IMG/VR virus record: IMGVR_UViG_3300047510_000776
Location: 1-38,042 of that record
DNA from: a virus
Direction: 5' to 3' (one strand)
Length of the DNA stretch: 38,042 bases
In this document: positions 1 through 38,042 of the stretch, piece after piece
How positions within the stretch are numbered: the first letter of the stretch is position 1
How the letters are laid out: each line of letters opens with the position of its first letter
Program-made: the position numbers and the translations under genes
The notes under the pieces: model-generated
Databases searched by the model: none
Seen by the model: the letters and a program-made list of their open reading frames with translations, nothing else
What the model was told of the DNA's origin: nothing

Positions 1-831
1 CTGCGCTTTAGCCGCCTTCTCCAAAATAGTCATGAAGTTAGGATCAGCCGCAGCCGCAGCTGCAAAGATGTTGTTGATGCGCGTATTGACGTCGCGCAGC
101 ATTTCGTCTTGCGGCACAGTGCCAGTCAAATCTCTGACTTTTTTATTGGCAGCAGATAAGCCTTTGCCTGTTAAATCAGCCACCCGGCGGCTTTGTCCGG
201 TCAGATAGCTAGTACCCGCGCCACCCAACAAACCACCTACAATTTCAGCGCCGGGGAGACCTGTCGCGCGGCCTATTTGCGAGCCAGATTCAGCGCCTGC
301 GCCGATGGCGAATTGCTCGTAAGGCGCGCCAAGAAAACGTGATACAGGACGTTGAAATAACCCAGTACCACCAAACAAATAGCTTGAAGGGTCAAACACA
401 GCCTCTATACCGCCACCAAGAATGGATTGCCCCATCGTTGCAGGCGCTACGTTAGTAACCCCAGCAGCCCGCAAAACAGGTTCACGGACGCGCGCCTCGC
501 CTGTTGCAAATGTCTGTGGCTCATAAGTTGGTCTACCACCTGCAGCCGCAACATTAGCATCAGCCTCAGGAACAAAACCCGTGCTGGAGAGCAAGCCGCT
601 TAATAACGCAGGGACGTTAGACACGCCACGCGCAGCACTTCGAAGAACTATCTCACCTGTAGATGGTTGGGCAACTTGGCGACGTGATTCTGCCAGCGCG
701 TTAGCGACTTCTTTTTGCGTGATTAGCCCATTTGCAATAGCAACGCTAAAAAGTTCCTCTTGCGGCGTGTCTACCGGTACATCCGGTATGACTACGCCGT
801 TAGGTAAGGTTACAGGTCTAGTCTCTGCCAT
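1..831 (-). CDS. Internal virion protein, N-terminal part (cut by window edge)
   Basis: The reading frame opens at ATG 831-829 behind an AAGGAAAAGCG ribosome site and stays open for 277 codons to base 1 without a stop. The first ~45 residues (VTLPNGVVIPDVPVDTPQEE and on) resemble the short N-terminal domain found on many podovirus internal virion or ejection proteins. From about residue 130 the chain is Gly/Ala-rich (GGGIEAVFDPSSYLFGGTG, then LLGGAGTSYLTG), as expected of proteins that insert into the host envelope. It is the last gene of the leftward late operon, starting 9 bases after the preceding stop. The C-terminal part is probably the open frame at 36220-38042. The exact role is inferred from position and composition. 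Confidence 0.6.
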   Translation of the reverse strand, partial: MAETRPVTLPNGVVIPDVPVDTPQEELFSVAIANGLITQKEVANALAESRRQVAQPSTGEIVLRSAARGVSNVPALLSGLLSSTGFVPEADANVAAAGGRPTYEPQTFATGEARVREPVLRAAGVTNVAPATMGQSILGGGIEAVFDPSSYLFGGTGLFQRPVSRFLGAPYEQFAIGAGAESGSQIGRATGLPGAEIVGGLLGGAGTSYLTGQSRRVADLTGKGLSAANKKVRDLTGTVPQDEMLRDVNTRINNIFAAAAAADPNFMTILEKAAKAQ

Positions 832-840
832 CGCTTTTCC

Positions 841-2751
841 TTACTTTTTAGTGTTAGATTTTAAATCTTTCCATGAAAGCGCTTTGTTGCCGCCAGCAGG
901 CGCTGCTTCAGGATTTAAATCTGGGAAATTAAACAAATCTTTTATCTGCTGGTCTGTATATATCTTAGTGCCGTCATTGTAGGTAGCGCTTCTGGCTAAA
1001 CGTTTTTGCCTATCTAATGTATTGGTAGCTTGTTTTCTAGCCGCCTTACGTAAAGCTAATAAAGTGTCTCTTACCTCATCTAAGGTAGGATTGCCCGGGG
1101 TACCAAAAACAACTTTGCTGGTCGTGTCCCTAATTGTTGCAACTATAGATGGGTTAGCACCAGCATTTTGTATGTCGGCAGCACTTAGTGAAGCATCACC
1201 TAAAGATTTAGCAAGCTGCGCTCTTGCAGCATTAAACGCGGATGGATTGTTGTTTTTCTTAGCTAACGCTAATGTAGCTAATGCAGAATCCACAACATTT
1301 ACCGTTTTTAGCTGCGGCTCAACAGTCTCCCGTATAGCTTTTTCAGTTTTAGCAATATCGATAGGCTCTTTAGGCAATACGTTTTTAACCTCAACTTTTG
1401 GTGCGTTTATACGTCGTTCCGCTTCAACAAGCTTATTAACAGCTTTTTGCTGGTTTTGATCTAAATCATCAAAGTTTTTCCCAAATTCAGCTTTAGCCGT
1501 AGCTTCACGATCAACGCCGTAAGAAATTTCTTTTTCTCTCTTTGCTTCCTCTTTCTGCTTATTGAGAACTTTTGCTCGTTGCTCAGTGGTTAAATCAACA
1601 AAAGCTTTGTTGAAATCCGCCAGCGCAATTTCATCCACCGCAGCGCTGACATTGGGCTGTCTTCCTTCTCTTCTGTTCTCTAAGTAATCAATATCTTCTT
1701 GAATAGCTTTGTATTCTGAAGAATTTGGATCAAATTTTTTCTGCTCCTCTTTACGCCTGCGTACTTCCGCGTTAATGCGAACGCGCTCGGGCTCAGTTGA
1801 AGGCGGTTTTTGACGCGCTAACTCTTCATCTAACGCTTTCTGGAAGGCAGGCGTGCCGTATTCAAAACCTCTATCAATGACAATTCTGGCGGCCTCGCTT
1901 ATATTTGGCTTGTCTGTTTTTTCTACCTGTTTTATCAACTTTTGTATTCTAACCACTTCTGGGTTTTTGGCCACAGCTTCAGGATCAGGGTTTATATTTT
2001 GGGCATTTTCTGTCGCTTTATCCAAGCGAACGTACAAACTCTCAAGTTGTTCGACCGTAGTAGGCTGCCTATCTTGAGGCGTGACAAAGCGATTAAACGC
2101 GTTAATAAACGCTTCTTGATATTCAGGCGTGCCTGGCTCATATCCAGAGTTCCTCGCCGCTATCGTTGCATTGCGTTCAGCCGTAGTCATTTTTTCATCA
2201 ACGTTTTTTTGCAGCTGCGTACGTTCAGCCACTAAAGCGTTAATTGTCGGTATATCTTCTGGGTCATCAACATTGAGGCCCTCTAACTGCAAAGTGATAG
2301 CGTTGATGCGAGCTGCTGCTTGAACCGGACCTGCGACTGATGGGGCGCGCGATTTTTCAGCCGCAGCCTTGCGTTGGCGAGCCAACTCTATCTCGCTACC
2401 TTGTTTTCTCATAAAGTCGGTCAGCGTCAACGATAATTCAGTATCGCCTGCTTGCGATGCACGCAAGATACCCTGCTCCAACGACGCCATATCCGCCGGG
2501 TTGATCGACTGCATGATTTCCTGGCGCTGGCGGATGCGCTGCAGCTGGGGGTCTTGTACGCCCAAGAGGCCGCCAAACCCACGGCCTAACTGTTGCGCAC
2601 CCAAAAACGTGCCGTAAACGGCTTGATCGCGAGGGCTCAACTGAGCGAAGTTAAACGCGCGCTGCTGGTCAGCGGCTTGCTGTTGCGCCAACTGCTGCGC
2701 CTGATATTGTTCAGGCGACATGAACAGACCTAAGATATCACTGGTAGCCAT
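841..2751 (-). CDS. Internal virion / ejection-type structural protein, 636 aa
   Basis: A long hydrophilic protein. The N-terminus is Gln/Ala-rich (residues ~14-32), followed by a Gly-rich patch (LGRGFGGLLG) near residue 57. The central and C-terminal parts are rich in Lys, Glu and Ala with predicted long helices and coiled coil. There are no cysteines in the parts I read and no enzymatic motif. ATG 2751 has the upstream site AAGGAATTAAAG. It lies between two other proteins of internal-virion type in the late operon. Podoviruses with tail tubular A/B proteins usually encode two to four large, poorly conserved internal core proteins here, ejected with the DNA. Identity as a core protein is inferred from position, size and composition; I do not recognise a named family. 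Confidence 0.6.
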   Translation of the reverse strand: MATSDILGLFMSPEQYQAQQLAQQQAADQQRAFNFAQLSPRDQAVYGTFLGAQQLGRGFGGLLGVQDPQLQRIRQRQEIMQSINPADMASLEQGILRASQAGDTELSLTLTDFMRKQGSEIELARQRKAAAEKSRAPSVAGPVQAAARINAITLQLEGLNVDDPEDIPTINALVAERTQLQKNVDEKMTTAERNATIAARNSGYEPGTPEYQEAFINAFNRFVTPQDRQPTTVEQLESLYVRLDKATENAQNINPDPEAVAKNPEVVRIQKLIKQVEKTDKPNISEAARIVIDRGFEYGTPAFQKALDEELARQKPPSTEPERVRINAEVRRRKEEQKKFDPNSSEYKAIQEDIDYLENRREGRQPNVSAAVDEIALADFNKAFVDLTTEQRAKVLNKQKEEAKREKEISYGVDREATAKAEFGKNFDDLDQNQQKAVNKLVEAERRINAPKVEVKNVLPKEPIDIAKTEKAIRETVEPQLKTVNVVDSALATLALAKKNNNPSAFNAARAQLAKSLGDASLSAADIQNAGANPSIVATIRDTTSKVVFGTPGNPTLDEVRDTLLALRKAARKQATNTLDRQKRLARSATYNDGTKIYTDQQIKDLFNFPDLNPEAAPAGGNKALSWKDLKSNTKK

Positions 2752-2793
2752 AACTTTAATTCCTTGCGTTTGTGCCGGCTGTCAAAACAAAAA

Positions 2794-3840
2794 TTAGCGC
2801 CAATACGTAGTGGGGCCCGCCTGTTGAAAAGCGTTCGGGTATTCGGTGTCTGCAAGCGGCGTAGGCGTGCCACCACCAAATAGTTTAGCTACACCTTGGC
2901 CAAATACAGGATTGCTACCCAAACCTGACAACGCAGCAGCCCACGGATCAAACGCGGCGGCTTGCGTAGTACGTGCTGCGCTCAAGCCACCTTGCAGCAG
3001 CGACTGACCTGCGCTCGCGCCAGCAGTAGCCGCACGGCCACCCAACTGCGCGCCGATATCCAGCGGCTGCATACCCAAGCTCTCAAGCGTCGAGACACCA
3101 CCCAACGCGGTGGTAAACGGATTCAACGCGCCTGTGACGCCTGACTCGTAACCACCCAAGAGCCCAGCGCCCTGGCCAAACAGACCTGTACCAAACGCCA
3201 ACTGACGTTGGCCTTCCTGCTGCGCTTGCGCTGCCAGCTGCGCATCCTGCTGCGCCAAGGCGTTGTAGTACGCCTCCATCTCAGGGTTGGCTGCTGCAAG
3301 GCCAGCGCCGCCGCCTGGACGCGTGCCAGTACCACCCACAGCTAGACCACCACGGCCTGTCTGGAACAGCTGATTCTGCAGTTGGGCGTACTGACGTTCG
3401 CGCGAGGGGGACAGCAAATCGAGCTGACGCTGCATGTATTTCTGCGCCACTTGCTCCGGTGTTTCAGCCAGATATTGGCCGCCCAGTTGCATCAGACTAG
3501 CGCCGGCACCTCGCAATGGTGCGTAGGCTTCGCCTGCCATCTCAGCTTCACCAAGTCGCTGTTCAGCCAGCGATTGCAAACGATCCTGGTAGGCGCGCAG
3601 TCGTGGGTCGATCTGGTAGCCAGCGCCTGATAGGCGGCCGCTAGGATCAAACTGGAACTGACTGCTTCCGAACCGGGTAGTTACCCCAACAGGACGGAAT
3701 CGCTGCTCTTCAGCAGCAAGTTGCGCGGCCTTTAGTTGCGCATCAGCGGAAATTTGTGCGGCTTTCTTTTGCGAGCTGCCGCCTAATAGGCCGCCAGCAA
3801 GGCTAAATCCACCGCCGATAAGAGCTGCCGTTACTGGCAT
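2794..3840 (-). CDS. Gly/Ala-rich internal virion protein, 348 aa
   Basis: The N-terminus (ALIGGGFSLAGGLLGGSSQKKAA) is a glycine-rich hydrophobic segment like a membrane-inserting helix. A helical Gln/Ala stretch (QISADAQLKAAQLAAEEQ) follows, and a low-complexity Gly/Gln/Ala body runs from about residue 100 to 330, ending near AAFDPWAAALSGLG. Such proteins sit in the internal core of short-tailed phages and are ejected early in infection. The ATG (3840) follows the cupin stop with one base between them, so the two are probably translationally coupled. No catalytic motif is visible. The assignment rests on composition and on position between the tail and core genes. Confidence 0.6.
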   Translation of the reverse strand: MPVTAALIGGGFSLAGGLLGGSSQKKAAQISADAQLKAAQLAAEEQRFRPVGVTTRFGSSQFQFDPSGRLSGAGYQIDPRLRAYQDRLQSLAEQRLGEAEMAGEAYAPLRGAGASLMQLGGQYLAETPEQVAQKYMQRQLDLLSPSRERQYAQLQNQLFQTGRGGLAVGGTGTRPGGGAGLAAANPEMEAYYNALAQQDAQLAAQAQQEGQRQLAFGTGLFGQGAGLLGGYESGVTGALNPFTTALGGVSTLESLGMQPLDIGAQLGGRAATAGASAGQSLLQGGLSAARTTQAAAFDPWAAALSGLGSNPVFGQGVAKLFGGGTPTPLADTEYPNAFQQAGPTTYWR

Positions 3841-3841
3841 G

Positions 3842-4165
3842 TCAGTACCCCTTTATGATGTCTTTATCCACCTTCGACGGATCTTTCTCGTCCGTGGCGT
3901 GGATGCAATACCAAACACAATCTTCAATGGCTTTTATGCCATGTACCAAACCTGCTTTCACATCTACGCAAGCAGGCGCTTCAATAACTTCTATCTCATC
4001 GCCAATCAGCATGGCCACACGACCTCTAGCCAGAATAGACAAGTGGCTAAAGTCATGCGTGTGCTTCAAAATAGCTTGTCCTGCTTCTACACGCATCTCT
4101 TTGGCGTACATACCATCAGAGAAATGATGCGTAATCTGATGGTCTGGTAAGGTTTCGACAATCAT
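3842..4165 (-). CDS. Single-domain cupin-like protein in the tail module
   Basis: A 107-aa protein with a small cupin beta-barrel signature: Gly/His motif with H35, H37 and H41 (KHTHDFSHLS), G48, then a second motif around H75 (AGLVHGI). These histidines would bind one metal ion. I place the start at ATG 4165, which overlaps the upstream stop as ATGA and has GGAAG 8 bases upstream; a GTG at 4180 would add five residues. Cupins span sugar isomerases, dioxygenases and pure binding proteins, so the activity cannot be read from sequence. Its place directly after the collar-type fibre gene suggests a virion or fibre-related role. Cys66, Cys83 and Cys87 are also present. Confidence 0.7.
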   Translation of the reverse strand: MIVETLPDHQITHHFSDGMYAKEMRVEAGQAILKHTHDFSHLSILARGRVAMLIGDEIEVIEAPACVDVKAGLVHGIKAIEDCVWYCIHATDEKDPSKVDKDIIKGY

Positions 4166-4866
4166 GCTGTCCGCTTCCACATATAGACCGTAATGTACGG
4201 CTGGTAGTTTGCATTGGTGCCAGATGAACCTTCCGTTGAAACACTAGTAGCAACAGTAATTCCTGTTGTATTGCTATTAACTACAGACGCGTTTCCTGTT
4301 ATAGAATTTGTGTACTGAACACTATTCCCGCCGCTAAAACTTTCGCCAATTTTTACTGTATGGCTGTGGCCAGGGTCAGTAACCGTAGATGTGGCAGTGT
4401 GCGTGTGGCTTACATTAACTGCATTTGCAGAACCACCCGTTTCTTCTGCTGTATCAAATAGCGAATTACCAGAATCAAAACCAACCATGACACGACCCGC
4501 GCCAAATGCGGTCCACGTACCAAACCCTAATAACGTGCCAGGATTGGTACTGCTAGTCGCATTGGTATAGATAGAGCCAACTGGGTAAAGTGACTGTTTT
4601 ATGGCATCAACAACATCTTGCACAAACGCAGTGGTAGCTATCTTGGTGCTATCGTCAGACGTTGATTGCGTAACAGCTATCGTGCCTGTCGGAAGCGTGG
4701 GCGTGCCAGTAAACGTGGGACTGGCAAGATCGGCTTTGGTCGCAACGGCAGTGGCGATATTGTTAAATTCGGTGTCAATCTCCGTGCCTTTAACAATCTT
4801 AGCCGCGTTACCAGACGCCAATGCGTCTTTGGCCGCGAAGTCCGTACTCTTTACATAGTTACTCAC
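4162..4866 (-). CDS. Tail fibre / collar protein with Gp10-type C-terminal domain
   Basis: 234 aa. The N-terminus (KIVKGTEIDTEFNNIATAV) is a short helical segment typical of podovirus fibre trimers, followed by a SPTFTGTPTLP repeat-type stretch and TKIATTAFVQD, common in tail fibres. From about residue 92 comes the receptor-tip module YPVGSIYTN, GTLLGFGTW, GRVMVG, then a His-rich part (SHTHT, GHSHT), ending YQPYITVYMWKRTA. This resembles the C-terminal domain of T4 Gp10/Gp12-like collar fibres, where HxH pairs bind metal inside the trimer. Overlaps both neighbours as ATGA. Probable role: host surface binding. Metal binding is inferred. Confidence 0.75.
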   Translation of the reverse strand: MSNYVKSTDFAAKDALASGNAAKIVKGTEIDTEFNNIATAVATKADLASPTFTGTPTLPTGTIAVTQSTSDDSTKIATTAFVQDVVDAIKQSLYPVGSIYTNATSSTNPGTLLGFGTWTAFGAGRVMVGFDSGNSLFDTAEETGGSANAVNVSHTHTATSTVTDPGHSHTVKIGESFSGGNSVQYTNSITGNASVVNSNTTGITVATSVSTEGSSGTNANYQPYITVYMWKRTA

Positions 4867-6422
4867 GTTACTCTCCCGTTTTTCGACAGAATCTCAATTT
4901 TTTGAATCGACAACGGCGAAGAATTGATGTCAGCTTCGTAGCCCGTTTGAACAATACGGCCAGTGCCCGTACCTTGCGCATATAGCGTCTGTAGTGCAAT
5001 ACCATCAGCATACTCCGCAACAGGAACCCCATTAGCGCCATATTCAGCAATGCCATATTCCGACACGCTTTGTGTAGGAATTTGCGTGTTTTGCGACAAA
5101 TAGTTTTCGTTAAAATCAAAACCCCACTTAATGGTGATGTATTGATTTGTGCCACCAATCACAATCACACCAATGCGTTTTAGTATGGATGTGACGCTTT
5201 GATCACCTAAGTCACTATGATTCGTGTAGTACTGAAATCGATACTCAGCTGTATCATCCAGATACGTGCCGTATTTACCAATGTAGCCAGTTTGGCCTAA
5301 GAGCAAATCACCATTGCGACGCGACAACAAAGCCGACGGCGTAATCGACGTCCATTGCGTCACTCGCGCAGATCCATCAGGCAAGTAGCCACGCGTATCA
5401 AACACGTAGACAGACTGATTGGTCGGCAACGTCAGCAGGTAAAATGCATTGATTTCCGAGTACACGGCCTTAATATTAGCCAGCGTTTCACCTGCAACAA
5501 TGCCGATTAAGTCGTTTCGCACGTTCTTGCTGATATCACGGAACGGCGCTGATTTTTCTTGGATCGTTCGCATCAGTGATCGCACGCCGCTGTTAGACAA
5601 AAAGAAAACGTCAGTCGCAGTAGGTTGGATCGAGTCGCGCGCGATACAGCCAATGCCGACCACCGTATCGCTTAGCGACATCGTTGCCGGTGCTGTCGCG
5701 CCTTGGTAAACCAATATCTGGCGCTTACCAAAGATAATCAAGAAATTGTTGTGCGCAGCTAAACCGACAATCTCGTCTGGTCCAGCAGGCCATACGTTGT
5801 TCACATTCAACGTGCCGGAGGTGCCGCCCGAGTAAATATGGCCAGCCAGCAAATCAGAGAACGTCAGTGTTTGCTTGTCCGCCGCAGTGCTGGCAATCCA
5901 CAGACGACCGTAAGCTGATATGACAACATTGCCCGACGGCACCGTGCCGGCGTAGCCTGTCTTCTCACTGACGCGGCGGTACGTGGTCGTGCTAACAGCT
6001 GGATCGTAAATCAGCGGGTCATGGCCTGTCTGGAAGAAATACGTAATGCCATTAAGCGACGCGCACTGCCAGTTGTTGGCTGTGATGGTCGGGGCGGTGC
6101 CCCCTCCCCCGTAGGTCAACTCGACAACTGCATTGCTGCCGTCGAGTTTGAAAATCTTGTTGTTGCCGGCAAACAGAATCGTGTACGTACCGTCAGCCAC
6201 CACCAACTCATGGATGACGCCCACATCATTGGCGCCTAGATTGCCAGAGCTGCTGTTGACTTTAGCCCAACCCTCTCTCGCACCTACCCGGCCATACTGA
6301 TCAATGACGCAATTCGTCGCCACCAAAGCAAACCCCGCGTTCAAATCGAGCGGCGAATCTTGGGTGTTCAGGCCGTAAAAGCCTGGCGCCGAGATCGTAT
6401 CGATGCGCAGTGGCTGGCTCAT
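4863..6422 (-). CDS. Tail tubular B-like / nozzle beta-propeller protein
   Basis: 519 aa. The opening (APGFYGLNTQDSPLDLNAGFALVATNCVIDQYGRV) is the usual start of phage stabilisation or tail tubular B proteins, where a short strand leads into a beta-propeller. Repeated blade-like segments follow (FAGNNKIFKLDG, SAYGRLWIAS, FLIIFGKRQILVYQG, DVFFLSNSGVRSL, YVFDTRGY). In T7-like phages the equivalent forms the nozzle that closes the tail; P22 gp10 plays a similar plug role. It lies directly downstream of the tail tubular A-like gene, sharing a 4-base ATGA overlap, in the conserved podovirus order. Length is shorter than T7 gp12 (about 790 aa) and close to P22 gp10. Confidence 0.75.
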   Translation of the reverse strand: MSQPLRIDTISAPGFYGLNTQDSPLDLNAGFALVATNCVIDQYGRVGAREGWAKVNSSSGNLGANDVGVIHELVVADGTYTILFAGNNKIFKLDGSNAVVELTYGGGGTAPTITANNWQCASLNGITYFFQTGHDPLIYDPAVSTTTYRRVSEKTGYAGTVPSGNVVISAYGRLWIASTAADKQTLTFSDLLAGHIYSGGTSGTLNVNNVWPAGPDEIVGLAAHNNFLIIFGKRQILVYQGATAPATMSLSDTVVGIGCIARDSIQPTATDVFFLSNSGVRSLMRTIQEKSAPFRDISKNVRNDLIGIVAGETLANIKAVYSEINAFYLLTLPTNQSVYVFDTRGYLPDGSARVTQWTSITPSALLSRRNGDLLLGQTGYIGKYGTYLDDTAEYRFQYYTNHSDLGDQSVTSILKRIGVIVIGGTNQYITIKWGFDFNENYLSQNTQIPTQSVSEYGIAEYGANGVPVAEYADGIALQTLYAQGTGTGRIVQTGYEADINSSPLSIQKIEILSKNGRVT

Positions 6423-7069
6423 GAGGGGTAAAACTCCTGCATTTCTGGGAACCGCGTGGCTTCCAAAGCAATGTAATCCGACAGCATGGTCTTATACAAC
6501 GCGTAGGCTTCCGAAGAGTTCAGACCGCCGTCTTCGCCGCGCTCAACCAAAGCGCGGGCGTAAGCGTTTTGCGCTACCAACACATCCGGCACCAACACAG
6601 ATGTGGAGTCCGACGATAGCGCGGCTTGTGGAACCGACAGGAAAAACTTGATGGTGTAGATGCCATTAGGCCGCCCCCACAGCTGCACCTTGGCGTCGCC
6701 GTTGCCGTCTACACCTTCAAAGCAGTATTCGGTAGGAACAGCGGTCACTTGTGGCTGCAGGTTCTGCTTGCGCCGCATCTCGCCCACAGGAATGACTTCC
6801 ATGACGACATTGCTGGTGGTGTTTAGTGGATCGCTGGTAACGCGGAACTTCTGACCTGCGCCGGTCAACGAGTATTCGTACGTGGCGGATGTCGTAGTAA
6901 AAGTGATTTCTTGGCCTAGCGCATTCCAATCGTAGGCGTCCTCGATCTGGCGTTTGGCATCATTAACAAACTTACCAATCAAGGAAGAATAGCTAGTCAG
7001 GCCAACGGTTGTGACCTGTTGTTCCCGCAAGCGGGCTAACACATCGTTGACGAGTTCTAAGTAGGTCAT
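6419..7069 (-). CDS. Tail tubular A-like adaptor protein
   Basis: 216 aa, close to the usual length of T7 gp11-type proteins (~200 aa). The N-terminus MTYLELVNDVLARLRE and the helix LIGKFVNDAKRQIEDAYDWNAL are hallmark segments of this family, followed by a beta-rich middle and a C-terminal helix (VAQNAYARALVERGEDGG) that packs against the portal. These proteins form the ring connecting portal to tail nozzle. It sits immediately before the beta-propeller nozzle gene, with ATGA overlaps on both sides. I consider the assignment firm at family level. Confidence 0.85.
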   Translation of the reverse strand: MTYLELVNDVLARLREQQVTTVGLTSYSSLIGKFVNDAKRQIEDAYDWNALGQEITFTTTSATYEYSLTGAGQKFRVTSDPLNTTSNVVMEVIPVGEMRRKQNLQPQVTAVPTEYCFEGVDGNGDAKVQLWGRPNGIYTIKFFLSVPQAALSSDSTSVLVPDVLVAQNAYARALVERGEDGGLNSSEAYALYKTMLSDYIALEATRFPEMQEFYPS

Positions 7070-7368
7070 TTGCTTTTCGCCTTATTCCTTGCGGAGATAG
7101 CTTTAGCTTTTACCTTTGCATCTGCCTTGGATGTAGCGCCCCAAGCGTTTAAGGACAACAGCAGCCGGGTGGGCTTGCCGTCTACACGCTCCGGACCGGG
7201 CATATTGCCCATCCTGGCAAGAAAAGAAGCTCGTCGTGGGTTGTCGCCGGATTTCACCGGCGCTTTGAGGTTTCCCCCAGTTGCTGCATTATAAGACTCC
7301 CGGCCTTTGGCATTCAAGCCGCCTTTTGCATTTTGACCGGCTTTTCTTTGCCAAGCGGGTGTTTTCAT
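7066..7368 (-). CDS. Small basic phage protein, DUF6321-like
   Basis: 100 aa, strongly basic. The N-terminal half (AWQRKAGQNAKGGLNAKGRE, then YNAATGGNLKAPV) and RRASFLARMGNMPGP match the pattern I associate with the DUF6321 family of phage structural-module proteins. The C-terminus is a Lys/Ala tail (KADAKVKAKAISARNKAKSK). The function is unknown; charge suggests DNA or RNA contact, perhaps packaging with the genome. It is the third of three consecutive tiny basic proteins joined by ATGA overlaps just before the tail tubular A gene. Confidence 0.7.
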   Translation of the reverse strand: MKTPAWQRKAGQNAKGGLNAKGRESYNAATGGNLKAPVKSGDNPRRASFLARMGNMPGPERVDGKPTRLLLSLNAWGATSKADAKVKAKAISARNKAKSK

Positions 7369-7520
7369 TTCTTCCTCGCTGCCCTCATGTTGTCGATCAA
7401 ATTCGGATAGGGCCGTCCAGCTGCCTTGGCCATACGCTTGGCCGACGCCTTTTTCGCTGGGGTCAAGGGCTTAGACTCACCCAGCTTTTTAGGCCGTTTG
7501 GCCTCCCAGACCGGCTTCAT
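7365..7520 (-). CDS. Tiny basic phage protein, 51 aa
   Basis: Starts MKPVWEAKRPKKLGE and ends AAGRPYPNLIDNMRAARKK. The segment AKRMAKAAGRPYPNLIDNM recurs in many tailed-phage small basic proteins found next to DUF6321-like genes. Both ends overlap neighbours by 4 bases (ATGA), which is good evidence for translation of so short a frame. Function is unknown. About a third of the residues are Lys or Arg, so nucleic-acid binding is plausible but not shown. Confidence 0.7.
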   Translation of the reverse strand: MKPVWEAKRPKKLGESKPLTPAKKASAKRMAKAAGRPYPNLIDNMRAARKK

Positions 7521-7681
7521 TTCTTGGCCTTTTTCTTGGCCATCCCTGCCATGCTCAAGCCAATAGCCACGGCTTGTTTCTGCGGATAACCTTCTTTACG
7601 CAGCTTGCTAATTTTGGCCGAAGCAGCTTCCTGCTTGCCCTTTTTCGTGTATGGGTACTTCTTTCCGTCAACCATTGGCAT
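7517..7681 (-). CDS. Tiny basic phage protein, DUF6496-like
   Basis: 54 aa: MPMVDGKKYPYTKKGKQEA at the start, then KLRKEGYPQKQAVAIGLSMA and a Lys-rich end. The GKKYPYTKKGK opening followed by a short helix with KQAVAIGLS is the pattern of DUF6496-type phage proteins. ATG 7681 begins a chain of six ATGA-linked junctions that runs to the cupin gene. Function unknown; a second in-frame Met lies at codon 3. Confidence 0.65.
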   Translation of the reverse strand: MPMVDGKKYPYTKKGKQEAASAKISKLRKEGYPQKQAVAIGLSMAGMAKKKAKK

Positions 7682-7692
7682 GATGTCACCCC

Positions 7693-7899
7693 TTATTTGA
7701 AAAACAGTCTATCTGCAACAAAAGTCAGTATGCCGCCCAAAGCAGACGCGATCGTCATACCCATCCAAAAGCCGCCTTTGGACTTATTAGCCATTTCCAG
7801 CAACTGCTTGACGTCATTGCGCAGCGCATGGATCTCTGACTGCATGAGTTCTACTTGCGCTTCCAATTTGCCAAACTCTCTCGGGTCAATTTCCGACAT
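7693..7899 (-). CDS. Coiled-coil protein with C-terminal membrane helix
   Basis: 68 aa. Residues ~8-38 form an amphipathic coiled coil (GKLEAQVELMQSEIHALRND), then a hydrophobic segment (GGFWMGMTIASALGGILTFVADRLFF) of about 22 residues. The layout resembles XhlA/haemolysin-type phage membrane proteins that partner holins, and similar proteins sit among podovirus head-tail genes. Because a separate holin candidate lies in the lysis cassette, a holin-accessory role here is only a possibility. Start ATG 7899 overlaps the upstream stop by 14 bases. Confidence 0.6.
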   Translation of the reverse strand: MSEIDPREFGKLEAQVELMQSEIHALRNDVKQLLEMANKSKGGFWMGMTIASALGGILTFVADRLFFK

Positions 7900-8089
7900 T
7901 TTCCATTTTCCTTGGCCGCCCCTGCCGTTTTGCTGGCGGGGGTATGGTTACCAAACTAGCCTCTTCGCTGTGCGTATCCTCGGGTAAATCGACGCGGATG
8001 TATCCTTGATGGCCTTTCATGCTGTCGATGTCGTGCTGCAAAGTAAACGTGACTGTTTGGCCACTGGATAGACACTTAAAAGTTGCCAT
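7886..8089 (-). CDS. Small hypothetical protein, 67 aa
   Basis: The start is placed at ATG 8089 because it follows CAGGAGGTTTC, the best ribosome site in this region; the longer frame back to 8119 has none. The N-terminal half (MATFKCLSSGQTVTF, then MKGHQGYIRVD) looks beta-rich and the C-terminus is Pro/Arg/Lys-rich (PPPAKRQGRPRKMEN). Function is not recognised. It lies between the small virion protein gene and the coiled-coil membrane protein. Confidence 0.6.
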   Translation of the reverse strand: MATFKCLSSGQTVTFTLQHDIDSMKGHQGYIRVDLPEDTHSEEASLVTIPPPAKRQGRPRKMENVGN

Positions 8090-8110
8090 GAAACCTCCTG
8101 ATGGCAAGAC

Positions 8111-8126
8111 GGGGGCCAAAGCCCCC
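8111..8126. other. GC-rich hairpin after the 8132-8458 gene
   Basis: GGGGGC/GCCCCC arms with a CAAA loop lie just past the stop of the leftward gene. On the minus strand no T-run follows, whereas the + strand reads GGCTTTT afterwards. It could stabilise the leftward mRNA 3' end or act as a weak rightward terminator. Confidence 0.45.
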
Positions 8127-8131
8127 GGCTT

Positions 8132-8458
8132 TTACGCCAATGAACGTGCGATTACGAGACGAAGTGTGGACGACGCCAGATCAACGGTGCCGCCGGTTTC
8201 GTTCTGGAACCGGATGCTAACGGTGTCTGCTGCGCTGACATAGCCTGTGACGATAAGACCCGCCACATCCACTGCCAGAGAAGCCGACAAAACCATGTCA
8301 CCGAGTGCCACACCGGGAACAGCTACGGTATCGGTGTCACCAGCGCCGTCAGACAAGCTGTCAGCGTTGAGAGTGGCACGAACCAACCAGGTGCTAGTGT
8401 AAAGACCGCGAAACTGGTCATTGCCAGCGCGTACGACGACGGATGTTGCATTTGCCAT
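8132..8458 (-). CDS. Beta-rich small virion protein, possible capsid decoration
   Basis: 108 aa, no charged helices, strongly beta-patterned (NATSVVVRAGNDQF, LVRATLNADS, VSIRFQNETGGTVDLASSTL, RLVIARSLA). Genes of this size and composition directly downstream of the major capsid gene often encode decoration or head-stabilising proteins. The gene is separated from the capsid gene by an intrinsic terminator-like hairpin and has its own ribosome site TTAGGAGAAC. The decoration role is inferred from position; no family match is certain. Confidence 0.6.
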   Translation of the reverse strand: MANATSVVVRAGNDQFRGLYTSTWLVRATLNADSLSDGAGDTDTVAVPGVALGDMVLSASLAVDVAGLIVTGYVSAADTVSIRFQNETGGTVDLASSTLRLVIARSLA

Positions 8459-8478
8459 GATGTTCTCCTAATTAGGTT

Positions 8479-8502
8479 AAAAACCCCCGGCCTAAGCCGG
8501 GG
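8479..8502 (-). terminator. Intrinsic terminator directly after the capsid gene
   Basis: On the minus strand a 7-bp stem, CCCCGGC/GCCGGGG with loop TTAG, is followed by TTTTT (AAAAA at 8479-8483 on the + strand). An outer pair of arms, CCTAATTA and TAATTAGG, flanks it and includes the ribosome site of the next gene. It is likely a partial terminator that keeps capsid transcripts in excess. Confidence 0.75.
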
Positions 8503-8509
8503 AGTTTAA

Positions 8510-9481
8510 TTAGGCTGGAACAGCCAGTGCAAAGGCCGAGGACGATGTAGCAGCGCCGACGGTTGCAGCAGTACGCATTGCCTTGACACCGTAGAGCATG
8601 TCAGAGGTGAACAGCGTGCCCAGGTATTCCTGCTTGTACTGGGTCTGCGAACGAACGCCCATCTGCTCAACCAGCACCATCGACTCCTTGTGACCCATCA
8701 GGCAGATACGGTCAGCGCCCGTGTTACCAGCACCGAAGTCGGCGTTGGAAGTCACGAACACAGGGATACCGTACAGGTTACCGATTTCGCCGTTACGGAT
8801 GGCGTTGCCATCACCCACGAACGCCTGTTCGGTGTAGCGAGACAGACCCATCAAGGTGTTGCGGCTTGATGGTGGGATGACGAAGAAACGGCCGTCCATT
8901 GGGGTGTCGTTGTCGTCCAGACGCTGGATGGTGCGACGGATCGCCACGTCGGTCAGGGCAGCAGCGTTCGACGATGCCGAGTTGTACGCAGTCGTGCCGT
9001 CCGAACCAATGTAAGCCTTGGTGCTGGAAGCCGAAGTTGCGTAGTCGTCGGTGCCGACGGTTGCGCCATTGAAAGCACGGCCGAGCTGAATCAGGTCGGT
9101 ATCAACCTGCTTGGACAGCGCGTAGCCAGCGTCGTTGGTGTAGAACTGACGCAGCGAGTTCAGAGCTTGAGCTTCGACGATGTCTTCGATCAGGCGGCTG
9201 TACTCGTAGTGCTTGTTGATCAGGATTTGGACTTCGGACTCAGTTGCAGCGATCAGCGTGACAGCGTTGGTCGCTGTTTTGGCCGAGGCGCTACCACGGG
9301 TTGGGGCTGGAACGTGAACGGTGTCACCTTTCTTGCCCTTGAAGTTCATCTTCATAACAACGTTGGCCAGAACCAGGTTCTTTTTGTAGGCCGCAACAAT
9401 TTCATCACTCCAAATCTCTGGAATAAAGGTTGCTGCTGTTGTCGTTGTTACGCTATTTGCGGGATTAAATGCTGTTGCCAT
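8510..9481 (-). CDS. Major capsid protein
   Basis: 323 aa, typical for podovirus HK97-fold coat proteins. Characteristic segments are TFIPEIWSDEIVAAYKKNLV at the N-terminus, GDTVHVPAPTRG, HYEYSRLIEDIVEAQA, VDTDLIQLGRAFNGA, RFFVIPPSSRNTLMGLSRYT, then YGIPVFVTSN and a C-terminal QEYLGTLFTSDMLYGVKAMR. It assembles the icosahedral head. The gene has a strong site (TAGGAGTTAGAC before ATG), follows the scaffold gene, and is followed at once by a terminator, consistent with the most abundant virion protein. Confidence 0.93.
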   Translation of the reverse strand: MATAFNPANSVTTTTAATFIPEIWSDEIVAAYKKNLVLANVVMKMNFKGKKGDTVHVPAPTRGSASAKTATNAVTLIAATESEVQILINKHYEYSRLIEDIVEAQALNSLRQFYTNDAGYALSKQVDTDLIQLGRAFNGATVGTDDYATSASSTKAYIGSDGTTAYNSASSNAAALTDVAIRRTIQRLDDNDTPMDGRFFVIPPSSRNTLMGLSRYTEQAFVGDGNAIRNGEIGNLYGIPVFVTSNADFGAGNTGADRICLMGHKESMVLVEQMGVRSQTQYKQEYLGTLFTSDMLYGVKAMRTAATVGAATSSSAFALAVPA

Positions 9482-9509
9482 GTCTAACTCCTAAAGGTCA
9501 AAAGTAAAT

Positions 9510-10268
9510 TTATTTGACCCGTCCCTCTGCATAGGCCGTCATAATTTCGTCTGACAGCGCATCGTAGCGAGCTGGGTCGGTCATTTTCAGCCGAATAAGG
9601 TCAGCTCTGCGATAGACACGTTTGGAGCTCTCACCCGTCCCACCTGCGTCCACTTGCACGGCTCTCATCGTCTGCTGGCGAGCTTCCTTACCGGACTGCT
9701 CCACCTGCTTTTGCTTGATGCCACGCAACTGTTTGTAGGTACTCAGCAACTCATTAGCCGCGTCGAAGTCAAACTTCGCATCCGCTCTGGTGTAGAGCTC
9801 GAGTCGTACCTGAGACGATTTAATCCATGTCTCAAAGTCCTTGTCGGCACTGATTTCCATGAAATCAGGGTGCTCTTGCGCCAGGCGCTGCTGGGTTTGC
9901 ATCCGTTGGAACTCGATACCCGCTTGACGGGCAGCGATAACGTCCGGATGTGACTCAACGGTCTTTTGAATCGCCTTTTGGGGATTCTCAAAAAAGTCTA
10001 CTTCAGGCTCTACCTGTTCAACAGGTTGCGATTTTGACGAGAGATTCTGCTTGATCAGCTCATCGGCTAGTTTCCGCACTTCCCCGACTTCCTGCGCCTG
10101 GCGACCAATGACCTTTTCGGCCTCTTGGTGCATCTTGACGACATCCTCAATGGACTTTCCGCGATAGCGGTCGGGCAATTCAGGTATCTCTGGCGCTGCG
10201 TACTCGGGTAGTTTTGCTTCTTCTGCCTCTAACTCACTAGGCATCTCTGGTTCTTTATCAATCAACAT
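9510..10268 (-). CDS. Capsid scaffolding protein
   Basis: 252 aa, highly charged and helical, with an acidic Pro/Glu-rich N-terminus (EPEMPSELEAEEAKLPEYA), the common DRYRGKSIEDVVKMHQEAEK segment of podovirus scaffolds near residue 37, a coiled middle, and a basic C-terminus (SKRVYRRADLIRLKM) that would contact the coat. Scaffolds guide procapsid assembly and leave before or during packaging. Placed immediately before the major capsid gene. ATG 10268 follows AGGAAAAGGAACTTCGAC. Confidence 0.85.
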   Translation of the reverse strand: MLIDKEPEMPSELEAEEAKLPEYAAPEIPELPDRYRGKSIEDVVKMHQEAEKVIGRQAQEVGEVRKLADELIKQNLSSKSQPVEQVEPEVDFFENPQKAIQKTVESHPDVIAARQAGIEFQRMQTQQRLAQEHPDFMEISADKDFETWIKSSQVRLELYTRADAKFDFDAANELLSTYKQLRGIKQKQVEQSGKEARQQTMRAVQVDAGGTGESSKRVYRRADLIRLKMTDPARYDALSDEIMTAYAEGRVK

Positions 10269-10332
10269 GTCGAAGTTCCTTTTCCTGCCATCTTTTGGTT
10301 CTCAGGATTAAACATGAACAGGGCATTTCTGC

Positions 10333-10560
10333 TTATCTGTTCGCCTTCTGCTCGGATTTTAGCTTGTCTCGGTGCTTTTTATCAAACTTTGCGTGAGCCG
10401 TTGGAAACGCTCCCGACCACCCTTCCAATTTAAACGCCGGTGCAGATATTGTGCGGCTGGCCGTCTTGCCGCAATTGCAACGAACTACTTTGTCTTCGTA
10501 TTCAACAAATCGTTCGATGCGCTCTCCGCTTTCGCAGAGAAATTCAAAGATCTTTCTCAT
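10333..10560 (-). CDS. Degenerate zinc-ribbon (FmdB-like) small protein
   Basis: 75 aa. The N-terminal strand [19 protein letters not shown] and the knuckle VVRCNCGKTASRTISAPAF follow the FmdB-type pattern seen in many phages. The first CxxC pair is reduced to CESG while CNCG remains. The C-terminal part (LEGWSGAFPTAHAKFDKKHR) is the conserved tail of this phage group. Whether it still binds zinc is doubtful. It may be a small structural or regulatory protein of the head module. Overlaps the previous gene by 17 bases. Confidence 0.7.
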   Translation of the reverse strand: MRKIFEFLCESGERIERFVEYEDKVVRCNCGKTASRTISAPAFKLEGWSGAFPTAHAKFDKKHRDKLKSEQKANR

Positions 10561-10783
10561 TGAGTGCCTCGTATGCCTCTTCGCTGACCTGTTTCAAGGT
10601 TTTCAGCCAATTTAAGATAGATAACTCACCCTTCTTAAATTGTAAATCCTTTTCGTCCTGGATAGTGGATACATTGTTCAAGGACGTTATCATTCCGTCA
10701 ATATCTTCAAGCAGATCGCGCCAGCCCTGATGGGTCATCATGGCAAACCGATCTTCGTAGTATTTTTGCAGTTCGGGCGTCAT
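10544..10783 (-). CDS. Conserved small head-module protein, 79 aa
   Basis: Begins [20 protein letters not shown] and continues [12 protein letters not shown], with [14 protein letters not shown] near residue 46. This all-helical pattern recurs next to scaffold and capsid genes in podoviruses, without an assigned function. ATG 10783 overlaps the upstream stop as ATGA. Possibly a packaging or head-assembly cofactor. Confidence 0.7.
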
Positions 10784-11010
10784 GGTGCGGGCTCGTCAGC
10801 GGGCTCGTCAGCGGGCTCGTCAGCGGGTTCTGGTGTGTTGCCCGCCTCAAGCCACGCAAGATATGCCTGATAGTCGGTGTTGGCTGGGTCGAATGGTATA
10901 GTAGCGCCATCGGATAATCGCATAACAGTATTATTATCAACGCCAATCAAAATCTTAATTTCTGTGCCAAAATTAAAACTGTAAATTCCGTTTTGTCTGT
11001 ACATAATCAA
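10780..11010 (-). CDS. Tail-fibre accessory (chaperone-like) protein with PADE repeats
   Basis: 76 aa. The body ([18 protein letters not shown], then [20 protein letters not shown]) carries the [11 protein letters not shown] segment common in small proteins encoded beside phage fibres and thought to help fibre assembly. The C-terminus is PADE repeated three times then PAP. ATG 11010 overlaps the receptor-binding gene stop as ATGA, and its own stop overlaps the next ATG the same way. The chaperone role is inferred from neighbours and motif. Confidence 0.7.
10787..10822. repeat. 12-bp tandem repeat encoding PADE
   Basis: Three perfect head-to-tail copies of GCGGGCTCGTCA plus a partial fourth. 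On the minus strand each encodes one Pro-Ala-Asp-Glu unit at the C-terminus of the fibre accessory protein. The repeat keeps frame, so copy number can vary by slippage without disrupting the gene. Confidence 0.9.
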
Positions 11011-12128
11011 AGCTCCGCTGATGCAGTAAAGTGGACAAAGTTATATACATTCCCAACACTAACTTGTCCTTGGTGCGTAAAACTATTCGTAGAAATATTA
11101 TATGGCGCTCCGTAATAAGCTCTACCATTAGTAAAAGTAGTGCTCCCGTTTGGGACAGTAGAAACATTATTGATTGTTCCTGCCCCATCATATGTAGCAA
11201 TTGTTGGCGTGGCGCGCTTGGGGACTTGAAATGAAACCCCACCGGCGCCACTATTTGCTCCATTAATAGCCCAATTAAAAAACTTCATTCCAGTTGTTGT
11301 CGCGGTAGATGGAGCAGTTCCAATGTCATATGACATTTCAAAATACCTCTGGCACAACGCCAACTCCGTACCATACGGCCTGTAATCAAAGCTGGTGGCT
11401 GTGCTGCCTTTTTCGAGTTGTACGCCGGTGATGTAAAAGGTTGCGCTTGATGTATTGATCCAGTCAACTTGATTTGATGTTGCAACAATATTGGTTCCTT
11501 GCCATGAATTGGCAGTTCCTTCTCTTGATGCGCCTGAGCCAAGGCATACATGAAATATAATACCGATACCATTAGTCGTCAGCCAAGTACCTGATGTATC
11601 ACCCTCAATGGTTATTGTTTTTGTTTCAAAAGTATTGGCAGCACTAATTGTAAATTCGGCAACATAGCTTCTAGTTCCCCCACTGTTTCTTAAAGAAACA
11701 CAGTATGTTCCTGTAAGACTTGAACGAACTCGAAAAGACACAGTTACTGATTGGGCATTGGCAGTACCCCAACCAAAATCTGCCATGTTATAGCCCTCAA
11801 CATTTTGTGAAAGTCCATAAAACTCAACACCACTTGGCGCAGATGTAGTGGTTACAGTTAATAAAACAGACGTTGGGAAATTAGCCGCAGATGTTGAACT
11901 TTGCACAACAGAGAAACGACCAGCACCACTGAGATTTCTAATCATCCACCTATCAAGCGTGTAAGTCTGGTCTGCTGTAGGAGTCACACTCGCCCCAGCA
12001 TTGCGCTGGTCGATCACCATCGCACCGTTAATAATCCGGTTCTTGAAGCCAAAGCCTGTCGCAGCCGTAGTCTGAGTGCTGGCATCGTTGAACGTAAGAC
12101 CGTTAGTGCCGTTAATGGTAACGCTCAT
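11007..12128 (-). CDS. Receptor-binding tail protein, 373 aa
   Basis: The opening [20 protein letters not shown] is a common phage fibre N-terminal strand unit. From residue ~28, [20 protein letters not shown] with YTLDRWMI marks the widespread tail module that precedes carbohydrate-binding-like beta domains. The segment [20 protein letters not shown] closes that domain, and a unique C-terminal ~100 residues would form the tip. Probable host receptor binding; exact ligand unknown. Site AAAGGACAATA precedes ATG 12128. The gene is more AT-rich than its capsid neighbours. Confidence 0.75.
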
Positions 12129-12189
12129 TATTGTCCTTTAACGGAATACGATCCCGTTTGGTTTGATATGGTGGTTAGGCGTAGTGTGC

Positions 12190-12675
12190 TCATCGGAATA
12201 TTGCTACATTTAGATAATCAGCGTCTGAGTTTGTAACACTCACAATTACAACGTTAAATCTAAAAGCGGATGTAGTTGGAGCAACAGTATTTCCAGAGCC
12301 ATCTACTGACGCAGATGTAATTGGTTGCCTACCAACTGCATTTCCCCCCGCAGTTATATTTGCTGAATAATTCGCGTCAGTCATTGCTACAGTAAAGTTC
12401 ACCGTATAATTGCCTGTACCGTTATCCGTAATCGAACTCACATTCCCAGACGCTCTGATCGCTACCGTACCCGTACCATTAAAGTTCACCCACGCTCTAG
12501 CAACGTAACCAGTAGCTAACGATCCATAACCAGAGTTAATTTGAGCATTACCACTAGAGTCTGCATACAACATATTGCCATCAGCAGCAGGAACCGTAAT
12601 TGTCTTGTCCGATGCTGTATTAGCACCAGTTAGTATTACTCCACCACCAGAAGCTGTGTTTAACTTGATTGGCAT
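12190..12675 (-). CDS. Tail fibre-like protein, paralogue of 13093-13545
   Basis: 161 aa, all-beta. The first ~55 residues (LNTASGGGVILTGANTASDK, then TITVPAADGNMLYAD) resemble fibre shaft units. The middle module (RAWVNFNGTGTVAIRASGN, SSITDNGTGNYTVNF) is nearly identical to that of the gene at 13093-13545, while both ends differ. It ends VAIFR, as does its paralogue. Likely an exchangeable receptor-binding piece. It begins one base after the previous stop (TGATATG junction). Confidence 0.75.
   Translation of the reverse strand: MPIKLNTASGGGVILTGANTASDKTITVPAADGNMLYADSSGNAQINSGYGSLATGYVARAWVNFNGTGTVAIRASGNVSSITDNGTGNYTVNFTVAMTDANYSANITAGGNAVGRQPITSASVDGSGNTVAPTTSAFRFNVVIVSVTNSDADYLNVAIFR
12371..12507. 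repeat. Copy 1 of the duplicated fibre module
   Basis: About 137 bp closely similar, by eye roughly four-fifths identical, to 13262-13398 in the same orientation. It encodes the shared RAWVNFNGTGTV module of two neighbouring fibre genes. Most differences fall at third codon positions. Confidence 0.8.
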
Positions 12676-12676
12676 A

Positions 12677-12910
12677 TCAAATCCCTAGTGCTGCTTTGAT
12701 CTCGTCTGGTGTTGCTGCTGCGTCAATCTGTGTCTGAATAGCTGCGTACTTCTCACGGATAGCCTGACGCTGTGCTTCTGCGCCATCTGCTGCACCGGGA
12801 ATCTGCTTGGCAATAGCCTCGTCAAAAGGCTTGAATTCTTCAGCACGGGCAGCACGGCGCATATCGTGACCAATGGCTTTGGCTTTGTTTACGTCAATTA
12901 CGATGCCCAT
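12677..12910 (-). CDS. Fibre-associated small protein, 77 aa
   Basis: Start chosen at ATG 12910 (GIVIDVNKAKAIGHDMRRAA); a TTG six bases earlier is less likely. IDVNKAKAIGHDMRRAARAEEF followed by PFDEAIAKQIPG and a C-terminal TPDEIKAALG is a recurring pattern of small proteins encoded within phage fibre clusters and annotated as assembly accessories. It lies between two fibre-like genes, overlapping the preceding gene by 13 bases. Function inferred from context. Confidence 0.7.
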   Translation of the reverse strand: MGIVIDVNKAKAIGHDMRRAARAEEFKPFDEAIAKQIPGAADGAEAQRQAIREKYAAIQTQIDAAATPDEIKAALGI

Positions 12911-13083
12911 GACCAAGCTCCTCTAAAAGTACGGTCTGACGGTACTTCAGACACATCAACAATCTGAAACGGCTTGCCAGCAGGTACGTCCTTGGCTGCA
13001 ATTTCTTCAATAGTTAGACCGCAGTCAGCAGGTACTATGACTGCTACGCCTTCGTCTGTTGGGTAAATAATTCGTGAGTTCAT
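12898..13083 (-). CDS. Fibre-associated small protein, 61 aa
   Basis: MNSRIIYPTDEGVAVIVPA and the end DRTFRGAWSWAS form the signature of a small family found beside the IDVNKAKAIGHD family in phage fibre clusters. The usual pairing of the two is kept here. Site AAAGGACAACC precedes the ATG. A role as fibre assembly chaperone or adaptor is plausible but unproven. Confidence 0.7.
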   Translation of the reverse strand: MNSRIIYPTDEGVAVIVPADCGLTIEEIAAKDVPAGKPFQIVDVSEVPSDRTFRGAWSWAS

Positions 13084-13092
13084 GGTTGTCCT

Positions 13093-13545
13093 TTAGCGGA
13101 AGATGGCAACAGAAACAACAGCAACATCTAATCCTCCACCTGCTGACATATCGGCGGATAGTATTTTTACAGATGAAGTTGTAAATGACTCTGTAGTAGG
13201 CCCAAAATTTCTTTCAACTGTATTATTATCTAAATAACAACCTCCTATGGTAGCAGCATAATTTGCGTCCGCCATTGCAGTCGTAAAGTTCACCGTGTAA
13301 TTGCCAGTACCATTATCTGTAATACTCGATACATTTCCTGACGCACGAATCGCAACCGTACCAGTACCGTTAAAGTTCACCCAAGCCCTAGCAGCGTAAA
13401 TAGGCGCTGATCCACTCTGAGCGCCATCTAACTTAGCCGCAGTAATCGCAGCATTAGCAATATCAGCAGTCACAATAGAGCTATCAGGCAATCCTCCTGC
13501 GGATAAACCTGTAATCGTGCCGCTACCGTCAATCGTTATTGGCAT
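13093..13545 (-). CDS. Tail fibre-like protein, paralogue of 12190-12675
   Basis: 150 aa, beta-rich. The N-terminus (MPITIDGSGTITGLSAGGLP, then SSIVTADIANAAITAAKLDG) is a common fibre shaft unit. The middle RAWVNFNGTGTVAIRASGN module is shared with the paralogue; the C-terminal ~45 residues differ until the final VAIFR. It starts one base after the stop of the collagen-like fibre (TGATATG), the same junction as its paralogue. Probably a receptor-binding or tip protein. Confidence 0.75.
   Translation of the reverse strand: MPITIDGSGTITGLSAGGLPDSSIVTADIANAAITAAKLDGAQSGSAPIYAARAWVNFNGTGTVAIRASGNVSSITDNGTGNYTVNFTTAMADANYAATIGGCYLDNNTVERNFGPTTESFTTSSVKILSADMSAGGGLDVAVVSVAIFR
13262..13398. repeat. 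Copy 2 of the duplicated fibre module
   Basis: Counterpart of 12371-12507 in direct orientation, about 890 bp away. The similarity stops abruptly on both sides, at the borders of the conserved protein module, as expected for cassette exchange or duplication followed by replacement of the ends. Confidence 0.8.
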
Positions 13546-13546
13546 A

Positions 13547-15721
13547 TCACACTATCGTCCAGTTAGCGCCAGAGGGGACAGTCACTGTCACACCACTAGC
13601 GACGGTTGTATTCTTACCGCTGATGCCTTCATAGCCCGTTGGGAACGTCACCGACGTATTGACCGTCTGATTGGTAAACAAAATGCCATTCGACGAAGCT
13701 AATTGTGTTGCTCTCAAGTCACCCAGCGATGGGTTGTACGTCAACTTAGTGCTCGACACGGTCGCAACCGAGTACGTGCCCGAGGTAGCTGTTGAGAATG
13801 TTGGGTAGTACGTTGCGTTGGTGCTGGTGTCGTCTGTCACCGTGGTGCCGGCAGACACAGCCGCCCACTTGACACCCGTTGCCTGTGCAGAATCCGCAGT
13901 CAATACATACGCGTTCGTACCGACAGCCAGGCGGACATTATCCGACCCGTCATTGACGATCAAGTCACCCTTAGTTGTCGTCGGTGCCAGTGCATCGAAG
14001 GCTGCAACAGCCGTCGTCTGTCCCGTACCACCATTGGCGATCGGCAGCGTGCCAGTCACCTGCGTTGACAAGCTCACACCTGAGAGCGTACCGCCCAGTG
14101 TCAGGTTGCCGCTGGAGGTGACCGTGCCAGAGAGGCTAATGCCATTGACCGTACCGGTGCCACCGACGCTGGTGACTGTACCGACGTACTGATCGTTGGA
14201 GGTAATCGTAAAATTAGGGTACGTACCTGTGACAGCCGTCGTGCCAGCACCTGTCAATGCAACCGTCTGATCCGGTGCTGCATTGGTAATCGTAATCGAC
14301 CCGGCGCCTTCAGTAATCGTAATGCCCGTGCCATCAGTCAGCGTGTTCTTTTCCCACAGACTGGTCGATGCGTTGTAGATCAACACCTGGCCATTGCTAG
14401 GCGACTGAGCCGAGACATTATGCAGCTCATCCAGCTCGTATCCATTCTGCACACGTACGTACAGCCGGCCATTGCCCATATTGGCACGCTCGACCACACC
14501 AATATAGACCAGATGGTTGGGTGCGTAAGGTTTCGTGTTCGTTAGCGTACCGGCAGTCGCGCCCAAATACAGCGTATCGCCAGGCGAAAAGGCAGACAAG
14601 TCTAAGCCATCCTGCACACCTTGGCACAGCACCATGCCTGCCTGACCTGCGGCGATATTTTCCGCACAAACACCCAGCGTTTTGGCTGAAGTTGCGTCAC
14701 CCGTGTTGTACGCCAGCTTGACTGATACCCGGTCGCCTTGCGCAGCGTACATGTACACCGGCTGGCCCTTGGTAATCGTCACCGCCTCGTCATTCGTCAC
14801 GTAGGCGTAAAGCGTTTGGCCAATATCGGCCGCAATGTTGGCGTTCAACCCCACGCTCAAGGTCTGTTGCGTCGCATCCCAGTACAGACGGCCTGCTGCG
14901 TTGGTGACTGTAGCGCCCGTGTCGAACTGAACGAAGTCAGGCGACGAGATGCCACCCGTGATGCCCGTCATCGACGTGATGTTGTTATTGACCCCGGCAG
15001 TAGCCCAGCTCTGGTCGATCTTCTGCCAGACGGTGCCATTAAATATGACCCAATCGCCCGGCTGCCAGTCAGAAATACCGTTTAAATCGGTCGAACCAGC
15101 GACCGAAACAATGTAGTAATCGCCGTTAGTACCGACACTCGACGTCAGTGTTGGGGTGTTTGTAGACGCGTTCCACGTACCTTTATAGGTTAGGCCGCTT
15201 GTGCCGCCGCTATTACCACCACCATAGGTCAATACACGGATTTTCTCAGCTACATCGGCTGCAACCACCTCACCGACGTTGATTTCCCGCCCGTTGGACA
15301 GACTGATGATGAGCGAGCCATCGAAGTCGATCTTAGCGTCCGTGACAGACACCCCATCGACCCCATCAACCCCGTTGACACCGTCGCGGCCTGCTGGACC
15401 GGCTGGCCCTTGGGCACCGTCACGGCCAGGGCGGCCATCCAAGCCGTCTCGACCGTCCGATCCGTTGGCGCCATCGCGTCCATCACGGATCGAATTGACC
15501 CGTGTGGTGATCTTATTGCCCAGATCGTCGTACTTGGCACGAATATCGGCCTCGATCTTCTTCAAGGCATCCACCACCATGCCCACATTCTCGCTCACAC
15601 GCTGTTTTTGCTTGCCGCGAGCCTCTTGCAGGGTGGCACGAACCGACTCCAGAACAGCTTTTTGCTGTTCTGGCGTCATATTTTGAAGAATTAGCTGTTT
15701 AGCGAGGCTTTCAACGTCCAC
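13547..15721 (-). CDS. Large tail fibre with collagen-like repeat, 724 aa
   Basis: Starts at GTG 15721 behind AAGGAG. Residues 1-75 are helical (MTPEQQKAVLESVRATLQ) and may attach to the portal or tail. Residues 81-123 form an uninterrupted Gly-X-Y run with 15 glycines, a collagen-like triple helix. Next come YKGTWNASTNTPTL with DYYIVSVAG and GDWVIFNGTVWQK, a carbohydrate-binding-like unit, a LGATAGTLTNTKP domain, and repeats such as LPIANGGTGQTT with LAPTTTKGDLIVN near residue 600. It is the trimeric main fibre. Its place directly after the portal gene is unusual for podoviruses. Confidence 0.8.
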   Translation of the reverse strand: MDVESLAKQLILQNMTPEQQKAVLESVRATLQEARGKQKQRVSENVGMVVDALKKIEADIRAKYDDLGNKITTRVNSIRDGRDGANGSDGRDGLDGRPGRDGAQGPAGPAGRDGVNGVDGVDGVSVTDAKIDFDGSLIISLSNGREINVGEVVAADVAEKIRVLTYGGGNSGGTSGLTYKGTWNASTNTPTLTSSVGTNGDYYIVSVAGSTDLNGISDWQPGDWVIFNGTVWQKIDQSWATAGVNNNITSMTGITGGISSPDFVQFDTGATVTNAAGRLYWDATQQTLSVGLNANIAADIGQTLYAYVTNDEAVTITKGQPVYMYAAQGDRVSVKLAYNTGDATSAKTLGVCAENIAAGQAGMVLCQGVQDGLDLSAFSPGDTLYLGATAGTLTNTKPYAPNHLVYIGVVERANMGNGRLYVRVQNGYELDELHNVSAQSPSNGQVLIYNASTSLWEKNTLTDGTGITITEGAGSITITNAAPDQTVALTGAGTTAVTGTYPNFTITSNDQYVGTVTSVGGTGTVNGISLSGTVTSSGNLTLGGTLSGVSLSTQVTGTLPIANGGTGQTTAVAAFDALAPTTTKGDLIVNDGSDNVRLAVGTNAYVLTADSAQATGVKWAAVSAGTTVTDDTSTNATYYPTFSTATSGTYSVATVSSTKLTYNPSLGDLRATQLASSNGILFTNQTVNTSVTFPTGYEGISGKNTTVASGVTVTVPSGANWTIV

Positions 15722-17759
15722 CAGAGAGCTCCTTGGTCAGTTCTTCCAAGAAATCTTCTTCCATTCCGCTGATTTTGTTCTGTTTCTCAGCCATTTGCAT
15801 CTCGACGATCTTCGATTTGTTCTTGATGTCGGCTTCTTTGAGCATCAATTCAGCGATCTTGACCCGTTTGTCGAACTCTTTGGATGCCAACTCAGCATCG
15901 TTGGGCAGATTCTGCGTATTGGCCGCCATAATCTTGCTCTGCACCTCGATGGGCTTCAATTTCGTCTCAATCGTGGTGTTAATGGCCTCCGCCCGGTTGC
16001 GCTCAGCCTGCGTCTGATTGACCGCAATCTGCGACTGCGCCGCTTGCATGGCCAGCTGCTGCTGCATCATGGCCGCTTGCTGCGCTTCTGGGTTCGGCTG
16101 AGCCATCTGAGTCAGCGACTCCATCAACTCCATGCGGTTTGACAAGCTGCTGTTGGCCACGATGCCCTTCAAGATCAGCGGTAAGACCGGGGTGTCAGGG
16201 CCGAGTGTCTGTAGCAAGGCAATAAACTGCGCCTGCTCGTACTCGCGCGCGATGATGCCCAGTGTCGCAGTTGGTATGAAGTTCAAATCCACTGACGGAT
16301 AGCGCTCTGGGTCAAACTGCATGTACCTAAACGCCGCTTTTTTGATAAACGGAATCAGGAAGTCTTCTTGGAAGTTCACCAGCGTGCGCTTGTACTTCTT
16401 AATGATGGTCGCCACCGCCATTGACATGCCTGCGTTGCCACCATCGCGAGCCACTTGGCTCACCATGCCTTGGCTATCCAAGGTGCCTGTGGCTTGCAGC
16501 AGCATGCGCTCGAACGCCTGCGCAGTCGTCAGGCTACTGCCATCGGTCTGACCGAATTTGAACGGATACAGGATTTCTGACGGATTGCCGTTGGTCATGA
16601 ACGCCTTGCCCGGCCGTACCTCAAACTTTGCCCCTCGGGGCAGACGGGTGGCATCCATTGCCACCATCGGCACCGCTGTCAGCGCCAGCGAGTCCAGATG
16701 CGTTCTGACCTGCGCATCGATCGCCTTTTGCATGTTGTACGCTTTTTCCACCGTGCCACGTCCCGGCAGGCGGTTAGGCACCGTGTCGTCCTGGTACGTC
16801 AGTACTGGGCGATCCTTCATCATGTACGGGTTCGCCTCGGCCTTCAGTAGCATGCCGTCGTTACCGATGACGATGATCGCTTCCACCATGTCGGAGTAGT
16901 CTTCGGCTGGCGAGTCGTCGGGGAACAGATCGACCATTTCCTCGTCTTCGCTGTCCAACTTCTCCAGATATTCTTTCGGCACCAGACCATAGTAGGTCAG
17001 CAGTTTGACCTTCTCGTTCTGGTACTGACTGATCTCTTGCGTGGGCTCCAAGTCGGTGTCGTCGTAGGTCGGAACGATGTTGACCTTGCGATAGACGCCC
17101 TTCTCGATGTTAGCCACCACCTTGTGGATGGACACGTACTTCTCGATCGCCACGCCCATGCAGTCGTCGACCGACGTGCCGTTAGGATCCCACAGGAAGT
17201 TCTTCGGATTGACCGGTATCGGTTTGACTGACACGCGGTCAGTCTCTTGCACGCCAATAGCCGCTTGTCCTGCCATGCCGGGGATCGCTTGTGTCGCGGG
17301 GGTGTATTCTTTTTCCATCGTGACCGTGATCTCGGCAATACCTGTGCCGTAAATCTCAGCCAAGAGTTCGATCTGATCGACGTATTTCCTGAACTTGTCT
17401 TTCTTCAGGTCTTCCATCATCTGAATCTTGATCATCTCGACATCCATCGGATTGCCGTCGACGTCTCTGACGTCGTCCTTGATGTCGAAGTATTCGCCCG
17501 ACCCGAAGATCGCCTCCATGATCTCCGCATGGCGCGTCTCAACCGCCTGCTGGGTCATGGGTGTCACGATGCGGGAGCGTTCGGAGTCGCGGGTCTTGTC
17601 TTCTACCGCCCACTCACCACGGAAGATGCGTTCATATTCTTCCCATTGCGGGAGGAAGTTTACATTGCGGTAGTCGCGCCAGCGATCGCAGTGTTCCACC
17701 ACAAAAGCGATAAGCTCTTTATCGTTTTCAGTTGGCTCGTCAAAATCGTTTCGGTCCAT
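15711..17759 (-). CDS. Portal protein
   Basis: 682 aa, in the size range of P22/podovirus portals. The N-terminal segment RDYRNVNFLPQWEEYERIFRG and RSRIVTPMTQQAVETRHAEIM is typical, followed by a beta-rich wing, RPVLTYQDDTVPNRLPGRGT and AQVRTHLDSLALTAVPMVAM in the crown/stem region, and a long Gln/Ala-rich helix (MMQQQLAMQAAQSQIAVNQT) as the barrel. It forms the dodecameric DNA gate at the head vertex and docks TerL. Starts one base after the TerL stop. Confidence 0.9.
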   Translation of the reverse strand: MDRNDFDEPTENDKELIAFVVEHCDRWRDYRNVNFLPQWEEYERIFRGEWAVEDKTRDSERSRIVTPMTQQAVETRHAEIMEAIFGSGEYFDIKDDVRDVDGNPMDVEMIKIQMMEDLKKDKFRKYVDQIELLAEIYGTGIAEITVTMEKEYTPATQAIPGMAGQAAIGVQETDRVSVKPIPVNPKNFLWDPNGTSVDDCMGVAIEKYVSIHKVVANIEKGVYRKVNIVPTYDDTDLEPTQEISQYQNEKVKLLTYYGLVPKEYLEKLDSEDEEMVDLFPDDSPAEDYSDMVEAIIVIGNDGMLLKAEANPYMMKDRPVLTYQDDTVPNRLPGRGTVEKAYNMQKAIDAQVRTHLDSLALTAVPMVAMDATRLPRGAKFEVRPGKAFMTNGNPSEILYPFKFGQTDGSSLTTAQAFERMLLQATGTLDSQGMVSQVARDGGNAGMSMAVATIIKKYKRTLVNFQEDFLIPFIKKAAFRYMQFDPERYPSVDLNFIPTATLGIIAREYEQAQFIALLQTLGPDTPVLPLILKGIVANSSLSNRMELMESLTQMAQPNPEAQQAAMMQQQLAMQAAQSQIAVNQTQAERNRAEAINTTIETKLKPIEVQSKIMAANTQNLPNDAELASKEFDKRVKIAELMLKEADIKNKSKIVEMQMAEKQNKISGMEEDFLEELTKELSGGR

Positions 17760-17760
17760 C

Positions 17761-19020
17761 CTACACCCCAGAAATTACATCTATCGGTTCCCAATCATCG
17801 TCAGCATCATCGACGAAGTAGGAAGTCACCGCCAGCTGGTCAATGTAAGAGAGCGCGTCGGGTAGGTCATCGTGGACGCCTTGCGCCGGAAACATGAGCA
17901 GCTGATCGAGAAATGTCTCAAAGTCGCCTTCTTGGTTCAACACGATCCTGCCGTGCTCGAACCGACCCTGGAGGCTCCAGATGATCCGGTCAGCCTTTTT
18001 CCGGTTGCCATGCGTTAAATCTACTATGTGCGAATATACATTATTTTTGCGCATTAAATCGCTCAAATACGGCAAAACTGCGTTTTTTAGCGCCCCTCGT
18101 TCGATCCCCACGCTTAGAGGCCGGTAGTCGCGCATGGCCATCAAAATCTTCGCTGCCGTCTCGCGGATGTCCCAGCGCCCGTGCCAGATATCCTTAACGA
18201 ACCACTTGCCTTCGTCGGTTACTTTCACAATCGCGATCGCCGTCTCGTCCAGCCGCTTCTTCGCGTTCGCCGCCTGCTTGGCCACTTCCTCAAATCCTGC
18301 CAAGTCCACCGCCACGAAGTAGCTGCCGTAGTCGGGCTCCTCGCCGTACTTGACCCAGTTCTCTTTGAAGATGTCCGACCCGGCGTTGGAGAAGGACGCC
18401 AGATACTCCTGCTTAAACGCAAAGCTCGACAAGGTCTTCTTGGCGCTCTCGATCTCGGTTGGGTCGATTAGCGGGTTGTCCTTCGTCGTGAAGTGCCAGC
18501 TCTTCCAATCCTCGTCCTCACCCGTCTGGCCCAACTTGTACAGGTCGTTGAACCAGTTGCGCCCCTTGGGCGTGCCGATGAACAGACCTCGTCCTTTTTT
18601 GTCTGAGAGCGACGCGCGGATGACCTGCTCCCACGCTTCTGGCTTAATGTCGGCGACCTCGTCCAGCACCGCATACGTGAGTGAGACGCCTCGCAGGGTG
18701 TCTGGCCTGTCCGCGCCTCTCACATAAATCACCGCGCCGTTAATGAGCGTGATGTCCTGGTTGTTGACGTGACTTGCGGCGATGACGTCCCGTCCCAGAT
18801 CCAGCAAGACGTTCCAGATAATCTGCCGGGCTTGGCCGTTGGTGGGCGCCACGTACAGGACAGCCGAGCCAGACGGGCAGCGCAGCCCCTCAATCAGCAA
18901 GGTGGTCGCCGCTAGTCTGGACTTGCCGCACCGGCGACCGGCTGCGACCACCTTGAATCGGGTGGAATCGTTGAAGACCTCTTGCTGCCACGGCAGCAGC
19001 TGAAAGTTAAGGTCCGACAT
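17761..19020 (-). CDS. terL: Terminase large subunit
   Basis: 419 aa. Walker A at residues 27-34 (AGRRCGKS), Walker B YAVLDE with D120 and E121, and a coupling segment GLFIGTPKGRNWF around residues 145-157. The C-terminal RNase H-like nuclease shows D239 in FVAVDLAGFE, an acidic position near SVGIERGAL, and a final DDLPDALSY. It pumps DNA into the procapsid through the portal and cuts it. It follows the TerS candidate and one conserved protein and overlaps the latter by 14 bases. Complete and intact. Confidence 0.93.
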   Translation of the reverse strand: MSDLNFQLLPWQQEVFNDSTRFKVVAAGRRCGKSRLAATTLLIEGLRCPSGSAVLYVAPTNGQARQIIWNVLLDLGRDVIAASHVNNQDITLINGAVIYVRGADRPDTLRGVSLTYAVLDEVADIKPEAWEQVIRASLSDKKGRGLFIGTPKGRNWFNDLYKLGQTGEDEDWKSWHFTTKDNPLIDPTEIESAKKTLSSFAFKQEYLASFSNAGSDIFKENWVKYGEEPDYGSYFVAVDLAGFEEVAKQAANAKKRLDETAIAIVKVTDEGKWFVKDIWHGRWDIRETAAKILMAMRDYRPLSVGIERGALKNAVLPYLSDLMRKNNVYSHIVDLTHGNRKKADRIIWSLQGRFEHGRIVLNQEGDFETFLDQLLMFPAQGVHDDLPDALSYIDQLAVTSYFVDDADDDWEPIDVISGV

Positions 19021-19411
19021 AGCCGAACGGGTCTTTATAGTAGACGGGCGACTCCGGCTGCTGCTTTGCGCGCATCATCTGCATGTCGCGGTCCATGACC
19101 TGATGCAGCCACGAATCGCGGGCGTTTAGCGCCTCGCTGGTCGGGTAGATCGGCCACTTGCCGGCGTTGATGTCTTTACCCCAGATTTTCCACAGCTCGT
19201 TTTCGTCCTCAACGATTTTGCCGTTGACGTACCCTGGCACTGACACGAACTGACCCTTGTACTTACCTTTGGGGATCGTGATGCCCGTGGCGTAGATCGT
19301 CACTGGGTTACCCTCGGCGTCGCGCCCAGGATTGGCCATATTGGCGCGGTGGTACATCACTTTATTGAGTTCCTGCGGCGTCAAGCCGAGGCTGTCCAGA
19401 TAGCTATCCAT
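19007..19411 (-). CDS. Conserved packaging-module protein between TerS and TerL
   Basis: 134 aa. Begins MDSYLDSLGLTPQELNKVMY, then GITIPKGKYKGQFVSVPGYV, and ends KDPFGYVGP. The middle looks like a small beta-barrel, and the LWKIWGKDINAGKWPIYPTS segment is distinctive. I recognise the gene position from related phages but not a function. Overlaps the TerS candidate by 8 bases and TerL by 14, so it is part of the packaging unit. It could be a TerS partner. Confidence 0.65.
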   Translation of the reverse strand: MDSYLDSLGLTPQELNKVMYHRANMANPGRDAEGNPVTIYATGITIPKGKYKGQFVSVPGYVNGKIVEDENELWKIWGKDINAGKWPIYPTSEALNARDSWLHQVMDRDMQMMRAKQQPESPVYYKDPFGYVGP

Positions 19412-19709
19412 CGATGATGTCCTTTATCTCTGGCGGGCTGGCCAGCCCCGAGATGGTGATGTTGATCGCGCTGCGTTGCGCTGCCGTCTTCTCGAACAGG
19501 CTGGTCGGCAACGCCCGCTCCATGCAGAGCTTTAACGCCGCCATCTGGCCTGGGTGGCCGTCGTCCAACGCAATGTCCAAGACCTTCTGGACGACTTGCT
19601 CGCCTTGGCCTTCGATCAGCATCTTCTTCAACTCTTTGATGCGCTGATTGTCGGTCTTGGGCAGCGTCGCCGGTGGCACGTAAGGCGGGTCTTTAATCGG
19701 TGCAGGCAT
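19404..19709 (-). CDS. terS: Putative terminase small subunit
   Basis: 101 aa. Pro-rich start (MPAPIKDPPYVPPATLPKTD), then a helical part (RIKELKKMLIEGQGEQVV, VLDIALDDGHPGQMAALKLC) and the strand INITISGL. The HPGQMAALK segment and the final INITISGL are typical of short TerS proteins in this phage group. It would recognise the packaging site and load TerL. It is the first gene of the late operon. Shorter than many TerS proteins; the helix-turn-helix is not obvious, so the assignment rests on pattern and position. Confidence 0.65.
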   Translation of the reverse strand: MPAPIKDPPYVPPATLPKTDNQRIKELKKMLIEGQGEQVVQKVLDIALDDGHPGQMAALKLCMERALPTSLFEKTAAQRSAINITISGLASPPEIKDIIDG

Positions 19710-19802
19710 GGCTTTTTTCCTGTAAGGGGAAGCTGCGTGGATTGTAGCCTTTTTTTACTAGCTAAGTGGCTGTTTTGCTGAAAGGCTAATTTCACTTTTC
19801 GT

Positions 19803-19856
19803 GGGGGTGGGGGGCTCCCGCAAATTTTACTAGACCTGCCGGCCCCCTCCCCCCCC
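19803..19856. other. G-tract / C-tract pair upstream of TerS
   Basis: GGGGGTGGGGGG at 19803-19814 faces CCCCCTCCCCCCCC at 19843-19856 across 28 bases including CTCCCGC. The arms could pair with one mismatch or form G-quadruplex-like structure. Such GC extremes next to terminase genes often mark packaging sites; that role is inferred. Confidence 0.5.
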
Positions 19857-19904
19857 TATCAAAATGGCAACAAACTGCCAGCAAGCGGTCGACAGCCATA
19901 GCAG

Positions 19905-19995
19905 GCGGCTATCAGCCGCGTTTTACATAACGCACGTTATATTGCAGGCGATTACCGGCCGATAGCCGCTGGCTATTAGATAGGGGATACCTATC
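19905..19995. repeat. Cluster of four short dyads
   Basis: GCGGCT/AGCCGC (19905-19919), ATAACG/CGTTAT (19927-19940), ATAGCC/GGCTAT (19962-19976) and GATAGG/CCTATC (19979-19995), all perfect 6-bp arms with loops of 2-5 bases. A 15-bp segment, CCGGCCGATAGCCGC, at 19955-19969 recurs at 20153-20167. Candidate operator or structured packaging/regulatory DNA. Confidence 0.6.
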
Positions 19996-20018
19996 AATTA
20001 TCCAGGATTGATAGATTT

Positions 20019-20096
20019 TAATTAGGGTCAGAACATGAAAGCAAGGGGCACCATTTTGCCAGTACCTAACGGCCACGAATTAATTAGGGTCAGAAC
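20019..20096. repeat. 16-bp direct repeat TAATTAGGGTCAGAAC, two copies
   Basis: Perfect copies at 20019-20034 and 20081-20096, start-to-start distance 62 bp, enclosing a segment with GGGGCACCATTTTGCC. No transposase gene is present. Similar GGGTCAGA termini occur around REP-associated elements in bacteria, so a small mobile remnant is possible; an operator pair is the alternative. Confidence 0.65.
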
Positions 20097-20318
20097 CTAA
20101 TTTGAATTGTTAAATTCTCTCAGATTATCAAGAAACAATTCGATATCCATATCCGGCCGATAGCCGCGAGCGTACAGCGCGGCGAATATATCTAGGGAGT
20201 TCCAAAAGCCAGCGGATATATCGCCGTTGCCAGCGGCGCCCAAAAGCGAACGGGCGCGATCGTCAAGCGGACGGGTAAACCAGCGAGTTCTAACCGAAGC
20301 GGGACGGCCAGCGGGCAT
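20097..20318 (-). CDS. Small hypothetical protein, 73 aa
   Basis: Start placed at ATG 20318, preceded by GGGGAG; a TTG at 20324 is the alternative. Sequence begins MPAGRPASVRTRWFTRPLDD, contains LLGAAGNGDISAGFWNSLDI and ends LREFNNSN. The N-terminus is basic and the rest helical and acidic. The combination, together with its isolated position facing the early promoter region, would fit a DNA-binding regulator, but I recognise no motif. It is the only gene in the control region. Confidence 0.5.
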   Translation of the reverse strand: MPAGRPASVRTRWFTRPLDDRARSLLGAAGNGDISAGFWNSLDIFAALYARGYRPDMDIELFLDNLREFNNSN

Positions 20319-20354
20319 AATCAAAACTCCCCAAATCTATTATCAAAACTGAAA

Positions 20355-20612
20355 TTGTCGGCAATGTCGGCAATGTAGTCATGCATTTTAAATCGCTGCG
20401 ACCCCCAACGCGTTTTTTTAAATTTCTGCGCAAACGTGCGCCCGTAGAGTCTCGCAGAGCATATTACATATATATCTCACTTAACACTTGAAAATAGATG
20501 ACTACATTGCCGACAATCTCCAAAACCCGCAGCCAGACTCACTTTTACGCCCGCGCCGCTTGCCGACAAACCGCCGACAATTGGCTAACAGACGCCGACA
20601 ATTTGCCGACAA
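20355..20612. repeat. Iteron-like GCCGACAA array with flanking inverted repeat
   Basis: Five exact GCCGACAA copies on the + strand start at 20509, 20562, 20573, 20594 and 20605; the last four are spaced 11, 21 and 11 bp, close to whole helical turns. Two inverted copies lie at 20355-20362 (exact) and 20364-20371 (one mismatch). An 18-bp inverted repeat pairs 20365-20382 with 20498-20515. Between the arms is an AT-rich stretch around 20460-20490. Candidate replication origin or repressor operator array. Confidence 0.75.
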
Positions 20613-20655
20613 ACGCGCCAAAAGCAAAAAAACGCAAATAAATACAAAACATTCC

Positions 20656-20683
20656 TTGACATTGTAAAAGAATCCTTTATAAT
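20656..20683 (+). promoter_or_regulatory. Perfect-consensus sigma70 promoter (early genes)
   Basis: TTGACA at 20656-20661, a 16-bp spacer, and TATAAT at 20678-20683: both hexamers match consensus exactly. It points right toward the small early genes, with the first ATG at 20727. The GCCGACAA array ends 44 bp upstream of the -35 box, so a protein bound there could modulate it. Confidence 0.9.
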
Positions 20684-20726
20684 GGTTTTCAGCGGCAAAC
20701 AAATTAAATCAACCGGAGAAAAAAAC

Positions 20727-20891
20727 ATGTACGCACACATTTTCAAAGCCCCAAAGAAAACCTGGAAACTGATTATTTCGCGCAGCGCTGAAATTACCGC
20801 CGAATTTGTAGTGATTGAATACCAGGTAGCAAGCAAAACCGAAGCAAAGAAAATCGCCAAAGAATACGGCGCCAAAGCCTGGAATTACTAA
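20727..20891 (+). CDS. First early gene, small basic protein, 54 aa
   Basis: Begins MYAHIFKAPKKTWKLIISRS and ends TEAKKIAKEYGAKAWNY, with a beta-beta-alpha-looking pattern and Lys-rich composition. ATG 20727 follows CCGGAGAAAAAAAC, a strong site; the longer frame starting at 20682 overlaps the promoter -10 and is rejected. Being the first product from a perfect-consensus promoter, it is probably made immediately on infection. Function unknown. Confidence 0.7.
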   Translation: MYAHIFKAPKKTWKLIISRSAEITAEFVVIEYQVASKTEAKKIAKEYGAKAWNY

Positions 20892-20897
20892 TCAAAC

Positions 20898-20915
20898 GGC
20901 CGGCGAAAGCCGGCC
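20898..20915. other. GGCCGGC hairpin with GAAA tetraloop
   Basis: A perfect 7-bp stem (GGCCGGC/GCCGGCC) closed by a GAAA (GNRA) loop lies between the first two early genes, with no T-run after it. It may stabilise or process the first gene's mRNA. Confidence 0.6.
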
Positions 20916-20933
20916 ATTACCGGAGAAAAGAAA

Positions 20934-21023
20934 ATGGAAAAACCAACTATTGCCGAAATATGCGCCGCGATTCTAGGGTTCGCTGGCCTTGCTGTATTTG
21001 TGTTTATGCTACTTGCCTATTAA
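20934..21023 (+). CDS. 29-residue single-pass membrane peptide
   Basis: MEKPTIAEICAAILGF followed by AGLAVFVFMLLAY: an N-terminal polar head and one hydrophobic helix reaching the C-terminus. ATG 20934 has CCGGAGAAAAG just upstream, nearly the same leader as the previous gene. Short but the leader and position make it likely real. Function unknown; small membrane peptides made early in infection can alter the host envelope. Confidence 0.6.
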   Translation: MEKPTIAEICAAILGFAGLAVFVFMLLAY

Positions 21024-21043
21024 TTAACTGAAGGGAACCAACC

Positions 21044-21253
21044 ATGAAAACTCTGTCTCAATTGCAAAATGAATCTCGACTGTTCGCCAAAGTACGGGCA
21101 AAACAGCAACAAAAGCATATCGGCGAAACAATTCAGACGTCTATTTTTGGCCGCATGGTAACCGGCAAGATCATTGCGGTTCATCCGTTCGGCACTGTCG
21201 ACATTCAGACCGAATCCGGCAATTGCTTCCGCGTATCTGGAATTTCACTTTAA
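21044..21253 (+). CDS. Small early protein, 69 aa
   Basis: Begins MKTLSQLQNESRLFAKVRAK, a basic helix with QQQK, then a beta-rich half: GRMVTGKIIAVHPFGTVDIQ and ESGNCFRVSGISL. The second half reads like a small SH3-type barrel, often found in nucleic-acid or ribosome binders. The leader AACTGAAGGGAACC before the ATG is repeated upstream of the next gene. Function unknown. Confidence 0.65.
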   Translation: MKTLSQLQNESRLFAKVRAKQQQKHIGETIQTSIFGRMVTGKIIAVHPFGTVDIQTESGNCFRVSGISL

Positions 21254-21275
21254 CTAACTGAAGGGAACCGGCCAA

Positions 21276-21920
21276 ATGAAAATTTCCACTACTTCAAAAC
21301 TTGACGGCGTGCGCTCATGGTCTTTGCAGGCACTTGAGACGTGCCCTGGCTCGATCGCGGCGCCAGGCGTGCTCGTTGACGCATGCGCCGGCTGCTATGC
21401 CACTACCGGAAACTATCGGTTTGAAAACGTCAAGGCACCACGGCGCCACAACAAGGAAGACTGGCAGCGCCTGGCATGGTCCGACGACATGGTCCAAGAA
21501 TTAGCCAAAGATACGCATTTTCGCTGGTTTGATAGCGGCGACATGTACACATTGGCGCTCGCTGAAAAAATCTTAGAGGTCATGCGCCGCACGCCATGGG
21601 TGAAACACTGGTTACCGACGCGCATGCATAAGTTTCCAAAGTTTCGTCAAGTATTGTCAGAAATGCAAGCGCTCAAAAATGTATGCGTGCGGTTTTCATC
21701 CGACAGCGTCACGGGCCAATATACAAAAGGCCTTCACGGCAGCGTCATTATCCCGACACCCGACGATGTCAAGCGCGGCATGACATTGTGCGGCGCCTAT
21801 GACAATGGCGGCGCTTGTGGCCCGTGCCGTGCCTGCTACGATAAAAAAATCAAAGTGATCGCCTATCCGGCGCACGGCGTCAAAATGAATAAAGTTATCC
21901 GCATCAAATTGGCCGCTTAA
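21276..21920 (+). CDS. GP88-like cysteine-rich phage protein, 214 aa
   Basis: The largest early protein. The motif DACAGCYATTGNYRF (C37, C40) with C23 upstream, FRWFDSGDMYT near residue 83, LPTRMHKFPKFRQVL near 113, and a C-terminal cluster GGACGPCRACYDK (C181, C184, C187, with C172 before it) follow the pattern of the phage GP88 family, which I compare with the Gp37/Gp68-type radical-SAM-like phage proteins. There is no canonical CxxxCxxC. A metal or Fe-S site is likely from the cysteines; the chemistry is unknown. It is surrounded by small unknown early genes. Confidence 0.65.
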   Translation: MKISTTSKLDGVRSWSLQALETCPGSIAAPGVLVDACAGCYATTGNYRFENVKAPRRHNKEDWQRLAWSDDMVQELAKDTHFRWFDSGDMYTLALAEKILEVMRRTPWVKHWLPTRMHKFPKFRQVLSEMQALKNVCVRFSSDSVTGQYTKGLHGSVIIPTPDDVKRGMTLCGAYDNGGACGPCRACYDKKIKVIAYPAHGVKMNKVIRIKLAA

Positions 21921-21931
21921 TAGGGGAAAAC

Positions 21932-22159
21932 ATGAAAACAATCACCGCAAAATATACCGGTACATGCGCCGCTACCGGCGCGCGCATACTGGCCGGCGAT
22001 TTAATCCAATGGTCTAAGGGCCGCACGGTTTTGCTCGAGCGGCGCCGCACGGCCGTGGACACAATCACGCTGTACGGCGAGAACGGCCCGAATACTTACT
22101 ACCAGAATGCACGCGGCCGATGCATCGACGCGCCATGCTGCGGTTGCTGCACCCTATGA
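21932..22159 (+). CDS. Small cysteine-containing early protein, 75 aa
   Basis: MKTITAKYTGTCAATGARIL with GDLIQWSKGRTVLLERRR, a beta-rich start resembling a treble-clef-like or SH3-like fold (one Cys at 12), and a C-terminal DAPCCGCCTL with four cysteines. Similar short proteins of phages and plasmids carry a TGxxI..G..I.W pattern. Possible metal binding. Site AGGGGAAAAC before ATG. Overlaps the next gene as ATGA. Confidence 0.6.
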   Translation: MKTITAKYTGTCAATGARILAGDLIQWSKGRTVLLERRRTAVDTITLYGENGPNTYYQNARGRCIDAPCCGCCTL

Positions 22160-22320
22160 GCGGCCGCTATCGCCTGCAGTACGGCCAGCTGGACTGCTTC
22201 AACGAAGTGGTCCGCTGGCTTGATTATCCGCCGGCCAATGGCCGGTATATCACGCGGCGCGTGCCCGTACCGGCGCGCGCTGTTCCGACAATTGAAAGCC
22301 ACGGCCGCGCGCTGTGGTAA
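22156..22320 (+). CDS. Small early protein, 54 aa
   Basis: I start this frame at ATG 22156, which overlaps the upstream TGA as ATGA; a longer version from 22120 would lie inside the preceding gene. MSGRYRLQYGQLDCFNEVVR, WLDYPPANGRYI, then a basic Pro/Arg part ending GRALW. No family recognised. Operon position and coupling favour a real gene. Confidence 0.55.
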   Translation: MSGRYRLQYGQLDCFNEVVRWLDYPPANGRYITRRVPVPARAVPTIESHGRALW

Positions 22321-22337
22321 ACCTGGAGACTAAAACA

Positions 22338-22544
22338 ATGAAATTTATTTATCACTATACCGGCGAATGGATTCGCTCTGATTGCAATACTAGCGCCACA
22401 CGCACGGACGGGTACGTCAACGAATATTCGTCGATCGACGCTATATCGGACAAATGGATTCGCGAAAATTTTGAATGGATGATGAATATTGGCGAAATTG
22501 TAGTGTCGACGGGCTCTCACGTTTTTCAGATAAGGGGTGAATAA
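22338..22544 (+). CDS. Small early protein, 68 aa
   Basis: ATG 22338 follows CTGGAGAC; the GTG at 22314 would overlap the preceding gene and lacks a site. Sequence MKFIYHYTGEWIRSDCNTSA, then SIDAISDKWIRENFEWMMN and IVVSTGSHVFQIRGE. Aromatic-rich alpha/beta protein of unknown role. Its stop shares one base with the following ATG (TAATG). Confidence 0.6.
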   Translation: MKFIYHYTGEWIRSDCNTSATRTDGYVNEYSSIDAISDKWIRENFEWMMNIGEIVVSTGSHVFQIRGE

Positions 22545-22747
22545 TGGGCAAGCTTAAAACCGCAATCCTGCGCGCGCAGGAAACGGCCGATATTATCGGC
22601 GCCAATGAAAACATGCTTTGGCAAGCGCACGCCGTGCTATCCAAAGCGCTTGATGATCCAGAGCCCAATGAGGGCCTGACAAGCGCCGAACGGGCGCTAC
22701 ACTTGATCAATACTTACCTTCTGGAGACTGAACTATGCAAACGATAA
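22544..22747 (+). CDS. Small helical early protein, 67 aa
   Basis: MGKLKTAILRAQETADIIGA and NENMLWQAHAVLSKALDDPE, then LTSAERALHLINTYLLETEL: nearly all helix, with the look of a helix-hairpin or small DNA-mimic-free scaffold, mildly acidic. No family recognised. Begins on the last base of the previous stop and overlaps the next gene by 13 bases. Confidence 0.6.
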   Translation: MGKLKTAILRAQETADIIGANENMLWQAHAVLSKALDDPEPNEGLTSAERALHLINTYLLETELCKR

Positions 22748-23010
22748 AAATTGACGGAACGACTTATAAAGTGAAATTTGACCGGGACCCGGTCGAACTA
22801 GCCAAAGCGGCGCGCAAAGCCTGGAAACCGAAAAAGCCTAAAGACCTTCGGAAATTTCCGACATGGACTCCGAACGTGTCAACGGCCGATTACATTCGCC
22901 GGTTTGATGCGTTGAATTTTCTGCAGCCGGTGGACTATACCGGCGCAAGCGCTGAAACGGCCGCGCAATATGATCCGACAATTCCATTACTCGAGGAAAT
23001 AGCAGAATGA
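22735..23010 (+). CDS. Small early protein with basic linker, 91 aa
   Basis: MQTIKIDGTTYKVKFDRDPV, helix ELAKAARKAWKPKKPKDLRK, then FPTWTPNVSTADYIRRFDAL and an acidic end (IPLLEEIAE). The central Lys/Pro/Arg stretch could bind nucleic acid. ATG follows CTGGAGACTGAACT. No family recognised; ends in an ATGA overlap with the next gene. Confidence 0.6.
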   Translation: MQTIKIDGTTYKVKFDRDPVELAKAARKAWKPKKPKDLRKFPTWTPNVSTADYIRRFDALNFLQPVDYTGASAETAAQYDPTIPLLEEIAE

Positions 23011-23264
23011 AAACTCAAACCAATATTGCCGGCCTGCAGTGGCCGCAACATCTCTGGCCGTACACCTACACGCACGGCGACAGCGAATTGCTCTGTTTCG
23101 TTGACTGGGAGCCCGCTGACCGGTCTGTCGGCTGGACTGGCGGTGCCTGGCTCATTCACGCTTACGCTGGCGGTGTGGACGTGGTCGATCTGCTGAAGGA
23201 CCATATCGTCAAAGATATCGAGCGCGCAGCTGCTGAAGCGCTGCTGGAGGGTCCGACATGCTAA
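23007..23264 (+). CDS. Small Trp-rich early protein, 85 aa
   Basis: MKTQTNIAGLQWPQHLWPYT, HGDSELLCFVDWEPADRSVG, WTGGAWLIHAYAG, then a helical end VVDLLKDHIVKDIERAAAEA. Six tryptophans in 85 residues is notable. It overlaps both neighbours (ATGA upstream, 7 bases with the 23258 peptide). Function unknown. Confidence 0.6.
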   Translation: MKTQTNIAGLQWPQHLWPYTYTHGDSELLCFVDWEPADRSVGWTGGAWLIHAYAGGVDVVDLLKDHIVKDIERAAAEALLEGPTC

Positions 23265-23317
23265 CCCTCGCGATAAAAGTGATTGTCGGCTTGTGGGTTC
23301 TTGTGCGACGATTGTAG
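23258..23317 (+). CDS. 19-residue hydrophobic peptide
   Basis: ATG 23258 has GGAGGG seven bases upstream, one of the best sites in the cluster, and encodes MLTLAIKVIVGLWVLVRRL, a hydrophobic stretch with a basic end, like a minimal membrane peptide. It is the last frame before the terminator. Short enough to be chance, but the ribosome site argues for translation. Confidence 0.4.
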   Translation: MLTLAIKVIVGLWVLVRRL

Positions 23318-23370
23318 CGCGAGAGTCTCCGCTCGCATTTGAGTCTTCCGCCAATCCCTCCGGCGGATTT

Positions 23371-23403
23371 GCCCGTCAGGCCAAAACCTGACGGGCTTTT
23401 TTT
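23371..23403 (+). terminator. Strong intrinsic terminator of the early operon
   Basis: GCCCGTCAGG / CCTGACGGGC, a perfect 10-bp stem with a 6-base loop CCAAAA, followed by seven T. It closes the rightward early operon 54 bp after its last stop codon. On the opposite strand no T-run follows, so it is one-directional. Confidence 0.93.
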
Positions 23404-23437
23404 GGGCAGGCGCCGCAGGCGCATGACCGCATGCCTG

Positions 23438-25735
23438 CTACGCCAGGCGGACGGCTGCCGGCGCGGGCACTTCCTCGACCATGCGCCTGAGCTCCGATTT
23501 GTTCGTGCCGGCCAGCTCCGGCGCGCAGAAAATGTGTTTCTTGGTCGTGTGCTCGCGTGACGATATGCGACCCATATCGACCCAACCGGCCTCCCTGAGT
23601 GCATGCAGTAGCGCGCCTTGGTAAATGCGCTGGTTACCTGCGACGCCACTCTGCAGGCGGTCGCACAGCGCATGGAAGGGGCCGGCGATCACGCCAGAAG
23701 CAAACTCGGACAGTCGACGCTCGATCAGCTCCACCAGATACGATTCGCCCGAGCTGCGGCCCTGGTCGATCATAATTGCTTTCGCTTCGGTCATCGGTGG
23801 CGCTGCGGACGGGTTGAACGCCGACACGTCACGGGTGTGCAGGTACGATGCGACGGCCTCAAAGCCGCCTGAGTGATACCAGCGCCAGAGTGCTACGGCC
23901 TCCGACTCGGGCAAGCGGCCTGCTTCAGACCAGACGCAAAACCAGCGTCGATCGTTCGACGGGATCGAGATAGCTGCGCGCTCGTTCGAGAACGCGACGA
24001 CGAACACGCGGTTTAATGACATGTACGGGTGCAAACCCTTGCGGTTGATCTGCAAGAGCTCGGGCGGCGCTGCAATGATGGGCTTTAAAGCATTCTCGAG
24101 TGCTCGCCGGTCGCGCGCCTCAGACTGGCGCAGCTCGGCGATTTCCATCACTTCGCACTCGAGCGCATAGCCCCACTGCGAGCTCAGGTCCTCGTTCTTG
24201 ACCAGGCTGCAGTTCTGTTTGGTCTTCCCACCAATGGCCCAGAAGAACGGCGCCATCATCGTGTCTTTGCCCGAGCCTGGGTGCCCGCCGATCAAAACCG
24301 CGTGATTGATCTTCTGGTTCGGGTTTTGGATTTTGAAGGCCAGCGCGTTCAAGACGTGCTCGCGCTCAAAATCAGTCGGGATCATGCGCTCAACGTGCGC
24401 AAGCCATCGGGTGACGTCGCCTGGGATGCCAGCTGGCCGGGCGTCGCGCCAGCGGTTGCCGTACTCATGGCCCTCACGCTCGACGATCTTGGGCTCGCCT
24501 GCTGCGTAGGTTATGCCGACCAGCGCGTGAGCGTCCTCTGATTGGCGATTCTCGTCGAAACACGTAGACGCCTCAATTTTGGCGCCGTTATGTATGGACC
24601 GGCAGGGGATATGTCGGAAAAGTGCGTTAAAAGTAGATCGAGAAATTTCCCGACGATCTTCCAGATCAAAAAAGCTTTCATCTTCTTGAACATAGGCGAA
24701 CCTTGTAAACCAGTCGGCTTTCTCGAGCTTGTTTAACTCCCGGCGCTCGTTCTTAATTTCAACGTCCTTGATGATGCGCGCAGCGTTATCCTCGAACATG
24801 CCAGCGCCGGGCAGCTTGGCAAGTGCTGTCGTCATCACTTGCGCGAGCAGCTCGTCACGCAGGCCAGGCGAGTGCTTCGGTCCGCCCTGCCCTGCGACCC
24901 AGTCGAGAAACGTCTGCGAGTCGAAGTCAAGGCAGTGCGAGTGCAGGCAGCAATACGCCCGGTTAGCCGGGTGGTAGCGGCCTTCGGGGTTGCCGTCGGT
25001 GTGCTCGCCGTGGTTCGGGCAAACGACGCCCATCCAGCCCTCGGGGTTCGGGTGCCGCAGCGCCAGACCTTGGTCTGAGAGCCAGCGCATGACGTCGTCC
25101 GTGCCGTCGTCGGCGACGCGGATGGCCACGGGACCCAGCCGCACGCTCTCGTCCGGCACGACGTCAAGGGCGTTGCAGATTTCGTCCAGTGTGTATTCGC
25201 GCTCGGGATTAAAGCGAGCCAGCTGCGCCTTGAAGCCGTCCTTGCCGGGCTTGAGATTGACGGAACCTGGCAGGCGGAAGTTGCGCACCGGGTTGCAGGC
25301 GCCGGGATCGGTGTAGCCGGCGTTGGCGATCGCGCGGATAGCGGCTGCGAAGTCGGCCTTCGATGGCTGTTCAGAAAAGACGTAGCCCCACTGGAACGAG
25401 CCGGGTGACGTCTCCATGATCCAGGTGGGCTCGAGTGGTGGTGTCTTGGATTTGGTGCCGATGTCGTCCAACATCATGACCAGGATGTACTCGCAGTTGG
25501 CGATACTCGCGCTCGGCTTGTCTTTGAAGCGGTCGACGATAAAACTCGCCGTGTTGCCGTACCAGCTCTCGCCATCCTTGCGCTTGTGCTTGGGGTAGTA
25601 CGCTGGCCATGTGGCCTTGATCGCACCATCCGCGTGGAATTGCATCTGGCCGCCCTGTAGAATCGGCTTCTGGCGCACGATCAGCGCCGTCTCACCAACA
25701 GGTGCGAGACTGGTGTAAAATTCAAAGAAATCCAT
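23438..25735 (-). CDS. Primase-helicase (RepB-type primase + D5/DUF5906-like helicase), 765 aa
   Basis: Residues ~1-200 look like a RepB/archaeo-eukaryotic-type primase: ILVMMLDDIGTK with D90-D91, and CNPVRNFRLPGSVNLKPG. A zinc-binding segment follows at ~239-268 (CPNHGEHTDG, then YCCLHSHC). From ~440 comes a superfamily 3-type helicase with Walker A GGHPGSGKD (483-491) and a later RRWFCVWSEAG arginine-finger-like region. It primes and unwinds phage DNA, pairing with the polymerase encoded upstream. Last gene of the leftward replication operon. Confidence 0.85.
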   Translation of the reverse strand: MDFFEFYTSLAPVGETALIVRQKPILQGGQMQFHADGAIKATWPAYYPKHKRKDGESWYGNTASFIVDRFKDKPSASIANCEYILVMMLDDIGTKSKTPPLEPTWIMETSPGSFQWGYVFSEQPSKADFAAAIRAIANAGYTDPGACNPVRNFRLPGSVNLKPGKDGFKAQLARFNPEREYTLDEICNALDVVPDESVRLGPVAIRVADDGTDDVMRWLSDQGLALRHPNPEGWMGVVCPNHGEHTDGNPEGRYHPANRAYCCLHSHCLDFDSQTFLDWVAGQGGPKHSPGLRDELLAQVMTTALAKLPGAGMFEDNAARIIKDVEIKNERRELNKLEKADWFTRFAYVQEDESFFDLEDRREISRSTFNALFRHIPCRSIHNGAKIEASTCFDENRQSEDAHALVGITYAAGEPKIVEREGHEYGNRWRDARPAGIPGDVTRWLAHVERMIPTDFEREHVLNALAFKIQNPNQKINHAVLIGGHPGSGKDTMMAPFFWAIGGKTKQNCSLVKNEDLSSQWGYALECEVMEIAELRQSEARDRRALENALKPIIAAPPELLQINRKGLHPYMSLNRVFVVAFSNERAAISIPSNDRRWFCVWSEAGRLPESEAVALWRWYHSGGFEAVASYLHTRDVSAFNPSAAPPMTEAKAIMIDQGRSSGESYLVELIERRLSEFASGVIAGPFHALCDRLQSGVAGNQRIYQGALLHALREAGWVDMGRISSREHTTKKHIFCAPELAGTNKSELRRMVEEVPAPAAVRLA

Positions 25736-25755
25736 TGTTGTCCTTGTAGTGAAAG

Positions 25756-25780
25756 AGCCGCCTGGCAGGGCGGCTTTTTT
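25756..25780 (+). terminator. Rightward terminator inside the leftward replication operon
   Basis: AGCCGCC/GGCGGCT stem, TGGCAG loop, six T at 25775-25780 on the + strand. It lies between the polymerase stop and primase start. In the leftward mRNA it would be a hairpin preceded by A-residues, so it should stop only rightward (antisense) transcripts. Confidence 0.7.
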
Positions 25781-27746
25781 ATTTTCCGTAACGACTCATT
25801 GTCTCCACTTCTGCCGACAAAGGAAGCCCAGCCGCCCAGTCGGGCGGTGTGCACATCACTTGTTGCAAGGTATTGGGCGCATCAGGGTCGGCTGTCTCCA
25901 GAACAATCTCATCGTGCACATGCAGCACGACGTCGTCGAGCTGGCGTAAAGCGTGCCGTAGCAGATCGTTGGCGACTGCCTGCGTTATGTTCTCACAGGC
26001 GAGCCCGCGCCACAAGCGGGCACGCGGCCATTCGGTGGCGTCCGCTGCCGGTTTCCACGCCGCTTTGACATACGTGATCTCGTCGCCCTCAAACTTAGCA
26101 AATGGATAGCACAGGATGCGACCACTGGGCAGCGCGTACCAAAGATGGCGCCCGTCGTACAGGTACGTCACCCGACCGGCGGGGAACTCCCGCCCAGGGT
26201 TGCGTAGCGCCCGCGTGTAGGCGTTCTCGAGCTTGTCCCAGTAGCGCACGGCCCAAGCGTTCGCACGGCGCCATGCGTCTACAATGCGGCGAGAATCGGA
26301 CTCGGCCATGATGACGCCGTAGTTGCGACCCATCGCACTGAAGGCGCCGATTGAGCCGCCGAAACCCAGCGACAGGATCGCGACCTTGCCGATCTGGCGC
26401 TGCTCTTTGTCAACCGCGTCCTCGGGCACGCGGTAGATGCCGGCGGCCTCACGCTTGTAGATGTCGCGGCCATCGCGGAAGACCTGCAGCACCTCGTCGG
26501 CCTGTGGATCGGCTGACGCCCAGGCGGTCACTCGGGCTTCGACTGCTGACCAGTCGGCTGCAACGAACTGCTTGCCAGGTGCCGGAATCAGTGCGGGCCG
26601 GAGCATTCCCTTGAGAACATCTGTAACGCGTTTTCCAAATCTTGGGGTGACGCTGTGGCCTCGGACCATAGCGTGCCTAACGTCATCCGGCTCTGCGGCA
26701 CACTTGCGTGTGAAGTTATGGACCTGTGCGCCATAGCTCGAAGCACGTCCAGTGGCAGATCCTCCGGCGAAGACAAAAGCACCTCGTACTCGGTGATCGT
26801 CTTCGTCTGCCAAGCCTGCAAGGCGGCTGAACTTCGCAACCGACGACGCCCAGAGGTCGTCTGCGCATTGAATGACGTCCGCAACAGTGGCCGGAATCTC
26901 ATCGGGGTTCTCCTCTGCAAAAGCCAGTAAATTAGCGCGTATTGATTTGTCGATACTGTACTTCTTTTCGCCATCCTTGTAGACCTCCATCATCTTCAAG
27001 GCTTGCGGTCCTACTCTGTCCATCACCCACTGCTTCATGCGTGGGCTGCGCACGGATTGAATCTCACCCTGCGTCAAGTCGGCAACTAATGTTTCGATCT
27101 CTTCGAGTTCGACGGATGCGTAGCGAATGGCTGCGTGAGCTAACGGCAGGTCAAGCAAGACGCCACGGTCGTTGATGCGCTCGTTCACATGATAGTCGGC
27201 CAGCTCTTGATCTGACAGTGGCCGCATGGCCTTACTGATCTCGCGCATGGTTCTGACGTCCTGCTCGCAGTACGCGACCATCTCGGCCATTAACTCTGGC
27301 GAATCGTTAAACGATCCATCAGCGCGAGGGATGGAAAGAGCGCGGATAAGCTGGCTTCCTCGGTGGTCTTTGCGCATGTTGCTGCTGATGGCGCGTCCGA
27401 CGTCTTCGAGAGACCCAGGCAAGCAGTTAGCACGCGCTTGTGTCGCGGTGCAGTAGAACTGGTGAAGCGCAGGCTTGGGTACGCCAAAATCTTGGCATAA
27501 GACATTCCAAAAGATCTGACGATCAAAACCGGCGTTATGAAACCGCAGCTGTTTACCAGCGCGAATGTGTTCTGATATTGATTCAGGGAATGGTTGATCC
27601 GGCGTCCATGTCTGTACATCGTCGTCTCCAAAAGCGTAGGAAAAGCACAGAATTGATGTGCTTGCGTCCAAGCTATAGTTATAGCCGCCGCGCGACGGTA
27701 GATCGCAGCGGCTTCTTGTTTCGAAATCGCCCCAAAGCACAGTCAT
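25779..27746 (-). CDS. DNA polymerase, family A, with 3'-5' exonuclease
   Basis: 655 aa from ATG 27746, which overlaps the HNH stop as ATGA. Exonuclease: GDFETRS with D7 and E9, D75 in HNAGFDRQ, and Y159/D163 in YCEQD. Polymerase: motif A VAADWSAVEARV with D398, motif B RQIGKVAILSLGFGG, motif C LHVHDEIVLE with catalytic D612. No 5' nuclease domain. All catalytic residues are present. It replicates the phage genome with the adjacent primase-helicase. This compact form is common in podoviruses and prophages with DUF2800-type replication modules. Confidence 0.93.
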   Translation of the reverse strand: MTVLWGDFETRSRCDLPSRGGYNYSLDASTSILCFSYAFGDDDVQTWTPDQPFPESISEHIRAGKQLRFHNAGFDRQIFWNVLCQDFGVPKPALHQFYCTATQARANCLPGSLEDVGRAISSNMRKDHRGSQLIRALSIPRADGSFNDSPELMAEMVAYCEQDVRTMREISKAMRPLSDQELADYHVNERINDRGVLLDLPLAHAAIRYASVELEEIETLVADLTQGEIQSVRSPRMKQWVMDRVGPQALKMMEVYKDGEKKYSIDKSIRANLLAFAEENPDEIPATVADVIQCADDLWASSVAKFSRLAGLADEDDHRVRGAFVFAGGSATGRASSYGAQVHNFTRKCAAEPDDVRHAMVRGHSVTPRFGKRVTDVLKGMLRPALIPAPGKQFVAADWSAVEARVTAWASADPQADEVLQVFRDGRDIYKREAAGIYRVPEDAVDKEQRQIGKVAILSLGFGGSIGAFSAMGRNYGVIMAESDSRRIVDAWRRANAWAVRYWDKLENAYTRALRNPGREFPAGRVTYLYDGRHLWYALPSGRILCYPFAKFEGDEITYVKAAWKPAADATEWPRARLWRGLACENITQAVANDLLRHALRQLDDVVLHVHDEIVLETADPDAPNTLQQVMCTPPDWAAGLPLSAEVETMSRYGK

Positions 27747-28261
27747 GTTAACCACCATACACATCCGTAAGCCGGGCGATTATTTTTAAGCGCGTGGCTA
27801 ATACCACCTGTTTGAACACCGCGCATTGCTATTTCCGCTTCCATTAAGCTGTCGTACGTATAAATACGCCCCGATGACAACGATATACCTTTAACTTTTC
27901 TTTTATTGTTAGCTTTTCTACCAGCAGCAATCGCATGGCGCACATTTTCTTTACGACTGACCCACTCAAGATTTTTTACATTGTTATTAGCCCTGTCAAA
28001 ATCTTTGTGGTTTACTTCCGTGTACCCATGCACGTTGCCAAGAAACGCTTCCGCAACTAATTGGTGAATAGTGCGTACTTTGCGCGTTGATTTACCCCCA
28101 CGATACAGGTGAACGCATAGATAGCCATGCGTCATTCTGTTAGGAGTAAGAAGTTTGTTGGCTTTACACGACCACACTTCGCCAAATTGATTCACGGCAT
28201 ACCGACCTTTGTACCCTTCTATAGGAATCCAAATGTCTTTCATGCCACAGATGTCTGTCAT
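27743..28261 (-). CDS. HNH homing endonuclease with NUMOD4 domain
   Basis: 172 aa. NUMOD4 at the N-terminus (IWIPIEGYKGRYAVNQFGEV, then WSC), HNH core TIHQLVAEAFLGNV, VNHKDFDRANNNVKNLEWVS, and a C-terminal helix-turn-helix-like NUMOD (YDSLMEAEIAMRGVQTGGIS). Such free-standing enzymes cut genomes lacking them and spread by repair. More AT-rich than the polymerase gene, consistent with recent acquisition. Neither ATG 28261 nor ATG 28243 has a good ribosome site; the latter begins right at the NUMOD4 motif. The polymerase downstream is intact. Confidence 0.9.
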   Translation of the reverse strand: MTDICGMKDIWIPIEGYKGRYAVNQFGEVWSCKANKLLTPNRMTHGYLCVHLYRGGKSTRKVRTIHQLVAEAFLGNVHGYTEVNHKDFDRANNNVKNLEWVSRKENVRHAIAAGRKANNKRKVKGISLSSGRIYTYDSLMEAEIAMRGVQTGGISHALKNNRPAYGCVWWLT

Positions 28262-28273
28262 GTTTAACCCAAT

Positions 28274-28349
28274 AAAAAAACCCTGTTCTGCATTCTCGTC
28301 TTGCGACGTTGGCGGACTCGGCAGACACCGAGCAGAATGCAGAACAGGG
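28274..28349 (-). terminator. Long hairpin with T-run upstream of the homing endonuclease
   Basis: A perfect 16-bp inverted repeat, CCCTGTTCTGCATTCT (28281-28296) with its complement at 28334-28349, encloses 37 bases that hold a second stem CTCGG/CCGAG. On the minus strand it is followed by seven T. Intrinsic terminator or attenuator for leftward transcription, 12 bp before the HNH ATG. Confidence 0.75.
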
Positions 28350-28564
28350 CTTGTCTGTCAGCGTGCCGCCAAGCACAAACACATACTAGCATAAGAGGGT
28401 GGCCCCGGTTACCCTGCCAGCATCAGGGCGAACCGACCAAGGAAGATCCTGATGTTTAGGTAACCGGTGCCATTGAAAGGTGGGGTACTCGCTGCGTCTG
28501 TCTGCAGTACCGGCTGGGTTTTCCCGACCAGTCGCACGGCAGCATCCGCTTTCCCCCGTGCTAC
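28350..28564 (-). other. Structured non-coding block, no gene
   Basis: 215 bp between the replication-module protein stop and the hairpin. On the minus strand CCGGTTACC pairs with GGTAACCGG around an inner ATCAGG/CCTGAT stem (about 28402-28466). No open frame of note. Could be a leader RNA or remnant of the homing-element insertion. Confidence 0.5.
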
Positions 28565-29197
28565 TTACGCCGAGCGACGACGACGTGCTGGTGCTGCGTC
28601 TTCGCTGCTGACTTCGTCTGGCGCGGCTTCAGGCATCTTGCCGTCCATGCCGACCCACTCGATGATTTCAAACACCGGCGTGAAAATCTTACCGTACATC
28701 TTGTGCTTGTACGAATCAGTTTTCAGTTTGACGACAGGCACCGGTTTGGTCTGGTCTGCTTCCATTTGCTGCGCGATCGAGATGCCCAAATTTTGCACTG
28801 CCTTCTTGCCGCCAACAGATGTGACCGTGAACCGCACTTCCATGTCCTTGTCAGGACCACTGACACATTTCAAACCCATACCGATTTGCAGCTGCCATCC
28901 TTTCTCAGCACCTGCAGGTGCTTCGCCTGGGTGTGGCAGTGGCTCAGTCAACGGCACCATCCTCTCACCCAAGACGACAGCGTCGCCCCAGGCGATGTAG
29001 CCGTGCACGAACGATGCAGGGTTGACTGCCCACAGCGTCTCGGCTTCGACTTCAGTTTGATTGGCGCCATAGACCCAGTCGCCACGCTTGTCCATTTTCA
29101 GGATAACGAAGCCCGTTGGGCCAACGTCTTTTTCAAGTGTACGCAATGCGGTAGTAAGAGCAGCCACGTTTGGAAGATTTGCAAGAGCGAATGACAT
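28565..29197 (-). CDS. Conserved replication-module protein, possibly ssDNA-binding
   Basis: 210 aa. Beta-rich core with FVILKMDKRGDWVYGANQTE, HGYIAWGDAVVLGERMVPL, WQLQIGMGLKCVSGPDKDME, VRFTVTSVGGKKAVQN and YGKIFTPVFEIIEWVGMDG, then an acidic/basic low-complexity tail ending RRRRSA. Proteins at this spot, between DUF2800 and PolA in related modules, are often thought to bind single-stranded DNA (compare DUF2815), but this one is not a clear member of that family. Site AAAGGAAAGTATT before ATG. Confidence 0.6.
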   Translation of the reverse strand: MSFALANLPNVAALTTALRTLEKDVGPTGFVILKMDKRGDWVYGANQTEVEAETLWAVNPASFVHGYIAWGDAVVLGERMVPLTEPLPHPGEAPAGAEKGWQLQIGMGLKCVSGPDKDMEVRFTVTSVGGKKAVQNLGISIAQQMEADQTKPVPVVKLKTDSYKHKMYGKIFTPVFEIIEWVGMDGKMPEAAPDEVSSEDAAPARRRRSA

Positions 29198-29208
29198 AAT
29201 ACTTTCCT

Positions 29209-30330
29209 TTATTGAAGTTTAGAGAGAGCGGCCATCAATTGACGACCGAGTTGCAACACCGCTGGCCTCGGATCGGAATCCGGTGCCAACGTACTACCCG
29301 ACGAAACCGATACGACCAGATCCGACGGTAATTCGACTTTAATCTTCTTTAAGAGTTTTTCTGCTTGCGCAGGAGAAATAACTTCGAGTTCTTTGTACGG
29401 CTCGACAAGTGACTTTAACAGAAAATCTTTCGCTTTGGTCTCGTCCGCCCACTGGCGGCGCGACTGTTTGGCGACCAACTTGTAACCTGGCACTGGGCGT
29501 TCGTTCTCCAACATCTGAAACGCCAGCGCGCGCAGGTCTTTGATGTAGTCTTCCAGCCGGTCAGCTTGCTCAAGTTGCATCGCGATCTGTTCAGCCGGCA
29601 GGTTCGCGAGCTGCACGCGCAACGCACGTTCGACTTCGCCTGTCATTTGCGGGCAGATCGGTTTGGCTGCGCACCAGCGGCAGTGCTCACCCGTCTTCAT
29701 GGTGGGCTCGGGCCACGACGACTCGCGCACGGCTTTGGCTAACTCAACTTCGAACTGCTTAACGCGCTCGGGTGTCGTGACCCAGCGACGGATCGCTGGC
29801 GGCTGCACGATCACACACTCGATCTCGTCTACGCCTTCGAAGACCCACTTGCACGCGGGTGTTCGCATTGCCGCAGCTGCGTAAAATAACAACTGAGGGT
29901 TTTCCACAGCATCCACAGATACACCATCGCCAAATTTCCAATCAAGAACGACCGCACGTTTATCTTTACGCCCAAGTAGGTCAGTGCTACCAAAGACACC
30001 AGGCAGATAATCGCCAAACCCAACTCGGGTCTCCACCATGTACTCCATCGTCTTGTCGGGGTCGATGGCGTCGAGTGCTTCAAGAGCGGGAATAATCTTC
30101 TCATCAATTAACTCCTGTGTCAGAACCTGATCTTTGTAGGTTGCGCCAATGCACTGTTCTGGCTTCTTGTCGAACTCCAAGAGTTCAGCGATGACGTTGT
30201 GTAGCAGAGTGCCACGGTCGGCGTGCTCACTTGAGGGTTTGGGTGGCATCTGCTGAACGAGCTTGACTGACGCTGGGCAGTTGATGACGCGCTTGGCGGT
30301 GGATCCACCGACGACATTAGAATGTTGCAC
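29209..30330 (-). CDS. Cas4/RecB-like PD-(D/E)XK nuclease, DUF2800
   Basis: 373 aa from GTG 30330, chosen because GGAG lies six bases upstream and the protein then begins QHSNVVGGSTAKRVINCPAS, as family members do; the TTG at 30387 lies in the -35 box. Nuclease motifs: H44 in GTLLHNVIAE, D117 in GSTDLLG, D130 and K132 in VLDWKFGDG. Cysteines C18, C217, C220 and C226 (CRWCAAKPIC) match the Cas4-type 4Fe-4S site. It probably resects or processes ends in phage recombination/replication. First gene of the leftward replication operon. Confidence 0.87.
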   Translation of the reverse strand: MQHSNVVGGSTAKRVINCPASVKLVQQMPPKPSSEHADRGTLLHNVIAELLEFDKKPEQCIGATYKDQVLTQELIDEKIIPALEALDAIDPDKTMEYMVETRVGFGDYLPGVFGSTDLLGRKDKRAVVLDWKFGDGVSVDAVENPQLLFYAAAAMRTPACKWVFEGVDEIECVIVQPPAIRRWVTTPERVKQFEVELAKAVRESSWPEPTMKTGEHCRWCAAKPICPQMTGEVERALRVQLANLPAEQIAMQLEQADRLEDYIKDLRALAFQMLENERPVPGYKLVAKQSRRQWADETKAKDFLLKSLVEPYKELEVISPAQAEKLLKKIKVELPSDLVVSVSSGSTLAPDSDPRPAVLQLGRQLMAALSKLQ

Positions 30331-30358
30331 TGTACTCTCCTGAACTGTTTGAGCCCCG

Positions 30359-30387
30359 ACTATGCCGGACAAAATAATCCTTGTCAA
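30359..30387 (-). promoter_or_regulatory. Leftward promoter of the replication operon
   Basis: On the minus strand TTGACA (30387-30382), a 17-bp spacer and CATAGT (30364-30359). The -35 is a perfect match, the -10 matches 4 of 6. It would give a short leader before GTG 30330. Its -35 box overlaps that of the rightward promoter. Confidence 0.65.
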
Positions 30388-30410
30388 ATACTTTTTTAGG
30401 GTGTTATATT
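30381..30410 (+). promoter_or_regulatory. Rightward promoter of the VRR-NUC operon
   Basis: TTGTCA (30381-30386), 18-bp spacer, TATATT (30405-30410), each with one difference from consensus. The expected start of transcription falls on or next to ATG 30417, implying a leaderless mRNA. Confidence 0.6.
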
Positions 30411-30416
30411 TCGGCC

Positions 30417-30689
30417 ATGCGTGAATCAGAGATCGAAAACTATTTTGTTTGGACAGTCGAGCGTGCCGGTGGCAAGACGTACAAGTTCAAGTCTGTCACA
30501 CAGCGCGGGGTTAGTGACCGCTTAGCTTGTATGCCTGATGGCAGCACATGGTTTGTGGAGTTGAAAGCACCCAAGGGTCGCCTGTCCGAGCTGCAAAAAC
30601 ATTTTCGCAACGATGTGTTGCGATTGAAACAAAACTACGCCTGTTTATGGTCAAAGGAGATGGTGGATGATTGGATTAAGCAGAGATGA
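30417..30689 (+). CDS. VRR-NUC domain nuclease
   Basis: 90 aa, the usual size of stand-alone phage VRR-NUC proteins. E4/E6 in RESEIENYFV, the GVSDRLACMP motif with the conserved Asp, and FVELKAPKGRLSELQ with the ExK pair and Gln form the complete active-site set. This family cuts branched DNA. Start placed at ATG 30417 because the longer TTG frame (30381) sits in the promoter. Likely acts with the SNF2 helicase in the same operon and the Cas4-like nuclease across the divergent promoter. Confidence 0.9.
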   Translation: MRESEIENYFVWTVERAGGKTYKFKSVTQRGVSDRLACMPDGSTWFVELKAPKGRLSELQKHFRNDVLRLKQNYACLWSKEMVDDWIKQR

Positions 30690-31026
30690 TGTTATCCGCA
30701 TGGCGCGGGAAGCTGGAATATCTAAGCCTTGGGATCAAGAGCCTGTGAAGTGGGAAACGCTTGAACGCTTTGCCGCCCTAGTCGCAGCAGCAGAGCGCGA
30801 GAAGGTGGCGCAATGGATGATGCAGCGCGGGTATGCCACAGGCCACGGCAACACGATTGAAGACTTGCTGGCAGAGTTGGATTGGCAGATCGCCGAGAAC
30901 TGGAACCGGGCGATGATTAACGGCATGAAGACTGAGCGCGAAGCGTGCGCGAAAGTGGCTGCGTGGATTCTTAAGATGCCTAAAAACGATGTAAGCGCTG
31001 CTATTCGCGCAAGGGGGCAGGAATGA
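30667..31026 (+). CDS. Conserved small helical phage protein, 119 aa
   Basis: MIGLSRDDVIRMAREAGISK with LERFAALVAAAEREKVAQWM, then two more helices (LLAELDWQIAENWNRAM, REACAKVAAWILKMP). The RDDVIRMAREAG...FAALVAAAERE pattern is widespread in phage replication regions, without known function. Site AAAGGAGATGGTGG before ATG 30667. Overlaps the nuclease gene by 23 bases and the next gene as ATGA. Confidence 0.7.
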   Translation: MIGLSRDDVIRMAREAGISKPWDQEPVKWETLERFAALVAAAEREKVAQWMMQRGYATGHGNTIEDLLAELDWQIAENWNRAMINGMKTEREACAKVAAWILKMPKNDVSAAIRARGQE

Positions 31027-31250
31027 CAATCTTTATTCCGGTGTTATGGATTTGCTTGAATGGCCACTGCGAGTTCATGCAGCAGACGCGGCACTTCACT
31101 GATGAGGAGGCCTGTATAGAGGCGGTGCGGGTGCAGAAACAGAAGATGCGCGACATGGCGACAGAGGCAGGTGAAACCATTACGCAGCTTGAGGGTACTT
31201 GCATCGACGCAACGGTTAAGCGGATACCACAAAGCGCAGGCAACAAATGA
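31023..31250 (+). CDS. Small Cys-containing protein with hydrophobic start, 75 aa
   Basis: MTIFIPVLWICLNGHCEFMQ, then RHFTDEEACIEAVRVQKQK and a C-terminal LEGTCIDATVKRIPQSAG. The start could be a short signal-like or strand segment; four cysteines (C11, C16, C30, C60) would suit two disulfides if exported. ATGA overlaps at both ends couple it to the helicase. Unknown function. Confidence 0.6.
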   Translation: MTIFIPVLWICLNGHCEFMQQTRHFTDEEACIEAVRVQKQKMRDMATEAGETITQLEGTCIDATVKRIPQSAGNK

Positions 31251-32587
31251 TGAAACTGCGCCCCTACCAGGACGAAGCGGCTGACTTCCTGTACGAGCGC
31301 GATCGGGCAATGATCTTGGCGCCTGTGGGCGCAGGCAAGACGGCCATCACACTGACCGCCATGCAGGCAATGGTGAAGGACGGGTACGCCAGTCGTTTCC
31401 TTGTCTTGGCACCCAAGCGCGTCTGCACGGACGTCTGGCCAATCGAAGCACGCAAGTGGGCGCTGGAGCTGCACTGCCGCACAGCGATCGGCACACCGCG
31501 CAGCCGAGGCGAGGCGCTGGACTCCGACGCCCACATCGTGGCAACCAACTACGACAACATCGGCTGGCTGGCCGAGCAGGACTTGTCGACCTTCGACGCC
31601 ATCGTGTTTGACGAGCTGACTAAGTTGAAGAACCCGTCAGGCACACGTTTCAAGGCGCTGCACAAGATCATCGACCAGTTCAAGATACGCTGGGGATTGA
31701 CCGGCTCATTTACCAGTAACGGACTTGAGGACGTCTTTGGCCAGTGCAAGATCGTGGATGAGAAGCTCTTGGGCCGCGCCAAAGGCGCCTTCTTGCAGCA
31801 ATACTTTGTATGTATGAACCGCGACTTCGGCGAGTGGCTGCCACGCCCTGGTGCCCTGCCGCTGGTCATGGAGCGCATCAAGCCAGCGACCTACGTCTTG
31901 GAGCCTGGCGAGTACCGCGACAAGCTGCCCGAGTGCCATGTGGTCGAGCTGCGCTGCCAGCTGGATGACCGTGGCCCGTACGAGAAGATGAAGAAAGACT
32001 TCGTGGTGCGCTTCCCCACCGCCGAGGTGTTGGCGGCGAACGCGGCGGCTGTTACATCAAAGTTGCAACAGATGGCGTCAGGGTTTGCCTACTCGACCGA
32101 ACGCGTGGCAACGGCAGTGCCGGGTAAATTCTCGCATTTCAAAGAGGCTGTCTGGTTCAGCAGCCACAAGTTTGATCGATTAGACGAACTACTGGAGGAG
32201 AATCAGCATGCGAACACGCTCATTGTTTATCAGTTTCAGGAGGAAGTGGCGGAACTTCGTCGCCGCTATCCGAAGCTGGCCACGCTCGATGATGACCGCG
32301 CTATTGAGCGATGGAACGCCGGCCAAACGGAGCTCCTTGCTGTACATCCAAAATCCGCCGGACACGGCCTTAACCTTCAGCACGGAGGATGCCACATGGT
32401 CTTCCTCTCCCTGCCCTGGTCGCTTGAATTGTTTGAGCAAACCGTCGGACGCCTGCATCGTTCCGGTCAGCTGCGCGACGTATGGGTGTATATCCTCATG
32501 GCCGAGAAAACGGTCGATGAAAAAATCTTCGCAGCCCTACACGACAAACGAGCAATCTCAGACATAGCGATGGAGGCACTGAAATGA
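31247..32587 (+). CDS. SNF2-type superfamily 2 helicase
   Basis: 446 aa, the compact phage form. Motif Q/I: LRPYQDEAADFL then APVGAGKT (25-32); motif II FDEL (121-124); motif III LTGSF near 151; C-terminal lobe with VYQFQEEVAELR near 328, SAGHGLNLQHG near 370 and motif VI QTVGRLHRSGQ (398-408). All ATPase motifs are intact. Such proteins move on double-stranded DNA and appear with VRR-NUC and DUF2800 in phage replication/recombination modules. Coupled to both neighbours through ATGA. Confidence 0.92.
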   Translation: MMKLRPYQDEAADFLYERDRAMILAPVGAGKTAITLTAMQAMVKDGYASRFLVLAPKRVCTDVWPIEARKWALELHCRTAIGTPRSRGEALDSDAHIVATNYDNIGWLAEQDLSTFDAIVFDELTKLKNPSGTRFKALHKIIDQFKIRWGLTGSFTSNGLEDVFGQCKIVDEKLLGRAKGAFLQQYFVCMNRDFGEWLPRPGALPLVMERIKPATYVLEPGEYRDKLPECHVVELRCQLDDRGPYEKMKKDFVVRFPTAEVLAANAAAVTSKLQQMASGFAYSTERVATAVPGKFSHFKEAVWFSSHKFDRLDELLEENQHANTLIVYQFQEEVAELRRRYPKLATLDDDRAIERWNAGQTELLAVHPKSAGHGLNLQHGGCHMVFLSLPWSLELFEQTVGRLHRSGQLRDVWVYILMAEKTVDEKIFAALHDKRAISDIAMEALK

Positions 32588-32757
32588 AACGGTTGCAATA
32601 CTGGAAGGCACGACTGAAGGTGGCACTACTGTCGTGCCGACAACGGGAAAAAGAATCGACGCAAGCGCACAGGACATTTGTGCGGGCGCTAGAAGAAGTG
32701 GCTCACATACAGAAAAGGATCGAAGATGAAAAAGCTAAGTTGGCGAAGACTAAATGA
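32584..32757 (+). CDS. Small basic coiled-coil protein, 57 aa
   Basis: ATG 32584 overlaps the helicase stop as ATGA. MKRLQYWKARLKVALLSCRQ, then a charged coil (REKESTQAHRTFVRALEEV, HIQKRIEDEKAKLAKTK). Strongly basic. No family recognised. The coupling and full overlap with the operon flow argue for a real gene. The stop lies 32 bases into the following gene. Confidence 0.55.
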   Translation: MKRLQYWKARLKVALLSCRQREKESTQAHRTFVRALEEVAHIQKRIEDEKAKLAKTK

Positions 32758-32920
32758 CACCCTGCCGTCGCTCTCAGAGGACGAGGTATTTGCCCTATTG
32801 ACCGAAGAGCAGTTGACCGAGCGCCGGGTGTCGCACCTGCAACGCCTGCACCAGCGCTACTGCGCCCTGCGCGACGCCCGTGAACGGCTCGAGATACTCG
32901 CGGGGGCAGTGCGTCCATGA
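32726..32920 (+). CDS. Small helical protein, 64 aa
   Basis: MKKLSWRRLNDTLPSLSEDE, VFALLTEEQLTERRVSHLQR, LHQRYCALRDARERLEILAG. Two helices with a linker; the ERLEILAGAVRP end recurs in small phage proteins of replication regions. GGATCGAAG precedes the ATG. Ends with an ATGA overlap. Unknown function. Confidence 0.6.
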   Translation: MKKLSWRRLNDTLPSLSEDEVFALLTEEQLTERRVSHLQRLHQRYCALRDARERLEILAGAVRP

Positions 32921-33162
32921 AATGCCAGAACTGCGGCGCCAAGACGCACGTTGTGAACACTACGCAGCAGCCAGGCGGCATCCGGCGCCAGCGCAAGTGT
33001 GACTCATGCAAGAACAATGCCTACTCAGCCGAGGTGTGGATAGCAGGTAACGTTATGGTGGGGAAATCGATTTATACTAACGACGAGGTAGCGTTGATAA
33101 AAAAGAAAGGTGTTGACGCCCGCCGCGCAAATGAAGATAGGAGGAAAGAAAATGCTTCGTGA
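32917..33162 (+). CDS. NrdR-like zinc-ribbon protein, 81 aa
   Basis: N-terminal zinc ribbon MKCQNCGAKTHVVNTTQQPG with GGIRRQRKCDSCKNNA: C3, C6, then C28 and C31, and the IRRQR run, closely resemble the zinc ribbon of NrdR. The ATP-cone domain of true NrdR is absent. The remainder (ALIKKKGVDARRANEDRRKE) is basic and helical. Probably a small DNA-binding regulator. Short zinc ribbons of this kind are common in phages; the regulatory role is inferred. Confidence 0.75.
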   Translation: MKCQNCGAKTHVVNTTQQPGGIRRQRKCDSCKNNAYSAEVWIAGNVMVGKSIYTNDEVALIKKKGVDARRANEDRRKENAS

Positions 33163-33334
33163 TGGATACTTTATTAAAGAAGAGTTACCCAAGATCGGCG
33201 CGCACTACACGCCGCAGTTTTATCAAAAACCCGCAACGCCCGAGGAGCGGTTTATGCAAGACGTTATGCTGGGCGTTACACCGCACTACGAGTCGCCGAT
33301 TACTAAATTCTTTGGAAAGTTATTGAGCGTATGA
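33152..33334 (+). CDS. Small hypothetical protein, 60 aa
   Basis: ATG 33152 follows TAGGAGGAAAGAA, the strongest site of the operon, and is preferred to the ATG at 33110. MLRDGYFIKEELPKIGAHYT, YQKPATPEERFMQDVMLGVT, then ITKFFGKLLSV. No family recognised. Ends in ATGA overlap with the final gene. Confidence 0.6.
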   Translation: MLRDGYFIKEELPKIGAHYTPQFYQKPATPEERFMQDVMLGVTPHYESPITKFFGKLLSV

Positions 33335-33513
33335 AAGAGCTGGTTTACTTCTACTATGTCGCGATCATTCTAGCGACGCTGGGCTTCCTGTTCTTCTTTG
33401 CCGAGCCGCCCAGCCGACCCACAGCTGCCGAGTGCGGTGTCGCGGAGATCATCCCCGACATGTCACCCCAAGACCGCGCGGTGTGCCGCCAGCTGCGACA
33501 GCACCGCCTGTAA
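33331..33513 (+). CDS. Small single-pass membrane protein, 60 aa
   Basis: MKELVYFYYVAIILATLGFL continuing FFFAEPPSRP: one membrane helix at residues ~5-23, followed by a polar tail with two cysteines (C35, C52) that would be periplasmic if the N-terminus is inside. Last gene of the rightward operon; its stop is one base from the stop of the convergent Rz gene. Unknown role, possibly linked to lysis or superinfection control. Confidence 0.6.
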   Translation: MKELVYFYYVAIILATLGFLFFFAEPPSRPTAAECGVAEIIPDMSPQDRAVCRQLRQHRL

Positions 33514-33514
33514 G

Positions 33515-34003
33515 TCAGTTCGCGTCCATCAGCATCTTAACTACGGTGTCATACTGGGCGTGACACTGTTTGAGGCTGGCGCGGAGCTCGTCTGCTCTGG
33601 CAGCCTCCCCTGCAAGAAATTGCGCATCCTCTCGAGAAAGTCCTGCTCCAGTAACGCTGGTGGGGGCGCATCCAGCGCTGGCGGTACTGGGCACGGCACT
33701 GGCTTCGGCGGCGGCGCGACTGGGGCGCTCGCGCACGCTGTTAGCAAGAGCAGTGGCGCGAGCGTTGAGGTCACGGATCTCACGGTCTTTTTCCTTTCGT
33801 AACTGATCTGCGCTGGAGCGCAGCGTCTGCTCTTTCTGCCGTGCGGCTTCCTGCGCGGCGGCATGGACTGCGTACTGCTCCGTCTTCTCCTTATCCCATG
33901 CCTGCTGGACCTCGGCCATGCCAAGGCCACGGCCTTTGTACAAGCCACCCGCGCCAGCAGCAGCTACTGCCAGCGCGGCACCCAGAAGGAACCAGGGATT
34001 CAT
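33515..34003 (-). CDS. Rz: Rz-like inner-membrane spanin
   Basis: 162 aa. An N-terminal membrane helix (FLLGAALAVAAAGAGGLYKG) followed by a long periplasmic coiled coil (QAWDKEKTEQYAVHAAAQEA and RKEKDREIRDLNARATALAN) and C-terminal HAQYDTVVKMLMDAN. This is the i-spanin layout. A proline-rich lipoprotein gene (Rz1) is embedded in its +1 frame, which confirms the identity. Spanins fuse inner and outer membranes at the end of lysis. ATG overlaps the preceding stop as ATGA. Confidence 0.85.
   Translation of the reverse strand: MNPWFLLGAALAVAAAGAGGLYKGRGLGMAEVQQAWDKEKTEQYAVHAAAQEAARQKEQTLRSSADQLRKEKDREIRDLNARATALANSVRERPSRAAAEASAVPSTASAGCAPTSVTGAGLSREDAQFLAGEAARADELRASLKQCHAQYDTVVKMLMDAN
33541..33783 (-). 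CDS. Rz1: Rz1-like outer-membrane spanin lipoprotein, nested in Rz
   Basis: 80 aa read in another frame inside Rz. GTG 33783 has GAAAGGAAAAAGACC upstream. The signal STLAPLLLLTAC ends in a lipobox (LLTAC) with lipidated C17 of the precursor; the mature part is proline-rich (APVAPPPKPVPCPVPPALDA). The total nesting of Rz1 within Rz is the classic lambda-type arrangement. It would anchor in the outer membrane and pair with Rz across the periplasm. Confidence 0.8.
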   Translation of the reverse strand: MRSVTSTLAPLLLLTACASAPVAPPPKPVPCPVPPALDAPPPALLEQDFLERMRNFLQGRLPEQTSSAPASNSVTPSMTP

Positions 34004-34164
34004 TTTGGCGGCACTTTCGTGCCGTCGAGCTTCTTGTGGACTTTCACTTCTTTACAGACTTGAACTTCTTTTCCTTTCTGTTTTTCCTTATGGCAAACCT
34101 TCTTGGTTTCACCGGCAAACAGAACGAGGGGTACAAACGCGAGGATAGCAATCAAAGTCTTCAT
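34000..34164 (-). CDS. Small secreted protein, 54 aa
   Basis: MKTLIAILAFVPLVLFAGET is a clear signal peptide with a likely cut after LFA-G; the mature part (KKVCHKEKQKGKEVQVCKEV) is very basic with two cysteines, C24 and C37, that may form a disulfide. It sits between the holin candidate and Rz, joined by TGATG and ATGA overlaps. Likely periplasmic helper in lysis; role unknown. Confidence 0.65.
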   Translation of the reverse strand: MKTLIAILAFVPLVLFAGETKKVCHKEKQKGKEVQVCKEVKVHKKLDGTKVPPK

Positions 34165-34610
34165 CAGTTGATCTCCGGATGAGGTGGTTGGACAGGGGCG
34201 GCCTTGCCGTTGTAGCCCGTAGTGGCTGCAGCGTCAGCCGTCGGGGCAGGCGCAGCGGCTACCGGCGCAGCAGGTGCTGGTCGGCTGGGCGGTGCGTCGT
34301 TGCGTTCTTTGTCGGTAGACAAGCCTGGCGGCACGAATTGCGGCAAAGCGTCCTTACCCTTGACGGCCAACAGAGTGGCCAGCGAGCCCAAGATGTACTT
34401 GGACATGTCGGATAGGATCAGGAAGAACTGCTTGTCTGCTGGCGCCATGCCGTTCATGGGCTGCGTGACGAACACCACGGAATACAGGCTGATGCCCACC
34501 ATGATGATCACGGTGCAGCAGAAGGTCACTGCGATACAGAACTTAATTACTGCATCGTGTTGCTCCTGCGTCATTGCAAGAAACTGGCTTATCAGCTTTA
34601 GGGGGTTCAT
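34164..34610 (-). CDS. Putative holin, 148 aa
   Basis: Two membrane helices (IKFCIAVTFCCTVIIMVGIS, continuing LYSVVFV, and a second around YILGSLATLLAV) separated by a polar loop MNGMAPADKQFFLILSDMSK, followed by a long Pro/Ala-rich cytoplasmic tail ending HPEIN. Size, helices and position between endolysin and spanins fit a holin. The extended Pro/Ala tail is unusual. Start ATG 34610 lies inside the lipoprotein frame. Confidence 0.65.
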   Translation of the reverse strand: MNPLKLISQFLAMTQEQHDAVIKFCIAVTFCCTVIIMVGISLYSVVFVTQPMNGMAPADKQFFLILSDMSKYILGSLATLLAVKGKDALPQFVPPGLSTDKERNDAPPSRPAPAAPVAAAPAPTADAAATTGYNGKAAPVQPPHPEIN

Positions 34611-34797
34611 CTTTCATGTCCTCCGGTTTCATCAATTGGTCTGGGCAGGTGCCGGTCGCGGTGCAATAGGGCTTCTTGCATTGTTTGGTTTCCCAGTTCT
34701 CGGGGTCCTGGCACGGGTATCTATATCGATCGCACGCACTAAGCGCCAAGCACATGAAGAGCGTGCTCGTAATGTTTCTTACGGTCTTCGAGTCCAA
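34543..34797 (-). CDS. Small lysis-cassette lipoprotein, 84 aa
   Basis: Start TTG 34797 has GGAGGAACCA directly before it. Signal NITSTLFMCLALSAC carries a lipobox (LSAC), then DRYRYPCQDPENWE, CKKPYCTATGTCP and further cysteines, a pattern I know from small phage lipoproteins beside endolysin genes. It overlaps the endolysin by 59 bases and the holin by 68 bases in other frames. Possibly an envelope or superinfection-related lipoprotein; not an Rz1. Confidence 0.7.
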   Translation of the reverse strand: MDSKTVRNITSTLFMCLALSACDRYRYPCQDPENWETKQCKKPYCTATGTCPDQLMKPEDMKDEPPKADKPVSCNDAGATRCSN

Positions 34798-35377
34798 TGG
34801 TTCCTCCGTTAATCCGCTTCGTCATGGTCAAGATGTCGCCGGCGTCGGCCAGCTTGTTTAAGCTTGCTGTTTCCCAGTACCAGCAGGCGCTCTGCGCTGC
34901 ACCCTCGAAGGTCTGCATGTACTCGGCAGCCTCTTCCGGCGTGATCTCAAGCGACGACGCAAACCAAAAATAGTTGTCCTTGCCCGTGACTTGGATCAGA
35001 CCACGGCCACGGTAGCGGAACCCGTCGCCGGATGCCTCGTCGCCGTTGCCCATGCGGTTGGCGTAGACGCGGTTGGCGATCTTCTCAGGGTTTCTGGCGT
35101 AAGCCATCGCGGTAGACTGGTCGGGGAAATACTTGGCAAACGTGCGCATCAACCCCTGGGCGCTGTAATTCAGGTTCTCGCTTAGGAATACAAAGCCGCC
35201 CGACTCATGCCCGCACTGGGCCATGAACGCGGCGATGCGCCGGGGCGTATTGATCTGGTACTCCTCAAGCAAGGTTTTGCCGCCCAGTTCGGTCTGCTTG
35301 CCGAAGAGCGTGTCGTACCATTGCTGTGGGTATTTGGTGTTGGGGACTAGCTGCCTGAACTGTTGAAGCGTGATCAC
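34739..35377 (-). CDS. Endolysin, glycoside hydrolase family 19
   Basis: 212 aa, typical length for phage GH19 lysozymes. FMAQCGHESGGFVFLSENLN holds the catalytic E58 and a second acid at about 67; FRYRGRGLIQVTGKDNY is the conserved substrate-groove motif, and ACWYWETASLNKLAD with TKRINGGTIGLEDR completes the fold. No signal peptide, so release depends on a holin. It cleaves the peptidoglycan glycan strand. ATGA overlap with the upstream membrane protein. Confidence 0.9.
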   Translation of the reverse strand: MITLQQFRQLVPNTKYPQQWYDTLFGKQTELGGKTLLEEYQINTPRRIAAFMAQCGHESGGFVFLSENLNYSAQGLMRTFAKYFPDQSTAMAYARNPEKIANRVYANRMGNGDEASGDGFRYRGRGLIQVTGKDNYFWFASSLEITPEEAAEYMQTFEGAAQSACWYWETASLNKLADAGDILTMTKRINGGTIGLEDRKKHYEHALHVLGA

Positions 35378-35628
35378 GGTTCACCTCTCGTTCGCTCATT
35401 GATAATCTGTTTGCGCAGTTCTCGCATTTTTTTAGCCTCATGCACAGCCGCGTTTGTCGCGTTATTCATGTCCATGTACATAATGCCTAATAACGGAATC
35501 AGTATAACAAACGTCAAAGCCATAACTAATACACATAATACGAGAGCGAACGATACGTCTGACTGTCCCGAATTAGAAGGAGCACGGCGAGGAGCCACGC
35601 TACGACGAAAAGGATTGCGCCAAACCAT
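35374..35628 (-). CDS. Membrane protein with central helix, 84 aa
   Basis: Basic Arg/Pro-rich N-terminus (RNPFRRSVAPRRAPS), one long membrane helix (SFALVLCVLVMALTFVILIP and on), then a charged helix (EAKKMRELRKQIINERTRGE). Starts inside the end of the preceding gene, a 103-base out-of-frame overlap. Lies directly before the endolysin, so a role in lysis is likely but unproven. Confidence 0.65.
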   Translation of the reverse strand: MVWRNPFRRSVAPRRAPSNSGQSDVSFALVLCVLVMALTFVILIPLLGIMYMDMNNATNAAVHEAKKMRELRKQIINERTRGEP

Positions 35629-36218
35629 GTTGCATATTCCTTCCGCTTCCTCAGTAACCTTCGCCTGTTCAGTCTTTCCTGCCGTAATCGCGCCGTTTCG
35701 CGCTTATGCGCCTCATCCTGCTCAACGATAATCTGCTTCCACATCTTCTCGTACTTGGTCCACAAGTCGCCCAGTTCAGGCGGGGCTTTGTAGACCATTG
35801 TTTCGCGCAGTTCTGCCAGCATAGCGTCCAAACGTGCCCGAATGATGACACGGTTTAGCGCCCGTTTCCCGACGGATTGGTTGCCGGTGTAGACTTCTTT
35901 GGCTTCCGCTTCCGCCATAATGAAGGCCTTGCCGATGTCGTCATACGCGTCCATCAAAGAGCCCAGATCGTTGCCGATCTGCAGAAAAACGTCGTTCGGG
36001 TCGGCCTTGGCAATCTCCTGCACCCGCTGTACTTCTTCGTTGTACTGAATCTTCTGCGCGTTCGTCGGATTCGGTATCTTCTGAAACTGCGACTTCAGAT
36101 CATCCAGTACATCCTTAACCTCGCCAGCGGCACCCTTGATGTCCTTGTAGAGCTGGCATCCCTTCTTGACTGCTGCAACCGCAGCATTCGCAGCAGCAAG
36201 TAGGGTGAGCGGATCAAT
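35526..36218 (-). CDS. Helical virion or lysis-linked protein with C-terminal membrane helix, probable ATT start
   Basis: The frame is open from the TAG at 36243 and codes KIDPLTLLAAANAAVAAVKK, then DIKGAAGEVKDVLDDLKSQF, before the first ordinary start codon, a GTG at 36023. An ATT at 36218 is preceded by GGAGG with 6 bases between, one base after the upstream stop. The resulting 230-aa protein ends with a membrane helix (WFGAILFVVAWLLAVLLLIR). The N-terminal segment resembles the usual start of this phage family. If GTG is used instead, the protein is 165 aa. Function unknown; it borders the lysis cassette. Confidence 0.65.
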   Translation of the reverse strand: MDPLTLLAAANAAVAAVKKGCQLYKDIKGAAGEVKDVLDDLKSQFQKIPNPTNAQKIQYNEEVQRVQEIAKADPNDVFLQIGNDLGSLMDAYDDIGKAFIMAEAEAKEVYTGNQSVGKRALNRVIIRARLDAMLAELRETMVYKAPPELGDLWTKYEKMWKQIIVEQDEAHKRETARLRQERLNRRRLLRKRKEYATWFGAILFVVAWLLAVLLLIRDSQTYRSLSYYVY

Positions 36219-36219
36219 T

Positions 36220-38042
36220 TTATTCCTCCATGTAGTCTGGCTCTACTACCGGAACAGGCTGCTCGGACATCGCTCCGCGATACGCGCCTTTGGTTGCGCC
36301 GGACATGATATTAGCGGTCGCCTCACTAACCCAATCAAGACCATATTTCTTACCGACTTCAACCGCTGCGTTGATTTTCTTGGTGTCAAACGCGCCTTGT
36401 TTGTCAGGTATTGCCGCAAATACACGTTGCGCATCTACTGGGTTTAACAGGAGGTTTTTGAGCTTTTCTTCGGTGGATCTGGCCACGCTACCCGCCCACC
36501 ATTGGCTAATTAGTGATGTTATGGCGTAAAAATTACTTGATACTGGGTTGCGAAACCTAGATATGATCGTTTCAGGTGCGATGCCAATCGCCTCTTCAAT
36601 CGGCGTCTTCGGTATGGTTTCGCCACGGAAAGCCACTTGAGATGGATCGCGATTCAACCGCGCTGATACTTCCACAAAATCAGCGACTTTTTGCGCGTAG
36701 GTCGGGCCAAAGACGCGGTTAAATACAGCGGCCTTTGTGCGGTCTGCAAACAAAGCTTTTGGATCGCTGGCTTTGAGTAGATCATCCAGCATGAAAGCCC
36801 GCACGGCGTTGACAGCGTCTTTATTGCCACCGTACTGTTTCATGAACCGGTTGGTGAAATCGACGTCGCCGTACAGTTTGGCCACCAGATCATTCGCGTT
36901 GGCAAATCCACCTTCACGCACCACTTGGTCGCCGGTTACGCGGCGGAAGTTGGCTTCCAAAGCAATTTTACGGTTGATCAACTCTTGTACGTTATTGACC
37001 GTACCGCGCATCTCAGCTTCCAAACCTGGGATGGCCGACATCTTGGAGGCGTTCTTGGACAGCCACTTGTTGGCGGCTCGAGGGTCAATAACGCCGTCTT
37101 TGAGTGCTGCAGTAGTGAAACTGTCGTAGAACGCATCGCGCGCTAGACGTTCGCCTTCAGCGCCAGTCGCGCGGATTAAGTCGTCTACGTTTGTGCGGTT
37201 GCCGATAAGCGCTGGCGCGATCTGTTCCACAAACTTTTTGCGATCGACGTTTTTGATCGTCTCGCTGCTATACGGCAGACCCACACGCTGCAGGTATGTA
37301 TTGTCGGCGTTGCGGTAAGCGTTGACAAAGTCAGGGTCAAGGTTGTCGATGTGGCCTGACACCTTTTCCTTGAGCATAGTCAGGAATCGAATCTGATCCG
37401 TATTGTTCGTGCTACGCAGATCCGCGTTGATGCGACGCTTCAATGAATCCAACGCTTCGGGGTTGACGTCGGAGAACTGCACGCCGCCTGGCGTAGCAGG
37501 CACACCTTGAGCGGTCAGAATGGCGCTGGGCTCCGTGGTCTTTGGACGGAAGCGCTTCTCAACCAGACCATACAGCACAGGGAATTTATTGAAGATGTCG
37601 CGGTTGGTTTCGCTGGTGACAAAGCCGTAGATATCATCCACCGCTGCGGCGGGCAACACCACACCTTTATTCGCTGCGATGGTAAACGCCTCTTTGTACA
37701 GCGGCTCGGTTGATTTGCGCGCGGCCTTGGCTTTAGTTTCCAGCAAGTTTTCAACGCGGGTACCAAAGGTCGTGGGGTCAATAGATTGGCCCGAGTACGC
37801 GTCAGCAATTTGCTGATCTAGGCTGCGCACCTGACGCTGTACAGATTTCTCGGTAGCTCTGGCTTGCGCCGCAGCGTCTGCGCGGCTTATGCCAGTCAGA
37901 CTAACTTGACTGGGGTCGCCGAACAGACGGATCTGGTTTTCACGCAGGGCGTTTTTAGCGGCCTCAAACTGCGATCCGTACAGCGCCTGGAACTTAGGAT
38001 CGCGCGACGATAGGTTCTGAATGAAGCTGTTGATGACTGGGT
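36220..38042 (-). CDS. Internal virion protein, C-terminal part (cut by window edge)
   Basis: The frame enters at base 38041 (codons begin there; base 38042 belongs to no codon read here) and stays open for over 600 codons to TAA 36220. Helical and charged throughout, e.g. FQALYGSQFEAAKNALRENQ, RADAAAQARATEKSVQRQVR, FYAITSLISQWWAGSVARST, no catalytic motif. Composition and late-operon position fit a large core or ejection protein. It is likely the C-terminal part of the gene at 1-831, with a short missing piece at the junction. Confidence 0.65.
   Translation of the reverse strand, partial: PVINSFIQNLSSRDPKFQALYGSQFEAAKNALRENQIRLFGDPSQVSLTGISRADAAAQARATEKSVQRQVRSLDQQIADAYSGQSIDPTTFGTRVENLLETKAKAARKSTEPLYKEAFTIAANKGVVLPAAAVDDIYGFVTSETNRDIFNKFPVLYGLVEKRFRPKTTEPSAILTAQGVPATPGGVQFSDVNPEALDSLKRRINADLRSTNNTDQIRFLTMLKEKVSGHIDNLDPDFVNAYRNADNTYLQRVGLPYSSETIKNVDRKKFVEQIAPALIGNRTNVDDLIRATGAEGERLARDAFYDSFTTAALKDGVIDPRAANKWLSKNASKMSAIPGLEAEMRGTVNNVQELINRKIALEANFRRVTGDQVVREGGFANANDLVAKLYGDVDFTNRFMKQYGGNKDAVNAVRAFMLDDLLKASDPKALFADRTKAAVFNRVFGPTYAQKVADFVEVSARLNRDPSQVAFRGETIPKTPIEEAIGIAPETIISRFRNPVSSNFYAITSLISQWWAGSVARSTEEKLKNLLLNPVDAQRVFAAIPDKQGAFDTKKINAAVEVGKKYGLDWVSEATANIMSGATKGAYRGAMSEQPVPVVEPDYMEE

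Follow-up and report, generated by a model that had tools for sequence, protein, structure and literature searches.

The replicons of SaPIs and other PICIs, the phage-inducible islands of staphylococci and E. coli, carry two sets of iterons that flank an AT-rich region, a layout described as unique to PICIs (PMC6092414). The initiator of these islands is a D5-type primase-helicase with a C-terminal DNA-binding domain that recognises the iterons, and different elements use different iterons (PMC6092414, PMC7581432). The alpha protein of the satellite phage P4 unites a primase, a helicase and a winged helix that binds the origin repeats (PMC4234260). For Vibrio PLE (RepA_N-ori) and ICP1 (Odn), the origin co-varies with the initiator's DNA-binding domain, the two being swapped together as a matching pair, and origin diversity matters in the conflict between phage and satellite (PMC8263062). 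In geminiviruses, the positions of the iterons are conserved and their sequences are diverse, tracking a short segment of the initiator, the iteron-related domain of Rep (PMC12548392, PMC10653810). Here, we analyse a 38,042-bp IMG/VR virus record (the window) in which a repeat array at 20355–20612 had originally been predicted to be a candidate origin or master operator. Our comparison indicates that the array is most likely a replication origin whose 9-bp iterons would be bound by the predicted C-terminal winged helix of the phage's own primase-helicase, with specificity at the tip of the wing.

A two-sided repeat array between divergent operons

The window encodes terminase, portal, major head protein, tail, spanin and endolysin, together with DNA polymerase, primase-helicase, exonuclease and DNA helicase, and no integrase is found among the proteins scanned. 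The array occupies a divergent gap between leftward genes (73-aa gene, TerS, TerL, portal and others) and rightward small genes. Its seven sites lie within 258 bp and comprise six exact copies of GCCGACAA, at 20355 on the minus strand and at 20509, 20562, 20573, 20594 and 20605 on the plus strand, and one GCCGACAT at 20364 on the minus strand. The exact positions bear out the number of sites in the original prediction as well as the spacings of the last four (11, 21 and 11 bp), which had been taken as a sign of helical phasing; this latter argument does not extend to the relatives, many of which space their words by 12 and 9 bp on the right and by 8–9 bp on the left. The repeat cluster is far beyond chance: the commonest 8-mer of the 357-bp intergenic region occurs six times, as compared with a maximum of four in 2000 dinucleotide shuffles and of three in any other stretch of 357 bp.

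The 18-bp perfect inverted repeat that had been noted at 20365–20382/20498–20515 is present and sits inside a 28-nt inverted repeat at 89% (20365–20392/20488–20515). It is no separate element, since each arm consists of ATGACTACA and TTGCCGACA placed head-to-tail, in opposite orientation on either side. The left set, on the minus strand, is made up of the exact word TTGCCGACA at 20356–20364, a second TTGCCGACA head-to-tail with it at a 9-bp period (20365–20373) and, at the third position, the variant word ATGACTACA (20374–20382). The right set, on the plus strand, begins with the same variant ATGACTACA (20498–20506) and continues with TTGCCGACA at 20507–20515 and 20560–20568, CCGCCGACA at 20571–20579, ACGCCGACA at 20592–20600 and TTGCCGACA at 20603–20611. 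ATGACTACA is the main word in three relatives (L050, L120 and L033), and the copy at left position 3 is possibly a fossil or a weaker site. Between the two sets lies the AT-rich interval that the inverted repeat had been predicted to bracket (20383–20497; 58% AT versus 47% in the window). This interval is a candidate unwinding element and is least stable from ∼20458, with the 50 bp from this position forming the second least stable segment in the window. Just downstream of the array, the predicted promoter is indeed perfect, with 12/12 positions of the sigma-70 consensus (TTGACA-16-TATAAT; 20656–20683, plus strand), and is directed towards the rightward small genes.

A search of named phages with the array region finds no similar DNA, and the region has no Rfam match. 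GC skew, which had been suggested as a check on the origin, gives no clear switch at the array. To the left of the array, a perfect 17-bp direct repeat, TTAATTAGGGTCAGAAC (20018–20034 and 20080–20096, 62 bp apart), lies around the 3′ end of the 73-aa gene.

The layout is kept in relatives, whereas the word changes

Relatives were fetched by TerL, by a GP88-family protein and by the primase C-terminus, which yields a set of loci (L numbers) that are mostly metagenomic contigs, with sampling weighted to close relatives. Arrays were called by a strict caller that is blind to the wing sequence. The array layout recurs at the same place in at least about 80 related contigs with a differing word, and the arrays called lie mostly 1.2–4.1 kb from the primase stop codon. 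On the left, the layout has two to three minus-strand words at 8–9 bp, head-to-tail; the middle spans about 85–145 bp and includes AT-rich DNA; and on the right, one or two plus-strand words come first, a single minus-strand word often follows, and two to four plus-strand words close the array. Arrays with different words can share exactly the same spacings (e.g. 9, 67, 12 and 9).

GCCGACAA itself is not conserved among the relatives, in which about 13 versions of a word of 8–9 bp are found, each repeated about 5–9 times: TTGCCGACA (window), TTGCCTACA, TGACCCACA, TTGCCCACA, TTGCCCTCA, TTGCCCGCA, TGACGTGCA, TGACTAACA, TGACTACA, TGACCATA/T, TAGCCAACA, TTGTCCACA and TGGGTACAA. The expectation of conserved repeats in the intergenic regions of related phages thus holds for the layout and fails for the sequence of the unit, which changes together with the initiator (see below). 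For this very reason, a lack of unit conservation, originally offered as grounds for giving up the prediction, would be misleading here. The array is present in 19 of the 23 relatives that have the primase and enough sequence, and in none of the nine whose roughly 7-kb right flank is without the primase; neither count is phylogenetically independent. Three loci with primases 62–67% identical (L055, L057 and L070) have no array that we could find. In L257 (MW202483.1, Podoviridae sp. ctNMl277; 51% identical), the layout is retained with a word new to the set, CTACCAA.

Other repeats are seen near these loci. One subgroup (L224, L222, L084 and others) carries CACTAAC/GTTAGTG repeats in alternating orientation roughly 100–300 bp left of the array, and these interspersed repeats are ruled out as iterons by the layout. 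Two loci with TerL 85–86% identical (L068 and L083) have TTGACCCT words in alternating orientation and DnaA-box-like TATCCACA copies in the same intergenic region. No homologue of the window primase is found in the 7-kb right flank of L068, the right flank of L083 is too short to tell, and both perhaps carry a different replication module. Tandem 7–8-bp repeats near TerS, a few hundred bp to its right, occur in L062 and L049 (CTAGCCGC ×9; CGGCCATC ×6) and are unrelated to the iterons.

The primase-helicase ends in a predicted winged helix with a hypervariable tip

The proposed initiator is a primase-helicase of 765 aa (23438–25735, minus strand), assigned by Pfam, PHROGs and predicted structure, the gene of which has its 3′ end about 2.8 kb from the array with several genes between. 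It is composed of a RepB_primase-like N-terminus, a DUF5906 D5/SF3-type helicase (E = 9e-10) and a predicted C-terminal winged helix (Pfam and AlphaFold). In Foldseek, the full-length AlphaFold model (mean pLDDT 71) matches NrS-1 prim-pol (E = 1.5e-13), the SaPI5 primase-helicase (7ola) and PriRep1 with dsDNA (7pds), as well as vaccinia D5, MPXV E5 and AsfvPrimPol, and these structural matches identify the protein as a D5-type primase-helicase. When modelled alone, the C-terminal domain (residues 662–755; 23471–23752, minus strand), which we propose to bind the iterons, has a pLDDT above 90 over most of its core and a predicted winged-helix order, H-E-H-H-E-wing-E, with helices at 662–672, 687–695 and 706–715 and a hairpin at 719–726/729–737. 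A structure search with the isolated domain returns, among the matches listed, no more than generic winged-helix proteins at low Z (up to 6.5); P4 alpha and SaPI Rep are absent among the matches listed, which is no evidence against either.

Residues 724–733 (23537–23566, minus strand; ISSREHTTKK in the window) are hypervariable inside the otherwise conserved C-terminal domain of the primase. This wing tip is predicted with high confidence by AlphaFold, with residues 725, 726, 729 and 730 flanking the turn of the hairpin. Helix 706–715, the usual recognition helix, was rejected as the variable site, since it is largely conserved and the variable residues in the AlphaFold models fall in the wing hairpin.

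The repeat word co-varies with the wing tip

Among the 471 primase columns that vary, the word shares the most information with residues 725 and 730. The wing MSR is paired with TGACTA, NTRE with TGACGTGCA, HSAE with TGACCAT, [GAS]TRE with TTGCCC[TG]CA and KSR with TTGTCCACA, and the window has SSREHTTKK. A further pairing of the NTRE wing with TTGCCGACA, taken from L191, was dropped, as the array of L191 is mixed and also holds GACGTGCA words. Kinship was controlled for with 22 path-disjoint pairs on a tree built without the wing segment. Residue 730 is the best of 171 columns (p = 1.7e-5), differing in 11 of 11 pairs with different words and in 1 of 11 with the same word; residue 725 comes second (9/11 versus 1/11). 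The partial Mantel correlation between word and wing given the rest is 0.45 (0/2000 permutations), and that between word and the rest given the wing is −0.09.

Since hand curation had followed the automatic calls for part of the word labels in this main test, we reran it on automatic 14-mer consensus words alone. The top two of 130 columns are again residues 725 and 730 (10/11 versus 1/10 each, p = 3e-4; family-wise 1/500), and the partial correlation of word and wing given the rest is 0.34 (0/1000 permutations), with p values weaker than those from the curated labels. Among loci whose primases are otherwise >15% different, the nearest wing predicts the word to a mean distance of 1.95 of 9 positions, as compared with 3.23 (minimum 2.62) for permuted labels and 3.61 for the nearest rest-of-domain.

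Near-isogenic pairs of related phages behave as natural experiments. Between L186 and L189, 7 of the 10 wing residues differ, as compared with 1.3% elsewhere, and the words are TTGCCCTCA and TGACCATT. L007/L008, at 94% identity to the window, depart from it at 6 of the 10 wing residues and carry TGACCATA where the window has TTGCCGACA. A Rhodoferax MAG contig (L256, 63% identical) with the wing KSRRHDSKKH has eleven GTCCACA words, which matches the KSR rule; matches in this MAG also suggest a betaproteobacterial host. Most loci outside the rule-making set have the words predicted (L195/L192/L193, L220/L209, L218 and L098; L246/L103 weakly), but the fit to the wing–word rule is not clean for L211, L215/L216 and the KSREFDTRKH group, and identical wings are found with words that differ at two positions in L031/L104 and L176/L200. 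The co-variation points to the primase-helicase as the initiator. The original prediction of an origin with initiator iterons is thereby strengthened on comparative grounds, whereas its remark that no matching initiator is obvious is superseded by a protein whose wing tip tracks the word.

Other readers and other roles of the array

The word was also compared with the proteins encoded around the array on the fetched contigs, and TerL, TerS, the 73-aa protein, the GP88-family protein, portal, polA and the small right-hand proteins are rejected or unsupported as readers, with near-identical copies accompanying different words. This bears on the reading of the array as mainly an operator, at which a bound phage protein would switch the leftward (late) and rightward (early) promoters. 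Such a role would suit the position of the array, which separates divergent operons and is followed at about 45 bp by a 12/12 promoter, and iteron-bound initiators are also able to regulate transcription. We nevertheless consider it unlikely as the main function, in that no other neighbouring protein tracks the word, the protein that does so is the primase-helicase and not a dedicated regulator, the gene of this protein is on the opposite strand to the 20656–20683 promoter, and the array is absent where the primase is absent. Given the nearness of the consensus promoter, the array may possibly have a second, regulatory role, as the term master operator had implied.

TerS (19404–19709) adjoins the array, and packaging sites are often near terS and contain repeats, yet it is very improbable that the small terminase reads the array as a packaging site (pac/cos): TerS is identical over the aligned part in L006, L186 and L189, which have three different words, it is 96% identical to that of the window in L007 and L022, and relatives with a similar TerL that are without a primase homologue are also without the array. 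We give as little credence to a host protein such as DnaA, with words that follow the host; TTGTCCACA and TTGCCCACA come within one or two changes of a DnaA box, but words switch between phages with identical or near-identical TerL and polymerase, and follow residues in a phage protein. The 73-aa protein (20097–20318, minus strand), the initiator candidate of the original prediction, matches nothing in Pfam or PHROGs and is a member of a small conserved family (GRPAS-R.R...ILAAAGAGDIS.GF). Although adjacent, small and variable in its C-terminal half, it can be dismissed almost entirely as the protein that binds the array, being identical in L024 (TGACCCACA) and L026 (TTGCCCTCA) and, over the compared part, in L176/L184, and showing no significant correlation with the word (93/500 permutations).

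Apparent exchange of array and wing tip

Among primases that are otherwise <3% different, the masked spacer DNA between words diverges by 9% on average where the word is shared and by 40% (at least 34%) where it is not, which suggests that arrays are exchanged as whole blocks. The wing tip seems to be replaced at a distance of about 2.6 kb, and the DNA directly right of the array is conserved (L186/L189). Mixed arrays (L191, L238, L247, L035, L006 and the window, with its two ATGACTACA sites) may be intermediates or contain weak sites. The DNA of L123 and L124 is 97% identical over 3.9 kb with a strongly different 3′ end of the primase gene, which suggests a local exchange.

Discussion

With the array, its conserved layout, the switching of its word, the co-variation of the word with the wing tip and the co-occurrence with the primase all read from sequence comparison, the repeat array is very probably the phage replication origin. 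In the mechanism that we propose, copies of the primase-helicase would bind the two oppositely oriented sets of words via the C-terminal winged-helix domain, and the protein bound on either side would distort and melt the AT-rich interval. Helicase-primase rings would then load and prime synthesis for the phage DNA polymerase. Specificity would reside at the tip of the wing hairpin (residues 724–733), chiefly in residues 725 and 730. We infer physical binding, melting and initiation, as well as any reason for switching; binding, melting and priming are taken by analogy from the family (P4 alpha, PMC4234260; SaPI Rep and Cch2, PMC7581432).

Related phages appear to have swapped the whole array block along with the wing tip, so that each keeps a matching lock and key, and the pairing of word and wing suggests a lock-and-key identity system. 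More tentatively, the wing tip (725 and 730 above all) and its matched word may be a switchable origin ‘password’ that is replaced together and bars co-infecting relatives or satellites from cross-use of initiators, a reading that we regard as plausible rather than probable. If it is true, most of the base specificity lies in the wing rather than in the usual recognition helix. The set of words and wings makes it testable why phages diversify the specificity of their origins, be it competition, satellites or origin-targeting nucleases, and the about 13 word types with their wing tips are a natural data set for decoding how winged helices read DNA. To our knowledge, the replication origins of most environmental phages have not been located; here, sequence comparison alone names a probable origin and initiator, along with the residues that are likely to recognise the repeats.

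Comparison with known systems

The locus shares with SaPIs and PICIs the two iteron sets around an AT-rich region, the use of different iterons by different elements, and a D5-type primase-helicase as the putative initiator, with a predicted winged helix as the C-terminal domain that would recognise the iterons. In the islands, the origin is directly 3′ of rep, whereas here some 2.8 kb separate it from the 3′ end of the initiator gene; the islands have an integrase and a master repressor and are without virion genes of their own, whereas the window, a phage contig of 38 kb, encodes virion and lysis proteins. Owing to these virion and lysis genes, and to an origin that does not adjoin rep, the element is not a PICI, and the PICI-type origin layout is extended to phages with their own virion and lysis genes.

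P4 alpha is alike in that primase, helicase and a winged helix that binds origin repeats (as presumed for the window protein) are joined in one protein, but its primase is of the Toprim type (PMC4234260), whereas the window protein has a RepB_primase match. The fusion of a primase to a D5-like helicase is that of the D5/SF3-type primase-helicases, and the closest solved structures to the helicase part are those of the phage NrS-1 primase-polymerase/helicase (6k9c/6k9e/6lrb). The co-variation of initiator and origin resembles that of PLE and ICP1; the PLE initiator, however, is an unrelated RepA_N protein with semi-palindromic iterons of about 30 bp in two main types (PMC8263062), as compared with words of 8–9 bp in about 13 types in the phage itself. 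Conserved iteron positions with diverse sequences are likewise common to geminiviruses, although these are small ssDNA plant viruses that replicate by rolling circle, with a Rep that has no homology to the window protein. As far as our searches show, the novel points are the setting in a phage, the number of different words and the assignment of specificity to the wing tip.
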